Shown here: piece by piece, positions 1 through 64,000 of the stretch
Position numbering within the stretch: position 1 is the first letter of the stretch
How the letters are laid out: each line of letters opens with the position of its first letter
Source: Humisphaera borealis
GTDB lineage: Bacteria > Planctomycetota > Phycisphaerae > Tepidisphaerales > Tepidisphaeraceae
Length of the DNA: 64,000 bases
Assembly: GCF_015169395.1 (NCBI RefSeq)
Contig: NZ_CP063458.1
Coordinates: 3,038,001 to 3,102,000 of the forward strand
Direction: 5' to 3'
Notes under the pieces: model-generated
What the model was told of the DNA's origin: nothing
Database searches by the model: none
Seen by the model: the letters and a program-made list of their open reading frames with translations, nothing else
Position numbers and translations under genes: made by a program

Positions 1-327
1 GAGTTTCTGACCAAGCCCGCAAGTCTCGGTGAACTGGAACAGGCGCTGGACCGCGCCCTGCGTCGGGTCAGCACCACGCTGCCGGTCATCCCCACTTCGC
101 CCGCCGACGACGTTCAGGACCGGCAGGACACTATCGACATCCCCGACGACGCCCCCGCCGGCGCGGCCGGCAAAACGCTCGAAGAGGTCGAGCGTCAGCA
201 CATCCTCGCGACACTAATCAGGCACCGCGGCAACCGAACGGCGACCGCGTCGGCGCTGGGAATCAGCCGACGAACCCTCTACTACAAGATCGAGGAGTAC
301 GAGAAGCAGGGGTTCAAGGTGGAGTGA
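1..327 (+). CDS. Response regulator, C-terminal part (receiver end plus Fis-type HTH), truncated by window edge
   Basis: The reading frame is open from base 1 and ends at TGA 325-327. The first residues (EFLTKPASLGELEQAL) match the end of a CheY-like receiver domain: the conserved Lys-Pro and the last helix. A linker of about 40 residues rich in Pro, Asp and Thr follows. The end is a Fis-family helix-turn-helix (GNRTATASALGISRRTLYYK). The linker is too short for an AAA+ sigma-54 activation domain, so the architecture resembles RegA/PrrA/ActR-type regulators rather than NtrC. The protein is presumably a cytoplasmic DNA-binding partner of a histidine kinase encoded to the left. The N-terminus, including the phospho-acceptor Asp, is outside the window. 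Confidence 0.85.
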   Translation, partial: EFLTKPASLGELEQALDRALRRVSTTLPVIPTSPADDVQDRQDTIDIPDDAPAGAAGKTLEEVERQHILATLIRHRGNRTATASALGISRRTLYYKIEEYEKQGFKVE

Positions 328-365
328 GGCGGGAACTGCGAACTCGGCGCCCCATCCTCACGCCC

Positions 366-716
366 TCACACCGCAAAGACGAAGAACGCCGCCGCGACCA
401 TCAGGCCGAATGCGACGAAGTAGTTCCAGGCCAGCGGCTCCTTCAGAAACGTCCAGGAGAACACGACGAACACCACAAGCGTGATGATCTCCTGCATCAC
501 CTTCAGTTGTCCGGTCGTGAACCCCTCGTGATTCCGCCCGATGCGATTCCCCGGCACCTGGAAGCAGTACTCGAAAAACGCGATCCCCCAACTGAGCAGG
601 ATCACCAGGAACAGCGGCGCCGGCTTATCCTTGGCCTCGGGGAACCATCGGAGATGGCCGTACCACGCGAAGGTCATGAACACATTAGACAGGATCAATA
701 GCAAAATCGTTTTCAT
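366..716 (-). CDS. DMT-like small membrane protein, DUF486 family
   Basis: This is a 116-residue hydrophobic protein with about four membrane helices and the family-like pattern SNVFMTFAWYGHL near the start and GRNHEGFTTGQLKVMQE in the middle, as in DUF486 (COG3169) proteins related to drug/metabolite transporters. The start chosen is MKTILLLI, which gives the usual family length of about 110-115 residues. A longer frame upstream (to 815) would add an unlikely Arg/Cys-rich leader. Its function is not established. It converges with the response regulator end and diverges from the next gene. Confidence 0.8.
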   Translation of the reverse strand: MKTILLLILSNVFMTFAWYGHLRWFPEAKDKPAPLFLVILLSWGIAFFEYCFQVPGNRIGRNHEGFTTGQLKVMQEIITLVVFVVFSWTFLKEPLAWNYFVAFGLMVAAAFFVFAV

Positions 717-849
717 AACTGCCGCCAGGCGCGGCATGATTCTTATCGGCGACACGGCACGCGCCGCAACGCGTTTTTGAGTCGCTCGAGCACATCCGCA
801 TTCATCGCCGACCACATCGCCAACCCCGGGTGATTGTTATAGTTTGCCG

Positions 850-1176
850 ATGGTACGAAGCCTGCTGCTGTTTCTTCTGACCGCGATCGCAGAGATCGTC
901 GGCTGTTACCTTCCGTTTCTGTGGCTGCGCAAGGGCGGATCGGTGTGGCTCGTACTACCAGCCGCAATCAGTCTGTCGGCGTTTGCCTATTTGCTGACGC
1001 TTCATCCCACGGACGCAGGTCGTACATACGCCGCTTATGGCGGCGTTTATATCGCCGTCGCCGTGTTCTGGATCTGGTATGCCGACGGCGTCCGTCCGGA
1101 CCGCTGGGACCTGCTGGGCGCAGCCGTCTGCCTGTTCGGCATGGCGATCATCATGTTCGGGCCGCGAGCCCAATAA
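850..1176 (+). CDS. UPF0060 (YnfA-family) inner membrane protein
   Basis: The protein has 108 residues and four predicted membrane helices, with the YnfA-type signatures [24 protein letters not shown] and [13 protein letters not shown]. These match the UPF0060 family of small membrane proteins in length and order. The ATG at 850 is preferred over the TTG at 844, which adds only two residues. The exact role is unknown; the family is distantly related to small multidrug resistance proteins. It stands alone between a divergent DUF486 gene and a short unknown gene. Confidence 0.88.
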
Positions 1177-1342
1177 CTGCCGGAGGTCTCCCGCTTCCCC
1201 CTTCCCACAGCCTCACATCGCCGCTCACGTCCGATCTCCGCGCCGAATGAACCCCCTCAGGGGCACCGCTCGTCTAGTCGGGCACCCCGTGGAAGCACCC
1301 TGCGAACCGGCGGGCAGGTTTACGGCAGAAAAGGACGCGACG

Positions 1343-1618
1343 ATGATTCGATCCTTCGATGGCGCACTTCTGATCCGCAACGGGCTTTGTCACGCGCTGC
1401 CCGGTGATGCGTCGGAGCCGGTGGTCTTTCCGGTCGACCGCCTCATCACCATGGACGGCACCCGCCCGCAGCCGCCCTACGCCGCCGGTTCCGGCGTGCT
1501 GTTTGGTCGCGTTGTTTATGAAGCCGACGACACGGCAGTTCAACCTCCCTCCTGGGACGCGATCACCACGCGGATTGTCGTCGCCGGCCGATCGAAAAGC
1601 GGTGCCGCAGCCCGGTGA
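1343..1618 (+). CDS. Small hypothetical protein
   Basis: This 91-residue open frame has GC-rich third positions like the neighbouring genes and a plausible ribosome binding site (AAAGGA) about 8 bases before the ATG. No family is recognised. It has no obvious signal peptide or membrane segment; the middle is Pro-rich and the C-terminus Arg/Ser/Ala-rich. Its TGA overlaps a possible GTG start of the nucleoside transporter (GTGA at 1615-1618), which would allow coupled translation. It could still be spurious: no homologue can be named from sequence alone. Confidence 0.45.
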   Translation: MIRSFDGALLIRNGLCHALPGDASEPVVFPVDRLITMDGTRPQPPYAAGSGVLFGRVVYEADDTAVQPPSWDAITTRIVVAGRSKSGAAAR

Positions 1619-3057
1619 ACTGGGGCGTCCCCTATGTCGCACAAACCCCCTTCTTTTGGCCCGCCACTCAAGCGTCGCTAGCCTCGGCCCGCATGATTCT
1701 TGCCGATGCGCCGATCGTCGCCCCCGGAACACTCGCCGAGCGGGCTCAGGCCGCGCTGGGACTTGTCGTTTTCGTACTGATCGTCTGGCTCATCGGGTGG
1801 CTGCGCGGCGCCCGCGGATTTCCCTGGCGGGTGGTCGGCTTTGGCATTGTCCTGCAGTTCGTTTTCGCCGCGATCGTGTTGTTTCTCCCCGGCCTTCTCG
1901 AAAAGATCCAGGCCGCCGTCCAGCAACTCCTCAGCTTCACCGTGGAAGGCTCCAGGATGGTGTTCGGCAACCTCGCCGGTTCCGATGCCCCTGTCTTCTC
2001 GGGTGAGAACCAGTCCGGCGGCAAGCTAGGCTTTGCCAACGTCGGCTCGATCTTCGCGTTCGTCGTCCTGCCGATGATCGTCTTCGTCTCGATGCTGACG
2101 GCGATCCTCTATCACGTCGGTGTGCTGGGTTGGATCGTGCACGGCTTGGCGTGGATCATGCGCAAAACCATGGGCACCAGCGGCGCTGAAACGCTCAGCA
2201 CCGCCGCCAACATCTTCGTCGGCCAGACCGAAGCGCCTCTGTTCGTCCGCCCGTTCCTCGCGCTGGCGACCCGCAGCGAACTGATGGTCATCATGGTCGG
2301 CGGGTTCTCGAACATCGCCTCCGGGGTGCTGGTGGTGTACGTGCAGTTCCTGAAAAACCACGTACACAACGTGGGCGGGCACTTGGCGGCGGCGTGCCTG
2401 ATATCCGCGCCGGCGACGCTGTTCGTCTCGAAGCTGCTCATGCCCGAAACCAGCGCGCCCGCAACCGCCTCCCCCAGCTTTCAGGTCGAGAAGCCCGACG
2501 CCAACCTGCTCGACGCCGCCACCCGCGGAACCAGCGAAGGCATGTATCTGGCGTTCAACGTGGGCGCGATGCTGATCGCATTCACGGCGCTGGTATCGCT
2601 TATCAACTGGATGTTCGCCGGCGTGACCGGCATGCTGCACCTGGGGCCGGCGACGGTCGTCGACGGACAGACCGTGTACGGCGGCATCACCCTTGAAGTG
2701 GTGTTCGGCATCGTCCTGGCGCCGGTCGCCTGGCTGTGCGGCGTCCCCTGGCACGACGCCGGCCACGTCGGCACGCTGCTGGGCATCAAGACTGTCCTGA
2801 ACGAGTTCATTGCGTACATGCAGATGGGCCAGCGGATGGACGCCGACCCGACGTACCTGTCCCCTCGAAGTGCCCTTCTGGCAACCTACGTGCTGTGCGG
2901 GTTCGCCAACTTTGCGAGCGTAGGCATCCAGATCGGCGGAATCAGCGCCCTGGAGCCCAGCCGCCGCGCCGACCTGAGCCGCATCGGCCTGCTCGCAATG
3001 GTCGGCGGCGCGATCGCAACGATGATGGGCGCATGCGTGATTGGCGTGCTGGTGTAA
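1615..3057 (+). CDS. NupC/CNT-family concentrative nucleoside transporter
   Basis: The protein has up to 480 residues with roughly ten hydrophobic segments. The signature NIFVGQTEAP (about residues 199-208) is the nucleoside-binding re-entrant region of concentrative nucleoside transporters, and the C-terminal GFANFASVGIQIGGISAL matches the second conserved half. The family imports nucleosides with H+ or Na+ across the inner membrane. The start is uncertain: the GTG at 1615 overlaps the upstream stop codon, while the ATG at 1693 (MILADAP) would remove 26 residues that look poorly conserved. No nucleoside-catabolic gene is adjacent. Confidence 0.9.
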   Translation: MNWGVPYVAQTPFFWPATQASLASARMILADAPIVAPGTLAERAQAALGLVVFVLIVWLIGWLRGARGFPWRVVGFGIVLQFVFAAIVLFLPGLLEKIQAAVQQLLSFTVEGSRMVFGNLAGSDAPVFSGENQSGGKLGFANVGSIFAFVVLPMIVFVSMLTAILYHVGVLGWIVHGLAWIMRKTMGTSGAETLSTAANIFVGQTEAPLFVRPFLALATRSELMVIMVGGFSNIASGVLVVYVQFLKNHVHNVGGHLAAACLISAPATLFVSKLLMPETSAPATASPSFQVEKPDANLLDAATRGTSEGMYLAFNVGAMLIAFTALVSLINWMFAGVTGMLHLGPATVVDGQTVYGGITLEVVFGIVLAPVAWLCGVPWHDAGHVGTLLGIKTVLNEFIAYMQMGQRMDADPTYLSPRSALLATYVLCGFANFASVGIQIGGISALEPSRRADLSRIGLLAMVGGAIATMMGACVIGVLV

Positions 3058-3116
3058 ACGGCAGGCGGGCTTCCGCGGGTTTGCGGTAGGGGTTGGTCTT
3101 CGGCAGAATCAACTGC

Positions 3117-4316
3117 ATGCCTTCTATCAACCGCCGGGAGTTCATGGCCCTGGGCCTCGCCGCCGGGGTCGCCGTCGCCGCACAAGCGCAGCAGAAGGAG
3201 AATGAGAAATCGATTCGCGTCGGCCTGATCGGCCACACGGGACGCGGCAATTACGGGCACGGATTGGACGTGATGTGGCAGCAGGTGGCGGGCACACAGG
3301 TCGTCGCCGTCGCCGATGCCGATGCGGCCGGGCTGGAGGCGGCGCGGAAGAAGCTCGGCGGCGTTCCCGGTTACGCCGACTACCGCAAAATGCTCGCCGA
3401 AGTCAGGCCACAGGTCGTCGCCGTCGGCCCGCGTTATGTCGATGAGCACCTGGCGATGATACTGGCGGCGGTCGATGCCGGGGTACGCGGCATCTACATC
3501 GAAAAGCCCTTCTGCCGCACGCCGGCCGAAGCCGACGCCATCGTCGAAGCCTGTGAGAAGCAGAACGTCAAGCTGGCGATCGCACACCGTAACCGTTACC
3601 ACCCGGCGCTCAACACCGTATCCACGCTGGTGAAGGACGGCGCGATCGGAAAGCTGCTCGAACTGCGCGGCCGCGGGAAGGAAGACGCCCGCGGCGGGTC
3701 TCTCGACCTGTGGGTTCTCGGCTCGCACGTGCTGAACCTGGTTCACTTCTTCGCCGGCGCCCCCCTCTCGTGCACGGCGACCGTGCTTCAGGACCGCAAA
3801 CCGATCACGAAGGCCGATGTAAAGGATGGCGGCGAAGGCGTCGGCCCCCTGGCTGGCAACGAAGTGCACGCGCGGTTCGAGACCGAAAGCGGGATTCCTG
3901 CGTTCTTCGATTCGGTCGCCAACGCCGGTGCGAAGAATGCCGGCTTCGGCCTGCAACTGATCGGCACGGCCGGCGTGATTGATCTGCGAATGGACACCGA
4001 GCCATTCGCACACCTTCTACCCGGCAATCCGTTCCAACCGGTCCGAGAGCCCCGCACCTGGACGCCAATCTCGACGGCCGGCGTCGGCAAGCCCGAACCG
4101 ATCGAGGCGCTGGCGAAGCAGGTGATGAGCCATGCCGTGGGCGGGCGTGACCTGCTCGCCGCGATTCGTGAAGACCGCTCCCCGCTGTGCGGGCCCCGCG
4201 ACGGCCGGGTGATCGTCGAGATGATCAACGCCGTCTTCGAATCGCAGCGGCTGGGCAGCGCCCGCGTTCCATTCCCGCTCACCAAGCGGCAGGCCCCGCT
4301 GTCGGTCGGTGGTTAG
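3117..4316 (+). CDS. Tat-exported Gfo/Idh/MocA-family oxidoreductase
   Basis: The protein has 399 residues. It begins with a twin-arginine leader (INRREFMALGLAAG), so export through Tat in folded form with its dinucleotide bound is likely. A Rossmann fold follows (IRVGLIGHTGRGNYG), then the EKP motif at about residues 129-131 (YIEKPFC), whose Lys is catalytic in the family, and a C-terminal substrate domain. Substrates are usually sugars or sugar derivatives; this one cannot be named. The ATG at 3117 is chosen because it places the RR motif six residues in. Multiple exported Gfo/Idh/MocA proteins are typical of planctomycetes. Confidence 0.88.
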   Translation: MPSINRREFMALGLAAGVAVAAQAQQKENEKSIRVGLIGHTGRGNYGHGLDVMWQQVAGTQVVAVADADAAGLEAARKKLGGVPGYADYRKMLAEVRPQVVAVGPRYVDEHLAMILAAVDAGVRGIYIEKPFCRTPAEADAIVEACEKQNVKLAIAHRNRYHPALNTVSTLVKDGAIGKLLELRGRGKEDARGGSLDLWVLGSHVLNLVHFFAGAPLSCTATVLQDRKPITKADVKDGGEGVGPLAGNEVHARFETESGIPAFFDSVANAGAKNAGFGLQLIGTAGVIDLRMDTEPFAHLLPGNPFQPVREPRTWTPISTAGVGKPEPIEALAKQVMSHAVGGRDLLAAIREDRSPLCGPRDGRVIVEMINAVFESQRLGSARVPFPLTKRQAPLSVGG

Positions 4317-4358
4317 ACGGCAGACACGCGACGCCGACCCCGCTATCATCGGCTGCAC

Positions 4359-4910
4359 ATGGATTCGCTCCAGGGACAACTTCTGATCGCGGCTCCCCGG
4401 CTGTCGGACCCCAACTTCTTCCACACCGTCGTGTTTATGGTCCAGCACAGCGAGGAGGGGGCCTTGGGGCTGGTTCTTAACCGGCCGCTGGAAACCTCCG
4501 TCCGCGACGTATGGAAACAGGTCAGCGACGGGGACTGCCTGATCGAAGGGTCAATCCACCAGGGCGGACCCTGCGAGGGACCGCTGATGGTCCTGCATTC
4601 CGACGAAGCCGGTGGTGACATGGACGTGATGCCCGGCATCACCATGAGCACCAACCGCGAAGCGATCGAAAAGCTGGTGACGGCTGGCGCGTCGCCGACG
4701 CGCTTCTTTGTCGGCTATGCCGGCTGGACCGCGGGGCAGTTGGAGGCCGAACTGGAGTCGGCGTCATGGTTAACCTGCGACGCCGAGTTGGAGCACGTCT
4801 TCGAAGACCACGACGATTTGTGGCAGCAGTTGCACCGCGCGGTCACGCGGGCCGCGCAAACAAGCTGGATTCCGCCGGAAATCATGCCGGATGATCCTTC
4901 GCTCAACTGA
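4359..4910 (+). CDS. YqgE/AlgH family protein (UPF0301)
   Basis: The protein has 183 residues, the usual length for UPF0301. Signatures visible are GQLLIAAPRLSDPNFFHTVV, GALGLVLNRPL, the GGP motif in IHQGGPCEG, and FVGYAGWTAGQLEAEL. It is cytoplasmic and has no known enzyme activity; homologues were named AlgH (alginate regulation) or YqgE. It ends about 50 bases before the convergent cytochrome gene. Confidence 0.92.
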   Translation: MDSLQGQLLIAAPRLSDPNFFHTVVFMVQHSEEGALGLVLNRPLETSVRDVWKQVSDGDCLIEGSIHQGGPCEGPLMVLHSDEAGGDMDVMPGITMSTNREAIEKLVTAGASPTRFFVGYAGWTAGQLEAELESASWLTCDAELEHVFEDHDDLWQQLHRAVTRAAQTSWIPPEIMPDDPSLN

Positions 4911-4960
4911 CGCACCGCCAGCGCGATCCTCCCGCGATCCACATTGCGCCATCCCGTTCT

Positions 4961-7900
4961 CTACTTGGACCCGTGGTCCAGCGACGTTCCATTGGCGGGG
5001 GTCTTGAGGCTGGCAAGCCACTCGACGAGGTTGCGAAGATCACGCTTTGACAGCGCCGCGTGCAGGCCTTCGGGCATTGCCGAGGGGCCACGTTCGCGCG
5101 ACTTCACCTCACCCTTGGGAATGGTGATCAGGTTGTTCTCGGCGTCGAGCAGGACGAGTTCCTTGTCGTCGTCCTTCTTCACGATGCCGGTCTTGTACTT
5201 GTTGGCCGTCGTCTGAACGATCAGGCTTTCGAAGCCGGGGGCGACGGCGGCATTCGGCGTGACCACCGATGCCAGCAGGTATTCGCGAGGCTGCTTGAGG
5301 CCAATGCCGTCCAGCGCGGGCCCGACGATGCCGCCTTCGTTGTTCACCGCGTGACAACGGATGCAGGAGACGGCGGCGTTCTCGGCGAAGACCTTCTGCC
5401 CCGCCGCCGCGTCGCCGCCGGCGAGCGTCTGGCGGTACTGCGCGAGCGGGTCGTCCGTCTTGCGGCGGTCGTTGTACTGCTTGAGTGCGGCGGCAACCTT
5501 CGCGTCTTTCCGTTTGCCCGCGGCTTCGAGCAACTCCAACGCAACCTCGGGCTGCGCCTTGCCGTCGATCAGTCGGGCCATCCAGTCGGCCAGGGTCTGG
5601 TCGGCGGTGCCTTCCGGGGCATCGCCCAGGCCGTCGATCGCGGCTTTAATGTCGCCGATCGCCTTGCCCTGTGCCGCGATCGCGGTCAGCGTCTCTGCGC
5701 CTTTGGGCTGTGTCCCCAGTAACCGAATGGTGGACTGGCGAACCTGCGCATCGGCATCCTTCTGCAGCTTCTCGATCAGTTCGGCAACCTTGCCGTCCTT
5801 CTGTTCGATGAGCGTGCCCAGCGCCGCCAGCCGGACGTCGGCGGGCGACTTGCCGTCGAGCGAGATCTTCGCCAGAACGGCCGGATCGCCCAGGCCATAC
5901 TTCTGCGCCAGCTTGGCCGCGGCGACCTTCACGGGGTTGGACTTGTCGTCGGCGAGCTTGTCCACGATCGCCTTGGCGGCTTCGCGGGCAGGGGCGGCGT
6001 CGCGCGGGCCGATGATGCGGAACAGGTTGGTGATCCGGTCGCGATTGCCGGGTTTGGCCCACTCGGTCAGCCCGTGCAGCGCCTCGACGCGGATGTCTGC
6101 GGCGACATCGGTACGCGACGCGATCGTGGCGAGCTGCTTGGCCGATGCCGGCGTGCCCAAGCGGAAGGCGGCGTTCGTCGCCCGCCAGAGGATCCAGTCG
6201 GCCACGTCACCCTGCGGACCGGGCCCGGTGCCCTTGGCCTTCTCGGCGAACCCCTTGGTCTTGTTGATCGGCTTGTCCGCCAACCCGGCCAGTGCGGGCA
6301 GCGCATCGACGATCGGCAGATCGTTGATCGCGCGGGCCGCTTCGAGGACGACAATGCGGTCGGCATCACCGAGGAAAGCGGCGATCTTCGGGCTTTCCAT
6401 TCGGCGAAGCGCCAGTGTCGCACCGAGACGAACCGAGACGCTGTCGTGCATCGCCAGTGCCGCAAGTGCCGAGTCATCGCCGAGCTTGGCGAGCGCCCAG
6501 ACGGTGCCGAAACGCAGCACGCCATCCTTGTCGGCATTATCTTTGAGGATGCTCAGCAGGGCCGGCGTCGCTTCCTTCTTGCCAAGTTTGCCCAGGGCCA
6601 TCACGGCGAAGTAGCGAGCGCGGGGCTCGGGATCGGCCGCGAGCTTGGCCAACAAGTCATATGCGCCCGCAGTCCTGGCGTCGCCCAGCACGCGAGCGGC
6701 CTGGCAGCGGACTTCCAAATCTGAATCGGCCAGCAGCCCGGCGACATCCTTGAGCGCATCCGGTGCCTTGCGGGCGATCTGCCCGAGACCCCAGATCGCA
6801 TGCAGGCGCGCGAGCAACGATGGATTGGATTTCGCCGCCGTTGTCAGTCCCGCAATACTCTCAACGCCCTTAGCAGCCAGCGCGAACTGCGCCTCCTGCC
6901 GCACGCGCATGTCCGGATGGGCGAGCAGTTTCAGCAACTGCTCTGCCGGACGGCCTTCCATACCCTGGGCGATGAGCTGCTTGGTTTCGAGCACCAGCGG
7001 GTTGTCGGACTTGTCCTCATCGACAACGCGATAAATCCGCCCGCGGAACGGACGATCCCAACCCTGCGTCCAGTCGGCGACATAGAGCGATCCGTCGGGG
7101 CCCTGGTCGACATCGACGACGCCGGTTCCGTAGAAGATCGATGCGTCCTGGATCTTGGTGTCGCGGGTGATCGGCTTGCCGTCGACGCTGGTCAGTTCAA
7201 AGCTCGCGCCCTTCGGTTTCACCTTGAACGCCCAGATGCCGCTGGTGACGGCCTGGCCGCGGTAGTCGCACATGAAGAAGGTGTCGTTGTACTTGTCCGG
7301 CAGACCGACACCGTTGTAGTACGCCAAGCCGCTCGGACCCGCGCCGGCATGGGCGATGTGCGGGACGATGTAGTTGGCGTTGTTGAACTCGGCGGTCTGG
7401 AAGATCTGCTCGGCGGTCCAAGGGCCGCCGTCGCGAGGCTTTTCGCCGTGCTGGTAGCCGATGCGCCAACCGGTGTCGCCGCCTTCGACGACGTAGACCC
7501 ACCGGGCGGGGTCGCCTTTGTCGGGATTGTTGTCGCCGGTGAAGAGGTTGCCGTACTTGTCGAACCGAAGTTCCTGCGGATTGCGCAGGCCGGTGGCGAA
7601 GATTTCCAGTTCGGTGCCGTCGAGGTTGCAGCGGAAGACGCTGCCGCTTTCGGTCGAGATCGCGAGGCTGCCGTCGACCGCCTCGGCCGAGGCGGCGCGG
7701 TCGCCGATGCTGAAGTACAGCTTGCCGTCGGGGCCCATCACCATGCCGTGGAGGTCGTGACCGAGGTAGGCGTAACGAACGCCGTAGCCGGTACTGAGAA
7801 CCTTCCGGGTGTCGGCCTTGCCGTCGCCGTCGGTGTCTTTGAGCTTGTAGAGGTTGGGGATGATGGTCGCGTAGACGTTGCCCTTGTAAGCGAACACGCC

Positions 7901-8446
7901 GCTGGCCAGGCCGTCTTCGATACGGTTGTAGCCTTGTGAGAAGACGGAGTACTTGTCGGCCTTACCGGAGCCGGTGGTGTCCTGCAGGAGCATGATGCGC
8001 TCGGGATCGGTCGATTCGATCGCCTCGCGGCCGGACTTTTCGCCGGCGTGCTTCTTCACCATCGCCACGCGGTCGGCGACGGTCTTGGCGGCGATGTCTT
8101 CCTCGAGCCAGTTCATCGTCGAGCGAACGTCAATCACGCCGGCCTTGAAGCGGTTGGCTTCAGAGACATAAACGCGGCCCTGCTCATCGACGGACAGCGC
8201 GTTGGGGTTGGAAAGCATCGGCTCGGCGGCCCAGAGCTTGACCTTCAGCCCCGGCGCGACATGGAAGCCGGCGATCGCCCGCTCCGCCGAACCGTCGTCG
8301 GTCTTCACGGGCAGCGCTTTGGGCTCGCGGAACTCGAGCTTGCCGCCGAGGGGTTCGTCTTCGGCCCGGAGCGGGCTGACGAGGGCCAGACCGAACAAGG
8401 CGACGATCGCTGACAGCAGGGGGAGTACGACGGTGCGGTAATTCAT
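4961..8446 (-). CDS. PVC-type heme-binding (CxxCH) beta-propeller/HEAT protein
   Basis: The protein has 1161 residues and an N-terminal signal peptide ending near LRAEDE. The order is: a glucose/sorbosone-dehydrogenase-like beta-propeller with EF-hand-like calcium motifs (DTDGDGKADT) in about residues 50-480; a long HEAT-like helical repeat region (about 500-960); and a cytochrome c module with SCIRCHAV, whose CxxCH lies at residues 1028-1032, followed by VKSRERGPSAMPEGL. This architecture is the planctomycete/verrucomicrobial 'PVC-type heme-binding' family, probably a periplasmic quinoprotein-like oxidase whose substrate is unknown. A second member lies immediately upstream, separated by a 250-bp gap with a palindromic repeat. 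Confidence 0.92.
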   Translation of the reverse strand: MNYRTVVLPLLSAIVALFGLALVSPLRAEDEPLGGKLEFREPKALPVKTDDGSAERAIAGFHVAPGLKVKLWAAEPMLSNPNALSVDEQGRVYVSEANRFKAGVIDVRSTMNWLEEDIAAKTVADRVAMVKKHAGEKSGREAIESTDPERIMLLQDTTGSGKADKYSVFSQGYNRIEDGLASGVFAYKGNVYATIIPNLYKLKDTDGDGKADTRKVLSTGYGVRYAYLGHDLHGMVMGPDGKLYFSIGDRAASAEAVDGSLAISTESGSVFRCNLDGTELEIFATGLRNPQELRFDKYGNLFTGDNNPDKGDPARWVYVVEGGDTGWRIGYQHGEKPRDGGPWTAEQIFQTAEFNNANYIVPHIAHAGAGPSGLAYYNGVGLPDKYNDTFFMCDYRGQAVTSGIWAFKVKPKGASFELTSVDGKPITRDTKIQDASIFYGTGVVDVDQGPDGSLYVADWTQGWDRPFRGRIYRVVDEDKSDNPLVLETKQLIAQGMEGRPAEQLLKLLAHPDMRVRQEAQFALAAKGVESIAGLTTAAKSNPSLLARLHAIWGLGQIARKAPDALKDVAGLLADSDLEVRCQAARVLGDARTAGAYDLLAKLAADPEPRARYFAVMALGKLGKKEATPALLSILKDNADKDGVLRFGTVWALAKLGDDSALAALAMHDSVSVRLGATLALRRMESPKIAAFLGDADRIVVLEAARAINDLPIVDALPALAGLADKPINKTKGFAEKAKGTGPGPQGDVADWILWRATNAAFRLGTPASAKQLATIASRTDVAADIRVEALHGLTEWAKPGNRDRITNLFRIIGPRDAAPAREAAKAIVDKLADDKSNPVKVAAAKLAQKYGLGDPAVLAKISLDGKSPADVRLAALGTLIEQKDGKVAELIEKLQKDADAQVRQSTIRLLGTQPKGAETLTAIAAQGKAIGDIKAAIDGLGDAPEGTADQTLADWMARLIDGKAQPEVALELLEAAGKRKDAKVAAALKQYNDRRKTDDPLAQYRQTLAGGDAAAGQKVFAENAAVSCIRCHAVNNEGGIVGPALDGIGLKQPREYLLASVVTPNAAVAPGFESLIVQTTANKYKTGIVKKDDDKELVLLDAENNLITIPKGEVKSRERGPSAMPEGLHAALSKRDLRNLVEWLASLKTPANGTSLDHGSK

Positions 8447-8585
8447 TTGCAGTACTGGTTAAGACAACAACGGACGTCGGCAAACGGTCTCGCCGCGCCG
8501 AATAAGGATACAACCAGGGAGTCACGGAGGCACGGAGGGCAACCCGATGCGGCGCGTGCTGCGCTGGATTCCAAGCGACCCCATC

Positions 8586-8670
8586 TGTCATCCTGAGGTA
8601 CACCGCAGGAGCTTGTCGCGAAGGCTGTCCGCCTTCGTTACGAGGTCCTACGGCGTAGCTCAGGATGGCA
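8586..8670. repeat. Imperfect inverted repeat (TGTCATCCTGAGG type)
   Basis: The arm TGTCATCCTGAGGTAC is mirrored by GTAGCTCAGGATGGCA about 85 bases on, with GAAGGC/GCCTTC pairing inside. It lies in the 250-bp gap between the two cytochrome genes. Sequences of the TGTCATCCTGAG type are dispersed palindromes in many bacterial genomes. It could act as a transcript terminator or processing signal. Confidence 0.7.
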
Positions 8671-8696
8671 GGTGGGTTGGCCACCCCAGATCATAG

Positions 8697-11600
8697 CTAC
8701 CGCCCGACGACCGGCGTGGCCCGGGTCGAGCCCTCGGCGACTACCAGCCGCAAAGGCTCTTCGCCCCGCGTGGCCAGATCAACCCGAACGGTGACGGTCG
8801 CCACGCCCTTGGGCGCGGCAAACGCGTAGGTGTTGCCGGTTCCCGCAACCGGCTTGCCGCCGGCAAACAGGCTCAGTCCCACAGCCGAGTTGGCCGACAG
8901 CTTCACCTCACCGGCAGCAGCCACGTCCAGCTCGAACCGAATGAACGCGACCTTCTCGCTCGCGGCCGGCAGCAGGTCGGCGATCGGTAGATCGCCGTTG
9001 ACCTTGCCGTAGAGCGCGAACCAACCCGCAACATCGCCATCGCTGGGCGGCGTCGCTCCGGTTTTGGCCAGGGCAGCGGGCGTCGGATCGAGCAGACGCC
9101 AACGCCGGACGACCGGCTCGGTTGGCACGCTGAACGGGCCTGGCTTGCCGAGCTCTGACAGGAATCGCACCAGGTCCAGGAACTCCTGCCGGGTCAGTCC
9201 GTCCGCCAGGCCGGCGGGCATGAGCGAGCCGCCTTCGACGCGCTTCTTGATGTCCGCCAGGCTGACCGGGATCTCATCGCGGGCGTTGTCGCGGAGGATG
9301 AGTTCCTTGCTGTCCTCCCGCACCTTGATGCCCTGGATCAGGTCGCCGTCCTTCGTGCTGACGCTGGTGGCGGCGTAGCCGTCCTTGACGGCCTTGGCGG
9401 GGATCAGGATGGAATCGATGATGTAGTCCACCGGCGAGCTGGCGCCGATGGCGCGAATGTCGGGCGCGAGCGGCCCGCCGACACCGCCGATCATGTGGCA
9501 CTGCACGCAGCCGGCGGATTTCGATCGGTAGACCAGCTCGCCGCGGGCGGCGTCGCCGAGCTTCATCGCCTCGTCGGCGGTGCGCTTCATTTCGTCGGCG
9601 GTCAGTTGGACCGGCCCGCCGCCGCTGGCACCAGCCGAGGTTCGGATGACTTCGCCCAGCTCGCCGAGATCGACACCAACGCCTTGGACATATCGCAGGG
9701 CGAGCTTGGCGGTGTCGGCGGGAAGGGTCTTGCCTTTCAGTACGGCGGCGAGCGCCTGCACGCCGCCTTCACGCTTCAGGAACGCGCCAAGCACCTGGGA
9801 AGGATCATCGGACGACTTGGCGCCGGTGAGGTAGTCGGCCGCGACAACCGCCGCCCCTTTGGCATCGAGCGAAGCCAGACCGGCAATCGCTGCGGATCGG
9901 ACGGCCGAGGGCTGACCGGCTGCCGCGTACTTCTGAAGCGTGGCACCCGATTCCGCGCCAAAGTCGGCGATCGCCACCGCGGCGGCGGCACGCACGGAAT
10001 TGGCCGTATCGGCGGAAGACAGCTTGGCTTCCAGCACGGCCTTGGCGTCGGCGGCCTTGTACAAGCCGGCGAGCCGGGCGCCGTATTCCTGCAGTGCCGG
10101 CGAATTGTCGGCGAGCAGCTTGCGGACTCGCGCCGGGGTCGGGCCGTCGGGCTTGGCCTTGCGCTGTTTCGCCGCCCGTTCCAACGCCGCTGACGCTTCC
10201 AGTCGCATCGCCGGCGACGCCTTAGCATCGACCGCCTGGTCCAGGAGCAGCGACAAATCGGCCGGTGTGCCCAGGGCGGCGATCAGGTCGAAAGCGTCCT
10301 TCGATGCCGCCGGGGCGAGCTTGCCTGCCTTCAGGTCGGCAACGATCTTCTTCAGCGCGTCGCCGCTCTGAACGGCCTTCAACGCGTAGTTGAGATGATC
10401 GGGGCTGGCGAACTTCAGGCTGCCACTAGTGGCGGCGGGAAGCCAGACGTCTTTGAGATCGCCCAGGATCTGGCTCATCGCAAAATCGATCACCGGATCG
10501 ACCGGCTTGGCCAGTACGCCAAGGGCCACTGGCACGACGGCCGGGTTGCCGGTCGCCTTGCCGATGTCGGCCAGTGCGCGGACCGCTTCGAGTCGGACGC
10601 GCGGGAAGTCGTCGGTCGTGCCTTTGGTGATCTGGTCGATCGCCGAGGGAAGTCGATCCGCCCAGTGACCGGCCACACGGACGGCGGCGGCGCGGACCTG
10701 AGACGTTTTCGAATCAAGCAGCGTGGCGAGCAGCGTCGGCTCGACGACGTCCAGCGTTTCGTAGGTCCAGAGGTACTCCAGGAGCAGGTCATCCCCGGTC
10801 AGCGGAGCGAGCGCGTTCGCGGCCGCTGCAGCAGTTTCCCGCGCCCCAAGAAGTGTCTTCACATGCTTGCCAAGCTCGAGAACCGCCTCCTTCGGCGCGA
10901 TCTCCCTTCGCAGCGCGATCTTGGCCTGAAGGCGCGTCCACTGCTCCGGAGCAGCAAGTAGCCCGATCAGACTTGTCGCGCCAGCACCTGCAATGACCGG
11001 CTTGGCGACCGCAGGGCCGCCTTTGGCTGTCACTCGCCAGATACGGCCATGCACTTTGTCGCGGCGCGGGTCGCGGAAATCGACCTCGCCGTGGTTGATG
11101 ATCGGGTTGTACCAGTCGGCGATGTAGAGCGCGCCGTCGGGACCCATCTTGAGGTCGATCGGGCGGTAGGCGCGGTCGGCCGACGTGATGACATCAGTCA
11201 TCAGCTTGGCCGAAAAGCCGGAGCCGTCTTCGGACAGCTTGAACCGCACGGTGCGGTTGGCGCGGAAATCGTTGGTGATGAGGTCCCCCTGCCAGTCAGC
11301 GGGGAAATGACGGCTGCTGATGATCTCCGCGCCGCAGAATTTCGGGCTGCCGGGATTCAGACCCTTGAGGATGCGCTTGGCTTCGTAGGCGGCGGTGAAC
11401 TGCGCACCGGGCGGGGCGAAGTTCACGCCTTCGCCGCCGGCACCATCGGTCAGGAACATCTGCCCGTAGCGGTCCCAAGTCACGCCCCAAGGATTGACCA
11501 GGCCTTGGCAGTAAATGTTGAGGTTCATCGAGTCGGGGCGGAACTGCCAGAGCGTGCTGGCCAGACCCACTTTCGTGCCACGCGGGGTTTCGACCCGGCT

Positions 11601-12167
11601 GCCGATGTAAATGCCCTGGAGGAAGTTCAACCGCCCGCCGTAGTCCCAGCGGAACGCGTGGATGACGTGATGGGTGTCTTCGGTGCCGAAGCCGGAAAGG
11701 ACGACCTTTCGCGTATCGGCCTTGCCGTCGCCGTCGGTGTCTTTCAGGTGGAGAATCTCGGTGCTGTTGGCGACGTAGACGCCGCCGTCGTCGGCCATCT
11801 CGACGGCTGTCGCGATGAAGAGGCCTTCGGCGAAGACGGTTGATTTGTCGGCCTTGCCGTCGCCGTCGGTGTCTTCCAGGACGTAAATCTTGTCCTGCGG
11901 GGCGTCGCCGGGCTTGATCTGCGGATACGTCGGCGAGCCGGCGACCCAGAGCCGGCCTTTGGCGTCGAAGGTGATGCCGATCGGCTTGAGCAGCATCGGT
12001 TCGGCGGCAAAAAGGTTGGCTTCGAAGCCTTCGGCGACCTTGAATGCCTTTAGCTCCGTTGCCGGGTCGTTGGGCGGGGCGTTTGAGTTGGATCGCTGTG
12101 CGTGGGCGACGCCACTGGCGAGAGCAAGGGCAACAGCGGCGGAGCGGATGGTGTTCTTAAGGATCAT
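8697..12167 (-). CDS. PVC-type heme-binding (CxxCH) beta-propeller/HEAT protein with C-terminal extension
   Basis: The protein has 1156 residues from MILKNTIRSAAV, whose signal peptide ends near VAHAQ. A frame upstream to 12317 is open but crosses a dispersed palindrome, so it is not used. The order is: beta-propeller with DTDGDGKAD calcium-type motifs (about 40-400), HEAT-like repeats (about 430-790), cytochrome c with AGCVQCHMIGG (CxxCH at residues 887-891), then an extra C-terminal domain of about 170 residues rich in beta strands that its neighbour lacks. It is presumably exported and electron-transferring; the substrate is unknown. It is probably cotranscribed with the downstream paralogue-like gene, though the palindrome between them may terminate transcription. 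Confidence 0.92.
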   Translation of the reverse strand: MILKNTIRSAAVALALASGVAHAQRSNSNAPPNDPATELKAFKVAEGFEANLFAAEPMLLKPIGITFDAKGRLWVAGSPTYPQIKPGDAPQDKIYVLEDTDGDGKADKSTVFAEGLFIATAVEMADDGGVYVANSTEILHLKDTDGDGKADTRKVVLSGFGTEDTHHVIHAFRWDYGGRLNFLQGIYIGSRVETPRGTKVGLASTLWQFRPDSMNLNIYCQGLVNPWGVTWDRYGQMFLTDGAGGEGVNFAPPGAQFTAAYEAKRILKGLNPGSPKFCGAEIISSRHFPADWQGDLITNDFRANRTVRFKLSEDGSGFSAKLMTDVITSADRAYRPIDLKMGPDGALYIADWYNPIINHGEVDFRDPRRDKVHGRIWRVTAKGGPAVAKPVIAGAGATSLIGLLAAPEQWTRLQAKIALRREIAPKEAVLELGKHVKTLLGARETAAAAANALAPLTGDDLLLEYLWTYETLDVVEPTLLATLLDSKTSQVRAAAVRVAGHWADRLPSAIDQITKGTTDDFPRVRLEAVRALADIGKATGNPAVVPVALGVLAKPVDPVIDFAMSQILGDLKDVWLPAATSGSLKFASPDHLNYALKAVQSGDALKKIVADLKAGKLAPAASKDAFDLIAALGTPADLSLLLDQAVDAKASPAMRLEASAALERAAKQRKAKPDGPTPARVRKLLADNSPALQEYGARLAGLYKAADAKAVLEAKLSSADTANSVRAAAAVAIADFGAESGATLQKYAAAGQPSAVRSAAIAGLASLDAKGAAVVAADYLTGAKSSDDPSQVLGAFLKREGGVQALAAVLKGKTLPADTAKLALRYVQGVGVDLGELGEVIRTSAGASGGGPVQLTADEMKRTADEAMKLGDAARGELVYRSKSAGCVQCHMIGGVGGPLAPDIRAIGASSPVDYIIDSILIPAKAVKDGYAATSVSTKDGDLIQGIKVREDSKELILRDNARDEIPVSLADIKKRVEGGSLMPAGLADGLTRQEFLDLVRFLSELGKPGPFSVPTEPVVRRWRLLDPTPAALAKTGATPPSDGDVAGWFALYGKVNGDLPIADLLPAASEKVAFIRFELDVAAAGEVKLSANSAVGLSLFAGGKPVAGTGNTYAFAAPKGVATVTVRVDLATRGEEPLRLVVAEGSTRATPVVGR

Positions 12168-12205
12168 GATAAGCGGTGTTGATGGACGAATCGGGTGGCA
12201 TACTG

Positions 12206-12344
12206 CCTCTCCCCTGTACTCGGGGGAGAGGGCCGGGGTGAGGGGCCGAACGGCGGGTTTCCGCTGAAAGCCGAAGACCGATCTTCGAACAATCCTTAAT
12301 GACGCTCGGCAGCTCACGCTCTCCCCCGAGTACAGGGGAGAGGC
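12206..12344. repeat. Pair of inverted palindromes (CTCTCCCC...GGGGAGAG)
   Basis: A 25-base palindrome, CTCTCCCC-N8-GGGGAGAG, occurs at 12207-12230 and again in inverted orientation at 12319-12342. Together they fill the gap between the SGNH gene end and the cytochrome gene start. Each copy alone can form an 8-bp hairpin; the two copies can also pair with each other. Translating this repeat gives the spurious leader PLTPALSPEYRGE seen in the open frame upstream of the cytochrome gene, a known trap in start calling. Confidence 0.85.
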
Positions 12345-12352
12345 GGCAGCAA

Positions 12353-13312
12353 TCAGTTCCTCGCCGCGGCGATTTCTTTCTCGCGCTGCTCGACGAGCGG
12401 CAGGAACATCGGCATCTCGACCGCATTGCGGCCCTGTTCCTTCTTGCGGACGCCGAGGATGTAGGTGTCGTTCTGCGGCCGCCAGTAATGGAAGTACTGC
12501 CAGTTCTTGTCCACGATGAGTGTGCGCAGCTTTTCAAACTTTTCACCGCTCAGCGCAGCTTTCGGCGGGATGCCGAGTTCCTTGAGCAGTTCGGCCGCCA
12601 GGCGGCGATAGCCTTCCGGCGACGGGTGAATGCCGTTGTCGGTGATGTTCTGGGGTGAATCCTTGGTCGCGATCTTTTCCGTCAGAGAGTAGAGATCGAC
12701 GAACCGGGCCGAGTGCTTCGCCGCAAGCTCTTTCGTCGCGTCGCGGAACAGCTTCAGGCTGTCGTTGTGCTTGGTCGGGTCGGGGTTGGGCTTGCCGAGG
12801 TCTTCGTGGTAGTTGGGCGACAGGATGATCAATCGGGGCTTGGAACCCGATTCGGTCGCGACCATCTCCAACAGGCGATTGTACCCGCCGGTGAACTCCG
12901 CCAGCTTCGCCGGGCCTTCGAAGGACTCGGTCATGCCGTAGTTGGCGATGACGACGGTCGGTTTGATCTCGCCGATGAGCTTCTTCAGGCGGTTAAAGCC
13001 CTGCTCCGGCGGCCCGAAGTTGGCCCAGCCGGCGTTAAGGTTGCGGGCATCGGCCAGCACGGTGTCGCCGCTCTGACCGAGGTTGCGAAACGTGATGTTG
13101 CGGTCGGCAAAGCGGGCGGTGAGGGCGGCTTCGATGAAGCCCAGCTGGCCTTCCCGCTCAATGAGCGTGCCGCCGACGAAGACGACGCGATCGCCGTCTT
13201 TAAGGTCCAGGGGATCGGTAGCCGCCGTGGCAGGTCTTGCCGCCATCAGGAGGAGGGCAAGAACGGCGGCGACGGGAAGTCTGACAACGGACTGTCGTGA
13301 CGAGAGAGTCAT
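12353..13312 (-). CDS. Exported SGNH-type protein of the planctomycete family, atypical block I
   Basis: The protein has 319 residues with a signal peptide (MTLSSRQSVV to ATAATDP). Blocks of the SGNH fold can be aligned: block I VVFVGGTLIER, block II NLGQSGDT (Gly), block III ANYGMTES, and block V NGIHPSPEGY (Asp/His region). In block I the usual nucleophilic Ser (GDS) is replaced by GGT, as I recall for a group of planctomycete SGNH proteins, so hydrolase activity is not assured. The ATG at 13312 is preferred over a TTG five codons upstream. It precedes the two cytochrome genes on the same strand and may share their transcript. Confidence 0.82.
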   Translation of the reverse strand: MTLSSRQSVVRLPVAAVLALLLMAARPATAATDPLDLKDGDRVVFVGGTLIEREGQLGFIEAALTARFADRNITFRNLGQSGDTVLADARNLNAGWANFGPPEQGFNRLKKLIGEIKPTVVIANYGMTESFEGPAKLAEFTGGYNRLLEMVATESGSKPRLIILSPNYHEDLGKPNPDPTKHNDSLKLFRDATKELAAKHSARFVDLYSLTEKIATKDSPQNITDNGIHPSPEGYRRLAAELLKELGIPPKAALSGEKFEKLRTLIVDKNWQYFHYWRPQNDTYILGVRKKEQGRNAVEMPMFLPLVEQREKEIAAARN

Positions 13313-13464
13313 GCTGAAAGTACTCAAGGGGTGGAAGAATGTTACGCGACCGGAACGATCGACACCGGATCCCCGCCTCTCGGGGATGGGAAAGGCACCC
13401 GAATAAGCAGGCTGCCAGGGCTCCGGGCCGCCAGGAAGCGGAGCGCTTCTGATATCCCTCGCCT

Positions 13465-15939
13465 CTACTGAGCCGCGGCGGCCGGTGCCGCTGGATTGGC
13501 CGTCGGGGCGGTGGCCGGGCTCGTCGTGGGGCGCGGCGGGCGGCCGTTGTACGCAACGTACAGGACGATGTTCCGCATGATCGCCGTCGCGGTCTCGGGT
13601 TCATAGCCGAGAATGCCGTCGCAGGGCTGGCCGAGCATGCCGGCACTGATGTCTTCGCGGCTGTAGAAAACGCGCTGCTTGCCGGCCCGTTCGATCGCGC
13701 GGATGCGGGGCACATTCAGCTTCCCGCTCAACTTGCCGCGGGTGTACTTGCGGTAGTCGAACTTCGCGATCTTGAACGGGGCGGCCCACTCGTAGACGCG
13801 TTCGTCGGGGGCGATGATCGGGCCGATCGCGCTGGCGTCGCCGCCGAAAATCGCGGCCAGTTCCTTTTCGGCCGCGTCGGCAAACGCCGCGTCTCCGCCG
13901 GCGGCATCGACCACCAGCGTGCCGCCACCGTTGACGAACGCCTTGATCTCGTCGCGCTGCGGGGCGCTCATGGTGAAGTTTCCGGTGCCCGTCAGGTGGG
14001 CCATCTGGAATCCGGTCGGGCCGGACACCAGCTTCTTTTCGCCGGGCTTGACCGGTTCGACCTTCACGCCCACGCCAGCCTGATTGTGCAGGATCGCCGA
14101 CAGCCGCTGCCAGCCCCAAGGCTCGGGGTCGGGGTTGTCGCCGACCATGATGCGGGCGACCTTCACGTTGACGGTCGGCTTGATCTTGGGGTCGGCCTTA
14201 ACAACGTGCGTCGCGCCACGGTAGCGGACGTTCCCCTTCTCGGCGGCGTAGTAGAAGATGTTCATCCCGAGCTGGTACGCCTCTTCCTTGGTCTTTTCGG
14301 CGCGGGTCTGCCAGGCGCGGCCCACGTCGGCGTCGGGAATCAGGATCGCCATTTCACGCACGCCGTTCGAGACTGCCAGCACCTTCGGCTTGGTCTTCCA
14401 GTTGCGAGCCTGGTAGACCTGATCGACGTAGATGGGGTGGGCGGCGGGCAGTTCGCGGAACTCGTACTTGGGGAAGAGCTTCTTGCCGATGCCGGTCGGA
14501 CCGACGATCGACTTGACGAACTCCTCGTCGGCACAGTCGGCGTTGAAGAGAATCAGTCCGCCGGCGGCGGTGTACTCGCGAAGCTTGGCTATCTCGGCAT
14601 CGGTGAAGTCGAGCTTCTTCGAGCCGGACACGTAGAGGATCGGGGCGTCGTGCAGGTCGTCCGGCGAGACACGCAGGTTCACCACCTGCCAGTTGAAGTA
14701 CTGCTCGCTCATCTTGCCGGCAAACCGCGAGAAGTTGGCCACATCGCGCGGGCGCTGGGCCCAGGGCAGGTTGATCTTGGCGTTCGCCGGGTCGTTCAGG
14801 GAGTACTCGAGCTTGTTCATGATGACCGGCGATCGGCCGCGGGCTAGGAACAGCATCGCAAAGCAGGTGTTGGGAATTGAACCGCCCCACGAGCCGTCGG
14901 CCGCCTGAGCCTTGACGAGGTAGTCGGCGCCGACGTTGTACCAGTCGACCGTGCCGAAATATTTCTTGCCGCTGGCGACACCGATTCGTTCGACGCCGTA
15001 CATGCCGTAGAACTGGCCGCCTCCGAGCAGCTTGCCAACGTTCTTGTCCATCCAGGCCAGACCGGCCTCCAGATGCATGTTGTTGGCGCCGCCCTTGCAG
15101 AAGCCGAAGTTGCTGTACTGCAGAAGATAATCCTGGGTGATGAACAGTGTGGCGACGCCGGCAGCGGTCATGGTGGGTTTGACCATCTCGTGCGTATCGC
15201 CGGGCTTGAGTTCGTTTCCAGCGCCGGCCCCGCGGCGATAGGCCCAGCCGCCCTTGTTTTCGGCGTCGGTGTACATGGCGGCCTTCCAGGCCTTGTCGGT
15301 TTCGGCCCAGTAGTCGATCGGCACTTCCACGCCATCGACCTGTTCACAGGCCCACATGCCGAGCACGCCATACTGGCTGATGGACAAGTCCCACCACTTG
15401 TCGCCGGGCTGCATCTTGGTCCGGTCGTCATTGAACCAGTAGGGATAGAAACCAATGCGGTCTTTGTCGCCGGCCTTGGGCAGGGGATTGCGGTGCATCC
15501 CCTTGTAAAGATAGTCGCGATCCTTCATCGCGAGCTGTTTGACTTCGGGCGTGGGCGGAAGGAAGGTCCAGAGTTGGGCGCGAAGCCCCAACGCGTAATT
15601 GCCGATGATACGCTGTTTCTTGATCCACTCGACCGCGGGGTTGAGCTTGGGGTCCAGGTGCTTCTCACCGGACGCCAGCAGGGCATAAACAGAGATCGCC
15701 GTCAGTCCGCCCCATTGTCGGCCCGAAGTCGAGTGACTGCCGGCCTTCTCGTCCATTACCGGGACTTCCTCCCAGTATTTGACCTTGTCCATCTTGGAGT
15801 ACATGTACTCCTTGCTCTTCCTCAGAGCGGCGTCGACCTGCTCCGGCGTCGCCGCCGAAGTGGAAAAACTACCCAGCAGCATTGCCGGGAGGCATCCGAA
15901 CACTAACAGACAGCGTGAGAAGCGGGCGTGACGGATCAT
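13465..15939 (-). CDS. DUF4159 protein with prenyltransferase-like repeat N-terminal half
   Basis: The protein has 824 residues. The start MIRHARFSRCLLVFG gives a clean signal peptide; the frame is open further upstream to 16161 but that stretch has no signal. The first 400 or so residues hold Gly/Trp-rich motifs (GGLTAISVYALLASGE, GSWGGSIPNTCFAMLFL) like squalene-cyclase/prenyltransferase alpha-alpha barrels. The second half contains DUF4159-like segments (LYVSGSKKLDFTDAE, GGLILFNADC). A Pro/Ala/Thr-rich tail ends the protein. DUF4159 proteins are common exported proteins of planctomycetes with no settled function; a structural or polysaccharide role is possible. Confidence 0.85.
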   Translation of the reverse strand: MIRHARFSRCLLVFGCLPAMLLGSFSTSAATPEQVDAALRKSKEYMYSKMDKVKYWEEVPVMDEKAGSHSTSGRQWGGLTAISVYALLASGEKHLDPKLNPAVEWIKKQRIIGNYALGLRAQLWTFLPPTPEVKQLAMKDRDYLYKGMHRNPLPKAGDKDRIGFYPYWFNDDRTKMQPGDKWWDLSISQYGVLGMWACEQVDGVEVPIDYWAETDKAWKAAMYTDAENKGGWAYRRGAGAGNELKPGDTHEMVKPTMTAAGVATLFITQDYLLQYSNFGFCKGGANNMHLEAGLAWMDKNVGKLLGGGQFYGMYGVERIGVASGKKYFGTVDWYNVGADYLVKAQAADGSWGGSIPNTCFAMLFLARGRSPVIMNKLEYSLNDPANAKINLPWAQRPRDVANFSRFAGKMSEQYFNWQVVNLRVSPDDLHDAPILYVSGSKKLDFTDAEIAKLREYTAAGGLILFNADCADEEFVKSIVGPTGIGKKLFPKYEFRELPAAHPIYVDQVYQARNWKTKPKVLAVSNGVREMAILIPDADVGRAWQTRAEKTKEEAYQLGMNIFYYAAEKGNVRYRGATHVVKADPKIKPTVNVKVARIMVGDNPDPEPWGWQRLSAILHNQAGVGVKVEPVKPGEKKLVSGPTGFQMAHLTGTGNFTMSAPQRDEIKAFVNGGGTLVVDAAGGDAAFADAAEKELAAIFGGDASAIGPIIAPDERVYEWAAPFKIAKFDYRKYTRGKLSGKLNVPRIRAIERAGKQRVFYSREDISAGMLGQPCDGILGYEPETATAIMRNIVLYVAYNGRPPRPTTSPATAPTANPAAPAAAAQ

Positions 15940-16178
15940 CGTTCGGCCTCTAACAGAGCCTTCGGCTAACAACGCCGAATGCGGTCCTCCGGGATGGCGA
16001 TGCCCGACGGGGATCGCCTCGGCAAGTCGGTTCGACACGGACGGAAATGGGTACCACCTGCACAGAACGGTCAGTGCGTGTGCAATAGTAACGCGCCTGA
16101 TAAAGATATCACTGCACCACGGGGGTGTGTTGAAAAAAACGGCCGGGATTTGGCGATTCAACGACCGCTCGTCGGTCG

Positions 16179-16856
16179 TCAGGCCCCCGCCATCCGTGAC
16201 CGAAGGTGGGCAATCGCGTCGGCACGATCGGGTTTGTCGAAGATCGCGCTGGCAACAACAAACCAGTCGACCCCGGCATTCAGGCAGGAACGGATCGTGT
16301 CGGCGTTCACCCCGCCGTCGATCTCGAGCCGCTGGTCCGCCCGCAGGCGGCGTTTGACGGTCTCCGCCTTGGCGAGCACCTCGGGCATGAACTTCTGACC
16401 CGAAAAGCCCGGCACGACGCTCATGATCAACACCAGATCGACGGCATCCAGTGCAGGAAAGACCGTCTCAATCGGTGTGGCAGGATTCAGCGTGATACCC
16501 ACCCGGCAGCCCAACTTACGGATCTCTCTGGCGGTCGCCGCGACATCATTGACCGCCTCCACGTGGTAGGTCAGCAGATCGGCGCCGGCATCCACCATGG
16601 CCTTGGCATACCGCAGCGGCTCGGAAATCATCAAATGGGCGTCAAGGAACGTCTTGGTATGCCGCCGGGTCGATTTGATGATCGGCGGGCCAAAACTGAT
16701 GTTCGGCACGAAATGGCCGTCCATGACGTCCAGGTGCAGAAAGTCGCCCCCGCCGGACAGCACGTCGTCGATCTCAGCACCGAGTTTGGCAAAATCGGCG
16801 GAGAGGATCGACGGGGCGATCAGGGGAGTGTGGTGTTGGAATGGGTCGGAAGTCAT
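16179..16856 (-). CDS. rpe: Ribulose-phosphate 3-epimerase
   Basis: The 225-residue TIM-barrel enzyme interconverts ribulose 5-phosphate and xylulose 5-phosphate in the pentose phosphate pathway (cytoplasm). Visible family motifs are APSILSADFAKLG, the metal-binding LHLDVMDGHFVPN, the HVEA segment, VVPGFSGQKFMP and the metal Asp in LEIDGGVN. The length is as expected. The start is followed by a ten-residue leader before APSIL, within normal variation. The gene follows the small unknown gene 16970-17335 on the same strand, but an inverted REP pair lies between them. Confidence 0.97.
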   Translation of the reverse strand: MTSDPFQHHTPLIAPSILSADFAKLGAEIDDVLSGGGDFLHLDVMDGHFVPNISFGPPIIKSTRRHTKTFLDAHLMISEPLRYAKAMVDAGADLLTYHVEAVNDVAATAREIRKLGCRVGITLNPATPIETVFPALDAVDLVLIMSVVPGFSGQKFMPEVLAKAETVKRRLRADQRLEIDGGVNADTIRSCLNAGVDWFVVASAIFDKPDRADAIAHLRSRMAGA

Positions 16857-16857
16857 C

Positions 16858-16960
16858 GTAGGGTCCGCCTTGGCGGACGCGAGGGCTGATGTAGCGAGGA
16901 CGACAATAGGTAGAACGACCCAGGTAAGGCGATAGTCGCTTCCGCCGAGGCGGACCCTAC
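16858..16960. repeat. Inverted pair of GTAG-headed REP elements (REPIN-like)
   Basis: GTAGGGTCCGCCTTGGCGGA at 16858-16877 is faced by its reverse complement (one mismatch) at 16941-16960. Each copy is the GTAG tetranucleotide followed by the palindrome GTCCGCC-TT-GGCGGAC. That head-plus-palindrome form is the hallmark of REPs mobilised by RAYT transposases. The same unit recurs at 54927-55025 (pair) and 60482-60501 (single). The pair lies between the starts of rpe and the end of the next gene. Confidence 0.9.
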
Positions 16961-16969
16961 ATTCGCGGA

Positions 16970-17335
16970 TTAGTAGATCGGCTCGACATTCTCCTGCGCC
17001 GTCAGCACGCCGCAGCGGATTTCGACCTTGTTGCTATCGTCGCGAATGACGTAGCGCCGGCCCTCGGGGGTGTCCTCGGCGGCCACCTGAATGTTGATGC
17101 CGCCCCAGACGGTCGGTGCGCTGATGCGACGGCAGTCGTAGCAGATCAGGTGGAGGTTGCCGCGCACGGTCGGTCGTGCCAGTCGCAGGACGAGCTTGCC
17201 GTGTGAGATGCTGTAGGTCCAGAGCGACGCCATACCGCCGGCCCAGCGGCCCAGCAGCGGTTGAATGCGTTCGAGTCCCTCGATCGGCTGCGGGTCGTTG
17301 GCGGCATCGCCGATCGGTCGTTGGGTCATGGTCAT
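16970..17335 (-). CDS. Hypothetical protein
   Basis: The 121-residue protein starts at the ATG at 17335, 5 bases after a good Shine-Dalgarno (AAGGGAAG). A longer frame to 17446 is open but has no such site. The middle reads as a compact beta-rich domain (SISHGKLVLRLARP, NLHLICYDCRRI, RRYVIRDDSNKVEIRCG). There is no signal peptide or membrane helix. The single CxxC-like CYDC is not enough to call a metal site. No family is recognised. It lies between pgk and rpe on the same strand. Confidence 0.7.
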   Translation of the reverse strand: MTMTQRPIGDAANDPQPIEGLERIQPLLGRWAGGMASLWTYSISHGKLVLRLARPTVRGNLHLICYDCRRISAPTVWGGINIQVAAEDTPEGRRYVIRDDSNKVEIRCGVLTAQENVEPIY

Positions 17336-17390
17336 ATCTGCTTCCCTTGTACTTCCAAGCCCGCCCATTGAGTCCCTTGGAACCAACGCA

Positions 17391-17416
17391 CGGGAGGGTG
17401 ATGGGTCACCCTCCCG
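17391..17416 (-). terminator. Hairpin downstream of pgk
   Basis: A perfect 11-bp stem (CGGGAGGGTGA / TCACCCTCCCG) with loop TGGG lies about 35 bases after the pgk stop on the minus strand. It lacks a clear U-run, so it may terminate weakly or stabilise the 3' end. Confidence 0.6.
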
Positions 17417-17449
17417 TCGTCGGTTTCCAATTACTGTAGATTGCACGCG

Positions 17450-18634
<1,185 letters not shown>

Positions 18635-18819
18635 GGTGAGCAGTCTCCTGAAGAGTAAAGCCGCGGCGTGCCGCGGCAAGCGGGGATGGTAGGGGTGGGA
18701 GGGGGCGTGTCAATACGCCTAAGATCGCAGTAGCCAGTCCGAAGCGAAACACGAACGCCGAGCTAGACTCTCGCGGGTCGTTGACCTGCGGCGACCGGTA
18801 AGCGACAACTCCTCTCCCA

Positions 18820-19209
18820 ATGGACGCCACCCTCGAAAACCTCAAGTACGATTCCAACGGCCTGATCCCCGCCATCATCCAGGATCACCAGACCGGCCAG
18901 GTACTGATGATGGCCTGGATGAACAAGGACTCGCTCGCCAAGACGGTCGAAACCGGCAAAACCCACTTCTTCAGCCGAAGCCGTAACAAACTCTGGCTCA
19001 AGGGCGAAAGCAGCGGACACGTGCAAGACGTCAAGTCGATCAGCACCGACTGCGACAAGGACGTCGTCCTGGTCAAGGTCGAGCAGCACGGCGCAGCCTG
19101 CCACGAAGGCTACCAAAGCTGCTTCTTCCGCACGTACGAGCAGGGCAAGGAAGAATGGACCATCGTCGGCGAACGGCTGTTCGACCCGAAGAAGGTCTAC
19201 GGAAAATAG
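18820..19209 (+). CDS. hisI: Phosphoribosyl-AMP cyclohydrolase
   Basis: The 129-residue enzyme opens the adenine ring of phosphoribosyl-AMP, the third step of histidine synthesis. Motifs seen are the Zn-ligand pattern SIDCD-like [20 protein letters not shown] and [10 protein letters not shown], plus [30 protein letters not shown] and the C-terminal Phe/Glu region. It is the stand-alone HisI form without a HisE pyrophosphohydrolase domain. It is transcribed divergently from pgk; no other his gene is near. Confidence 0.96.
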
Positions 19210-19285
19210 TCGCCTGGTGCATCGTCGTCCGGTGGCATGGACATGTACTCATGTCCGTGTCGTCCCTTCCCTGGCCACCACACCC

Positions 19286-20635
19286 ATGCCCAGCCATCGC
19301 GAGCAGGACAACTTCCTTGCCGACGAACCACTGCCGGCGCTGCCGATGGGCACAGTGGACCGCGGGTATGACCGCGAGATCCTCGCCTGGCTCGGCCTGG
19401 GGCTTTTTGCATTGTTCGTCCTCGGCTTCTACCTCATGCGGCAGCCCGGGTCCGACCAGGGCAACCCGCTCAATCCCGACCGCGCCGTCTTCGCGTCGGT
19501 CAGTGCCGTCACCCTCACCGGCCTGCGGCAGGACCTCCGCGAAAGCACCTTCGCCGCCGCCGACAGTCAGCTCATGCCGGCGACGCTGCTGGTCTTAACC
19601 GTCGGTGCGTCCTGGCTCACGCTCGTCGCCGCGGGCCTGCCGGCCTGCCGACTCCTGGGTGTCCGGCGGAACGCCAAACCCGTCGTGCTCGCCGCGACCG
19701 TCACTGTTCTGGGGGGCACGATCCTCGGCGGCATCCCCCTGCTGCTGACCTACTCTCCCCTCGAAGTCGACGGCGCCGCCCGCCTTCCCTGGCTCGACGC
19801 CTTCCTCACCTCCGCCAGCGCCGTCGGCAATTCCGGCGTCTGCTGGAACCGCCTGCCCCGCGCCGACGCCTGGCAGACCCAGGCCATCCTCCTGCCGCTG
19901 GCGGTGATCGGCGGGCTGGGTGTGCCGGTGCTGATTGACCTCTACGACCGTCTCACCGGCCGCTCCGCCGAGTTGCGCTACCACACCCGCCTGGTGCTCA
20001 CGCTGGTCGCCTGCGTCTACGTCGCCGGCTTTGCCCTGCTGCTGATGTTCGACGAACGCTTCGTCGGCATGATCGGCTCGGCGTTCCGTAACGGCGGGCT
20101 CACGCCAACCGAATGGCGGTCCGTCCGCAGCATCGTTGTAGAAGCGTCCGTCCTGTCGCTCAACAGCCGATCGCTGGGCATGCCCTTTGAGCCGGCCACC
20201 GTCGCCGCGCTGCCCAAGGCCGCGTCGTGGGTGCTGATCCTGCTGATGGCCGTCGGCGGCGGGCCGGCGGGGACGGCCGGCGGGCTGAAGCTCACCACCC
20301 TCTTCCTGCTCGGCCGCGGTGCCCGACGTGGCAGCCAGGGCGAACGCCTGCCCGTCGAGTGCGGCTTCGCGCTGTTCTGGGCGATGGGCTTTGCGCTGCT
20401 CGTCGCCGTCGGCTACGCCGGCATGCTCTGGGCCGCCCCGCAGCTTCCGCCCGATCGCCTGCTGCTGGTCACCGTCAGCGCCATCACGAACACCGGCCTC
20501 TCCCACGATGCCCTGTCGATCGTCCTCGTCCCCCTCATCCTCCTGTCCCTGCTGATGGTCCTCGGGCGCATCCTGCCCATCCTCATCCTCTGGCGGATGG
20601 CCAGCCGGCTCGACCAGGCCGAAACCATTCCGTAG
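19286..20635 (+). CDS. TrkH/KtrB-type potassium transporter subunit
   Basis: The 449-residue integral membrane protein has four pore-loop-like signatures in order: SAVTLTGL, SASAVGNSGV, LNSRSLGM and SAITNTGLS, with the Gly-rich intramembrane loop GGGPAGTAGGLKLTT before the last repeat. This four-fold M1-P-M2 pattern is that of the TrkH/KtrB superfamily of K+ (or Na+) channels. The ATG at 19286 is chosen; a GC-poorer upstream stretch in frame looks non-coding. The usual regulatory subunit TrkA/KtrA (RCK domain) is not encoded nearby. Confidence 0.85.
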   Translation: MPSHREQDNFLADEPLPALPMGTVDRGYDREILAWLGLGLFALFVLGFYLMRQPGSDQGNPLNPDRAVFASVSAVTLTGLRQDLRESTFAAADSQLMPATLLVLTVGASWLTLVAAGLPACRLLGVRRNAKPVVLAATVTVLGGTILGGIPLLLTYSPLEVDGAARLPWLDAFLTSASAVGNSGVCWNRLPRADAWQTQAILLPLAVIGGLGVPVLIDLYDRLTGRSAELRYHTRLVLTLVACVYVAGFALLLMFDERFVGMIGSAFRNGGLTPTEWRSVRSIVVEASVLSLNSRSLGMPFEPATVAALPKAASWVLILLMAVGGGPAGTAGGLKLTTLFLLGRGARRGSQGERLPVECGFALFWAMGFALLVAVGYAGMLWAAPQLPPDRLLLVTVSAITNTGLSHDALSIVLVPLILLSLLMVLGRILPILILWRMASRLDQAETIP

Positions 20636-20724
20636 CCTCTCGTCACCACATGCCCGAAACAGGTCTTTGTACGTTGCCTCACCTTGGCGTAACGTCTCGG
20701 TCCTACACCAGAAGGAGACAAACG

Positions 20725-21243
20725 ATGGGCCTCTACGACGACGACAATGCGGCGATCACTTCCGGCGACCTCTGCGATGTCATTTACTGGCAGACCAAGT
20801 TCAGCCACCTCAAGCTCGAGGCGGCCCTCAAGTCCCGCCAGCCCGAATACGCCATCCGCGGACTGATCCCCTCCGTCACCAACGGCGCGGCGGACGTGCT
20901 CAAAACCTATCCCAACCACGCCGAGGTCAAGGCCTGGGCCGACAAGGCGACCCTCATCGCCGGCAAGATCGACCCCAACGCCGCCCCCGCCGACTTCAAA
21001 GGCGACTTCGCCCACTGGAAAGACTACTCGTACGAAGCCGGCTGGCGGTCGTACCACATGGCGAAGATGGCCGCCGCGACCGAAAGCTGGGGCGTCACCC
21101 TCGACCACGCCCGCGAAACCATCACCCAGCTCACCCGCTCCAAGGACCGCATGGCCACCTGGCCAGCTGACGTCCAGCAGTTCGTCCAGACGGCCCTCCC
21201 TGAGATGGAGAAGCTGAAGGAACTGGCCGCTTCGAAGCGGTAG
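20725..21243 (+). CDS. Hypothetical protein
   Basis: The 172-residue soluble protein has a strong ribosome binding site (GAAGGAG) 7 bases before ATG. It is mainly helical, with charged and aromatic positions (DVIYWQTKFSHLKLEA, HWKDYSYEAGWRSYHMAK) and a Lys-rich C-terminus; no signal peptide, Cys motif or nucleotide-binding motif is visible. No family is recognised. It follows the TrkH-like gene by about 90 bases and ends just before a perfect terminator hairpin. Confidence 0.8.
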   Translation: MGLYDDDNAAITSGDLCDVIYWQTKFSHLKLEAALKSRQPEYAIRGLIPSVTNGAADVLKTYPNHAEVKAWADKATLIAGKIDPNAAPADFKGDFAHWKDYSYEAGWRSYHMAKMAAATESWGVTLDHARETITQLTRSKDRMATWPADVQQFVQTALPEMEKLKELAASKR

Positions 21244-21265
21244 ACCAGATGCCCCTGAATGTCAG

Positions 21266-21299
21266 ACGGCATGGTCACCCAAGGTGACCATGCCGTTTT
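21266..21299. terminator. Bidirectional terminator between convergent genes
   Basis: A perfect 14-bp stem (ACGGCATGGTCACC / GGTGACCATGCCGT) with a three-base loop is followed by TTTT on the plus strand. It sits 22 bases after the stop of the plus-strand gene and about 70 bases after the amidase stop on the other strand. Confidence 0.88.
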
Positions 21300-21320
21300 C
21301 GTTGATATTGCCACCGATCC

Positions 21321-21380
21321 GGCTACTTCCGGACCAGTTACTTCCAGACTGGCTACTTCCGCACCGGCTACTTCCGCACT
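21321..21380. repeat. Four 15-bp tandem repeats spanning the amidase stop codon
   Basis: Units GGCTACTTCCGGACC, AGTTACTTCCAGACT, GGCTACTTCCGCACC and GGCTACTTCCGCACT lie head to tail. On the minus strand the unit encodes the last residues and stop of the amidase (VRK-stop), so duplications have been added after the stop and each carries its own in-frame TAG or TAA. Confidence 0.9.
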
Positions 21381-22186
21381 GGCTCGTACATCAGCTCTCC
21401 GCCCGCCTGGGCCGATGCCGTCCGGGCCACCGATGCCGGCGCTACATCCGCCGGGGCGACCGCGCCCCGGTCGGCCAGCGCCGCCGCGCTCATCCGCCGG
21501 ATGATCGCCATCTGCACGTTGCGTCCCGGGCAGTCGGTCGCCTTGGCGTCGCCGTGCCCGATGATTTCCTTGTTCGACACATGGTACGTCTGCTGGAGAT
21601 ACGCGATCAGCTTCGCCAGCGACCGCAACTGCGCCTCGCTCGGGCGGGTCTGATCGAAGTTCCCCACCAGGCAGATGCCGATGCCGAAGTCGTTGAACTT
21701 GTTGTCCGCCGTCTTGCAGTGGGCACCTTGCTTCTGCTTGGCCCAGCGTGAGCCGACCTCGATCGCGCCGTTGCCGGTATCGGTGCCGTTGCCGATCACA
21801 AAGTGATAGCCCAGCTCGTCCCAGCCCTTGGCGATATGTTCCTTGTTAAACCGCGCCGCCCCGCCCACCGGCGTGGCGCTGTGGTGCACCACGATCCACT
21901 TCCAGTTGCGCGACGCCACCGTCGGCACCCAGTCCCGCGGCACGCCCGACGGCACCGGAACCTGCGCCACCGGCGGCTTGGGCTGCGGCTTGACCACCTG
22001 CGGCGGGGTCTGCACCGGGCCGGGCTTGGGCGGCGTCCACGCCGGCGACTGCGTCACCTGCGGCTGAGGATGCCGGTCCACCATCTCGACGGGGCCCGTT
22101 CGCTGCGCGCAGCCGACCACCGACAACAGCGCCGAAGCGCAAGACAGCAACTTGAAACAGGGGAGCCTTCGCAGCGACATTGCCAT
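21368..22186 (-). CDS. Lipoprotein N-acetylmuramoyl-L-alanine amidase (Amidase_2/PGRP type)
   Basis: The protein has 272 residues. From MAMSLRRLP a lipoprotein signal leads to a lipobox at LSVVGC (Cys26). A Pro/Gln/Lys-rich linker of about 75 residues follows, long enough to cross to the peptidoglycan. The Amidase_2 domain has the Zn ligands in IVVHHSATP and in IIGHGDAKATDCPGRN, plus WDELGYHFVIGNG and GICLVGNFD. It would cleave the bond between N-acetylmuramic acid and L-alanine during wall turnover, or bind peptidoglycan. The ATG at 22186 gives the lipoprotein signal; the open frame further upstream to 22306 would bury it. Confidence 0.9.
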   Translation of the reverse strand: MAMSLRRLPCFKLLSCASALLSVVGCAQRTGPVEMVDRHPQPQVTQSPAWTPPKPGPVQTPPQVVKPQPKPPVAQVPVPSGVPRDWVPTVASRNWKWIVVHHSATPVGGAARFNKEHIAKGWDELGYHFVIGNGTDTGNGAIEVGSRWAKQKQGAHCKTADNKFNDFGIGICLVGNFDQTRPSEAQLRSLAKLIAYLQQTYHVSNKEIIGHGDAKATDCPGRNVQMAIIRRMSAAALADRGAVAPADVAPASVARTASAQAGGELMYEPVRK

Positions 22187-22456
22187 CCTTGGCCTCTGCG
22201 TTGAGGGGACCGTTGCAGGTAAAGGGAACCCGACCGATCCTTCGGCCAGTTCCGACAGAGAGTCCTCTACAGGGTCCGTAACAGTTGTAGTACGCCTTGT
22301 ATTCACAGAACGTTCTATCGAATTTGTCGCCCCGTTTCCAGTAGCCGGATCAGGCAGACCCGCCGGATTTCATCCGCAGGCCCGGGAAGAACCCCCGCAT
22401 TATCGGACCCACCCGGCCTCTCATCGCTCGCCCCGTAGTCGACCAACTCCCATTCC

Positions 22457-23223
22457 GCCAAACGAACCCGACATGAGATCGCCGAACGAACCCAACGCTA
22501 CGCTGCCAAACGAACCCGACGCGACCTTCCGGCCCGCTGTCCGTGACACGGCTTTCTAAGCCGTGCGAGGTGCGTCACACACTAGGAAACGTCCATCTTC
22601 AATCACCTCCTTCCGCCAAACGAACCCAAGGCGACCCCGCCTACGACCCCTTCGAACGACCCCATCAGTGACACGGGCTTCCAGCCCGTGCGAGACGCGT
22701 CACACACCAAGGGACGTTTATCCTCAGTCCCTGCATTCTGGCCAAACGAACCCGAGAGCGCGGGCGAACGCCGAACGTCGAACATCCAACGCCGAACGCC
22801 CAATGCCCCGCGCGGCGCATCGCCGAACGAACCCAAGGATTCGCGTGGCACGGGCGTCCCGCCCGCGTCCCCACCACGTCGCCGAACGAACCCGAGGCGA
22901 CCCCGTCGAACGAGCCCGTCAGTGACACGGGCTTCCAGCCCGTGCATGGTGTGTGATGCTTTAGGCAGCCGTTCAAAACACACATCCTTCACCTCCACTG
23001 CCGAACGAACCCAAGGCGACCTTCCAGCCCGCTGTCCGTGACACGGCTTTCCAAGCCGTGCGAGATGCATCACTCACCAGGAGACGTTTATCTTCAAGCA
23101 CCTGCTTCCCAAATCGCGCGACCCGTTCAAGCGCCGCGCCCGCAGTAAGCGAACGTCACGCACAACCGCGCCGTTCCTGCTTACGTCGTGCCAACTCTCG
23201 CGCGACATTGCCGAACGAACCCA
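22457..23223 (+). repeat. Nine copies of short repeat GCC(A/G)AACGAACCC(A/G)A
   Basis: Near-identical copies begin at about 22457, 22481, 22505, 22615, 22742, 22822, 22881, 23001 and 23211, all in the same orientation, with irregular spacing of 23-210 bases. A degenerate copy is at about 22906. The motif is not a palindrome. Several copies are followed by AGGCGACC. Irregular spacing and lack of conserved spacers rule out a CRISPR array. Confidence 0.85.
22543..23105 (+). repeat. Four interspersed ~70-bp hairpin units (GTGACACGG(G)CTT...)
   Basis: Units start at 22543, 22668, 22922 and 23038. Each begins GTGACACGG then a hairpin such as ACGGGCTTCCAGCCCGT or ACGGCTTTCTAAGCCGT. Three of the four continue with a similar tail (CGTCACACAC, GGGACGTTTATC, CTTCA). 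The first and last units also share the preceding sequence CCCGCTGTCC. They are interleaved with the short GAACGAACCC repeats. Confidence 0.82.
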
Positions 23224-23517
23224 AGTGATCGATCAGCCTCCGTACGTCGTTGCTCCGTCTCCTGGTCTCTCCGTCTCTTCCGCCCACCAAAACCAGACCG
23301 TCCGGCCGATCGTCCCCGATCGCCCGGCTCGCGTCCTTCTCCGCGGAGTCAACGCCAGCCCGACGGATCACACCCGCCATTGCCGCGCACGGAGACCGGC
23401 CGCCGACAGGGCTGCCAAAACCCCGGCCGACGCCCGCACTATTTGTACGGTACATGTTAAGTCTCAGGCGAAAAGTTGCAACCCCTTTTTTCGCCCGCCG
23501 TTTTCTGGAAGTCCGGT

Positions 23518-23645
23518 TTCACCACGAAGGGCACGAAGGCACGAAGCACACGAAGAAAAGTCTTCAACTGAGAACGATGTTTTAACCAGGGACCAGGGCC
23601 GCTTCTTCTTCGTGTACCTTCGTGCCCTTCGTGCCTTCGTGGTGA
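23518..23645. repeat. Long inverted repeat (CACCACGAAGGGCACGAAGG type)
   Basis: The arm from 23518 (TTCACCACGAAGGGCACGAA) is mirrored by the arm ending at 23645 (TTCGTGCCTTCGTGGTGAA), each about 40 bases, around a 50-base centre. It lies just beyond the cyclase stop and may act as its terminator. The CACCACGAAGGCACGAAG sequence is a widespread dispersed repeat type. Confidence 0.8.
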
Positions 23646-23670
23646 ATCCGAGATTCGCGCAGCGAGCCCC

Positions 23671-24507
23671 CTACTCCCCCACCGCAATAATCCGCGCCGG
23701 CCCCCCGCTCCCGTTCTCGATCTTCAACGGCAACGCGATGAACGTCGCCCCCGCCGGCGGAAGCCGGCCCACGTTGGCGACGTTCTCGAACATCGGCTTG
23801 TTCGCGCCGTTCATGATCTGATGCACCCGGAAATCCTTCGACTGCCCGCGGTCCACGCTCGCCGTGTCCACCGCGATCGCGGCGACGTCGCGCTGCGTCA
23901 CCAGAAACGTCGCCGCCTCGGGGGAGAAGCCGGGGAACCGCAGGTTGTCCACGTCCAGCGGCACATCGGTGCCCAGATACCGCTTCTTGTCCGGCCACCG
24001 CTCGCCCCAGCCGCTGTGCATGACGACGATCGCGCCGCGCGGGAGCCGGCCATGGCTCCGCTCCCAGCCCAGCAGGTCGTCCACGGTCAGCAGGTAGTCG
24101 GCGTCGGCGGCGCAGGCGCCCCGCACATCGATGACGGCGGCCGGGCCGATGCAGTTGGACAGGGGAACCTCGCCGCTGGTGCGTTTGCCCTCGGCGAAAT
24201 GAATCGGCGCATCCATGTGCGTGCCGCCGTGCTCGGCCATACTGATGTTGTTGGCGGCGTAGAAGTACCCGCCCGGCGTGCGGCCGTAGGCAACCCGCCG
24301 CAGCTTAAAAGGCTCGGCGGTCGGCCAGTAGATCGTCTGATCGCCGAACGCGTAAGACAGGTCGATCACCTTCGCCGGGTCGATCGCGACCGGTCGCGGC
24401 GATGGGTCACCCCCAGCGCCATGGTTGGCGCCACCCGGTTTGCCACCCGTCGCACACCCCGTGAAGACCATCAGCATCGCCACGACCGTCAGGGAGATGG
24501 ATCGCAT
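23671..24507 (-). CDS. Lipoprotein cyclase-family protein (kynurenine formamidase-like fold)
   Basis: The 278-residue protein has a lipoprotein signal (MRSISLTVVAMLMVFTGC, Cys18) and the cyclase-family metal motif HGGTHMDAPIHF, followed by the family features DVRGAC, VVMHSGWGERW and IAVDTASVDRG. Relatives are Mn/Zn amidohydrolases such as bacterial kynurenine formamidase or isatin hydrolase, but those are mostly cytoplasmic; this one is predicted to be anchored outside the inner membrane. The substrate cannot be inferred. It is followed by a large inverted repeat and stands alone. Confidence 0.88.
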   Translation of the reverse strand: MRSISLTVVAMLMVFTGCATGGKPGGANHGAGGDPSPRPVAIDPAKVIDLSYAFGDQTIYWPTAEPFKLRRVAYGRTPGGYFYAANNISMAEHGGTHMDAPIHFAEGKRTSGEVPLSNCIGPAAVIDVRGACAADADYLLTVDDLLGWERSHGRLPRGAIVVMHSGWGERWPDKKRYLGTDVPLDVDNLRFPGFSPEAATFLVTQRDVAAIAVDTASVDRGQSKDFRVHQIMNGANKPMFENVANVGRLPPAGATFIALPLKIENGSGGPARIIAVGE

Positions 24508-24600
24508 CCAGTTCAGGCTACTGATGGGTTATGGAAGGTTCAAGCGGAAGGCCCGTGCGTGCCCACAGCTTTCCGTCTTCCAACGGGTGTCTTGTGTGCC

Positions 24601-24741
24601 ATGCCACCCGCCGGCGACATCCTGGGGCCGCCCCTTGTCCTCCGTCGGCGGATCGACGAGCGCCGGCAGGCTGCTCCATCGCCAGTCCCGGGTCCGGCGG
24701 ACCCGCTTCGCCCGGCGGGCGTTGGCCTCGACAGGCCTTTG
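24601..24741 (-). pseudogene. RAYT transposase relic
   Basis: Translated on the minus strand this stretch reads VEANARRAKRVRR then DWRWSSLPALVDP, which matches residues of the intact RAYT at 33138-33854 (VEANPRRAKLVRRAQDWRWSS). Only this central-to-C-terminal segment survives; the HxH catalytic part is absent. It lies between the cyclase promoter region and the end of the lipase gene. Confidence 0.8.
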
Positions 24742-24781
24742 TCGGGGCAGCAACTGTCGTCCGAAAAATGGGTTCAATGCT

Positions 24782-26794
24782 TCAATTCTGGTAAACACGA
24801 GGGTATAGCGGATCTCCCGTAATAATATAGCGACCCGGTTGCACCGGCCCCCAGAAGAAGTAGGGCTTTGCCATGGGCCCCACCATCGATTCCAGCTTCA
24901 TGCTGATCCGGGTCGAGCCCTGGGCGATCGGAATATTCACCTCGCCCACGCCCGTCGCGGATTCAGTGACCCAATCCGGTCTGGTCCACTGGAGGCTGTA
25001 CCTGGTGACAAAGATGCCGGCGTGAATCGTTCGCACGAAGTCATTCAACTTGTTTGACGCCACCGACGAGAGATAGTTCACGGCTCCATGCTTGTCGCTG
25101 TCGGGCGTCCATGTGCTGATCATCGTCCCCAGCGCGTCGATATAAAGGAGCCCCAATCGGCTGCCCAAAATGCTGGTGTAGATGGCAAAGTACTTCGACC
25201 AGTCGTAAGGCGTGTTGTCACCGGCCATCTCATAGCTGAAAGCGCGGAGGGACTTCTTCGCTGCCTGAACTTTGAACTCTTTGGCGAAGTCGCCGCTCGC
25301 ATAGCGAGGGGCCCCGAACGTGACCAGCCGGTGATCCTTACCCGGCTGGAACAGTTGGGTTTCTGCCATCAGCCGATAGGTCAAGTAGCCGGAAACTGCT
25401 CCGCCCATGCTGTGACCGGCAATCGTGATGGATTTTCCTGCGGCTTGTTGCCGGGCCATCTCCGCGACGATAAGTGGAAAGATCTCGTTCGCAGCCGAGC
25501 TCCACCCGTCGTGGACGTTCGCGAAGCGGAACCCGTCCGGAGTCACTGGCTTGGCAAGCCAATGCGGCGCTTCTTCACCATTGAGCACTCGATGGAGCGA
25601 CCCAATCGAATAGTCTGAACCTCGGAACGCGACCACTGCGGAGTTCGCGTTCGACGCGATCAGGATGGTCTGCTGAAACCGACCGACTCTATAAAAGAAT
25701 GTGTACTTGCAGTCCGGCGTGACTTCCATAAACAGCCGTCGGATTCGATCTTCACTTCCCTCGCCCGATACCGTCATGTTGCCATATTCTTTGACGACTT
25801 GCGAAATCGCTCTGCCCGCCAGATCCATACCGTCCGGCCAGCGCTTGAGGAATCTTTTGCGTTCCAGCCCGTCCGTCCTGGCTGACGCGCCCAGGTCGAT
25901 TGTGGCGTCGCCCACGGTGATGAACTCCCACGTCAGCACATCCCCACTGTCCGCCGATTGGGTGAAAACGTTCGGATTTTCGGTCTTGCTTGCGTTTTCC
26001 GGCCCCCGGTCGCGCTCGAATCGCATTCCGTCTTTGGTTCGGTTGATGGTGACTGGGCGGGACCAAGCCAGTTTGTTGTTCTCGATGTGATACTCGGTCC
26101 ACTTGCCGTCGATCTCCAGCGTCGGCAGGGAGCCTGACGACCAGATTTCGGCGCCGTTGGCACCGGGCAGTCCGGCACGGATCGTAAGCGCCCCGTTGTC
26201 ATGCAGTTTGAGATAGCACTGGCCTTGCGTCTTGGCGGTCGCCGCTGGCTTTTCGCCGGATGCCCACACCGCGCCAAGTCGACCAGTGAGGTCTGCGTTG
26301 GCGTAGCTGTACATGACGAGGTTGCCGTCGGTCTGCATCTCGATGGCGTAGTGGCCTTTGGTTCCTTTGGGGCCCTGGTTCCAGATCGGATTCGTACTGT
26401 CATAGAGGACGAGTTCGCCATCGGGGGACAGGGCGAGTGTGAATCGTTTGTTGTCGGACTGCAGATACTGCGAAGACCTCAGCCACTGATTAACCATCAG
26501 GACGCTTCCAATACTAGCTGGAGCGGCCACTGCCTGGGGAGCGGCCTCTGGCACCTCTGACGCAACGATACGAAGGCCAGTCGGCGCCGCCGGGCGCTGC
26601 GGCACAGACTCCTTGGCGGAGATTTCATTGGACGTCGTATCGGCGGCGGCGGCGACGTGCACCTGTTCAGACACAGGTGCCACGACCCCTTCCGACTTTG
26701 CGCAGCCGGCGATTGACGATACGACCGCCGCTAGAAGGCAAGCCAGCAAAGCACTCTTGATATTCAAGAGCAAAGAGCGGTGGACGTGAACCAT
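24782..26794 (-). CDS. Lipoprotein with bulb-type lectin domain and class 3 lipase domain
   Basis: The protein has 670 residues. A lipoprotein signal ends at SSIAGC. After a low-complexity stretch a B-lectin (mannose-binding) domain covers about residues 95-210, with the repeat signature LALSPDGELVLYD and MQTDGNLVMYS. The second half is an alpha/beta hydrolase of the lipase 3 type: VVAFRGSD (oxyanion region), the nucleophile elbow GHSMGG with Ser462, then VTFGAPRYASGDF, typical of lipase 3. It would be a surface or periplasmic esterase/lipase tethered by lipid and able to bind glycans. The combination with a lectin domain is unusual. A RAYT relic lies just beyond its stop. Confidence 0.85.
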   Translation of the reverse strand: MVHVHRSLLLNIKSALLACLLAAVVSSIAGCAKSEGVVAPVSEQVHVAAAADTTSNEISAKESVPQRPAAPTGLRIVASEVPEAAPQAVAAPASIGSVLMVNQWLRSSQYLQSDNKRFTLALSPDGELVLYDSTNPIWNQGPKGTKGHYAIEMQTDGNLVMYSYANADLTGRLGAVWASGEKPAATAKTQGQCYLKLHDNGALTIRAGLPGANGAEIWSSGSLPTLEIDGKWTEYHIENNKLAWSRPVTINRTKDGMRFERDRGPENASKTENPNVFTQSADSGDVLTWEFITVGDATIDLGASARTDGLERKRFLKRWPDGMDLAGRAISQVVKEYGNMTVSGEGSEDRIRRLFMEVTPDCKYTFFYRVGRFQQTILIASNANSAVVAFRGSDYSIGSLHRVLNGEEAPHWLAKPVTPDGFRFANVHDGWSSAANEIFPLIVAEMARQQAAGKSITIAGHSMGGAVSGYLTYRLMAETQLFQPGKDHRLVTFGAPRYASGDFAKEFKVQAAKKSLRAFSYEMAGDNTPYDWSKYFAIYTSILGSRLGLLYIDALGTMISTWTPDSDKHGAVNYLSSVASNKLNDFVRTIHAGIFVTRYSLQWTRPDWVTESATGVGEVNIPIAQGSTRISMKLESMVGPMAKPYFFWGPVQPGRYIITGDPLYPRVYQN

Positions 26795-27277
26795 TCTGGA
26801 TCCCTTTGCGAAATGACCGGAACGAGGCGAGGGGCTACGCGATTTTTATTACACAGCGCAATAATATGCAAGCGGCGTCCGGGCCCCAAACGCCGACGCG
26901 AACGCATCCGGATCGTGCACGCGAAGGGCGCACGCAGAGGGGATATCGCTGATGTCCGACATCCCAATGCCCGATATCCGATGTCCCTTGGGCAAGATAT
27001 GGGGACGTCACGATGTCCCCTTTTTCGCATGGCGACTTCAACGGACCGGGGGAAGCTTGAAGTCAAGGAAACTCAATTATCCAAACTGCAAAAAGCTGTT
27101 CTTCCTTGACCGGCTCCAACCATCGTGTCAGTCTCGCGTCTCCCGCAAAGATATGAAGTTGGCCGTTTCCGTATTCGTCCCCACAGAAGTGACCGGTGAG
27201 TGATCGAAGGGGAAGGAAAGGGAGCCCCTCTTTCTTCCTCCTGCAGGTGCGGCCTGGCAAACATTGGATTTTAGACT
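26795..27277. other. Gene-free stretch between the lectin-lipase and PEP-CTERM genes
   Basis: The stretch holds divergent promoter regions but no convincing gene. At 26948-26992 it carries short repeats of GATATCC / GATGTCC, and at 27001-27025 a terminator-like hairpin. Base composition is clearly lower in GC than the neighbours. Confidence 0.6.
27001..27025 (+). terminator. Hairpin plus T-run, copy of the GATGTCCCCTTTT element
   Basis: GGGGAC (27001-27006) pairs with GTCCCC (27015-27020) and five T follow, a textbook intrinsic terminator shape, yet no plus-strand gene ends here. The right half GATGTCCCCTTTTT recurs at 28280-28293 and, in shorter form, at 33902-33913 next to the RAYT gene, so it may be a mobile-element end rather than a terminator. 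Confidence 0.65.
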
Positions 27278-28212
27278 ATGCCGCGTGCCATCCTTTTCAT
27301 TCTTGCGGTGATCTTACTCGCGCCGTCTCATGCGTGGGCGGCGACACTGTCGCTGGGATCCGGCGATTCCGTCACCATCGATGGCTCCGGCACCCGTGGC
27401 ACCATCAGTGGATCCTCTGTCAACAACGGCACAAGCAGGTACAGGGCGGCACTGCCGACCAGAACGGAGTTATCCAGGTCACGGCGATCCAACTTAACGC
27501 CAACGCGAACCTCAATGTCGGTTCCGGCGGTGAAGTGTTGGGCGGATTTGGGACAAACGGGGCCATCGGAATCAATAGCAGAAGCTCCGGCACGATCAGA
27601 ATCACCGGCGGCACCATAACGGGTGGGCCTGCCGACCGATCATCGGGCGCGGCACTCAGCCTTGGCGGCACCGGGCCTGTTTTCATCTCCGGTGGTGACC
27701 TTATGGGTGGAGCTTCCGGCCTCGGGCTGGAAAACTACGGCTCCGGCCAGGTCTGGATTACGGGTGGACGCTTCTCGACGAGCTCGGGTGCGGGCGGAAC
27801 CTCGATCTTCACGACGCGTTTTTTTAACACGACGACCAATCAGGCTGAACTCGGCGGTGTGGTGACCATTCTCGGCGGGCAGATCGAGAGTTCCGTGTCG
27901 GGCCTGAGGTGGGGCCTGGGCGCCAACCCGCTCGGCACCATCGCCCTCTTCAGCCAGAACGACACGCCCTTCCTCGTCAATGGCGTTCCGATGAACCACA
28001 CGTCGATCCCGCTCATGCCGGGCACTAATACCATCAGTGGCACCCTATACAACGGCGACGTGCTCGACACGACCTTCTACAACGACTTCAGTGGTACTGG
28101 CGTCGGTGGCAGTATTCTCCTGAACGTTGGCACGGTCCCCGAGCCCTCGACAATGCTGATCCTCGCGTTCGGCGTCGTTGCGCTGCAACGCCGGCGTCCA
28201 GGTCGTCGATGA
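27278..28212 (+). pseudogene. PEP-CTERM sorted protein, single frameshift
   Basis: Translation starts at 27278 with a clear signal peptide (MPRAILFILAVILLAPSH to WAAT) and a Gly/Ser-rich beta-helix-like passage. At about 27436 the sense continues in the next frame (VQGGTADQNGVIQVTAIQ), consistent with one lost base; the whole stretch equals 312 codons minus one base. The rest is Gly-rich repeats (SGTIRITGGTI, GPVFISGGD, GQVWITGGR) and ends with the sorting tag VPEPSTM, a hydrophobic helix and an Arg cluster. PEP-CTERM proteins are exported and processed by an exosortase in exopolysaccharide producers. No exosortase is in the window. It is either a pseudogene or an assembly error. Confidence 0.85.
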
Positions 28213-28269
28213 AGAAAACGCGCAGCAGGTGCGATGATTCTGGCGGCGCCTGAGCGGGGAAAAGGAAAA

Positions 28270-28294
28270 GGGGTCAGGTGATGTCCCCTTTTTT
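28270..28294 (+). terminator. Terminator-like GGGG...CCCC-T6 after the PEP-CTERM gene
   Basis: GGGG (28270-28273) and CCCC (28285-28288) flank TCAGGTGATGT and are followed by six T. The stem is short, so termination strength is uncertain. The segment GATGTCCCCTTTTT is the second copy of the element at 27012-27025, so the PEP-CTERM gene is bracketed by direct repeats. Confidence 0.55.
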
Positions 28295-28312
28295 GCTGTG
28301 CTACCCGGTCTC

Positions 28313-30256
28313 CTACAGTGATTTCAGGAACTTCACCAGCCTGTCTCGGTCGTCGGCGGGGAGATTTCGGAAGGCTTCCTTCGATGTTTCGGCCTCGCCG
28401 CCGTGCCAGAGGATGGCTTCCTGAAGGGTGCGGGCGCGGCCGTCGTGGAGGTACGACTCGGTGCCGCCGCTGACGGCGGCGGTTGAACCGATGCCCCACA
28501 GCGGCGTGGTGCGCCATTCGCCGGGGAGGGCGTTGCCTTCGCCCATGTTGTCGGACAGTCCCGGGCCCATGTCGTGCAGCCGAAGGTCGGTGAACGCACG
28601 GATGGTCTGGTGACGCAGCTCGGCCAGCGGGTGATAGGGGCTGGTTTTGGTCGTCGGCGTGTGGCAGGCGGCGCAGCCGATGGTGCTGAACAGCTTTTCG
28701 CCGTTGATGGCCTCGAGGTCGTCCAGGTTGCGGCGCGGCGGGACGGCCAGCGTCGCCATGTAGCGGTACATCTTGTCCAGATCCGCATCGCCGAGCTTGG
28801 CGACGTCGCCCGCCGGGGATTGCTGAGCGCCCTGGTCCGGCGACGGATAGACCGAGGTGACGATGCCCATGTCGTTCTTCAAGGCGCTAGCGATCTGGTG
28901 CTTCAGGCGGGCTTGCCCGGCCTTCCAGCCGAACCGCCCGATCCTCTGCACGCCGTCGGTCGGATCGGTCACGGTGCGTTCGTGACCGAGGGTCCCGGTC
29001 GTGGCGGCGCTGGCGCGAGTGTTGGGAGCCATGACGTCCTTTTCGTCGATCGCCTCGAGCAGGCCCATCCCGACCAGGGGCGGGGCGATGCGGACGGAAT
29101 AGAACTGCGGCGTGACGCCGCTGAACGCGTAAATGGGTTGCTGCAGGGAATACGGGGTGCCGTCGCCGTAGGCTCCGCCGGACACCTTCCATTCCGAGAT
29201 GGTGACGCCGGCTTCCGGCGATCCGGTCCTGGCTTGGGGCTGAAGTGCGTGCCCCAGCGTGGGATGGGGCGACCCGCAGGCGTCGGCGCCGACGGCTACC
29301 AGGTACTGCGTCATCGGCGCGCCGACCTTCGCGGGCGCGGCCCGCCCGTTGTTCACATGGCAGGCGACGCAGCTGTTGTTCGTGTAACGCTCCCCCAGCT
29401 TCCCCGCGACTTCCGCGTAGACGGGATTGCCGGGTTCGGAGTGTTTGCCATTGCCGAAGTCGGTGTGATGAAACCGCCGGCCGAGCATGAAATCCTGAAC
29501 GCTGATCGGCGCGATGTTGGTGGCGATCTGCTTGAAGAGCTCTTTGGGTTCGTCGGAGTATTGCCGGTGAGAGGTGTTCATGCCGCCCAGCAGGGCGCCT
29601 GCCGGCATCGGGAATGAATCGTTATTGTCGCCGCGCCCTTCCCAGGGCTGCAGTCCCCCTTTGCCCACGACGTAAAGCAAGGCCGATCCGTAGTAGTTCG
29701 TCCGTCCGACGGTCTGAACCCCGTCGACCGCCTTGACGAGAAACGGGCTGAACTCCATCTCGATACGGTCGCCGATCTTCAAGGCACGTTTCTCGGCGTT
29801 GTTCTGCTTGATCGTCAGGGTGTAGTGGTGGGCGTCGATCTCCCTGGAGATGCTGTTGTTCATGTACTGCGCGACCGTTCCCTTGCCTTCAAAGAACAGG
29901 CGCAGGTTGGGTTTGTTCAGCGGGTAGAGCGAGGTCATGTTGTAGGTGATGGAGTCCCCGCCCCTGGCGACGCGGTCGATGATCTCGATGGTGACGGTGC
30001 GGTTCTCGAAATAGCGAGCCAGGTAATGGTCGTAGGCATGGAACATGCCTTCGCGGGCGTGGCGGTCGCGAACGCGATCGCCGACGCGGGTGATCAACGC
30101 TTCCGGTGTATCAATGACGGTATCGGGTTCGAGAGGGGTGGTTGCGTCAAACAGCGGTACCGGCGTGGGGGAACTGCTCTGTTCCGCAACACGGCCTTGC
30201 CCGGCGACGGCGAGGGCGAACAGGAACAGGGCAGTACGGAAGATCGACAGTCGCAT
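28313..30256 (-). CDS. Di-heme oxidoreductase family protein (DUF1111/putative thiol oxidoreductase)
   Basis: The 647-residue exported protein has a signal peptide (MRLSIFRTALFLFALAV to GRVAEQ) and two cytochrome c sites, SCVACHVN (CxxCH at 296-300) and GCAACHTP (CxxCH at 528-532). The surrounding features (GRRFHHTDFGNGKHSEPGNP, GRFGWKAGQARL, WRTTPLWGIG, LHDGRARTLQEAILWHGGEA) are those of the DHOR/DUF1111 family related to MauG-type di-heme peroxidases. It is likely a periplasmic redox enzyme of unknown substrate. Its C-terminal FRNLPADDRDRLVKFLKSL ends are typical of the family. It is monocistronic. Confidence 0.9.
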   Translation of the reverse strand: MRLSIFRTALFLFALAVAGQGRVAEQSSSPTPVPLFDATTPLEPDTVIDTPEALITRVGDRVRDRHAREGMFHAYDHYLARYFENRTVTIEIIDRVARGGDSITYNMTSLYPLNKPNLRLFFEGKGTVAQYMNNSISREIDAHHYTLTIKQNNAEKRALKIGDRIEMEFSPFLVKAVDGVQTVGRTNYYGSALLYVVGKGGLQPWEGRGDNNDSFPMPAGALLGGMNTSHRQYSDEPKELFKQIATNIAPISVQDFMLGRRFHHTDFGNGKHSEPGNPVYAEVAGKLGERYTNNSCVACHVNNGRAAPAKVGAPMTQYLVAVGADACGSPHPTLGHALQPQARTGSPEAGVTISEWKVSGGAYGDGTPYSLQQPIYAFSGVTPQFYSVRIAPPLVGMGLLEAIDEKDVMAPNTRASAATTGTLGHERTVTDPTDGVQRIGRFGWKAGQARLKHQIASALKNDMGIVTSVYPSPDQGAQQSPAGDVAKLGDADLDKMYRYMATLAVPPRRNLDDLEAINGEKLFSTIGCAACHTPTTKTSPYHPLAELRHQTIRAFTDLRLHDMGPGLSDNMGEGNALPGEWRTTPLWGIGSTAAVSGGTESYLHDGRARTLQEAILWHGGEAETSKEAFRNLPADDRDRLVKFLKSL

Positions 30257-30368
30257 GGTTGTCCTCGGAAGCAGTCTTGCTGATAGGGGCGTTCGGCCCG
30301 TGTCTACGCCAGAGTATTGACGCCGGTGGGTGAAACCTTAGCAATCGCAGCGGGTGCTTGAGCGCGGG

Positions 30369-30411
30369 TGGACCTGCTTCGCCCGGCGGGCGTTGGCCTC
30401 GACATACCTGG
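30369..30411 (-). pseudogene. Short RAYT transposase relic
   Basis: On the minus strand the codons read YVEANARRAKQVH, matching the intact RAYT segment YVEANPRRAKLVR. Only about 43 bases remain. The nucleotide block GCTTCGCCCGGCGGGCGTTGG (shortened here) is nearly identical in all three RAYT loci of the window. Confidence 0.65.
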
Positions 30412-30480
30412 CAATGGAAAACGGGACGGGTCGATGTCGCCGTTTACCGCCCCAGTGTCATCAGCGGTCATCAGCGGTCA

Positions 30481-30894
30481 TCAGCCGGCGGCGATCGCCT
30501 TTTTGCAGGCGGCGAGCAGCTCGCGCGAAACTTTCGCCGAGGCGTCGAACTGGAAATACAGGGAGACCTGGCCGCCATGGCCGTGGACGTTGTTGCACTG
30601 CCAGCAGATCGAAACGGCCGCGACGACCGTTTCGCCGAGGCGGAACAGCAGTCCGAACGGCGGAATGTGGCAGCGGGCCTGCTCGCCCGGGGGAAGGGCA
30701 CGGAACAGGTCGCCGAGGCGCTGCGCCTGGGCGCCGGTGGCGCGAACCCGCTTCGCCGGGGTTTGGCCGAACATCCGGGCGGCGGTGGTGGTGATGTCGC
30801 CGTCGAGGTCGACCACCTCGACGCTGTCGAACGGGGGAAGCGAGGTTGGAGATGTCGTCGCCACCGGGCCGCCTTCGGAACTACTTCCCGCCAC
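30481..30894 (-). CDS. Hypothetical protein, second gene of an overlapping pair
   Basis: The 137-residue soluble protein has GC-rich third positions. Notable features are a central SICWQCNNVHGHGGQVSLYFQFDA segment (two Cys in CWQC and two His), and a C-terminal helix. No signal peptide is present. The WQCNN...HGHGG pattern could be a metal site, but no family is recognised with certainty. It overlaps the upstream gene by 14 bases, so the two are probably translationally coupled and work together. Confidence 0.72.
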   Translation of the reverse strand: MAGSSSEGGPVATTSPTSLPPFDSVEVVDLDGDITTTAARMFGQTPAKRVRATGAQAQRLGDLFRALPPGEQARCHIPPFGLLFRLGETVVAAVSICWQCNNVHGHGGQVSLYFQFDASAKVSRELLAACKKAIAAG

Positions 30895-31270
30895 GCTCCA
30901 TCGCGATCACTTCGTACACCGCCTGGCAGAGCGGGCCGATCGGCGGATTGACCGTTGCGAACTGGTGCAGCGCTTCACGGGTGCCGGCGACCAGTTCCAT
31001 GCGGCGGTGGTAATCGCCGAAGTGCACGTCCATGCAGGCCAGGAACCGCGGCGGGGCATCGGCGGCGGCATTGGCCGGGGCATCGGCGGGGCCGTCCTGT
31101 GAATGGACGACGAACCGGTGCTCGAGCCTGTCGCCGAGCCAGGCCGGTAGATCCTTGAAGACGTAGATGGTGTCGCCCGGCTCCATGGGACGGGACAGGT
31201 GCTCGCCGAGCATTCGCATCTGCCCTTCGATCAGGGATTGGAGTTCAGCCTGTTGTGCGGCGTCGTACAT
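30881..31270 (-). CDS. Hypothetical protein, first gene of an overlapping pair
   Basis: The 129-residue soluble protein begins with an amphipathic helix (AAQQAELQSLIEGQMRMLGE) and continues with a mixed domain (GDTIYVFKDLPAWLGDRLEH, CMDVHFGDYHRRMELVAGT) and a helical end (GPLCQAVYEVIAMERGGK). An Ala/Pro-rich loop lies in the middle. No family is recognised. Its stop lies inside the start of the next gene, which points to a two-gene operon of unknown role between a di-heme oxidoreductase and a cyclase. Confidence 0.72.
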   Translation of the reverse strand: MYDAAQQAELQSLIEGQMRMLGEHLSRPMEPGDTIYVFKDLPAWLGDRLEHRFVVHSQDGPADAPANAAADAPPRFLACMDVHFGDYHRRMELVAGTREALHQFATVNPPIGPLCQAVYEVIAMERGGK

Positions 31271-31393
31271 GGCGGCTCGTTAGCGGTGGAGTATAGCAAA
31301 CGCGATTTGGAGGACGCAGGGGTGGGGCATGGTGCCTATGCCTGTCCCGTTCTGTACCTGTACCGTTCCGTACTGTCAGATCCCGGCCGGGTG

Positions 31394-33019
31394 TTACTCA
31401 ACCACGTTCTTCCAGAACTCTTCTGCCGGCTGGTCGTTGATCCTGCGAAGCGTCTTGATCTGGCGCAGGATCGCGGCGTCCCGAGGTGGCTGAAAGTCGA
31501 TGTTCAGCCAGGTCAGCGGCAGGGCCTGGATCGTGGAGATGTCGGTGACGCGGCTCCGCCAGACGACCAGTTCCTCGACCGGCGAGTTGCGCAGCGGCGA
31601 CAGGTCTGAAACGAGCGTGTTTTCGCAGAAGAAGGTCTTCAGCGGCGCGCCAATGAGCGGGCTGATGTCCGAAATCTTCGTGATGTTGATGCACAGAAAC
31701 TGCAGCGGCGCGCCCTGGAGCGGCGACAGGTCGATCGCCAGTCCGTTTCCGCCGACGTTCATTCGCGTCAGGGGCATGCCGCGGAGCGGCGAGAGGTCTG
31801 ACCCGCGCCAGTTCCAGAGCGTGAGTTCGACCAGCCGCATGCCGGCGAGTGGGCTGAGGTCGGAGATGGCGGTGACGTCGGCGCGAAGTCTTGTGAGCGG
31901 CATGCCCTTCAGTGGCGTCAGGTCGCTCAGCGTGCTGTTGCCCTCGATCGAAAGCTCGGACAGTTGCATGCCCTGCAGCGGGGACAGATCGCTGAATGTG
32001 GACGACGGCCCGGTCAGCTTCAACGTCCGCAGCCGCTTGAGCCGGGCGACGGGCGTGATGTCTTTCACCATCTCGGTGGAGAAGGCCAGCCCGACGATGG
32101 CGTCGTCGTCGAACGTGGGTTGGACCTGGCCGCTGAACCCGGGGTTGCGCTGCTTGAGACCCGCGACCAGCGCGGTGAGCTGTTCGGCGGCGGTCGGCTC
32201 GGGGCGGACATTGATGGCGGCGGCGGGGGCTGTTATCGCCGCGGTGGTGGGATTCCCGGTGGCGGGAATGGCGGTGTTTGGCTGCCCGGCGTTGAGGTTG
32301 GCCAGGCCGATCGCGACGGCAGCGCCCAGCGTCGCGACGACCCCGACGCCGACCAGGACGCGCGCGCCTTTCTTCGGCGACGCTGGCTGACGCACGCCGG
32401 CCGACGCTGCGGCCAGGGCGGCGATATCGACATTGCCGAGGCCGCCCGCCGGCGGCGCGGCGGCCGACGCGAGCGTGTGCTGTGCGGCGGCCGCGACCAG
32501 GATCTGGTAGAGCGGCACCGACTCGCGGATGTTCTTCAGTTCGCGCGGGCCCAGGAACGTCGCCTTGATCGCCAGGCGGTTCTTCACGACCTCATAGACC
32601 GTCTGCGAAAAGCAGATGCCGCCGGGCTCGGCCTGGGCCAGGATGCGGGCGGCGACGTTCACCCCGTCGCCGAGCACGTCGCTCTCGGAGACCACCACGT
32701 CTCCTAGGTGAATGCCGATGCGGTGTTGCAGGCAGTCCTGTGGCGGCAGCGTTTCGGCGGCGCTGGCGAAATGGCTCTGCACCTTCATCGCACATTCGAT
32801 CGCCCGCCCGGCCGAGCCGAAGTGCATGAGCAGTCCGTCCCCGGTGTTCTTGATGACCCGGCCGTCGTGGGCGGCACATTCGGAAGCGATGTAGTCGAGG
32901 TCGCGCCGGATGTTGGCAACGGTGCGCGGCTCGTCGGCCTCCATGCGGGCGCTGAACGCCACGGCGTCAGTGAAGACGATGGTGGCGAGCACGCGGTTTT
33001 GCGCAAGGTTGTCCAGCAT
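31394..33019 (-). CDS. Class III adenylate/guanylate cyclase with membrane helix and leucine-rich-like repeats
   Basis: The protein has 541 residues. The cyclase homology domain (about 1-190) has both metal Asp residues (FTDAV, D18; NTGDGLL, D61), Lys57 before it, and the catalytic Asn/Arg segment GDGVNVAARILAQAEPGG, so it looks active. A membrane helix lies at about 218-240 (VLVGVGVVATLGAAVAIGL). The C-terminal half has about eight repeats of the form LSPLxGMPLxxLxxxxxxIxD, a leucine-rich-type solenoid that would lie on the opposite side of the membrane from the cyclase. It could couple binding of a protein or surface ligand to cNMP synthesis. No cNMP receptor gene is nearby. Confidence 0.88.
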   Translation of the reverse strand: MLDNLAQNRVLATIVFTDAVAFSARMEADEPRTVANIRRDLDYIASECAAHDGRVIKNTGDGLLMHFGSAGRAIECAMKVQSHFASAAETLPPQDCLQHRIGIHLGDVVVSESDVLGDGVNVAARILAQAEPGGICFSQTVYEVVKNRLAIKATFLGPRELKNIRESVPLYQILVAAAAQHTLASAAAPPAGGLGNVDIAALAAASAGVRQPASPKKGARVLVGVGVVATLGAAVAIGLANLNAGQPNTAIPATGNPTTAAITAPAAAINVRPEPTAAEQLTALVAGLKQRNPGFSGQVQPTFDDDAIVGLAFSTEMVKDITPVARLKRLRTLKLTGPSSTFSDLSPLQGMQLSELSIEGNSTLSDLTPLKGMPLTRLRADVTAISDLSPLAGMRLVELTLWNWRGSDLSPLRGMPLTRMNVGGNGLAIDLSPLQGAPLQFLCINITKISDISPLIGAPLKTFFCENTLVSDLSPLRNSPVEELVVWRSRVTDISTIQALPLTWLNIDFQPPRDAAILRQIKTLRRINDQPAEEFWKNVVE

Positions 33020-33137
33020 GGGCTGCGGGGCAAAATACTGTGAAGTGGGACGAATTGGAACCTGGGGAGGGGTTTACGCAACGCCCGGGATTGCGTCAGG
33101 CGGCAGTCCAGAGACTAGTCGACCAGGAACGGGGATA

Positions 33138-33854
33138 TCACTCTTCCTCGTCGTCCTCCCGTGCCTTCCTCGGCCGGCCGCGGTCGCGGAGGGTGTACTC
33201 CAGGCCGAGCTTTTTCGCGGTTGCCGCGATCCACTTCGCCGAACCGTACGGCCTGCCCCGGGCGATGCTCAGCTTCATCGCCTCGGCCTCGGCGACCTCG
33301 ATTGGCTTGTTCACCCACGCCGCCCAGTCCGCCGGCTTCCCGCCGGGCCAGCGCGTCAGTGCCGGCCAGTCGTCGGCGGCGACATCGTCCGGCCGCGCGG
33401 TCGATGGATCGACGTGGGCCGCGAGGCTGCTCCATCGCCAGTCCTGGGCCCGACGGACGAGCTTCGCCCGGCGGGGGTTGGCCTCGACATACCGGCAGAC
33501 GGCCCGGAAGTGCCTGCCCCCTTCGATCGGAAAGCTCTTGAACCGCCCCTGGTACAGGTGCCCGCCGCCGACGGTGTGGTAGTGGGTATGATGCCGCCGC
33601 ACGTGCGTAACGCCGACCCACCCCAGCAGCCGACCGATCGAATCGGCGTTCTTCGGCGACAGAACCAGGTGCCAGTGGTTGGGCATCAGGCACCAGCCGT
33701 ACAGTTTGACGGGGTACCGCCGAAGCCCTTCGGCGAGAATGCCGCAGAACGCGTCGTAGTCGCCGGCCCTGAGGAAGAGCTTCTGGCGTCCGTTGCCCCG
33801 ATTGAGCACGTGGTAAAATCCCCCGGCGGCGATGGAGCGGGCGGTGCGTGGCAT
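33138..33854 (-). mobile_element. REP-associated tyrosine transposase (RAYT, Y1/IS200-like), intact
   Basis: The 238-residue protein has the RAYT start (GGFYHVLNRGN), the HUH nickase motif LMPNHWHL (His60, His62), the segment HLYQGRFKSFPI that includes a candidate catalytic Tyr, and the RAYT C-terminal mark VEANPRRAKLV...WRWSS. A basic tail with GRPRKA ends the protein. RAYTs cut and join single-stranded REP elements and are single-copy, non-selfish-looking relatives of IS200/IS605 transposases. Both the GTAG-headed REPs and the GATGTCCCC element near its start could be substrates. Two decayed copies lie at 24601-24741 and 30369-30411. Confidence 0.92.
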
Positions 33855-33898
33855 GATCGCAGGCTAACCGCTGCCGCTGGCGGGAGTCAATGGAAAAG

Positions 33899-33913
33899 AG
33901 TGATGTCCCCTTT
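33899..33913. repeat. GATGTCCCCTTT element upstream of the RAYT gene
   Basis: GTGATGTCCCCTTT lies about 45 bases upstream of the RAYT start, reading AAAGGGGACATCAC on the RAYT strand. The same core occurs at 27012-27025 and 28280-28294 around the PEP-CTERM gene. It may be an element end recognised by the transposase. Confidence 0.6.
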
Positions 33914-33946
33914 CCACACGCGTTCCATCACGGTGCTTTCAATTCC

Positions 33947-35377
33947 TCACGGCGTTTCCGCGGAGAAACCGTCTTCCCACGGCAGCGCCGGCGCGCCTTG
34001 CATGTTCTTCATGATCACTTTCATCTGTTCCACCATGAACAGCGGCTTGGCCGCCTCTTTCGCCAGCGCGTTCAGCCGCTCCTGCATCGCGGCGACTTTG
34101 TCGGGGTGCTGGGCGGCGATGTTGGTCTTCTCGCCGGGGTCCTGCACGATGTTGTAGAGTTCCGGCGGCGACGACGGGAGCATCGCCTTCCAGATCAGCT
34201 TGTAGTCGCCCTGACGGATGGCGGCGCGGAACGGCTCGATGTTGTAGATGATTTCCGACCGCCCGGCGGTGTCTTTGAAGTTGAACGCGACGCCGTCCAG
34301 CGGCTTGCACTTGGCCGTTGACGCCCCGGCGTTGGCGGCGATGGTGGGATAGAGGTCGACGGCGTGGATCAGGCTGTCGGACACGCCGGGCTTGATGGCG
34401 CGGGGCCAGTTCAAAAACGCCGGCACGCGCGTGCCGCCTTCCAGGAGCGAGCCCTTACCGTCGCGGTACGGGCCGTTGTCACAGGGGATTTTCACCTTCG
34501 ACATGTCCGCCATCACGCCGGCGAACATCGGGTTGCTCGTGCCGCCGTTGTCGCTGTGGAAGATGATCAGCGTGTTATCGCGGATGCCCTTCTTGTCGAG
34601 CGCCGCGACGACCCGGCCGATCTCGTCGTCGAGGCAGGACACCATGCCGGCGTAAGTGCGGCGGGTCGGCTCGGCGATGTGCGCGTAGCGGTCGATGTAT
34701 TCCTTGGGCGCCTGATAAGGCGTGTGCGGGGCGTTGAACGCCAGGTAGAGGTAAAGGGGCGTGGCGGCGTCGTGGGTTTCGATCAGTTTCTCGGCGTCCT
34801 TGCCCAGGAGCGTGGTGGTATAGCCTTCTTCCTTCACCGGGACGTTGTCGCGGTACCAGTCGAGCACGCCGTGCTCTTCGTGGGTGAAGTAGTCCAGTTC
34901 GCCGATCAGCGGGCCGTACTGGTAGTCGAAGCCGCGCTGCCTGGGCCAGTACTTTTTGTCGGCGTGGCCGAGGTGCCACTTGCCGATGATCGCGGTCTTG
35001 TAGCCGGCTTCCTTCAGGGCCTGGGGCAGGAGCCATTCGCTGGTGTCCAGCCCGTACGCCGCGACGGACGGAATAACCGCCGTCTGCAGGCCGTAGCGGA
35101 ACGGGTAGCGGCCGGTCATGAGCGCAGCGCGAGTGGGCGTGCACATCGGCTGGACGTAGAACTGCGAGAGCTTCAGGCCGGTGGCGGCAAGCTTGTCGAG
35201 GTGCGGCGTCTTGATGTCGGCGCAGCCGTTGAAGCCGACGTCTTTCCATCCCAGGTCATCGGCGACGATGTGGACGACATGTGGCGGGGCGCCACCCGGA
35301 GACGGGGGAGCCGCCAGCGCCGTCGTAACCAAGAGCGCTTGAGCGACAATCGCCAACAGACGGTGGGTCGAGATCAT
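33947..35377 (-). CDS. Exported sulfatase (arylsulfatase type, formylglycine Cys)
   Basis: The 476-residue protein has a signal peptide from MISTHRLLAIVAQ. The sulfatase start VVHIVADDLGWKDVGFNG gives the metal Asp pair, and the CxPxR motif occurs as MCTPTRAALMTGRYP, so the Cys should be converted to formylglycine. The second metal region IIFHSDNGGTSNP and the AIIGKWHLGHADKK block are also present. Substrates are probably sulfated polysaccharides or arylsulfates; it cannot be narrowed further. Together with the plus-strand sulfatase at 37649 it makes a two-sulfatase locus interrupted by an amidohydrolase. No anaerobic sulfatase-maturing enzyme is seen. Confidence 0.94.
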   Translation of the reverse strand: MISTHRLLAIVAQALLVTTALAAPPSPGGAPPHVVHIVADDLGWKDVGFNGCADIKTPHLDKLAATGLKLSQFYVQPMCTPTRAALMTGRYPFRYGLQTAVIPSVAAYGLDTSEWLLPQALKEAGYKTAIIGKWHLGHADKKYWPRQRGFDYQYGPLIGELDYFTHEEHGVLDWYRDNVPVKEEGYTTTLLGKDAEKLIETHDAATPLYLYLAFNAPHTPYQAPKEYIDRYAHIAEPTRRTYAGMVSCLDDEIGRVVAALDKKGIRDNTLIIFHSDNGGTSNPMFAGVMADMSKVKIPCDNGPYRDGKGSLLEGGTRVPAFLNWPRAIKPGVSDSLIHAVDLYPTIAANAGASTAKCKPLDGVAFNFKDTAGRSEIIYNIEPFRAAIRQGDYKLIWKAMLPSSPPELYNIVQDPGEKTNIAAQHPDKVAAMQERLNALAKEAAKPLFMVEQMKVIMKNMQGAPALPWEDGFSAETP

Positions 35378-35523
35378 GTTTGATTTCCCTGAGGAGATTG
35401 ACGCAGCAGGATCCCTCACCAGTTAATGCATGAGACCGCTTCGCCGGGCAGCAATGTAACAGTCGCGTAGGGTTCGTGCCAAGATGATCCCGGTGCCGCC
35501 GAGCGACGGCGCGGCCTCTGCGC

Positions 35524-37485
35524 TCATCGCGCGGCAGACACGACGCGGCGGCCTTCGAGCATGAGATGGCTCATCGCGCATCCGCCACAGGCGTGCGACT
35601 GCGTTGCGGGGAGCAGCGTCCGGGCGACCTGCCCCGATTGGGCTGGTATGGTCGCCGCGGGGTTGGAATCGGTTGCGGTCCTCAACAGCTCTGTCGGTGG
35701 CGGTGTGAGGCTCGGCGGCACGGCGGGCCATTGCGCGGGGGGCAGGCTGGCGGCGGCGTCGGCGGTGTAGAGGCTGACGCCGGCCTTGATCGTCTGCAGC
35801 ACCTTCAGCTCGCCCAGTTTTTCCTTGTCGATCGCGAACGGGTCGCCCGAAAGCACCACAAAGTCCGCGACTTTACCGACTTCGATGGAGCCCTTTTCGT
35901 TTTCCTCGAAGTGCTGGTACGCGCCCCAGATTGTGAGCGACTTGAGCGCATCGTTCACTCCGATGCGCTCGTCGGCACCAAGGATGTCGCCGCTGCGGGT
36001 GCGGCGGGTGACGACCGACGACAGGATGCGGATGGCGCTGGGCTGGGCGACGGGCGAATCGTGGTGCTGGGTGAAGATGATCCCCCGCCGCAAGGCCGAC
36101 TGCGCCGGCGAGATGCGCTCGGCCCGGACGGGGCCGAGGGTTTCGTCGCGGTGCCAGTCGCCCCAGTAGAAGCAGTGCATGCCGAAGAAGGACGGCATCA
36201 GGCCGAGGTCTTTCATCGAATCGAGCTGGTCCGGGCGGGCGGCCTGCGCGTGGATGACCACGTTGCGACGGTCGGCCGGGCCGTGCTTGGCGGTCGCGTC
36301 GCGGACGGCGGAGATGTATTGATCGATCGCCGCGTCGCCGTTGCAGTGGGCGAGGATCTGCCAGCCGTTGGCGAACGCCTTATCGACCTTGGCGGCGATG
36401 ACCTGGTCGGGGAGGGTTTCGTAACCGCGGTAGTTGGTGGCGGCGGCCGGCGGGGGTTTGACGTAGGGCTGCGTGAGATAGCCGGTCTTGCCCTGGATCG
36501 AGCCGTCGAGGTTGAGCTTGATGCCGCCGATGCGGTAGCGGCCGTTGTACTTCCTTGAATGCCAGGGCGACTTCATCTCCGGGGGCTCGTCGGTGAAGAT
36601 CATGTCCATGTACGAGACGACATCGATCTTCATTCTCCCGGCCTGGGCGAGCTGGACGAAGCTGCCGTGGGCCGGCCCGGTGGCGCGGCCTTCCTGGGCG
36701 GTGGTGTAGCCATGGCTGATGTAGAGGTCCTGGCCCATGACCGCGAGTTGTGCGATCTGGTCGGGGTTGAGCTTGGGGAAGATCGACATCGCGGCGCCCA
36801 TGAAGGCGGTTTCCTCCAGTACGCCGTTGGGCGATTTGCCGTCGTCTTCGCGACGAACGACGCCGCCTTGCGGGTCCTTGGTGTCGGCGGTGAGGCCGGC
36901 CAGTTCGAGGGCCCTGGTGTTCATCACACCGAGATGGGCCGACTGATGAACGATGAGGATGGGCAGGTCTTTGGACACGGCGTCGAGGTCGTGCCGGGTC
37001 GGGTGTCGCTTCTCGGCCAGTTGGGCGTCGTCGTAGCCGAAGCCAAGGATGAGGTTGAACTTTTTGGCCGACTCGCTCTGCGCATAGGCGCGGAGCAACC
37101 GCTGGAGGTCGGCGACCGAGTTGCCCTGGCCATCGGGGGCCGGAAGCAGGTTGGCCGATGCCGCCTGGATGCCGGTTGTAAATGCATGGCCGTGGCCGTC
37201 GATGAACCCCGGGAGCATCGTGCGGCCCTTAAGGTCGATCGCCGCGGTCGCCGCACCCTTGAGTTTTTCGACGTCTGCCAGTGACCCGGCGGCGATGATT
37301 TTGCCGTCCTTCACGGCGACAGCCTGCACCCGAGGCGATGCATCGTTCATCGTGATGATGGGCCCGCCGGTGTAGATGGCGTCGGCGACAACGGCCGCAG
37401 GGGCCTGATTGCTGCAGCCAAGGAATAGGAGGATGGCGAGGATCCTGGAGGCTTTCAGCAGGGTGGATGCTTTGATGAAGGGCAA
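35524..37485 (-). CDS. Exported amidohydrolase (Amidohydro_3, YtcJ-like)
   Basis: The 653-residue protein starts with a signal peptide that may be a lipoprotein (ILAILLFLGC). The metal-binding barrel motif GFIDGHGHAF gives the first two His ligands. Other barrel features are the GGVVRREDDGKSPNGVLEE segment, NLDGSIQGKTGYL, LAHCNGDAAIDQYI and FTQHHDSPVAQPSA, typical of YtcJ-like members. A C-terminal extension of about 60 residues is unlike the family and includes HACGGCAMSH, a Cys-rich stretch of unknown role. The substrate class is cyclic or linear amides; the exact one is unknown. It is divergent from the second sulfatase. Confidence 0.9.
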   Translation of the reverse strand: MPFIKASTLLKASRILAILLFLGCSNQAPAAVVADAIYTGGPIITMNDASPRVQAVAVKDGKIIAAGSLADVEKLKGAATAAIDLKGRTMLPGFIDGHGHAFTTGIQAASANLLPAPDGQGNSVADLQRLLRAYAQSESAKKFNLILGFGYDDAQLAEKRHPTRHDLDAVSKDLPILIVHQSAHLGVMNTRALELAGLTADTKDPQGGVVRREDDGKSPNGVLEETAFMGAAMSIFPKLNPDQIAQLAVMGQDLYISHGYTTAQEGRATGPAHGSFVQLAQAGRMKIDVVSYMDMIFTDEPPEMKSPWHSRKYNGRYRIGGIKLNLDGSIQGKTGYLTQPYVKPPPAAATNYRGYETLPDQVIAAKVDKAFANGWQILAHCNGDAAIDQYISAVRDATAKHGPADRRNVVIHAQAARPDQLDSMKDLGLMPSFFGMHCFYWGDWHRDETLGPVRAERISPAQSALRRGIIFTQHHDSPVAQPSAIRILSSVVTRRTRSGDILGADERIGVNDALKSLTIWGAYQHFEENEKGSIEVGKVADFVVLSGDPFAIDKEKLGELKVLQTIKAGVSLYTADAAASLPPAQWPAVPPSLTPPPTELLRTATDSNPAATIPAQSGQVARTLLPATQSHACGGCAMSHLMLEGRRVVSAAR

Positions 37486-37648
37486 GGGAATCGCTCCTTT
37501 CGTTTTACTGGAGGACTGGGAAAGAGGACTTCAAAACCAGACCGTTTTCAAGGTGGCACTCGTAGGATTCACTGGCGGTTCGTTGACGGGATACCGGGCA
37601 CGCCGTGACGATACCGGGAACCTGCGACACAAACGATCGGACATCGCC

Positions 37649-39271
37649 ATGAAACACCTGCGGCTTCTTCTGTCCGTCCTGATGGGGCTTCTGCCGGCGG
37701 TCGTGCTTGCGGCCGAACCGGTGACGGTTGCGGCCGAGCCGCTGACACCCGCGGTTCCCGCGGCGCAGCGGCCGAACATTGTGCTCATCCTGGCGGACGA
37801 TCTGGGGTACGGCGATCTGGGCTGTTACAACGCCGACGCCAAGGTGCCCACGCCCCACCTCGATCGGCTGGCCCGCGAGGGGATGCGGCTGACCGATGCC
37901 CACTCGGCGTCCACGGTGTGTACGCCATCACGCTACAGCCTGATGACCGGGCGGATGTGCTTTCGGACGGGGTATCGAGGGGGCGTGTATACCGGGGTTG
38001 GCGGCCCGGGGCTGATCGAGAAGGACCGCCTGACACTGCCGGGTATGCTGCGCGACCAGGGGTACGCCACGGCGTGCGTGGGCAAGTGGCACATCGGCCT
38101 GACGTTCCCGACGGCTGACGGCACGGCGGCCCATGCGTTGAAGATCGACAACCCCCCGGCCGGGCCGGCGCGGGAACTGGAGCGCATCCGGCGGGTGGAT
38201 TTCGGCAAGCCGATCGCCGACGGGCCGGTGCATCGCGGGTTCGATTACTTCTTCGGCACGGCCTGCTGCCCGGGCACGGACTGGCTGTATGCGTTCATCG
38301 AGAACGATCGTGTGCCGGTTCCGCCGGTGCGAACGCTGGATGCCTCGACCCTTCCCAAGCACCCCTACGCCAACGATTGCCGGCGCGGTCTGATCGCCCC
38401 GGGGTATGACCTGGAGATGCTGGACTTGGTGTTCCTGGAGCGGAGCAAGGCGTGGCTCGACGGGCAGGTGAAGCGCGACCCGAAGCAGCCGTTCTTCCTG
38501 TATCACTCGATGCAGGCGGTGCACCTGCCGTCGTTCGCGGCGCCGGCGTTCAAGGGCAAGACCAACGCCGGGCCCCATGGGGACTTTATCGCCGAGATGG
38601 ACTTCATCGTCGGCGAGCTGCGGGCGACGTTGCAGAAGCTGGGCGTGGCCGACAACACGCTCATCCTGTTCAGCAGCGACAACGGCCCGGAAACGACGAC
38701 CGCAATCCATATGCGCGGCGACTTCAACCACGATCCGGCGCGGCCCTGGCGGGGTGTCAAACGCGACAACTGGGAAGGCGGGCACCGTGTGCCGCTGATC
38801 GCGCATTGGCCGAGCCGGATCAAGCCCGGCTTCAGCGACGCCACCGTCTGCCTGACAGACGTGCTGGCGACCTGCGCGCACCTGATCGGCGCCAAGCTGC
38901 CCGAGAATGCGGCGGAGGACAGTTTCAGCTTTCTACCCGAGCTGACCGGCGCCCCCGCCGACCGCCCCCGCCGCGACTACACGATTCATCAGACGATCAG
39001 CCTGGCGATGGCGATTCGGCGTGGGGAGTGGAAGTACCTCGATCATCGCGGGTCGGGCGGGAACAGCTACGAGAATGGTGAGCTCAAGCCGTTTGCGCTA
39101 CCCGACACCGCGCCCGATGCCCCTGGCCAGCTGTACAACCTGAAGGCCGACCCCGGCGAAACGACCAACCTGTACTTCAAGCATCCGGAGATCGCCAGGG
39201 AGCTGAAGGCGCTGCTGGAGGCGAGCAAGGCTGCGGGGAGAAGCGTGGGGAAGGGAAAGGTGAGGCCTTGA
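37649..39271 (+). CDS. Exported sulfatase (formylglycine Cys type)
   Basis: The 540-residue protein starts at MKHLRLLLSVLMG, which provides a signal peptide; an open frame further upstream to 37409 overlaps the divergent gene and lacks one. Sulfatase marks are NIVLILADDLGYGDLGCYN, the FGly motif VCTPSRYSLMTGR, VGKWHIGL, LFSSDNGPET and KRDNWEGGHRVPLI. The family hydrolyses sulfate esters in the periplasm or outside. It resembles the arylsulfatase A group in length. The gene is divergent from the amidohydrolase; another sulfatase lies 2.3 kb to the left on the minus strand. Confidence 0.94.
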   Translation: MKHLRLLLSVLMGLLPAVVLAAEPVTVAAEPLTPAVPAAQRPNIVLILADDLGYGDLGCYNADAKVPTPHLDRLAREGMRLTDAHSASTVCTPSRYSLMTGRMCFRTGYRGGVYTGVGGPGLIEKDRLTLPGMLRDQGYATACVGKWHIGLTFPTADGTAAHALKIDNPPAGPARELERIRRVDFGKPIADGPVHRGFDYFFGTACCPGTDWLYAFIENDRVPVPPVRTLDASTLPKHPYANDCRRGLIAPGYDLEMLDLVFLERSKAWLDGQVKRDPKQPFFLYHSMQAVHLPSFAAPAFKGKTNAGPHGDFIAEMDFIVGELRATLQKLGVADNTLILFSSDNGPETTTAIHMRGDFNHDPARPWRGVKRDNWEGGHRVPLIAHWPSRIKPGFSDATVCLTDVLATCAHLIGAKLPENAAEDSFSFLPELTGAPADRPRRDYTIHQTISLAMAIRRGEWKYLDHRGSGGNSYENGELKPFALPDTAPDAPGQLYNLKADPGETTNLYFKHPEIARELKALLEASKAAGRSVGKGKVRP

Positions 39272-39327
39272 CGATCGCTACGGATGGACGACATGCTTAA
39301 TTCGTAACGAATTTCGCAAGGAGAACG

Positions 39328-39645
39328 GTGGTCGCCACTCGACACACACAGTCGCTCACCGATTTTCGCCAGAAGGCGACCGAAACACTCGAACGTCTGA
39401 ACAGGACCGGCGAGGCGGAGGTCCTTACTGTAAACGGCGAGGCCCGCGCGGTGCTGCTATCACCCGCGGTCTACGACGAGATGGCCCGCGAGGCGCAACT
39501 CACCCGCGATGTACCGGTGATCCGACAGGCGATGAAGCAGATCGATGAGGGCAAGGGGATGGAAGTCGATGCGGTATTCGGCTCGATCCGCGCCGAACTT
39601 CTGGCAATGAAAAACGAAGGCCAGCGCAAGGCGGACGGTAGATGA
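39328..39645 (+). CDS. Phd/YefM-type antitoxin
   Basis: The 105-residue protein begins at GTG 39328 after AAGGAG. The N-terminal TQSLTDFRQKATETLERLNRTG and VLTVNGEARAVLLSPAVYDEM match the Phd/YefM DNA-binding fold; the C-terminal half is the toxin-binding tail. It should neutralise the toxin encoded next and autorepress the pair. Its stop codon overlaps the toxin start (ATGA), the usual coupling in such modules. Confidence 0.9.
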   Translation: MVATRHTQSLTDFRQKATETLERLNRTGEAEVLTVNGEARAVLLSPAVYDEMAREAQLTRDVPVIRQAMKQIDEGKGMEVDAVFGSIRAELLAMKNEGQRKADGR

Positions 39646-39942
39646 AACGGCATCGTCTGACGGTCGCGCCGATCGTCTTCGACCAAATCCGCGCAGGTAC
39701 TGTTCATCGCGCAGGATTCAATTGACAACGCGCTGGCATGGGAGAGTCGACTTCAGACGGCGATCAAGTTCAGCGGGTACGCCGTGGACGAACCGGCAAG
39801 TGAGCGGCTGGGCTATCCCGTTCGCAAGCTCGTATTTGAAGGGACTTACCTGCTGCACTTCATCGTAGACGAGGCGGCCAGCTTGATACGGGTGGTGAAC
39901 TTTCGACACGGCGCGCGTCTGCCCTTGAGGGGCGAACCGTAG
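39642..39942 (+). pseudogene. RelE/ParE-type toxin, frameshifted
   Basis: The frame starts at ATG 39642, overlapping the antitoxin stop, and stops early at 39725 (28 codons). At about 39696 the sense moves to another frame and reads VLFIAQDSIDNALAWESRLQ then VRKLVFEGTYLLHFIV and VVNFRHGARLP, ending at TAG 39942, which is the ParE/RelE pattern. The length fits a 100-residue toxin that lost two bases in the CGCGC run. The toxin is probably inactive while the antitoxin is intact, unless the shift is an assembly error. Confidence 0.82.
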
Positions 39943-39944
39943 CT

Positions 39945-41660
39945 TCAAAACAACGAATACCGCTGTGCCAGCGGCAGCACTTCGGACGGTTCACACTTGA
40001 GGGAGACACCGTCGGCGGTGACTTCGTACGTTTCGGGGTCGACGGTGATCTTTGGCGTGGCGTCGTTGTGCTTCATGTCTTTCTTGCCGATGGTGCGGCA
40101 GTTCATGACGGGGGTTAGCTTCTTGACGACGCCATAACGCTGCACCTCGCCGGCCTGCAGCGACGCGGCGCTGACGAACGCCAGCGACGCCCCGCCGAGC
40201 GCGCGGCCCATCGAGCCGAACTGCGGGCGCATGTAGACCGGTTGCGGCGTGGGGATGCTGGCGTTGGGGTCACCCATCTGGCCCCATGAGATCACGCCGC
40301 CCTTCAGCACCAGTTCAGGCTTCATGCCGAACATCGCCGGCTTCCAGATGACCAGGTCGGCGAGCTTGCCGACTTCGACTGACCCGACCACATGCCCGAC
40401 GCCGTGAGCGATCGCCGGGTTGATCGTGTACTTGGCGACGTACCGCTTGATGCGGGCGTTGTCGTGCTCGGCGGGGTCGCCGGGCAATTTGCCTCGCTGG
40501 CGTTTCATCTTGTCGCCGGTCTGCCAGGTGCGGGTGATGACTTCGCCAATCCGCCCCATCGCCTGGCTGTCGGAGCTGATGATGCTGATGGCGCCCAGGT
40601 CGTGCAGGATGTCCTCGGCGGCGATGGTTTCGCCGCGGATACGGCTCTCGGCGAACGACACGTCTTCCGGCAGGTTCGCATCGAGATGATGGCACACCAT
40701 CAGCATGTCGAGGTGCTCATCGAGCGTGTTGACGGTGTACGGCCGGGTGGGATTGGTGCTGCTGGGGATGACGTTGGGCTCGCCGCACACGCGGATGATG
40801 TCCGGTGCGTGGCCGCCGCCTGCACCTTCGCTGTGATAGGTGTGGATCGTGCGGCCTTTGAACGCGGCGATGCTCGTTTCGACGAAGCCGGATTCGTTGA
40901 GCGTGTCGGTGTGGATCGTCGCCTGCACGTCGTACTGGTCGCAGATGTCGAGGCAGCAGTCGATCGCGGCGGGTGTCGTTCCCCAGTCTTCGTGCAGCTT
41001 CAGGCCGATCGCGCCGCCGAGGATCTGCTCGTGCAATCCTTCGGGCTTGGCGCTGTTGCCCTTGCCGGTGAAGCCGAAGTTGAGGGGCAGAGTGTCAGTG
41101 GCCTGCAGCATCATTCGGAGGTGGTACGCGCCTGGGGTGCAGGTGGTGGCACAGGTGCCGGTGGCCGGGCCGGTGCCGCCGCCGATCATGGTCGTCAGGC
41201 CGGCGGCGATCGCTTCGTACGCCTGCTGGGGGCAGATGTAATGGATGTGCGTATCCAGCCCGCCGGCGGTGATGATGAGGCCTTCTCCGGCGATGACTTC
41301 GGTCGTGACGCCGACGATCATGTTCTTGCCCACGCCGGCCATCACGTCGGGGTTGCCGGCCTTGCCGATGCCGGCGATCAGGCCGTTTTTAATGCCGATG
41401 TCGGCTTTGTAGATGCCGGTGTAGTCGATGACCAGGGCGTTGGTGATGACGCAGTCAAGGGCATCGGCCTGGGAGACGCCGGTGGCCTGGCCCATGCCGT
41501 CACGGATGGTTTTGCCGCCGCCGAACTTGCACTCGTCGCCGTAGACGGTGAAGTCTTTCTCGACTTGCAGGACGAGGGAGGTATCGCCCAGGCGAACGCG
41601 GTCGCCGGTGGTGGGACCGTAGATGTCGGCGTAGGCGGATCGGGGGATTCGGTGTGGCAT
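39945..41660 (-). CDS. ureC: Urease subunit alpha
   Basis: The 571-residue subunit carries the di-nickel site that hydrolyses urea to ammonia and carbamate in the cytoplasm. Seen residues: His pair in [10 protein letters not shown], carbamylated Lys221 in [10 protein letters not shown], His in [10 protein letters not shown] and [12 protein letters not shown], mobile-flap Cys323-His324 in [10 protein letters not shown], and Asp in [10 protein letters not shown]. All expected catalytic residues are present and the length is normal. The start [10 protein letters not shown] is chosen over an upstream ATG because the family starts at this point. It is the last gene of the urease operon, after fused ureAB. 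Confidence 0.98.
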
Positions 41661-41675
41661 GGCTTTCCGAGGTGG

Positions 41676-41694
41676 CACGGGCGTCTGGCCCGTG
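41676..41694. repeat. Palindrome CACGGGC-N5-GCCCGTG between ureAB and ureC
   Basis: A 7-bp stem with five-base loop lies in the 81-bp gap between the fused ureAB stop and ureC. Similar CACGGGC/GCCCGTG hairpins occur in the 22.5-23 kb repeat region. It may modulate relative expression or mRNA processing between the subunit genes. Confidence 0.65.
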
Positions 41695-41741
41695 ATTTGT
41701 CTGGGGTTAACCGGAACATGGGCGAGACGCCAATACCATGT

Positions 41742-42503
<762 letters not shown>

Positions 42504-42610
42504 GAACTGATTCCTCCGTCACACTCTCTTCGTACGACGCGATGGCACGTACCACGCAGGCGGCTGCTGGATCGAGTTCAGGACGCGGACACGCACATTC
42601 GCCGACGATC

Positions 42611-43528
42611 TCACCCTCTGCGCGACCAAGGGTCAATACCGACCACTTCCATCGCGGATGCCAACTGCGATCGCAGCCAGTGCCAGGCGGCATCGGTGCT
42701 TTTTGCGGCAAACCGCACGACCGCGCCGCTGAACTCGGTCGCTGCGTCGCCGATGGGACTGATGCCGTACTGCACATCGCGACGCGGATCGATCGGCTGG
42801 CGTTCGAGACGCTGCTTGAGCGCTTCGGCGACGCCGGCGAAAGCCGGTCCGACAACCCACGCCATACCCAGGCAGTCCATCCCCGCGGTACGGGCGACGG
42901 GGTGAATCGGGCCGTCGGCGGGATCGAGCGTGGTTGACTCGCGCAGCCGAAGTCGGCCGCCGACACTGATGCGGGTTTCCGTTTCGTAACGGTCAAACGC
43001 CCAGCGCTCGCCACGGGCCATTCGGCCGCTGGTCAGCCAGTCGACCGCCACGAGAGATGCCGTCGGCGAAAGATCGAAGTTCTGCCGCTGCACGAAACGA
43101 CTGCCGGCGAAACAGGTGATCGGATCGGGCCAGCTTACCAGCATTGCGTTTTCGCCGAGGACGGCGGCTAGCTGCTGCTGACCCGCCCCGCCGCCCGAAC
43201 CCGCGGCGAAAGCCGACCGGCTGCGGTAGACCTTTGTCGAAGCCTGCGTACCCAGGACGGTTCGCGTGCCCGGGCCGCAGCGGACTGCGACGGAGATGCG
43301 ATCGCCACAGACGAAGCCACCGCCGTACGACCCGGCGACGATCCATGCCGCCGCTGCCCGGCTTCGGGGTGAAAGAAGCCGTAGCGGACTTTCGGCCCGC
43401 AGGCGGACGACCTCGGTCCGTCCGCCGACCAGCGCCAGGTCAACACGACCGAATCCGGCGCGCGCGGCGTTCGGCGCCCGGGACGGGGTCGGATCGGCGA
43501 TGGCCAGGGACGGCGCGTCGGGAATCAT
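42611..43528 (-). CDS. ureD: Urease accessory protein UreD
   Basis: The 305-residue protein is the scaffold that binds urease apoenzyme and recruits UreF and UreG for nickel insertion. The family signature TQASTKVYRS is present, with RLLSPRSRAAAAWIVAGSYG and GGGFVCGDRI before it. The start chosen is MIPDAPSLAI; an upstream in-frame ATG adds a Cys/Trp/Arg-rich leader of 20 residues that looks non-genuine. It stands between hupE/ureJ and ureAB. Confidence 0.9.
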   Translation of the reverse strand: MIPDAPSLAIADPTPSRAPNAARAGFGRVDLALVGGRTEVVRLRAESPLRLLSPRSRAAAAWIVAGSYGGGFVCGDRISVAVRCGPGTRTVLGTQASTKVYRSRSAFAAGSGGGAGQQQLAAVLGENAMLVSWPDPITCFAGSRFVQRQNFDLSPTASLVAVDWLTSGRMARGERWAFDRYETETRISVGGRLRLRESTTLDPADGPIHPVARTAGMDCLGMAWVVGPAFAGVAEALKQRLERQPIDPRRDVQYGISPIGDAATEFSGAVVRFAAKSTDAAWHWLRSQLASAMEVVGIDPWSRRG

Positions 43529-43559
43529 CGGGGGCCATCGTACCGTACGGCGACGCGGG

Positions 43560-44210
43560 TCAGAACGTCCGCACCAGCAATGCCACACCCATCACGGCAA
43601 CCGCGCCGCCCATGACACGCATCAGCGAGAGCAAGGGACGGGTTTCTCCCGAAGACGTTCGCGCCCGCATCAGGGTGCCCAGGGCGATGCCAGCGCCGAG
43701 CAACATCAGGGTGGCGATGATCATGCCCATGGCGTAACCGATCGGGCCGCGTCCGCCGAGGCTGACACCTTCCTGCATATGGGCATAGCCGTGGAAGAAC
43801 GCGAACGCCGGGACCATGTACAGCGCCGTCGACGTCGGGAACGCACCCGCCGCGACCAGTAGAAGCCCGAAGATGATGACGGAAGCGGCGATGAGGTGTT
43901 CGACAATACTCGGCTGCGCCGGCCCGCCGACGAGCGCGACGACACCGCCGACGATCATCGCGATCAGGAACGACAGCGGCAGAAGCCACCGCTGACGCCG
44001 CTCCGTCTCAGAAGTCTGGTAGGAGGCCCGGGCGGCGATCAGCCCGACGGCAAGCATTGCCAGGACGTGATCGAGCCCCGAGAAGGGGTGATTGGCGCCC
44101 GCTCGAAAATCGACGACGCCACCACCACCGGATGACGTATGTGCCGATGCCGCGAACGACACGAGCAGAAGAGACGCTGCGCCTACGACGACCTTGTGCG
44201 CGAACTGCAT
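43560..44210 (-). CDS. HupE/UreJ family membrane protein, probable nickel permease
   Basis: The 216-residue protein has an N-terminal signal-like helix (MQFAHKVVVGAASLLLVSF) and about seven membrane segments. Family marks are the His/Asp-rich motif HPFSGLDHVLAMLAVGL and FAFFHGYAHMQEG. HupE/UreJ proteins sit near hydrogenase or urease genes and are believed to move nickel. A strong RBS (AAAGGAG) precedes the ATG at 44210. It lies between urtE and ureD, so it would supply Ni for the urease built by its neighbours. Confidence 0.9.
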   Translation of the reverse strand: MQFAHKVVVGAASLLLVSFAASAHTSSGGGGVVDFRAGANHPFSGLDHVLAMLAVGLIAARASYQTSETERRQRWLLPLSFLIAMIVGGVVALVGGPAQPSIVEHLIAASVIIFGLLLVAAGAFPTSTALYMVPAFAFFHGYAHMQEGVSLGGRGPIGYAMGMIIATLMLLGAGIALGTLMRARTSSGETRPLLSLMRVMGGAVAVMGVALLVRTF

Positions 44211-44404
44211 GTCGACTCCTTTCGGGGCTTGATCGACCGGGGGTGAACCCGGGTCGGTTGGTTCATCAAGCCGCACAACTACTGGAGCGCTCCTCGCATC
44301 CGTCCGCACAGACTTCATCGTTCCTCTCCTCGTATCGGTCCTCAACGCCAAATCCCGCTGCTTTTGCCGCCGCTTCGGCACCCTCAACCCTCGGCACCGC
44401 GACG

Positions 44405-45100
44405 TCAGACGTGCAGATGCCGTTCGATCACTTCTTCGGTCAGCTCGGTCGTCGGCCCCTCGGAGACGACCTTGCCGCGGTTCATGATGTAAAACGCGTG
44501 CCCGAACTCCTTCACGAAGTCCAAGTATTGTTCGACCAGGATTACTGTCATTCCGCGTTCGGTCACGAGCTTTTGCAGCACGTGGCCGATCTGCGTGATG
44601 ACGTTCGGCTGAATGCCCTCGGTGGGTTCGTCGAGCAGCAGGACTTTCGGATCGCCGGCCAGGGCCCGGCCGATCGCCAGCTGCTGCTGTTGCCCGCCGG
44701 ACAGGTCGCCGCCATTGCGCTTGGACATCTGCTTGAGCACCGGGAACAGCTCGAAGATGTCCTCGGGAATGGTCTTCTTGCCGTCGCTGCGGGCCTGCAG
44801 GCCCACGCGGAGGTTCTCCTCGACGGACAGCTTCGCGAAGATCTGCCTGCCCTGCGGCACCAGCGCGATACCCGCCTTGGCACGGCGGTTGGCCGGCAGG
44901 GAACTGACGTCGCGCTCGCCGAGCTGCACGCTGCCGCTGTTGTGACGGCGGATGCCCATGATGGTCTGCATGAGCGTGGTCTTGCCCACGCCGTTGCGAC
45001 CGATGACACAGGTCACCTTGCCGGGCGCAAACTTCATGGTCACGCCACGAAGGGCCTGCACCATGCCGTAAGCGAAGGAGATGTTATTGATGGCAAGCAT
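44405..45100 (-). CDS. urtE: Urea ABC transporter ATP-binding subunit UrtE
   Basis: The 231-residue ATPase has Walker A GRNGVGKTTL, the ABC signature DLSGGQQQQLAIGRAL, Walker B VLLLDEPTEGIQP and the switch region VEQYLDF. UrtE is the LivF-like partner of UrtD in the five-component urea importer. The ATG at 45100 gives the normal length; the frame is open much further upstream but that part is not conserved. An inverted repeat separates it from urtD. Confidence 0.95.
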   Translation of the reverse strand: MLAINNISFAYGMVQALRGVTMKFAPGKVTCVIGRNGVGKTTLMQTIMGIRRHNSGSVQLGERDVSSLPANRRAKAGIALVPQGRQIFAKLSVEENLRVGLQARSDGKKTIPEDIFELFPVLKQMSKRNGGDLSGGQQQQLAIGRALAGDPKVLLLDEPTEGIQPNVITQIGHVLQKLVTERGMTVILVEQYLDFVKEFGHAFYIMNRGKVVSEGPTTELTEEVIERHLHV

Positions 45101-45122
45101 GTTGATTGCCGCTGCAGCGGCT

Positions 45123-45200
45123 GAAGTCGGGAGTCTGAAGTCAGGAGTCAAAAAGACGCAGGAAGCATTCTCTGACTTCCGACTTCTGACTCCCAGCTTC
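45123..45200. repeat. Inverted repeat between urtD and urtE
   Basis: GAAGTCGGGAGTCTGAAGTC at 45123 is faced by GACTTCTGACTCCCAGCTTC ending at 45200 (about 22 of 27 arm bases match). A perfect GGGCCGC-TCA-GCGGCCC hairpin follows at 45201-45217, overlapping the urtD stop. Confidence 0.7.
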
Positions 45201-45207
45201 GGGCCGC

Positions 45208-45990
45208 TCAGCGGCCCAGGTACGCTTCGATCACTTCCGGGTTCTTCGACACTTCGTCGATCGTTCCCTCGGCCAGGAGCTTGCCTTCGTTCAGCACGGT
45301 TACCTTGCTGGCCAGCCGGCGGACGAACTCCATGTCGTGCTCGATCACGATGATCGTGTGGTTGCCCTTGAGCTCCAGCAGCAACTCGGCCGTCAGCTCG
45401 GTTTCCTTGTCCGTCAGACCGGCGGCCGGCTCGTCCACCAGCAGGAGTTTGGGCTCGGCCACGATCAGCATGCTGATCTCGAGCCACTGCCGCTGACCGT
45501 GACTGAGAAACTTGGCCGGCGTGTTGATCGCTTCGATCAGGTGCACGCGACGAAGAATCGTGATGATCTTATCGCGTTGCTCGCTGGTCTCCTTGCCGAA
45601 GAGGTTCTTGAACACCGGGCGGCGGCCGGGCAGCGCCAGTTCCATGTTCTCGTAGACCGTCAGGCTGTCGAAGACGGTGGGTGTCTGGAACTTGCGGCCG
45701 ACGCCCAGCCGGGCAATCTCCGAGTCGGCCTTGCCGGTGATCTCTTCCTTGTGGAAGAAGATCCGGCCGGTCTTGTTCCGGGTCTTTCCGCTGATCACAT
45801 CGCAGAGCGTGGTTTTACCCGCGCCATTGGGACCGATGACCACCCGCAGGTCGTTGAAGTGCACGCCGAAACGGGTGATGTCCAGCGCCTTGAAGCCGTC
45901 GAACTCGACGCTGACGCCCTGCACGAAGACAGCATGGCTCTCGACGTCGTCGATTTCGACCGGAGGATTGCCTGGGATGGTTCCGCTCAT
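45208..45990 (-). CDS. urtD: Urea ABC transporter ATP-binding subunit UrtD
   Basis: The 260-residue ATPase has Walker A GPNGAGKTTLCDVISG, FLSHGQRQWLEISMLI as ABC signature (SHGQ variant typical of UrtD), Walker B LLLVDEPAAGLTD and the H-loop VIEHDMEFV. It is the LivG-like subunit that powers urea uptake with UrtE. It follows urtC by about 50 bases and lies in the order urtA-(lipoprotein)-urtB-urtC-urtD-urtE. Confidence 0.95.
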   Translation of the reverse strand: MSGTIPGNPPVEIDDVESHAVFVQGVSVEFDGFKALDITRFGVHFNDLRVVIGPNGAGKTTLCDVISGKTRNKTGRIFFHKEEITGKADSEIARLGVGRKFQTPTVFDSLTVYENMELALPGRRPVFKNLFGKETSEQRDKIITILRRVHLIEAINTPAKFLSHGQRQWLEISMLIVAEPKLLLVDEPAAGLTDKETELTAELLLELKGNHTIIVIEHDMEFVRRLASKVTVLNEGKLLAEGTIDEVSKNPEVIEAYLGR

Positions 45991-46038
45991 GTGTTTTGCG
46001 TTGGCGTCACGGCCGACACGTCGCTCCTGGAAGTTGCA

Positions 46039-47415
46039 TCAGCCGATGCCTGCGGCAACGCCATCGGGTGCTTCGTCGGCCATCATGCGCGCCCGGACGG
46101 CCTTCTCACGCGAGACGACCACGCGTTCCATCGCCAGCGTGACGACAAGGAACATGATCAGCAGGTAGTAATGCAGCGGCATGGCCAGCACGCGTGTCTT
46201 TTGCATCCATTCCGGCGTGAAACCGAGCGCCTCGCTCAGGGTGAAGAGGCAGACGGCGAAGATCGGAATCGCCGCGCTTGCGACAGCGACCGGGCCCGCA
46301 CCCTGCTCGACCCGCTTCTCGACCCGGTCCCACAACCCGACAAAGCCGTCAGGGAAGAACAACACAACCGCGATAAACAGCGAGCCGTAGACGTACAGCC
46401 AGGCGTTGGGAACGTACGACGTCAGCGACGACTTGGCGTAATTGACGAGCAATGCGCCAAGGATCGCTCCCCACAGTCTTCCGCGGCCGCCAACGGCAAT
46501 CAGGATGACCATGAAGATAGACGCATCGACGTGCATGTCCTGCGGCGTGATGATGCCCACCTGCGGGGCGTACAGCATCCCGCCGACCGCGGCCAGCGCC
46601 GCACCGACCGCGAAGGCAAACACCTTGAACGCATGCGGCTTATACCCCGAGAAGTAGAGCCGGCTTTCCTTGTCGCGGACCGCGACCAGAACCCGCCCCA
46701 GCCGCGAGCGAACGATGAACCGGCAGACGAGATACGCAACCAGCACCATCGTGACGGTCAGCAGGTAAAGCCCGAGGATCCAAGACTGCTTCTGGCTGAA
46801 GTCCTTGTTGAAGTTGGTCAGCCCGTTGGTGCCGCCGAGCAGCATTTCATTACGGCTGATGAGCAGCCAGCCGCCCCAGGCGACGGCTTGGGTGATGATC
46901 GAGAAATACACGCCTTTGACGCGATTTCGCAGGATAACGAACCCGAACAGCGATGCGGCCAGGGCGGCGATCATGATTCCGCCAAAGATCGCAAAACCCA
47001 TCGAAGCGAACGGCTTCCAGAAGAGCGGCAGTTCCCGCAGATTGTTGAAGTACATGAAGTGCGGGATGTTGTTGTACTCCGGCCGCACATCGCCGCCGCC
47101 TTGGGGAAGGCTCAGGAACATGCCCATGCAGTAGCCACCGGCACAGAAAAACAGTGCCTGGCAAAGCGTAAGCAGGCCGGTGTAGCCCCAGACCAGATCA
47201 ACGCCCAAAGCCACCAGCGCGAAGCAGAGGTACTTGCCCAGCAACTGCACGCGGTAGTCGGGAACGACGCCGCCCAGGTTCAATGCGGGGACCGCGACAA
47301 AAAACAGGCCCAGCAGCACGAACATGACGATCATGCGGAGCTTGCGCGTCGTCGGATGCAGCGCGATGCCAATGGTCACATCGGATGACTTCATGGTCGA
47401 TTGCGGTTCAATCAT
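46039..47415 (-). CDS. urtC: Urea ABC transporter permease UrtC
   Basis: The 458-residue permease has about ten membrane segments and the LivM-like mark GYTGLLTLCQALFFCAGGYC, with the UrtC-specific long loop GGGDVRPEYNNIPHFMYFN and IAVGGRGRLWGAILGALLVN near the end. It forms the membrane channel with UrtB. The start overlaps the urtB end by 8 bases, so translation is coupled. The protein is longer than most LivM members because of extra C-terminal segments. Confidence 0.94.
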   Translation of the reverse strand: MIEPQSTMKSSDVTIGIALHPTTRKLRMIVMFVLLGLFFVAVPALNLGGVVPDYRVQLLGKYLCFALVALGVDLVWGYTGLLTLCQALFFCAGGYCMGMFLSLPQGGGDVRPEYNNIPHFMYFNNLRELPLFWKPFASMGFAIFGGIMIAALAASLFGFVILRNRVKGVYFSIITQAVAWGGWLLISRNEMLLGGTNGLTNFNKDFSQKQSWILGLYLLTVTMVLVAYLVCRFIVRSRLGRVLVAVRDKESRLYFSGYKPHAFKVFAFAVGAALAAVGGMLYAPQVGIITPQDMHVDASIFMVILIAVGGRGRLWGAILGALLVNYAKSSLTSYVPNAWLYVYGSLFIAVVLFFPDGFVGLWDRVEKRVEQGAGPVAVASAAIPIFAVCLFTLSEALGFTPEWMQKTRVLAMPLHYYLLIMFLVVTLAMERVVVSREKAVRARMMADEAPDGVAAGIG

Positions 47416-49630
47416 TGGCGAGCCTTCCCTTCGGCGGGAACAAGCCGCTGGGACGGCGCTGCAGGAATCCTACGACCAGCACGAGCACGAGCACCTTGCC
47501 CACGACCGATGCGCCGGATGAGAGGGTCGGAATTGAGCCGAGGAACGATTCGAAGTACTTGCCGGTAAAGCCCAGCCCGAACCCGGCGATGATCGCGCCG
47601 GCCAGCTTGCCGACACCCCCGACGACCACCACCAGGAAGCATTCGACGATGTACTCCTGACCGATCGACGGGTTGATCTTGTTGTAAAGCGGCACCGCCA
47701 CACCGGCCAGCCCGGCCAGGCTGCAGCCGAACGCGAACGTGAGTGAATCGATGAACCGCGTCGGCACGCCCAGGGCCGTAGCCATCTGGCGGTTCTGCGT
47801 GGTGGCCCGAAGGAGCAGGCCGAGCTTGGTCTTGTTGACCATGATGTAGACGATCGTGATGCAGAAGACGCAGTAGATCAGGATGTAGAGCCGGTTCCGG
47901 GCGAAGACCAGATCGGGGGCCACTTCCCATCCGCCCTGCATCCAGGTCGGGGCGCTGACCGAGAGCGAATCGCCGAACTGCCCGCGGGCGAGCTGGATCA
48001 GGATCAGGCCAATGCCATAGGTCGCCAGGAGTGTTTCCAGGGGCCGAGCATACAGATGACGAATGACCAGCAGTTCCGCGACGAATCCGAACAGCCCCGA
48101 CACGATGAACGCCGCCGGGACCGCCGCGAGCGGGAAGTAGTTGTAGCTTTCGGGGAAGTGCGTCTTGAAGTAGGACGCGACGACGAACGTCGTGAAAGCC
48201 CCCACCATCATGAACTCGCCATGAGCCATGTTGATGACGCCCATCAGGCCGAACACGATGCTCAGACCCAGTGCCAGGAGCACAAGAATGCTGCCGAGCG
48301 ACAGGCCCGCGAAGGTATTCTGAACGAACCGGATGCGTGACTGGTAACCTTCGGCGGCGCTCAACGACGGCGCCACCTCGTCGGCAAACGCCTTGTCGCC
48401 CATCCGCTCGGACGCGTTCCGGAGCTTGCCAAGAAGGTTCTCGGCGCGGGCGGTGCCGATCTTGCCAAGCGACTTGACCGCCGCGAGCTGCGTCGGCTTG
48501 TCGCCGAGCACCGCGTCCATCAGGGCAACGGCCTCGGTCAGGGGCTCTTTGAACGCGCCATTGGGATCGGCACTCAGTTGACGCTTCAACGCCTCGGCGA
48601 AGTTGGGGAGTTCTTCGAAGTTGGCCTTGACCGCGTCGAGCCGGCCCTTGTAGGTGGAGGCCTCGGTTTCGAGGGTGGCGATCGCCACTCTCAACCTGGC
48701 GTCGACGACCGGAAGCGTGGCGGGCGTTTCGCCGAGCGCTGCGTTCGCGCCTTTCACCGGCTCCAGAGCGGCCGTTACGGCATCCACCGCCGCCTGCGGA
48801 GGGGTCCAAGCCAGTAGGGTAGTCGGCTTATCAGCCAGGGCGGCGTCGATCGCCGACAACAGGGCAACCTTCGGGTTGACCGCCGGCGCGGTCGACGGCT
48901 GGGTGGTCGATGCTTTGGCAGTCTCTGATTGCCGCAGCAGTTCTCCCAGTTCGGTCAGGGCTCGGCGAATGCGCAGTTCGTCATCAGGATCGGGAAAAAC
49001 GCGTGCCGAACGGGCACCGGCGTCGCGGATGCTTTCACGCCGTTTCTCAGGATCGGGATGCAGCAAAGAGAGCGACGCCAGGAGATTGCGAACCGGCTTC
49101 TTCTGGGTCTCGCCGGTCGGGGCTTTGAAGGCATCGCTCAGGTTGATCTTCTCGACGACCGGCTGGTTGTCAGGACCGAGGATCGGGTCGCCGCTCAGGG
49201 CGTCGAACAGTGGAAAATATCGCACGGTGCGGCCGTCTTCGACGACTTCCTTGCCCTGGCCGTAGAGAAAGAGCTTCCCGTCGCGGAGCTTCAACTGCCC
49301 GCCAAGAAACGCGTTCAACGCCGGAATGATTCGGGCATCGCCCTTCTCGGCGAGCGACTCGTAGATCTTCAGACGTGCGGTGGGAGACGGTGCCTTGAGG
49401 GCTTTGAGGGCTTCGATGACGTCTGGCGGAATCGCCCCGGCGGGCAGGGGCGCAGCGGGTGCTGTCGCCGGCTGGGTGGAAGGGTCTGCCCCCGAGCTGC
49501 CGCCGGGGGTGGACGTCAGCATACCTGCAGCGACGATCAGCAGGGACATCCGGAGTACGCCGACGAGCCGACGAAAAAACCGGCTACCCCGCCTGGTGTC
49601 GTTCAACAAACGCTCGCTGGGATCCGTCAT
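47408..49630 (-). CDS. urtB: Urea ABC transporter permease UrtB with long periplasmic N-terminal region
   Basis: The 740-residue protein has a signal or anchor helix (VLRMSLLIVAAGML), then about 400 residues that are soluble, helical and rich in Ala, Pro and Thr (HEAT-like repeats such as VIEALKALKAPSPTARLKIYES and LRIRRALTELGELL). The LivH-like permease follows from about residue 430: GLSLGSILVLLALGLSIVFG, GVINMAHGEFMMVGAFTTF, and VVVGGVGKLAGAIIAGFGLG. UrtB normally has a shorter N-terminal region than this. The gene is cotranscribed with urtC (8-base overlap). Confidence 0.94.
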   Translation of the reverse strand: MTDPSERLLNDTRRGSRFFRRLVGVLRMSLLIVAAGMLTSTPGGSSGADPSTQPATAPAAPLPAGAIPPDVIEALKALKAPSPTARLKIYESLAEKGDARIIPALNAFLGGQLKLRDGKLFLYGQGKEVVEDGRTVRYFPLFDALSGDPILGPDNQPVVEKINLSDAFKAPTGETQKKPVRNLLASLSLLHPDPEKRRESIRDAGARSARVFPDPDDELRIRRALTELGELLRQSETAKASTTQPSTAPAVNPKVALLSAIDAALADKPTTLLAWTPPQAAVDAVTAALEPVKGANAALGETPATLPVVDARLRVAIATLETEASTYKGRLDAVKANFEELPNFAEALKRQLSADPNGAFKEPLTEAVALMDAVLGDKPTQLAAVKSLGKIGTARAENLLGKLRNASERMGDKAFADEVAPSLSAAEGYQSRIRFVQNTFAGLSLGSILVLLALGLSIVFGLMGVINMAHGEFMMVGAFTTFVVASYFKTHFPESYNYFPLAAVPAAFIVSGLFGFVAELLVIRHLYARPLETLLATYGIGLILIQLARGQFGDSLSVSAPTWMQGGWEVAPDLVFARNRLYILIYCVFCITIVYIMVNKTKLGLLLRATTQNRQMATALGVPTRFIDSLTFAFGCSLAGLAGVAVPLYNKINPSIGQEYIVECFLVVVVGGVGKLAGAIIAGFGLGFTGKYFESFLGSIPTLSSGASVVGKVLVLVLVVGFLQRRPSGLFPPKGRLAND

Positions 49631-49817
49631 GAGAGCAACTTTTCCAGGGCGACTGAATGGCGCAACAGAGGCTTCTAGCCTGCCCGAATACGCCGGTGCA
49701 TGAACTGCAGGGGGTGTACTCGGGCCGCCTCCCCGCGAGTCGGATTCGAAGGACGGACATGTCTGCCCGTCCCCCGATGATTGTTACAGCATCAAAATCG
49801 AGGCCAGACGCCGGGAA

Positions 49818-50420
49818 TTACTTCGCCGGGATGACATCGACGCCGTCGATCTTCGTGTAGACCGTCTTGCCGTCGGCGGTTTCGATCTGGCACCAGGAGC
49901 CGGGGATCAGGAGGAGCACTTTCGTGCCCTTGGGTAGCATGCCGGCAGGCTTGGCACCGGCGGCTGGCATGGCCATGTAATACGGCTGCTCAGCGGTCAG
50001 CATGTGCGTCATTTCCTTGGCCGGAGTCGCCGGCGTGCCCTTGGTGACGGGCTTGACCGCGGCCGGAGCGGGCTTGGCGGCCGGCGGCTTCGGCGGAGCG
50101 GGCACCTCGATCGACTCGATGCCATCGATCTTGGTGTAAAGGGTCTTGCCATCGGCGGTTTCGATCTGCGCCATCGAACCCGGGATCAACAGCAACACTT
50201 GTGTGCCCTTCTTGATCGTGCCGCACGATTCGGCACCCGGCTTCATGTAGCAGGGCTGATCAACGGACAGATAGTGGGTCATTACCTTGGCGGGCGCGGC
50301 GGGCTTCGTCATGGCGGTCGACGGTGCCGGCTTCGTGTCCTTCATACAGCCGGTGAGTGCGGTGCCGCCCAGCAGCAGGCCGGCCACCAGCAATCCCCTG
50401 GTCATTCGTTGTTGTTTCAT
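49818..50420 (-). CDS. Lipoprotein with two SH3-like repeats inside the urea operon
   Basis: The 200-residue protein has a lipoprotein signal with lipobox TALTGC. Two similar domains follow, each with MTHxLxxxQPxYM, KKGTQVLLLIPGS or PKGTKVLLLIPGS, QIETADGKTLYTKIDGI, joined by a Pro/Ala/Lys-rich linker. The pattern resembles bacterial SH3-like domains. The duplication is clear from nearly identical halves. No function is known; location between urtA and urtB suggests a role near the importer in the periplasm, for example as an anchor. It lies about 190 bases upstream of urtB. Confidence 0.82.
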   Translation of the reverse strand: MKQQRMTRGLLVAGLLLGGTALTGCMKDTKPAPSTAMTKPAAPAKVMTHYLSVDQPCYMKPGAESCGTIKKGTQVLLLIPGSMAQIETADGKTLYTKIDGIESIEVPAPPKPPAAKPAPAAVKPVTKGTPATPAKEMTHMLTAEQPYYMAMPAAGAKPAGMLPKGTKVLLLIPGSWCQIETADGKTVYTKIDGVDVIPAK

Positions 50421-50475
50421 AAGTGAATAGGTTGGAGGTGTTCGAACGGGTGGGACGTCAGCAGCGGAAACACCC

Positions 50476-50533
50476 GGCCCGGACCGGCCGGGCACTTGCC
50501 TCTCGGCAAGCGCGCCGGCCGGTCCATCGGGCC
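50476..50533 (-). terminator. Long GC-rich hairpin after urtA
   Basis: GGACCGGCCGG (50481-50491) pairs with CCGGCCGGTCC (50515-50525); inside, CTTGCC pairs with GGCAAG around TCTC; outside, GGCCC pairs with GGGCC. It follows the urtA stop by about 40 bases on the minus strand, before the lipoprotein gene. There is no clear U-run. It may cap the urtA transcript so that the binding protein is made in excess over the permease. Confidence 0.7.
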
Positions 50534-50570
50534 TGATGTCTATAATTGGGTAAGCCAGCGATCGGGCCGA

Positions 50571-51866
50571 TTACTTGGCGCCGGTCAGCTTCTTGAGGTC
50601 TTCAGCGGAGTGGAGGTAGCTGCTGAAGGAGTCGGGCTTCACGAGCGGGGCACCCGGGTTGATGATGTCGAACTGACCATCAGCCCGGATCGAGCCGATC
50701 AGAACCGGCTTGTAGGTGTGATGGTTGAGGACATCCATCTTCTTCTTGCCACCGGGAGCATCGAACTCCATACCCAGGACGGCCGGGATGACCTTCTCAA
50801 TGTCGAACGTACCGGCCTTTTCGACCGCCATCTTCCAGACGTAGACGCCGAAGTACGCCGCTTCGATGGGATCGTCCGTGACGCGATCAGCGCCGCCGGG
50901 GAGCTTCATCTTCTTGCAATAGGCCTTGAAGTTCTCGACGAACTTCTTGTTTTCGGGGGTGTCGATCGACTGGTAGTAGTTCCAGGCGGCGAGGTGGCCG
51001 ACCAGCTTTTCCACTTCCATCGAACGCAGTTCGTCTTCGGCGACCGAGAAGGCCATGATCGGGCACTTGTCGGCCGTCAGACCCTGGTTCGCGAACTCTT
51101 TATAGAACGGAACGTTCGAGTCGCCGTTGATGGTCGAAAGAACGCACGCATCGCCGTCCTTGGCGAAAGCCTTCACCTTACCGACGATGGTTTGGTAATC
51201 GCTGTGACCGAAGGGCGTGTACTCCTCCATGATGGAGGATTCGGGGACGCCCTTCTTGAGCAGGAACGCCTTGAGCACCTTGTTGGCGGTGCGCGGGAAG
51301 ACGTAGTCGGTGCCGAGGAGGTAGAATTTCTTCTTGGAGCCGCCGTCCGCGCTCATCATGTATTCCGCGGCGGGAATGAGCTGCTGGTTGGGGCTGGCAC
51401 CGGTGTAGAAGACGTTGTGGGACTGTTCTTCACCTTCGTACTGGACGGGGTAGAACAGCAGGCCGCCACCGTAGGGGTTTTCTTCCTTGGTGTACTTGCC
51501 TTCGAAAACGGGGAGGGCCGACTTGCGGCTGACCGAGGTCCAACACCCGAAGGTGACGGCGACCTTGTCCTGAACGATGAGTTGCTTGGCTTTTTCGGCG
51601 AAGAGAGGCCAGTTGCTGGCCGGGTCCACCACGACGGGCTGAACCATGTAGCTCTTGCCGCCGACTTTGATGCCGCCGGCAGTGTTGATCTCTTCGACCG
51701 CCATCAGAACGACGTCGCGGAGAGACGTCTCCGAGATCGCCATCGTTCCGGACAGCGAGTGGAGGACGCCAACCTTGACGGTTTCCTGGGCTTGAACATT
51801 GCCTGCGAGCAGGCCGAAAGTGGCGACCGCGGCGACGGCGCACTTCTTCAGCAGATTCTTAAGCAT
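50571..51866 (-). CDS. urtA: Urea ABC transporter substrate-binding protein UrtA
   Basis: The 431-residue periplasmic protein has a signal peptide (MLKNLLKKCAVAAVATFGLL to VQAQE). Family marks are VKVGVLHSLSGTMAISETS, VFGCWTSVSRKSALPVFE-like FGCWTSVSRKSA, YFVGASPNQ-like YTGASPNQQLIPA and LGTDYVFPRTANKV. UrtA binds urea and delivers it to UrtBC. The ATG at 51866 has AGGGAG upstream; a longer frame to 52094 is not supported. It is preceded by a stable stem-loop and an outer-membrane barrel gene. Confidence 0.96.
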   Translation of the reverse strand: MLKNLLKKCAVAAVATFGLLAGNVQAQETVKVGVLHSLSGTMAISETSLRDVVLMAVEEINTAGGIKVGGKSYMVQPVVVDPASNWPLFAEKAKQLIVQDKVAVTFGCWTSVSRKSALPVFEGKYTKEENPYGGGLLFYPVQYEGEEQSHNVFYTGASPNQQLIPAAEYMMSADGGSKKKFYLLGTDYVFPRTANKVLKAFLLKKGVPESSIMEEYTPFGHSDYQTIVGKVKAFAKDGDACVLSTINGDSNVPFYKEFANQGLTADKCPIMAFSVAEDELRSMEVEKLVGHLAAWNYYQSIDTPENKKFVENFKAYCKKMKLPGGADRVTDDPIEAAYFGVYVWKMAVEKAGTFDIEKVIPAVLGMEFDAPGGKKKMDVLNHHTYKPVLIGSIRADGQFDIINPGAPLVKPDSFSSYLHSAEDLKKLTGAK

Positions 51867-51894
51867 GCGAAAACTCCCTGAGATTGGACTTGAA

Positions 51895-51928
51895 CTCCCG
51901 GCCCCGTTGGGTCGAACGGGGCCGGGAG
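51895..51928. promoter_or_regulatory. Perfect 14-bp stem-loop just upstream of urtA
   Basis: CTCCCGGCCCCGTT (51895-51908) pairs perfectly with AACGGGGCCGGGAG (51915-51928) around a six-base loop, ending 28 bases before the urtA ATG. In the intergenic region between the barrel gene and urtA it could stop or trim the upstream transcript and protect the urtA mRNA. Confidence 0.65.
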
Positions 51929-52121
51929 AACGGATTGTGACGATTGAGATGGAGAGGTGTCGGAAGGGGAGCCGCTGGTCACTCGACCAACAACAACATC
52001 CGCCAACTCGACTTACTTGTACAACTCCGGGGTTGACGGGCAGGTGATTGTCATGGCCTGGCGGCGAACATCGCGCCAATGCCTCAACACCCATCCACCC
52101 GTCAATTCCGGCATGAGATTC

Positions 52122-53000
52122 TTAGAACGCCAGACCGAGCGACAGCGCGGTCACGATGAAGTTCTCTTCGGGGTTGTTGGGGATCTGGTCCTGAGCCGTG
52201 TACCAGTAGGTGGCGCTGGCCGAGAGGGTCCAGGTGCCGAACTGGGGCGGAACGAACGCGAGCGGGACGGAGATCGCCACGCCGGCGTTGAAGAACCCGA
52301 AGCCCGAGTCACCACCCTGGAAGCCGTCTTCAGTGAAGAAGCCGGCCGCGATCGGGAAGGCGAGCGTCGGGGCGTAGACGCCTTCGCCGACCTTGATGCT
52401 GGGCTTGATGCCCGGGACGATGACCAAGCCGGTTTCCTGGCCGCCGTTACCGTCATAACGGTAGTGGAGGGTGACCGACGGGTTCAGGGCAAAGCCCTTG
52501 ATGATCGAGTCGCCATCGGCGTAGGCAACCGTGAGGTCGGCGATCTTCTCTTCGTCACCGGCGTAGGACCACAGGCCGTTGGCGAGGGTGACGCTGAAAG
52601 CGCCGAAGGAGGCGGTCACACCGACGTTGACGTCGATTTCCTGAACCGAGCCACCGATGCCGCTCTCAACGTTATTGTTGATGTCGGCCCAGACGTTGAC
52701 GAAGCCGGTGAAGCTGACGTCATCGCCCATCTTACCGAGGGCAGCCGAGAGGGTGCCGTAGGTGAAGGCGGTCGACTTGGCCGAGAAGGGCGAGTACTGG
52801 TCGCCGCCACCCCACACGTCAGCGCCATAGCTGATGAAGTGCGAGGTGTAGTCGGTGCCGAACGAGAGGCTGTACGCGGAACCCGGACGCACTTCTTCCG
52901 CTTGAGCGGTGCCGGCGGTCAGGGCGGTTGAGGCGAGGGCGACCGCCACGGCGGCGGCGCGGACACGGCGAGAGAACAGAGACTTGATGCTGGAGAGCAT
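52122..53000 (-). CDS. Outer-membrane beta-barrel protein, probable porin of the urea locus
   Basis: The 292-residue protein has a signal peptide (MLSSIKSLFSRRV to GTAQAEE). The mature part alternates short amphipathic beta strands (SYSLSFGTDYTSHF, GVTASFGAFSVTLANG, ATYWYTAQDQI) and ends in FIVTALSLGLAF with a terminal Phe, typical of barrels assembled in an outer membrane. It has no specific family match that I can name. A strong RBS (AAGGAG) precedes the ATG at 53000. Lying directly before urtA and downstream of a sigma-54-like promoter, it may admit urea or another nitrogen source. Confidence 0.8.
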   Translation of the reverse strand: MLSSIKSLFSRRVRAAAVAVALASTALTAGTAQAEEVRPGSAYSLSFGTDYTSHFISYGADVWGGGDQYSPFSAKSTAFTYGTLSAALGKMGDDVSFTGFVNVWADINNNVESGIGGSVQEIDVNVGVTASFGAFSVTLANGLWSYAGDEEKIADLTVAYADGDSIIKGFALNPSVTLHYRYDGNGGQETGLVIVPGIKPSIKVGEGVYAPTLAFPIAAGFFTEDGFQGGDSGFGFFNAGVAISVPLAFVPPQFGTWTLSASATYWYTAQDQIPNNPEENFIVTALSLGLAF

Positions 53001-53213
53001 GCAGTCTAACTCCTTCCAAAATAGAAGATGCAACTAAACCGATGCGTGGCGGGAACTGTCGACACGACCACCGTGCCGTCCTTCGCCTAGTCCTTGCCTG
53101 GTCCGATCCAGGTTGTGTTACCCGACACTCGACGATGCCGCCCGGAACACTTCCGAACGTCGCGACGAAGAGCCGGGCGAGCCCTAGGACTTGCCATCAG
53201 CCGGAAATGCCTA

Positions 53214-53229
53214 GGCAAACGCGGTGCCA
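53214..53229 (-). promoter_or_regulatory. Sigma-54 type -24/-12 promoter candidate for barrel-urtA
   Basis: On the minus strand the sequence TGGCAC-CGCGT-TTGCC matches the sigma-54 consensus TGGCAC-N5-TTGCW in both boxes and in spacing, apart from the last base. It points to the barrel gene about 210 bases downstream, leaving a long leader. Nitrogen regulation of urea uptake by sigma-54 and NtrC is known in other bacteria, and the fit of location and sequence supports it here. The match could be chance. Confidence 0.5.
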
Positions 53230-53351
53230 GTTAAGTCCAACCACGCGGTTGCCGATATTTCCGCCCCCTTCATCGGCCCAAATCTGCCCAGACCAGTTGT
53301 TAAAGTCGGAATAACGCGACCGATACCCCATACCCCACCGCGCGAGCACTA

Positions 53352-53367
53352 GGCAAACGGGCTTGCC
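53352..53367. promoter_or_regulatory. Candidate operator dyad GGCAA-N6-TTGCC
   Basis: A perfect 5-bp dyad lies about 130 bases upstream of the sigma-54-like site and shares the sequence TAGGCAAACG with it. It could be an activator or regulator site. The evidence is the repeat only. Confidence 0.35.
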
Positions 53368-53487
53368 GAGTGAAACAATGCTCATTTTATGACTCACCCC
53401 GAGATTGCCGGACCTCGCCGCCATTCACCTAAAGTTTCCCGCTTCCCCCCGCCGATCCTTCACACTTTTGTCTTCGTCCATCGCCGC

Positions 53488-54191
53488 TCAATTCAGGCCG
53501 GCTGCGGCCAGAACAAGCCCGGCAATTTCGTCCACACCCACGCCGTGCTTCACCTGCGCGAACACCACCGGACCCTCACCGCGCATTTTCCGGGCATCCC
53601 GGGCCATCACGTCCAGGTCGGCGCCCACCGCGACAGCCAGATCCGTCTTATTGATGACCAGTACGTCGGCCTGCGTGATTCCCGGTCCACCCTGCGCGGA
53701 ACCTTGTCTCCCCCCGCCACATCGATCACGTAAACAGTAAAATCGGCCAGTTCGCGACTGAAATGGGCGGCCAGGTTATCTCCCCCGGACTCGATCAGCA
53801 GTAATTGCGGCGAAAACTTCTCGCTGAGGTGTTCCAGCGCCAGCAGGTTCGCGGAGATGTCTTCCCGAATCGCTGCGTGAGGGCATCCGCCGGTCTCCAC
53901 GGCGAGAATACGATCGGGCTCGAGGGCGTCGTTGCGGATCAGAAACTCCCCGTCTTCGCGCGTGAAGATGTCGTTGGTCACGGCGCAGAGCGCAACCTTG
54001 GCGCGAAGATTACGACAAAGCTGAAGCATCAATGCGGTTTTCCCGCTGCCGACCGGGCCCCCCACGCCGACCGTAAATGCCCGCCGGCGGAAATCCCGGT
54101 TCCGGAGCATCTGCGGACGGAACTCGTATCGACCCGGATGGTCCCAGGTGTCGTGCGTGTGGTCGGGTGCCGAGGGAGAATTGGAACTCAT
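53488..54191 (-). pseudogene. ureG: Urease accessory GTPase UreG, single frameshift
   Basis: UreG is the GTPase that drives nickel insertion into urease. The frame from 54191 reads normally ([20 protein letters not shown]-loop, [56 protein letters not shown]). At about 53690-53692 (a CCC run, GGG on the coding strand) the sense continues in another frame with [40 protein letters not shown] and ends at TGA 53488-53490. One missing base restores a 234-residue protein. The rest of the urease locus is intact, so an assembly error is more likely than decay. It starts 8 bases after the ureF stop. Confidence 0.88.
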
Positions 54192-54199
54192 GGTGATGT

Positions 54200-54889
54200 T
54201 CAGCTTTGAAACAACCGCGAATACAGCCGGTCCTGGGTGGACTGCAGGAGATCGAGCATCGGCGCGGTCTGGGTGATCGACTCGAGCGGACGGCCGATTG
54301 CGGTCGCGGCCAGCCGGTCGGCATCGGCCGCGATAGCCGCCTGAAGGCGCTGGCCTTCCAGCGGGCCGACGATGCCCAGCCGCACCGCCGCAGACAGCAT
54401 GCCACGGCCGGTCATGAACAGGAATCCGGAGGCGGCGGCGGCCACGTCCAGCCCCAGCGCCCCCGCCACAAGTCCGAATACCACCGGCAGATGACCGGGC
54501 GATCGGTCCCGGCGAAGCCGATCGGCGGCGTCGGTCAGCACAGGCGCGTCGAACGTCGTCGCCGCCGTCGCCATCAGGGCACGACCCTGCACCCGGCCGG
54601 CCCGGTTGGCGACGTGGTTGGAGACGCAGGCGTCATAGAAGGCGTCGATGTCGGCAAAGTCCGCCGGTTTTCGAACCACCGCGACGACCACCGGCGCGAT
54701 CCCGGCCGCACACTGGGCAAGCGCCATCTGGACGAACGAAAGCAAACCTTCGCCGTCGCGAATCATGCCATGCTGCCAGGCGGCTTCCACCCCGCCCGAG
54801 TGCGCAAAGCCACCGGTCGGGAACGCCGAGTCGATCAGTTGCCAGAGAGTCCAGTGATGTTGAGGATGGTCGCCCTTCGCTGATGGCAC
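54200..54889 (-). CDS. ureF: Urease accessory protein UreF
   Basis: The 229-residue protein carries the UreF start [21 protein letters not shown] and the family features [29 protein letters not shown] and [16 protein letters not shown], and the C-terminal region near [13 protein letters not shown]. UreF joins UreD and UreG in the nickel-loading complex and acts on UreG GTPase. It is upstream of ureG on the same strand. The start at 54889 is followed by a leader of about 12 residues before LWQL. Confidence 0.93.
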
Positions 54890-54926
54890 GGCGAGAGTGG
54901 AATGGACCGACGGGCGAACGTCAACA

Positions 54927-55025
54927 GTAGGGTCCGCCTTGGCGGACGCATAGTGTGCAGTCGCTCGATGGTGCTTGTTTCGATACTGCCTCCGCTGCCC
55001 AATGGTCCGCCAAGGCGGACCCTAC
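54927..55025. repeat. Inverted pair of GTAG-headed REP elements next to hypA
   Basis: GTAGGGTCCGCCTTGGCGGA at 54927-54946 is faced by its exact reverse complement at 55006-55025, leaving a 59-base centre. The right copy ends 4 bases before the hypA start codon. The pair occupies the divergent promoter region of ureF and hypA, where it could affect both transcripts. Confidence 0.9.
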
Positions 55026-55029
55026 CAAG

Positions 55030-55434
55030 ATGCACGAACTCTCCATCGCCCAGAGCCTCGTCGAGCTGATGGAAGACGAGCTGATCGCCAGTCGTTCGCC
55101 AGACGCGGCGTCGCACGCCGTGTTTTACGTCGGCCGGGTCGTCATTAAGGTGGGGGCGCTGTCGGGCGTGGTGCCCGAGGCGCTGGCGAGCGCCTTCCCG
55201 GTCGCCATCAGCCGATCGTCAATCCGCGGCGCGACCTTGACCATTGAAGAGATTCCCGTCACGGTGTTTTGCCCGACCTGCGACGCCCGGCATGAGCTAT
55301 CATCGCCGCAGCGGCTCCGCTGCCCCGTTTGCGACACGCCTACACCGGACGTGGTCGGCGGGCGCGAACTGGAACTGGTCTCGATCGAGGTATTGGATGA
55401 CAACGATTCCGACAGCCCAACCCCGCATCCTTGA
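55030..55434 (+). CDS. hypA: HypA-type nickel chaperone
   Basis: The 134-residue protein begins MHELSIAQSLVELME, whose His2 and nearby Glu bind nickel in HypA, and has a structural zinc site (CPTC...CPVC). It delivers nickel with HypB. No hydrogenase genes are visible, while urease genes surround it and ureE is absent, so its client is probably urease, as in Helicobacter. The start is at the ATG right after a REP copy; a longer frame upstream would read through the repeat. It overlaps hypB by 38 bases. Confidence 0.93.
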   Translation: MHELSIAQSLVELMEDELIASRSPDAASHAVFYVGRVVIKVGALSGVVPEALASAFPVAISRSSIRGATLTIEEIPVTVFCPTCDARHELSSPQRLRCPVCDTPTPDVVGGRELELVSIEVLDDNDSDSPTPHP

Positions 55435-56095
55435 AGTCCGCACGCAGATCCTCAAGAAAAACGACGTCACCGCGCGGTCGATGCGCGACCGCTTCCGCGA
55501 GGCCGGCGTTTTCGTCACCAGCCTGGTGTCCAGCCCAGGGTCGGGGAAGACGACGTTTCTGCGGGAGATTCTCCGCCGGTTGAACCAGACCCAGCGCGTC
55601 GCCGCCTTGGTCGGCGACCTCGCGACCGAGAATGACGCCAAACGCCTCGCCGAGAGCGGCGCGCCGGTCCGGCAGATCGTCACCGGCACGGTCTGCCATC
55701 TTGAAGCTGACATGGTGGAGCGGGCGATCGGCGACTGGAAGCTGGACGAACTGGATCACCTCTTCGTTGAGAACGTCGGCAACCTCGTCTGCCCCTCGAG
55801 CTACGACCTGGGTGAAGACCTGCGGCTGGTGCTGCTGTCCACCACCGAAGGCGAAGACAAACCGCTGAAGTATCCGACCATCTTCAACACCGCCGACATC
55901 GCCATCATTACCAAGTGCGACATCGCTGAGGTGATCGGCTTCGACCGCGCTGCGGCGCTGGCAAGCATCGAGTCGGTCCGGCCGGGAATGAAGGTAATGG
56001 AAGTGTCGGCCAGGACAGGACAAGGAATGGATGAGTTCCTGGCGTTCCTCGCCGAGCGCGTGGCGGCGCGGAGCGGTGCAACGGCCTTAGCCTAG
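55397..56095 (+). CDS. hypB: HypB-type nickel-insertion GTPase
   Basis: The 232-residue G3E GTPase has the P-loop SSPGSGKTT, switch segment NVGNLVCPSSYDLGED, GDLATENDAKRLAESG and guanine-specificity motif TKCD (usually NKxD). The N-terminus lacks the His-rich stretch of nickel-storing HypB proteins. It loads nickel with HypA. It overlaps hypA by 38 bases and converges on the next gene, with which it shares nine terminal bases. Confidence 0.93.
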   Translation: MTTIPTAQPRILEVRTQILKKNDVTARSMRDRFREAGVFVTSLVSSPGSGKTTFLREILRRLNQTQRVAALVGDLATENDAKRLAESGAPVRQIVTGTVCHLEADMVERAIGDWKLDELDHLFVENVGNLVCPSSYDLGEDLRLVLLSTTEGEDKPLKYPTIFNTADIAIITKCDIAEVIGFDRAAALASIESVRPGMKVMEVSARTGQGMDEFLAFLAERVAARSGATALA

Positions 56096-56533
56096 CACCA
56101 CCTCGTGATACTCGAGCGCCCACTCGCGCATGTACCGCACCTGCGTCGGCTTCAGGCGGTAGACAATCAGCATGGGGTTCTCCAGGCTGCCGAGGTATTG
56201 CCGCATCAGCGCGTTGGCGTTCCAGATCTCTTCAAGCAACGGTCGATCCGTCACCACCTCGGCGACGGCCGTGATGCGCACCTGGTTGTGCTGCTCGTCC
56301 GTGTAGCAGAGCTCGACCTTGGGGTTGGCGGCGATCTCCTGCGTCTTGTGGTACATCCGCAGATTCGCGACGTAGACCGTGAAGCCGTCGGTCCTGACCG
56401 GCGACACCGGCCGAACCCGCGGCTGGTCGCCGTCGATCGACGCCAGTACGGGGAACTTCGCGCTCGCCATCGTATCGCGGGCCAGTTGCGGCAGTTCGGC
56501 CGGGTCGATCGGCTTGGGCTGAGGCTTGGGCAT
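56087..56533 (-). CDS. Pyridoxamine 5'-phosphate oxidase-like flavin-binding protein
   Basis: The 148-residue protein has the split beta-barrel of this family: LASIDGDQPRVRPVSPV, NLRMYHKTQEIAANPKVELCY and RITAVAEVV. Such proteins bind FMN or F420 and act on varied substrates; the specific one is unknown. The start MPKPQPKPID is chosen because the longer frame crosses an inverted repeat. It is convergent with hypB. Confidence 0.87.
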   Translation of the reverse strand: MPKPQPKPIDPAELPQLARDTMASAKFPVLASIDGDQPRVRPVSPVRTDGFTVYVANLRMYHKTQEIAANPKVELCYTDEQHNQVRITAVAEVVTDRPLLEEIWNANALMRQYLGSLENPMLIVYRLKPTQVRYMREWALEYHEVVLG

Positions 56534-56562
56534 CAGCGGATTTTGAGGCAGGAGGGATGAAA

Positions 56563-56692
56563 AATGCAAAACATGCGATGAAAAATGCGCATCGACGCAC
56601 AGGACCGTCGCATTCCACCACGCTCGAGACTCCCCTGTCGTCGGCAAACGCCGTTCTACGCTTTTCATCGAATGATTAGCATTTTTCATTCC
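56563..56692. repeat. Inverted repeat upstream of the pyridoxamine-oxidase-like gene (ATGAAAAATGC type)
   Basis: GGGATGAAAAATGCAAAACA at 56564 is faced by its imperfect mirror ATTAGCATTTTTCATTCC ending at 56692, with GATGAAAAA/TTTTCATCG in the arms. The core ATGAAAAATGCAAAACATGC also builds the long hairpin at 60516-60611. A spurious N-terminal extension MKNANHSMKS in open frame comes from this repeat. Confidence 0.75.
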
Positions 56693-56733
56693 GCCTTCTT
56701 CCCGCTACAACGACACCACCAAGGAGCCCAATC

Positions 56734-57096
56734 ATGCCGAAACTGACCGTCGAAGAAGTTGGAACGTTCGAAGTGCCCGAAGGAAAACGCCTGGTCAACG
56801 CGCTGGTCGATGAAGCGAAAATCGATCAGCTCCACGCATGCGGCGGAAACGCCCGCTGCACCACCTGCCGTGTGATGTTCGTCGCCGGCGAACCGACGAA
56901 GATAACCAAGGCGGAGAAGGACCTGATCGAACTGCGCGGACTTGGCGCCCATCCCGGCGTTCGGCTGAGCTGTCAGATCCAGTGCGAGCATGACATGACG
57001 GTCAAGGCGATCAGCCGACAGGCCGGCTCGGGACGAAGCACGCCCGGCGGCCGCCCCACGGACGAGATCCAGCCGCCGCCGGAATGGGTCGCGTAA
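56734..57096 (+). CDS. 2Fe-2S plant-type ferredoxin
   Basis: The 120-residue protein has four Cys (36, 42, 45 and 80) in the pattern C-x5-C-x2-C-x34-C, binding one 2Fe-2S cluster, with ACGGNARCTTCR at the cluster loop and RLSCQIQCEHD at the last ligand. A Pro/Gly/Arg-rich tail follows. It is a cytoplasmic electron carrier; its partner is not visible. A strong terminator follows. It starts shortly after the inverted repeat and diverges from the pyridoxamine-oxidase-like gene. Confidence 0.93.
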   Translation: MPKLTVEEVGTFEVPEGKRLVNALVDEAKIDQLHACGGNARCTTCRVMFVAGEPTKITKAEKDLIELRGLGAHPGVRLSCQIQCEHDMTVKAISRQAGSGRSTPGGRPTDEIQPPPEWVA

Positions 57097-57151
57097 GCGG
57101 CGAAGCCGGTCCCCGTCCGCGCAGGAGCTGCCGCGGCACGGATACAAACAA

Positions 57152-57185
57152 ACCCGGGCGGCATCGCTGCCGCCCGGGTGTTTCC
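57152..57185. terminator. Bidirectional terminator after the ferredoxin gene
   Basis: A perfect 12-bp stem (ACCCGGGCGGCA / TGCCGCCCGGGT) with loop TCGC is followed by GTTTCC on the plus strand and by TTTGTTTG on the minus strand. It lies between the convergent ferredoxin and coiled-coil genes. Confidence 0.88.
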
Positions 57186-57229
57186 TTCCTCCCGTCCCCT
57201 GCTCTCAAGACCCCTGTTCCCCACTTGCC

Positions 57230-58399
57230 TTATTGACCGCTCGCCTGCGCAGGACCGGTTCCGTTGATCTGCGCCACAACCACCGCCTTGCGGTTGTTCA
57301 GGTCGGCCAGCGCGGTCGCATGACGCTGCCGCTCGAGCCGTTCGATCTCGCTGCCGGCGTCGATGTCATTCAGCCGGCGCTGGAAGCGATCGTTCTCGGC
57401 CGCGATCGCCTGGTCGAGCTCGTCGAGCTGGCGCTTGAGCGCGAACTTCTGCTCGGCCGAGTACCGGCTGCCGGCCGCGGCGTTCTGCAGTTCCGCCTGG
57501 CGACCGCTCAGCCGTGCCATGTTCTCGGCGTAAAGGCGATTCTCTTCGGCCGCCGCCGCGCTTCCGTTCATGACCTGCGCCATGCGGCGATCGTGACGGG
57601 CCTTTTCGTTGGCGATCTGCGTGTTGATGTTGTCCAGTTCCCCGTCAACGGCCTTGCCGCCCGACACCTTGGCGATTGTCATCTCGCGCTTGTCGCCGGC
57701 GGTCTCGTAGCCGTCCTGGATCTGGCGCAGCTTCTGCTCATGAGCGCGCTGTTCTTCCTGCGCCGCCAGCGAGTTGGCCGGCAGGAACTTCATCGCCTTG
57801 GCGTGCCGCTCCTTCTCGCCGGCGATCGCCTTATTCATCTGGCTGACGTCTTTCTTGAACGCCTCGGTGCTCTGGCGGACTTCCTTCACCGCGGCGACAT
57901 CTTCCTTCAGGTCGGCCCGGCGAGTGGTGAGCTCGCGCATGCGATCTTCGAATCGCTGGTTCTCATTCTGCGCCGCGGCCGAACCTGCCGGCATGCGCTT
58001 CAGCGCCTCGGCGTGCCGCTTCTTCTCGTTGGCGATCGCCTCGGCGTTGTTCTCGAGCTTCCCCGCAACGGCCCCCGCACCCTGCTGTTTGCGAGCGTTC
58101 TCGGCCTGTTCACGCAGCTTCGCTTTCTGGTTCCTCAACTGCTTCAGCGACTGCTCCTGCTCCGCCTGCAACTGCTTGTACTGCCGCCCGCCCTTGTTCA
58201 TGCCGGCGGTCTGCTTGGCGAAGCGACCCTCGGCTTCGAGAATCTGGCGGTCGATCTCATTGATCTGGCCGACCACGTCTTCATAAGCCGGTGCCCCCAC
58301 CGCCGACGATTGAAACGACACGCCGGAGATCGGCAGGAGGTTGATCGCCGCCGCCACCGCCGCCCCGAGCACCCACATCTTCTTGCTGGACATCTGCAT
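57230..58399 (-). CDS. Exported coiled-coil protein of four ~80-residue repeats
   Basis: The 389-residue protein starts at MQMSSKKMWVLGAA, after AGGAG, with a signal peptide or anchor helix. The mature part is almost all charged helix with high coiled-coil character. Four repeats share the pattern IANEKKRHAEALKRMPAGS then a second helix (AQNENQRFEDRMREL) and a third: copies begin near IANEKKRH, IAGEKERH, IANEKARH and IAAENDRF. It may form rods or a scaffold in the periplasm. No family name is recognised. It stands alone between two terminator or repeat elements. Confidence 0.82.
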   Translation of the reverse strand: MQMSSKKMWVLGAAVAAAINLLPISGVSFQSSAVGAPAYEDVVGQINEIDRQILEAEGRFAKQTAGMNKGGRQYKQLQAEQEQSLKQLRNQKAKLREQAENARKQQGAGAVAGKLENNAEAIANEKKRHAEALKRMPAGSAAAQNENQRFEDRMRELTTRRADLKEDVAAVKEVRQSTEAFKKDVSQMNKAIAGEKERHAKAMKFLPANSLAAQEEQRAHEQKLRQIQDGYETAGDKREMTIAKVSGGKAVDGELDNINTQIANEKARHDRRMAQVMNGSAAAAEENRLYAENMARLSGRQAELQNAAAGSRYSAEQKFALKRQLDELDQAIAAENDRFQRRLNDIDAGSEIERLERQRHATALADLNNRKAVVVAQINGTGPAQASGQ

Positions 58400-58832
58400 T
58401 GCTTCGCTCCTGTAGAAAGGTTCCACACCACATACGGTTGGCGGCGTTCGGAACGTCGACTGTTCCAGTAACAACCGCCGCGAGAGTGCTATCGGGAGGG
58501 AATTGGGGGTGATTGAGAGGTATTTGGGTCCGAGAACGCGCGGTTTCAGCGGCTGCATGACGGCACAGGTCGCACAGAGTGCAGGAACCGCGGGGAAGGT
58601 GATCGCGTCGCAAAGTCGCGTCGAATGCGACATCGACTTTTGGCGCCATCCCCGAAGGGGTGGGTGCTCGGCGCGACTCGCGAGATCAACGCAACCCGTC
58701 AGTCATCGCATGCGATTCGACGAGTTGGTGATTTCCGACGGTTGCTGCGAGATTCGCGCCGAAAACCCACCCCTTCGGCGATGGCGCTAGAAGGCAGACG
58801 TCCGCTTCGGATTCGGTTACCTTCCTCTCCCC
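58400..58832. other. Region between the coiled-coil gene and gltX
   Basis: No convincing gene is seen. The left third carries the promoter of the coiled-coil gene; the right half is a 157-bp imperfect palindromic element, listed separately. gltX starts 39 bases beyond that element. Confidence 0.6.
58637..58793. repeat. 157-bp imperfect palindromic element (MITE-like) before gltX
   Basis: The left end CTTTTGGCGCCATCCCCGAA is faced by its mirror ending TTCGGCGATGGCGCTAGAAG; about 26 of 29 end bases match and further blocks pair inward (TCGGCGCGA / TCGCGCCGA, GCAACC / GGTTGC). The exact centre holds the 12-base palindrome ATCGCATGCGAT (58705-58716). Confidence 0.8.
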
Positions 58833-60485
58833 ATGAGCTCTGCCCCAACCGCTTCCGTTGTAACCCGTTTCGCCCCTTCGCCGACCGGCTATCTGCATGT
58901 CGGTGGCGCGAGGACTGCCCTGTTCTCCTGGCTCCTGGCCCGGCACTTCGGCGCCAAAGTCGAGGGCGGCAAATTCCTGCTCCGCATCGAAGACACCGAC
59001 CTCGCCCGCAGCACCGAGCAGGCTGCGACGCAACTTCTCGAAGACCTCCGCTGGCTCGGCCTGCATTGGGACAACGCCGAGCTGGTTTACCAGTCAAAGC
59101 GGCAGGACATTTACAACGGCATCATCGAAGACCTGATCGCAAAGAACCTGGCGTACAAGGCCTACGAGAAGAAGGAGGAGCTCGACGCAGAGCGCAAAGA
59201 GGCTGAGAAAGCGAAGCGCTCCTTCTTGTATCGCCGCCGACCTCTTACGGACGCTCAGGTCAAAACGTATGAATCAGAAGGGCGTCCACACGTTGTTCGA
59301 CTCGCAGTACCGATCAAGGAGTACCGCTTCGTTGATGCAGTGCTCGAGAAAGAGATCGTCCAGGCGCCGCACGAGGTGCAGGACTTCGTTATCCGCAAAG
59401 CTGACGGGATGCCGACCTACCATTTCGCCGTCGTCATTGATGATCAAGCGATGGAAGTCACACATGTTTTGCGGGGGCAAGAACATCTACTAAACACTTT
59501 CAATCACATCGCGCTGCAGGAAGCCCTCGGCTACCCGCGACCGGTCTACGGCCATCTGCCCATCATCCAGAACATGGACAGCAGCAAGATGGGCAAGCGC
59601 GACCGCGACAAGAAGATCCGCCAGCGCGTCGGGGAGGTCATGAAGAGCACCAAGCGGTCGGCGGCCGACATTGCTTCCGCTGCCGCGCTCGACGCCACCG
59701 CGTTCGCCGAGTGGCTCGCCGACTCGCAGAAACAGCTCGACATCTCCGAGCAGGCCGCCGTCATGCATGTGATCGGGCTGAAGAACTCCGACCTGCCCGA
59801 AATCCTCGTTCACGACTTCCGCAAGAACGGCTACCTGCCCGAAGCCCTGCTTAACTTCCTCGTGCTGCTCGGCTGGAGCCCCGGCGGAGATCGGGAAAAG
59901 ATGACGATGGCGGAGATGACCGAACTCTTCTCCATCACTGGCATCGGTAAGAGCAACGCCAAGTTCGACCGCACCAAGCTGCTGTCGTTCAACACCGACG
60001 CCTGCGCGACGGCGACGCCCGACCGCCTGATCGCGGCGTTCAAGGATTACCTGTCGGTCAACCCCGATAGTCCGCTGGGCGCGGCAACCGATGAACAGCT
60101 CGCCAAACTGCTGGAAATGAAAAAGGGCTTCCGCCTGCTGCGCGAGGTGGACGAAATCAGCCGGTTCTTCTTTGTCGCCGATGACGTACTGGCCTACGAC
60201 ACCGACGCCGTCGAGAAAAACCTGAAGAAGAACGACGGCGCCGGCATGGCTGCGTTGAGAGACATTCGCGGCGTTCTGGAAGGCGTTATGAGCTGGACCG
60301 CCGCCAGCTGCGAGGGTGCGGTCAAAGGCTTCTGCGAGCAGAAGGGCCTGGGGCTAGGTAAGGTCGCCCAGCCGATCCGCGTCGCCGTCTGTGGAACGAC
60401 CGTCAGCCCGCCGATCTTCGAAAGCCTGGAGTTCCTCGGCCGCGAGCGAACGCTCAAACGCATCGACCGATGCCTCGCTTTGTAG
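58833..60485 (+). CDS. gltX: Glutamate-tRNA ligase with an insertion after the KMSKR motif
   Basis: The 550-residue enzyme charges tRNA-Glu. The HIGH-type motif is FAPSPTGYLHVGGARTALF and the KMSKS motif is SSKMGKRD (residues 252-256), which precedes an extra stretch of about 70 residues (about 257-327) before the usual continuation NGYLPEALLNFLVLLGW. The catalytic and anticodon-binding parts are otherwise normal (RIEDTD, EVTHVLRGQEH, VCGTTVSPPIFESLEFLG). Codon usage between about 59200 and 59520 is less GC-rich than the rest of the gene. The stop codon lies inside a REP element. Confidence 0.95.
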   Translation: MSSAPTASVVTRFAPSPTGYLHVGGARTALFSWLLARHFGAKVEGGKFLLRIEDTDLARSTEQAATQLLEDLRWLGLHWDNAELVYQSKRQDIYNGIIEDLIAKNLAYKAYEKKEELDAERKEAEKAKRSFLYRRRPLTDAQVKTYESEGRPHVVRLAVPIKEYRFVDAVLEKEIVQAPHEVQDFVIRKADGMPTYHFAVVIDDQAMEVTHVLRGQEHLLNTFNHIALQEALGYPRPVYGHLPIIQNMDSSKMGKRDRDKKIRQRVGEVMKSTKRSAADIASAAALDATAFAEWLADSQKQLDISEQAAVMHVIGLKNSDLPEILVHDFRKNGYLPEALLNFLVLLGWSPGGDREKMTMAEMTELFSITGIGKSNAKFDRTKLLSFNTDACATATPDRLIAAFKDYLSVNPDSPLGAATDEQLAKLLEMKKGFRLLREVDEISRFFFVADDVLAYDTDAVEKNLKKNDGAGMAALRDIRGVLEGVMSWTAASCEGAVKGFCEQKGLGLGKVAQPIRVAVCGTTVSPPIFESLEFLGRERTLKRIDRCLAL

Positions 60486-60501
60486 GGTCCGCCTTGGCGG
60501 A
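60482..60501 (+). repeat. Single GTAG-headed REP element at the gltX stop codon
   Basis: GTAGGGTCCGCCTTGGCGGA is identical to the copies at 16858 and 54927. Its TAG serves as the gltX stop codon, so insertion or evolution of the REP shaped the gene's end. No inverted partner is nearby. Confidence 0.9.
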
Positions 60502-60515
60502 CAGGAGAGCGGGAA

Positions 60516-60611
60516 GACAATGCAAAATGCAAAACATGCAATGAAAAATGCAAACTGATCGAAATCCATCATTCTGCATTTTTCGTTGCATGTTTTGCAT
60601 TTTGCATTGTC
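60516..60611. repeat. Long hairpin of ATGCAAAATGCAAAACATGC type after gltX
   Basis: The 37-base arm at 60516-60552 pairs with 60575-60611 with one mismatch around a 22-base centre. Low GC makes it stand out. It separates gltX from the convergent SDR gene and may serve as terminator for both. Its core also occurs at 56564-56590. Confidence 0.85.
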
Positions 60612-60626
60612 GCTTCGATGACGGTT

Positions 60627-61409
60627 TCATTTCCCTGCGGTCCACCCGGCATCCAGAATGAGCTCGGTTGCGGTGACGAACGCACTGGCGTCGCTCGCCA
60701 GGTAAATCGCAGCGGCGGCCACTTCCTCGGGCCGGGCCATGCGCTTGAGCAACTGCGTCGACACCATCTGCTCGTAGGCCTGCTTCGGGTCGGCGTATTC
60801 CTTCAGTCGTGCCTGAACGAACGGCGTCTCGACACGGCCGGGACAGATGCAGTTGCAGCGGATGCCGTCGGCGGCATGGTCGAGCGCGACGCACTTGGTC
60901 ATCCCCACCACCGCGAACTTGGTCGTGCAGTAAGCGAAGCGGTCCCGAACCGCGACCACCCCGCCGATCGACGCCAGGTTGACGATCACGCCGGCCTTGC
61001 GGGCGATCATCGGCGACAGAGCCGCCTGCGTCATGAACATCACGCCTTTCACGTTCACCGCCAGCAACCGATCCAGGTCCTGCTCGGTCGTGTTCAGAAT
61101 CGTGCCGACATGGCCGATCCCGGCGTTGTTGACCAGGACATCAAGCCGGCCGTGCTCGGCGACGATTCGTCCCACCGCCTGCTGACATTGCGCCGACTGC
61201 GAGACGTCGGTGGCGAGGAACGTCGCCGATCCACCGGCGGCGCGAATCTCCTCGATCACCGCCTGACCCGCATCGACGCTTCGTTCCAGCACGTAAACCG
61301 CCGCCCCCGCCTCGGCGAACGATAGTGCGATTGCCCGCCCGATGCCGGAACCTGCACCGGTGACCGCGGCGATCTTGTTGTCGAGTCGGAAGAGAGAAGA
61401 TGTGGCCAT
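60627..61409 (-). CDS. Short-chain dehydrogenase/reductase (SDR)
   Basis: The 260-residue enzyme has the SDR cofactor motif TGAGSGIG, NNAG, the catalytic Ser/Tyr/Lys region with ASIGG, YCTTK, and the C-terminal CPGRVETPF segment. It is a classical NAD(P)-dependent oxidoreductase; the substrate is unknown, since the family covers sugars, fatty acyl groups and steroids. It is monocistronic, between a hairpin and a long palindrome. The ATG at 61409 is used. Confidence 0.93.
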   Translation of the reverse strand: MATSSLFRLDNKIAAVTGAGSGIGRAIALSFAEAGAAVYVLERSVDAGQAVIEEIRAAGGSATFLATDVSQSAQCQQAVGRIVAEHGRLDVLVNNAGIGHVGTILNTTEQDLDRLLAVNVKGVMFMTQAALSPMIARKAGVIVNLASIGGVVAVRDRFAYCTTKFAVVGMTKCVALDHAADGIRCNCICPGRVETPFVQARLKEYADPKQAYEQMVSTQLLKRMARPEEVAAAAIYLASDASAFVTATELILDAGWTAGK

Positions 61410-61510
61410 TGGCGTTTGCGCTCCAGATCAGGAAGGGCCAGAGAATAGCAGAACTTGCCTTTGGAGACGCCAGGTCGTCGCGTGCGCATCCATCCCCACT
61501 GTCATCGTGA

Positions 61511-61642
61511 GAGCATGTGACTTTTTGAAGAGCCGCGCACGGAGTGTACTCACGGAGTAAGCGGGAACCGTGACGGTTCGGGGCATTCCCGCTTACTTCG
61601 TGAGTACACTCCGTGCGCGGCTCCTTAAGGAGTCACGCGCTC
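61511..61642. repeat. 132-bp near-perfect palindrome (MITE-like)
   Basis: The inner arms 61530-61567 and 61586-61623 are 38 bases long with one mismatch (GAGCCGCGCACGGAGTGTAC ...). Pairing continues outward with some mismatches through GTGACT / AGTCAC and GAGC / GCTC. The centre is 18 bases. It lies between the SDR and sigma-factor genes, in a 338-bp gap with no gene. Confidence 0.88.
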
Positions 61643-61719
61643 TGAGCGTGTCCGGGTACCTTCAATGCAGAAGACGGACAACGCGTGCGCGTCGTCCGTC
61701 TTCCCGGTTCGCTACTGGT

Positions 61720-61742
61720 CACAGGCTGCAAGCCTGCGCTAC
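61720..61742 (-). repeat. GTAG-headed palindrome after the sigma-factor gene
   Basis: On the minus strand the sequence is GTAGCGCAGGCTTGCAGCCTGTG: GTAG followed by a CAGGCT...AGCCTG palindrome. It has the REP layout but a different palindrome, so it may be a second REP family. It starts 6 bases after the sigma-factor stop codon. Confidence 0.65.
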
Positions 61743-61747
61743 CATAC

Positions 61748-62599
61748 TCACGCCGCCTTGGGCGTCGGGCGTTCGTCCATCGCTTCGCGGAGCTTGCCGA
61801 GCGCCTCGTGCTCGATCTGACGAACCCGCTCACGCGTCAGACCGACACGGTGGCCGATTTCCTTCAGGGTCATCGGCTCTTCGCCTTCCAGGCCGTAGCG
61901 CAGCTTCAGGATCTTGGCCGCCCGTTCGTCGATCACGTCGAGCAGTTCGCCGAGCTTGCGCAGCTCGTCGGTGCCGGTCACCTGTTCATCGGGCGGAAGG
62001 TTGTTGGTATCGGCGACGATCTCGTTGATCGTCAGTTCGCCGTCGTCGCTGCCCGACTGCGTCGGCGAGTTGTACGCCTTGACCGCCTTCTTGATGATGT
62101 TGAGCTTCTTGGGGCTCAGCTTCATGTGCAGCGACAGCTCAGTGGTGGTCGGCAGCCGGCCGAGATGTTCTTCCATCTCGCGGGTGGCGTACTTCACCTT
62201 GCTCATCATCTCGACCATGTACGCCGGGATGTGGATGGGCTGAACGCTGTTGATCAGCGCACGCTTGATCGCCTGCTTGATCCACCAGGACGCGTAGGTG
62301 CTGAACCGGCAGCCGTTCTCAGGATCAAACCCTTCGACGGCCTTCAGCAGGCCGATGTTGCCTTCTTCGATCAAGTCCGTCAGGCAGAGCCCGCGGTTGA
62401 CGTAGTGCTTGGCGATGTTCACCACCAGGCGGAGATTGGCGCGAACCATCCGCTCGCGGGCTTCCATGTCCTGCTGATGGATGATGCGGCGGGCCAGTTC
62501 CTTTTCTTCGTCGGCCGTCAGGAGGCGGACCTCATGAATCTGGCGGAGGTACAACTGGAGGCCGGTCTGTACTGATGTCGTCGTTGCCATAGTGTTCAT
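61748..62599 (-). CDS. RNA polymerase sigma factor, sigma-70 family (RpoD/group 2-like)
   Basis: The 283-residue protein contains regions 1.2 to 4.2: [14 protein letters not shown] (1.2), [17 protein letters not shown] and [19 protein letters not shown] (2.1-2.2), [17 protein letters not shown] (2.3-2.4), and [19 protein letters not shown] (4.2). Region 1.1 is missing, so it is a shortened group 1 or group 2 factor. It directs RNA polymerase to -35/-10 promoters. Planctomycetes encode many sigma factors, so a housekeeping role is not certain. Confidence 0.93.
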
Positions 62600-63343
62600 T
62601 CACCCTTCCACGTACGAGCGTCTATTTTTACGCTCTGCTCCGCCGATCGATCAGTGCCCTGTTCGGGTCAGAAATCTTCAACCCGTCTGCGGACACGGCG
62701 GCAACACCACGGTGCGATTCGTCGCAGTCCACCAGCGTTGCCCGGGTTGTATCGGTGAGCGGCCCTACCGTCTTTTGACCGGAAGAGGCTTATCTGTCGG
62801 AAATACCGGCTGTTACCGGACATAACGGCACAAAAATGTGAAGCTGTTCCGGCCCGGGCGACTGGGTAAACCTCCGAAGTCCGGTAAAGGGACACCATTC
62901 ATGACTGCCACAGGAGAGATTGGCGGTCCCTACTTGCCCTTCGAGTTAGTTGGAGCCACGGCCCGCCCGCAATCTTCCAACGGATTCTGCGTATTCCAGA
63001 TGACTGGCGGCATCCGAGCGGCGTTGGTAACAAGCCGGAAACCAGAACCGCAACAATACGATTGGGAACTGCGTCGCCGGCGTCTGCCAGCCGTTGAGGT
63101 CGCTACAGGAGGGTCGGAACTCAAGATGTGAGGCAGCAGGTAACTGTTTTGCGATCTGAGAGTTGGGCCCGGCGGACGCGGTTTTTCATCCTTCTGATCT
63201 GCGTTCAGGCACGTTAGCCTCGACGCCGGTTTTCAACTCTGCGTGCCGTGAGGTAGACGGACTGCGTCCAACTCAACAATTCCAACTGAACACCGTATCC
63301 ACCCATTCAACGCTCCATGGATGTGCCAACCGGGAACCCGCTC
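62600..63343. other. 744-bp region between the sigma factor and the phosphodiesterase
   Basis: No strong gene is seen. It includes the sigma-factor promoter on the left and a weak small open frame (62901-63131) listed separately. No clear repeat or hairpin with a T-run stands out. Base composition is lower in GC than the flanking genes. Confidence 0.5.
62901..63131 (+). CDS. Doubtful small open frame, hypothetical
   Basis: This 76-residue frame has an ATG preceded at some distance by AAAGGGA. It contains a central PFELVGATARPQ and a basic end, with no family match. Third-position GC is lower than in neighbouring genes, so it may not be a gene. It is included only because the region is otherwise empty. 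Confidence 0.22.
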   Translation: MTATGEIGGPYLPFELVGATARPQSSNGFCVFQMTGGIRAALVTSRKPEPQQYDWELRRRRLPAVEVATGGSELKM

Positions 63344-64000
63344 ATGATCCGTCGAACCTTGTTCGCGATGTCGTTTGCCCTGCTCTGTCTCACCTTAATC
63401 GCCACGATCGTACCGGCCGCCGATGAAGGCGGGGTGGCCGACGGCGGGACGCGCAAGGGCAAGTCATCAACTGCCGAACGCGAAGCGTTACTGGCGACGC
63501 AGCCGGCCTGGCTCCGTCCGCCGACCACGCAGGCTTCCGAGCAGGCGGCGACGCGCCCCAGTCCGCATACGCGCCCGGCCGCGACGCCCGGCGTGCGTCC
63601 CGTCGCCGCGATTCAGCACGTGCTGGTCGTCAGCATCGACGGCCTTCGCCCCGACCTGCTGTTGCTGGCCGACGCGCCCAACGCCCGCAAGCTCATGGCC
63701 CGTGGCTGCTACTCGATGTGGGCCCAGACCACACCGCAGTCGATCACCCTTCCATCGCACGTCAGCATGCTGACCGGCATGACTCCGAACCGCCACGGCA
63801 TCCTCTGGAACAGCGACATCCCGCTGCAATACCCCCTTTACCCCGGCGTACCCACACTCTTCGAGGCCGCCAAACGGTACGGCTACACCGTCGCCGCGGT
63901 CGCCGGCAAGGATAAGTTCGACGTCTTCGACCGTCGCGGCGTCCTTGATTGGCGCTGGATCCCCAACAGCGGAACGGTCAAAACACCAGCCGTCGTCGGG
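63344..64000 (+). CDS. Exported alkaline-phosphatase-superfamily phosphodiesterase (nucleotide pyrophosphatase type), N-terminal part
   Basis: The frame runs from ATG 63344 to the window end (219 codons). A signal peptide (MIRRTLFAMSFALLCLTLI to VPAADE) and a Pro/Thr-rich linker of about 65 residues precede the catalytic domain. The metal-binding Asp is in VLVVSIDGLRPDLL, and the nucleophilic Thr is in ITLPSHVSMLTGMTPNRHGI, typical of type I phosphodiesterase/nucleotide pyrophosphatases. The C-terminal part with the remaining metal ligands lies outside. An alternative ATG at 63317 adds nine residues before the signal. Confidence 0.9.
   Translation, partial: MIRRTLFAMSFALLCLTLIATIVPAADEGGVADGGTRKGKSSTAEREALLATQPAWLRPPTTQASEQAATRPSPHTRPAATPGVRPVAAIQHVLVVSIDGLRPDLLLLADAPNARKLMARGCYSMWAQTTPQSITLPSHVSMLTGMTPNRHGILWNSDIPLQYPLYPGVPTLFEAAKRYGYTVAAVAGKDKFDVFDRRGVLDWRWIPNSGTVKTPAVVG

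Follow-up and report, generated by a model that had tools for sequence, protein, structure and literature searches.

The array described here lies in a window of 64 kb (G000:C1:3038001-3102000, the whole stretch of DNA that was analysed) within a genome consisting of a single contig of 7,189,892 bases (7.19 Mb). It is located between two genes on the minus strand and, read on that strand, appears to form the 3' part of a larger unit. The features are the following, upstream and downstream being used in the sense of the unit.

21368-22306, minus strand: downstream gene, amidase/PGRP-like by eye, outside the unit
22457-23224, minus strand: nine exact copies of TYGGGTTCGTTYGGC (reading GCCRAACGAACCCRA on the plus strand), 3' part of the unit
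22543-22566, plus strand: companion hairpin repeat beginning with GTGACACGG, REP-like, interleaved with the array and not part of the unit
22654-22663, minus strand: degenerate repeat copy inside the array, GAACGACCCC on the plus strand
22668-22690, plus strand: companion hairpin repeat, GTGACACGGGCTTCCAGCCCGTG
22908-22917, minus strand: degenerate repeat copy inside the array, GAACGAGCCC on the plus strand
22922-22944, plus strand: companion hairpin repeat
23038-23061, plus strand: companion hairpin repeat
23210-23224, minus strand: opening repeat of the array when read along the unit; here, as at several other units, TGATCGATCA precedes it
23231-23450, minus strand: leader with a strong predicted RNA fold on this strand only
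23364-23376, minus strand: small conserved leader hairpin, CGGGTGTGATCCG
23445-23459, minus strand: promoter-like box TAACATGTACCGTAC (type T1), at most one mismatch to TAACATATACCGTAC
23476-23481, minus strand: TTGCAA, -35-like box preceding TAACAT at a distance of 16 nt
23671-24507, minus strand: upstream gene, cyclase-family-like by eye, outside the unit

An exact pattern scan of the 64-kb window detected nine copies of GCC[AG]AACGAACCC[AG]A, all on the plus strand, which start at 22457, 22481, 22505, 22615, 22741, 22822, 22881, 23000 and 23210 with the final base at 23224; no exact copy is present on the minus strand or elsewhere in the window. With up to one mismatch allowed, GAACGAACCC has 20 sites in the 64 kb as compared to 6.5 ± 2.6 in shuffled sequence, and none of 100 shuffles reached this number. 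The distances from start to start are 24, 24, 110, 126, 81, 59, 119 and 210 nt and the spacing is therefore irregular, and the GAACGAACCC repeat contains no palindrome. These data bear out the initial annotation, which had described a ninefold, irregular and non-palindromic array in one orientation. It had also set the array apart from CRISPR, REP elements and tandem satellites, and each of these distinctions holds: the repeats comprise 15 nt at spacings of 24 to 210 nt, the REP description fits the interleaved hairpin instead of the non-palindromic GAACGAACCC, and TRF reported no more than 2.8 copies with a 24-nt period, at the edge of an otherwise irregular array. RNA folding of the array is unremarkable when compared to shuffles (z -0.53). 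A known RNA could be dismissed, as Rfam gave no match at gathering threshold over 22300-23700, the best hit of a permissive search having an E-value of 0.38. The window unit is not enclosed by an inverted repeat.

The different hairpin repeat that had been noticed between the copies is also real, with GTGACACGGS at 22543, 22668, 22922 and 23038. This hairpin (CACGGGCTTCCAGCCCGTG; 22543-23061 in the window and 102 places in the genome) occurs mostly as inverted plus/minus pairs roughly 72-81 nt apart, it is abundant in the same-genus genome G396 as well, and it belongs to another family than the TYGGGTTCGTTYGGC repeat, its paired architecture being REPIN-like.

Genome-wide, the exact 15-mer has 399 occurrences, 162 in forward and 237 in reverse orientation, and its reversed form, used as control, has none. 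The search for clusters across the genome, which had been suggested from the start, thus returned counts far above chance and not the chance-level numbers that the initial annotation had named as speaking against a genuine repeat. At least 76 clusters are formed by 219 of the 399 copies, and the statistics given for arrays rest on these 76 clusters and 219 listed copies. With the exact pattern, 33 clusters are on the plus strand, 43 are on the minus strand and none is of mixed orientation. A looser pattern yielded 466 copies in the stretches around the 76 arrays, 2 to 11 in each, with a stray copy in the opposite direction at four of the 76 loci; among the intervals between these copies 24 is the commonest (97 cases), followed by 19 (39) and 23 (17). 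A strand bias relative to replication, for which a test had been suggested, is not seen (33 plus, 43 minus; p 0.30), which dismisses a KOPS-like, replication-linked orientation. The best origin-based split accounted for the orientation of 42 of the 76 arrays; two genes of the DnaA family, both exceeding the curated cut-off, lie at G000:C1:389134 and 1058508. As judged with a home-made gene caller, the genes flanking the 76 loci face all ways, and a reading of the unit as merely the leader or operator of the gene next to it was rejected on these grounds. A coding repeat was likewise discarded since spacings of 19, 23 and 24 do not keep one frame and the frame varies among the family genes described below. 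At one locus (L062) two repeat copies lie in frame inside a long membrane-protein-like ORF. Insertion sequences are present within or beside the arrays at L032, L080, L086, L095, L074 and L084, the first four having a near-identical transposase-like ORF in common.

The arrays share a promoter-like module, which lies on their 5' side when the repeat is read as TYGGGTTCGTTYGGC. Two types were distinguished: T1 consists of TTGCA, 16-17 nt and [CT]TAACATATACCGTAC, and T2 of a TTGNAC-like box, about 16 nt and CCGTACAATATACTAACAT. A scan with leave-one-out matrices, a distance limit of 700 nt and the second-highest control score as threshold assigned T1 to 39 and T2 to 16 of the 76 arrays, in each case 5' of the array and on the strand that reads GGGTTCGTT, as compared to two antisense hits per type in the upstream controls and none on either strand downstream. 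Four further arrays are tails of family genes, in which a T2-type promoter is situated farther off, and a promoter-like site therefore accompanies 59 of the 76 arrays. The remaining 17 lack a site above threshold, variants being discernible by eye in several of them. Coupling was also evident in the reverse direction. Of 29 genomic sites matching TAACATATACCGTAC with at most one mismatch, 28 have an array downstream: 26 lie 5' of a listed array by coordinates and two more have five copies downstream, leaving the site at 2014515 as the sole one without an array. In the window, the only TAACATATACCGTAC-like site with up to three mismatches is the one at 23445-23459 on the minus strand. Similarity among T1 units begins near the -35-like box and fades within the array, and several units have leaders that occur as decayed duplicates. 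Judged by sequence, there are about 80 such units between genes in this genome.

The leader of the window unit has a predicted folding energy of -109.7 kcal/mol on the minus strand (z -3.98), which was not equalled by any of 200 shuffles, compared to a z of -0.89 for the plus strand. A GGGTGTGATC-type motif is found upstream of 32 of the 76 arrays. In an alignment of 17 T1 leaders, the core composed of an outer helix and the CGGGTGTGATCCG hairpin is paired in 97.5% of cells versus 35-51% in slid controls. Changes on both sides of a pair are restricted to a single pair in 8 sequences; most of the other substitutions turn a G-C into a G-U pair and keep the pairing on the sense strand alone. When all 39 T1 leaders were considered, the sense strand folded only modestly better (mean z -1.78 versus -0.95 antisense; sense lower in 28 of 39), and no difference between strands was detectable for the 16 T2 leaders.

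At four of the 76 loci the array overlaps the 3' end of an ORF belonging to a paralogous protein family with the signature NGAKSRGPxTxxGKxxxxxNAxKHGL (alignment A1), for which there is neither a Pfam match above cut-off nor an NCBIfam family. The genome contains 11 matches to this family, 10 of which are arranged in the order promoter, ORF and 3'-end repeats and end in 2-5 repeat copies; the exception is the gene at 2104117. Their promoters are T2-type in seven cases and of the variant ATCCGTACACTTATAGAACAT in three. In the three genes carrying the ATCCGTACACTTATAGAACAT variant the repeats are read in frame, giving LGSFG-like residues, whereas in others a different frame is used (SRVRSAE), and hence the motif belongs to the level of nucleic acid. 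The non-coding unit L064 still resembles family genes in their 5' region (71-79% DNA similarity), and comparable 5' similarity stood out in no other unit. An AlphaFold model of the protein (pLDDT 79) is all-helical, with N-terminal helices and a long helical hairpin. No significant structural match to it was found in PDB or BFVD (Foldseek, E 0.001), and the sequence search against solved structures was likewise without significant match.

A possible origin of this family is suggested by four Acidobacterial loci (L180, L181, L184 and L186), in which a single ORF comprises the NGAKSRGP...HGL domain followed by a terminase-large-like ATPase. The protein of L180 (P0001) matches phrog_2, terminase large subunit, with residues 155-358 (4e-11) and phrog_9231, terminase small subunit, with residues 11-128 (7.9e-4). 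Moreover, phrog_9231 is weakly matched by 3 of 12 A2 members, the best value being 1e-4, and the members from the genome itself reach E 0.49 at best against the terminase small subunit. Since these matches are weak and no structural match supports them, we regard a derivation of the family from terminase small subunits as a lead and not as a result. The lead is suggestive because, according to PMC4737164, direct repeats make up the pac region of phage SPP1, at the promoters and at the beginning of the gene for the small terminase, although the isolated SF6 DNA-binding domain is described there as having little preference for the repeats. A phage origin of the arrays themselves was rejected: 17 viral contigs carry paired 11-mers, in most cases low-GC repeats that look coding-like by eye, and none contains the family motif. 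No viral relative of the partner family was found, four phage records matching P0001 in its terminase-large-like part only.

Enrichment of the repeat is narrowly distributed. Among 392 genomes of the phylum, in which the own order is represented by G000 alone, only G000 is strongly enriched, the 391 others having at most 17 sites (top G037, 17). In 26 genomes of the order, at least 17 sites were counted in seven, namely G000 (423), G402 (52), G397 (35), G407 (29), G414 (25), G401 (17) and G406 (17), the last two being no richer than G037. The partner family is present in all 7 of these repeat-rich genomes versus 3 of the 19 others (Fisher p 1.8e-4, uncorrected for kinship), or in 5 of 5 versus 5 of 21 when the two genomes with 17 sites are not counted as rich. 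The same-genus genome G396, which is 65% complete, has 6 repeat sites and 3 weak family matches. Exact copies lie in or after the gene tail at 5 of 5 family loci in G406, 3 of 3 in G401, 1 of 1 in G402 and 1 of 3 in G397, and at none in G414 (0/5), G407 (0/1, truncated), G396 (0/3) and G415 (0/1); in G413 one of two family loci has copies, outside the tail. The orientation relative to the gene is opposite, the gene sense reading AACGAACCC in the relatives and GGGTTCGTT in the own genome, and the reading frames of the repeats differ among the relatives' gene tails. The core TTGGGTTCGTT is common across genera, and the 3' end is genus-specific, reading CGGC in the own genome, YGTT in G397 and TTGY at most loci of the others. 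Such variation is to be expected if the repeat follows a protein that recognises it. Outside the order, 25 family loci from the phylum have no array and at most two 8-mers each. A collection of named genomes provided another 25 loci, comprising 23 records that we count as Acidobacterial (Solibacter and Sulfopaludibacter being taken as such), one from Myxococcus and one from Planctomycetota; AACGAACC is present at 3 of these 25 (5 copies), all Acidobacterial, where it lies in the tail of the ORF and reads in the sense of the gene. A further dispersed unit was seen in G402, where 7 of 8 fetched loci (L117-L124) contain a hairpin between two TTGGGTTCGTTTTGY-like copies that are spaced by 87 nt.

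We consider it somewhat better than an even chance that the window array belongs to one member of a dispersed family that comes with a cognate protein, which would follow a REP/RAYT-like logic and include non-coding dependants. In the window, transcription would proceed leftward from about 23440, such that the minus strand would comprise the promoter-like site (23481-23445), the leader (23450-23231) and the TYGGGTTCGTTYGGC array (23224-22457). In ten sister units an ORF lies between promoter and repeats, which would encode a helical orphan protein, putatively distant kin of the terminase small subunit. This protein most likely recognises the repeat, either as DNA or as transcript RNA; DNA recognition would mean spread or packaging-like handling of the units, and RNA recognition would make them decoys. 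The non-coding units may be non-autonomous dependants of the coding ones, and we propose that the shared promoter and repeat tail let them spread or persist. The sequence itself shows the repeats with their single orientation, the coupling of arrays to promoter-like sites and to family genes, the co-occurrence across genomes and the strand-specific leader fold of the window unit; that the units are transcribed, bound and mobile is a prediction. Neither an empty site nor a target duplication was found at the units, and in G396 the flanking genes that would delimit an empty site were not found in this 65% complete genome. On this reading the array, originally considered to be of unknown nature, would be the 3' part of a minus-strand unit with a promoter-like site and a structured leader (23231-23481). 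The earlier suggestions of a protein-binding array or a relic of a mobile element both pointed in the right direction and missed the unit, its roughly 80 relatives and the protein-encoding sisters, and a recombination hotspot found no support.

The dispersal system is favoured over a regulatory function as RNA decoy, in which the repeats of non-coding RNAs would sequester an RNA-binding protein as CsrB does, the family protein being a candidate, and would not be selfish. The own promoter-like site, the structured leader, the bias of the window leader fold to the sense strand, the many identical short motifs in one orientation and the promoter type common to protein genes and non-coding units all agree with such a decoy. 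However, about 80 loci with about 400 sites go far beyond the needs of known decoys, the array has no special fold and the same-genus G396 (65% complete) is not enriched, and we regard this explanation as unlikely. It is less likely still that the repeats are DNA operator arrays, i.e. sites through which a repressor or nucleoid protein controls the adjoining promoter-like sequence. Favoured spacings of 24 and 19, the single orientation, the adjoining promoter-like sites and the position of several G397 arrays near gene starts, as seen by eye, could be explained in this way, but the arrays do not cover the promoter-like site and start at a distance of tens to hundreds of nt 3' of it, spacings of 19 and 24 are out of phase by half a turn of the helix, and the orientation of flanking genes is mixed.

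Two further explanations were considered. Repeats could simply accumulate between genes without a function, being homogenised by slippage and gene conversion and hitching on a few duplicated loci. Indeed, REP-like hairpins, simple tracts and insertion sequences do occur among the arrays, and the decaying duplicated leaders of several units fit this picture. Yet plain accumulation would not yield the coupling of promoter and array in one orientation at 28 of 29 sites, nor the coupling to the gene family in 10 of 11 cases or the co-occurrence across genera, and it appears improbable. Alternatively, the arrays could be decayed 3' ends of family genes, similar to the degraded coding gene by which the initial annotation thought its reading might fall. 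Ten family genes do end in the repeat, three of them with in-frame LGSFG-like codons, and L064 retains part of a gene 5' region. However, tblastn (E 0.01) detected the family protein at only 4 of the 76 array loci, all of them intact genes, with no trace at the other 72, and L064 stands alone in its 5' similarity. We judge pseudogenes to be very improbable overall, and for the window unit this reading is largely refuted.

In comparison to known systems, the proposed dispersal family resembles REP/REPIN-RAYT (REPtrons) in that a dispersed intergenic repeat of lineage-specific sequence is tied to a chromosomal gene. For REP/RAYT, the cited account describes a short dispersed intergenic repeat that flanks copies of a chromosomal gene and is lineage-specific (PMC3733652). 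Unlike REP/REPIN, the present repeat lacks a palindrome and a GTAG/CGTC tag, forms direct-repeat arrays and has its own promoter-like site, and unlike RAYT its partner was not recognised as a tyrosine transposase. The link to SPP1 pac and the terminase small subunit is the weak match of the partner family; here, the copies on the chromosome number about 80 and the repeats are at the 3' end. CsrB/CsrC decoys are single RNAs in which a short motif recurs many times; they differ by occupying few loci instead of dozens, and motif sequence and partner are unrelated. SINE/LINE-like pairs consist of coding and non-coding units with a common promoter region and 3' tail. Both parts are likewise common to the coding and non-coding units of this genome, which differ in being bacterial and in that no reverse transcriptase or transposase was recognised in the units. 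Direct repeats in one orientation with variable spacers are reminiscent of CRISPR, in which repeats of about 21-48 nt are separated by regular spacers of similar length, whereas here 15-nt repeats with spacers of mostly 4-9 nt or irregular length form dozens of small arrays.

No description of the repeat was found in the literature searched, and to that extent the combination is undescribed, its parts (a dispersed repeat, a cognate-looking gene and non-coding relatives) being of known kinds. It is conceivable, though on balance doubtful, that a family derived from the terminase small subunit, with members in Planctomycetota and Acidobacteria, and a cognate direct-repeat tail common to coding units and to many structured, promoter-bearing non-coding units dependent on it constitute an undescribed class of chromosomal element. 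If so, there would be a repeat-protein partnership outside the RAYT/REP world, a chromosomal job for a terminase-like domain and a suggested function for an orphan family without Pfam or NCBIfam entry. For such studies, the complete genome with about 80 units and ten protein genes, together with relatives with and without the system, would provide a test system.

Two further elements were observed in the window. An imperfect inverted repeat of CACGAAGG-type units is located at 23514-23650, downstream of the cyclase-like gene, and similar units occur near the family genes L222-L223. The stretch 41216-41508 on the plus strand gives a full-length Rfam match (RF02514, 120 bits) to the 5' ureB small RNA, a family named from Helicobacter and unexpected here.
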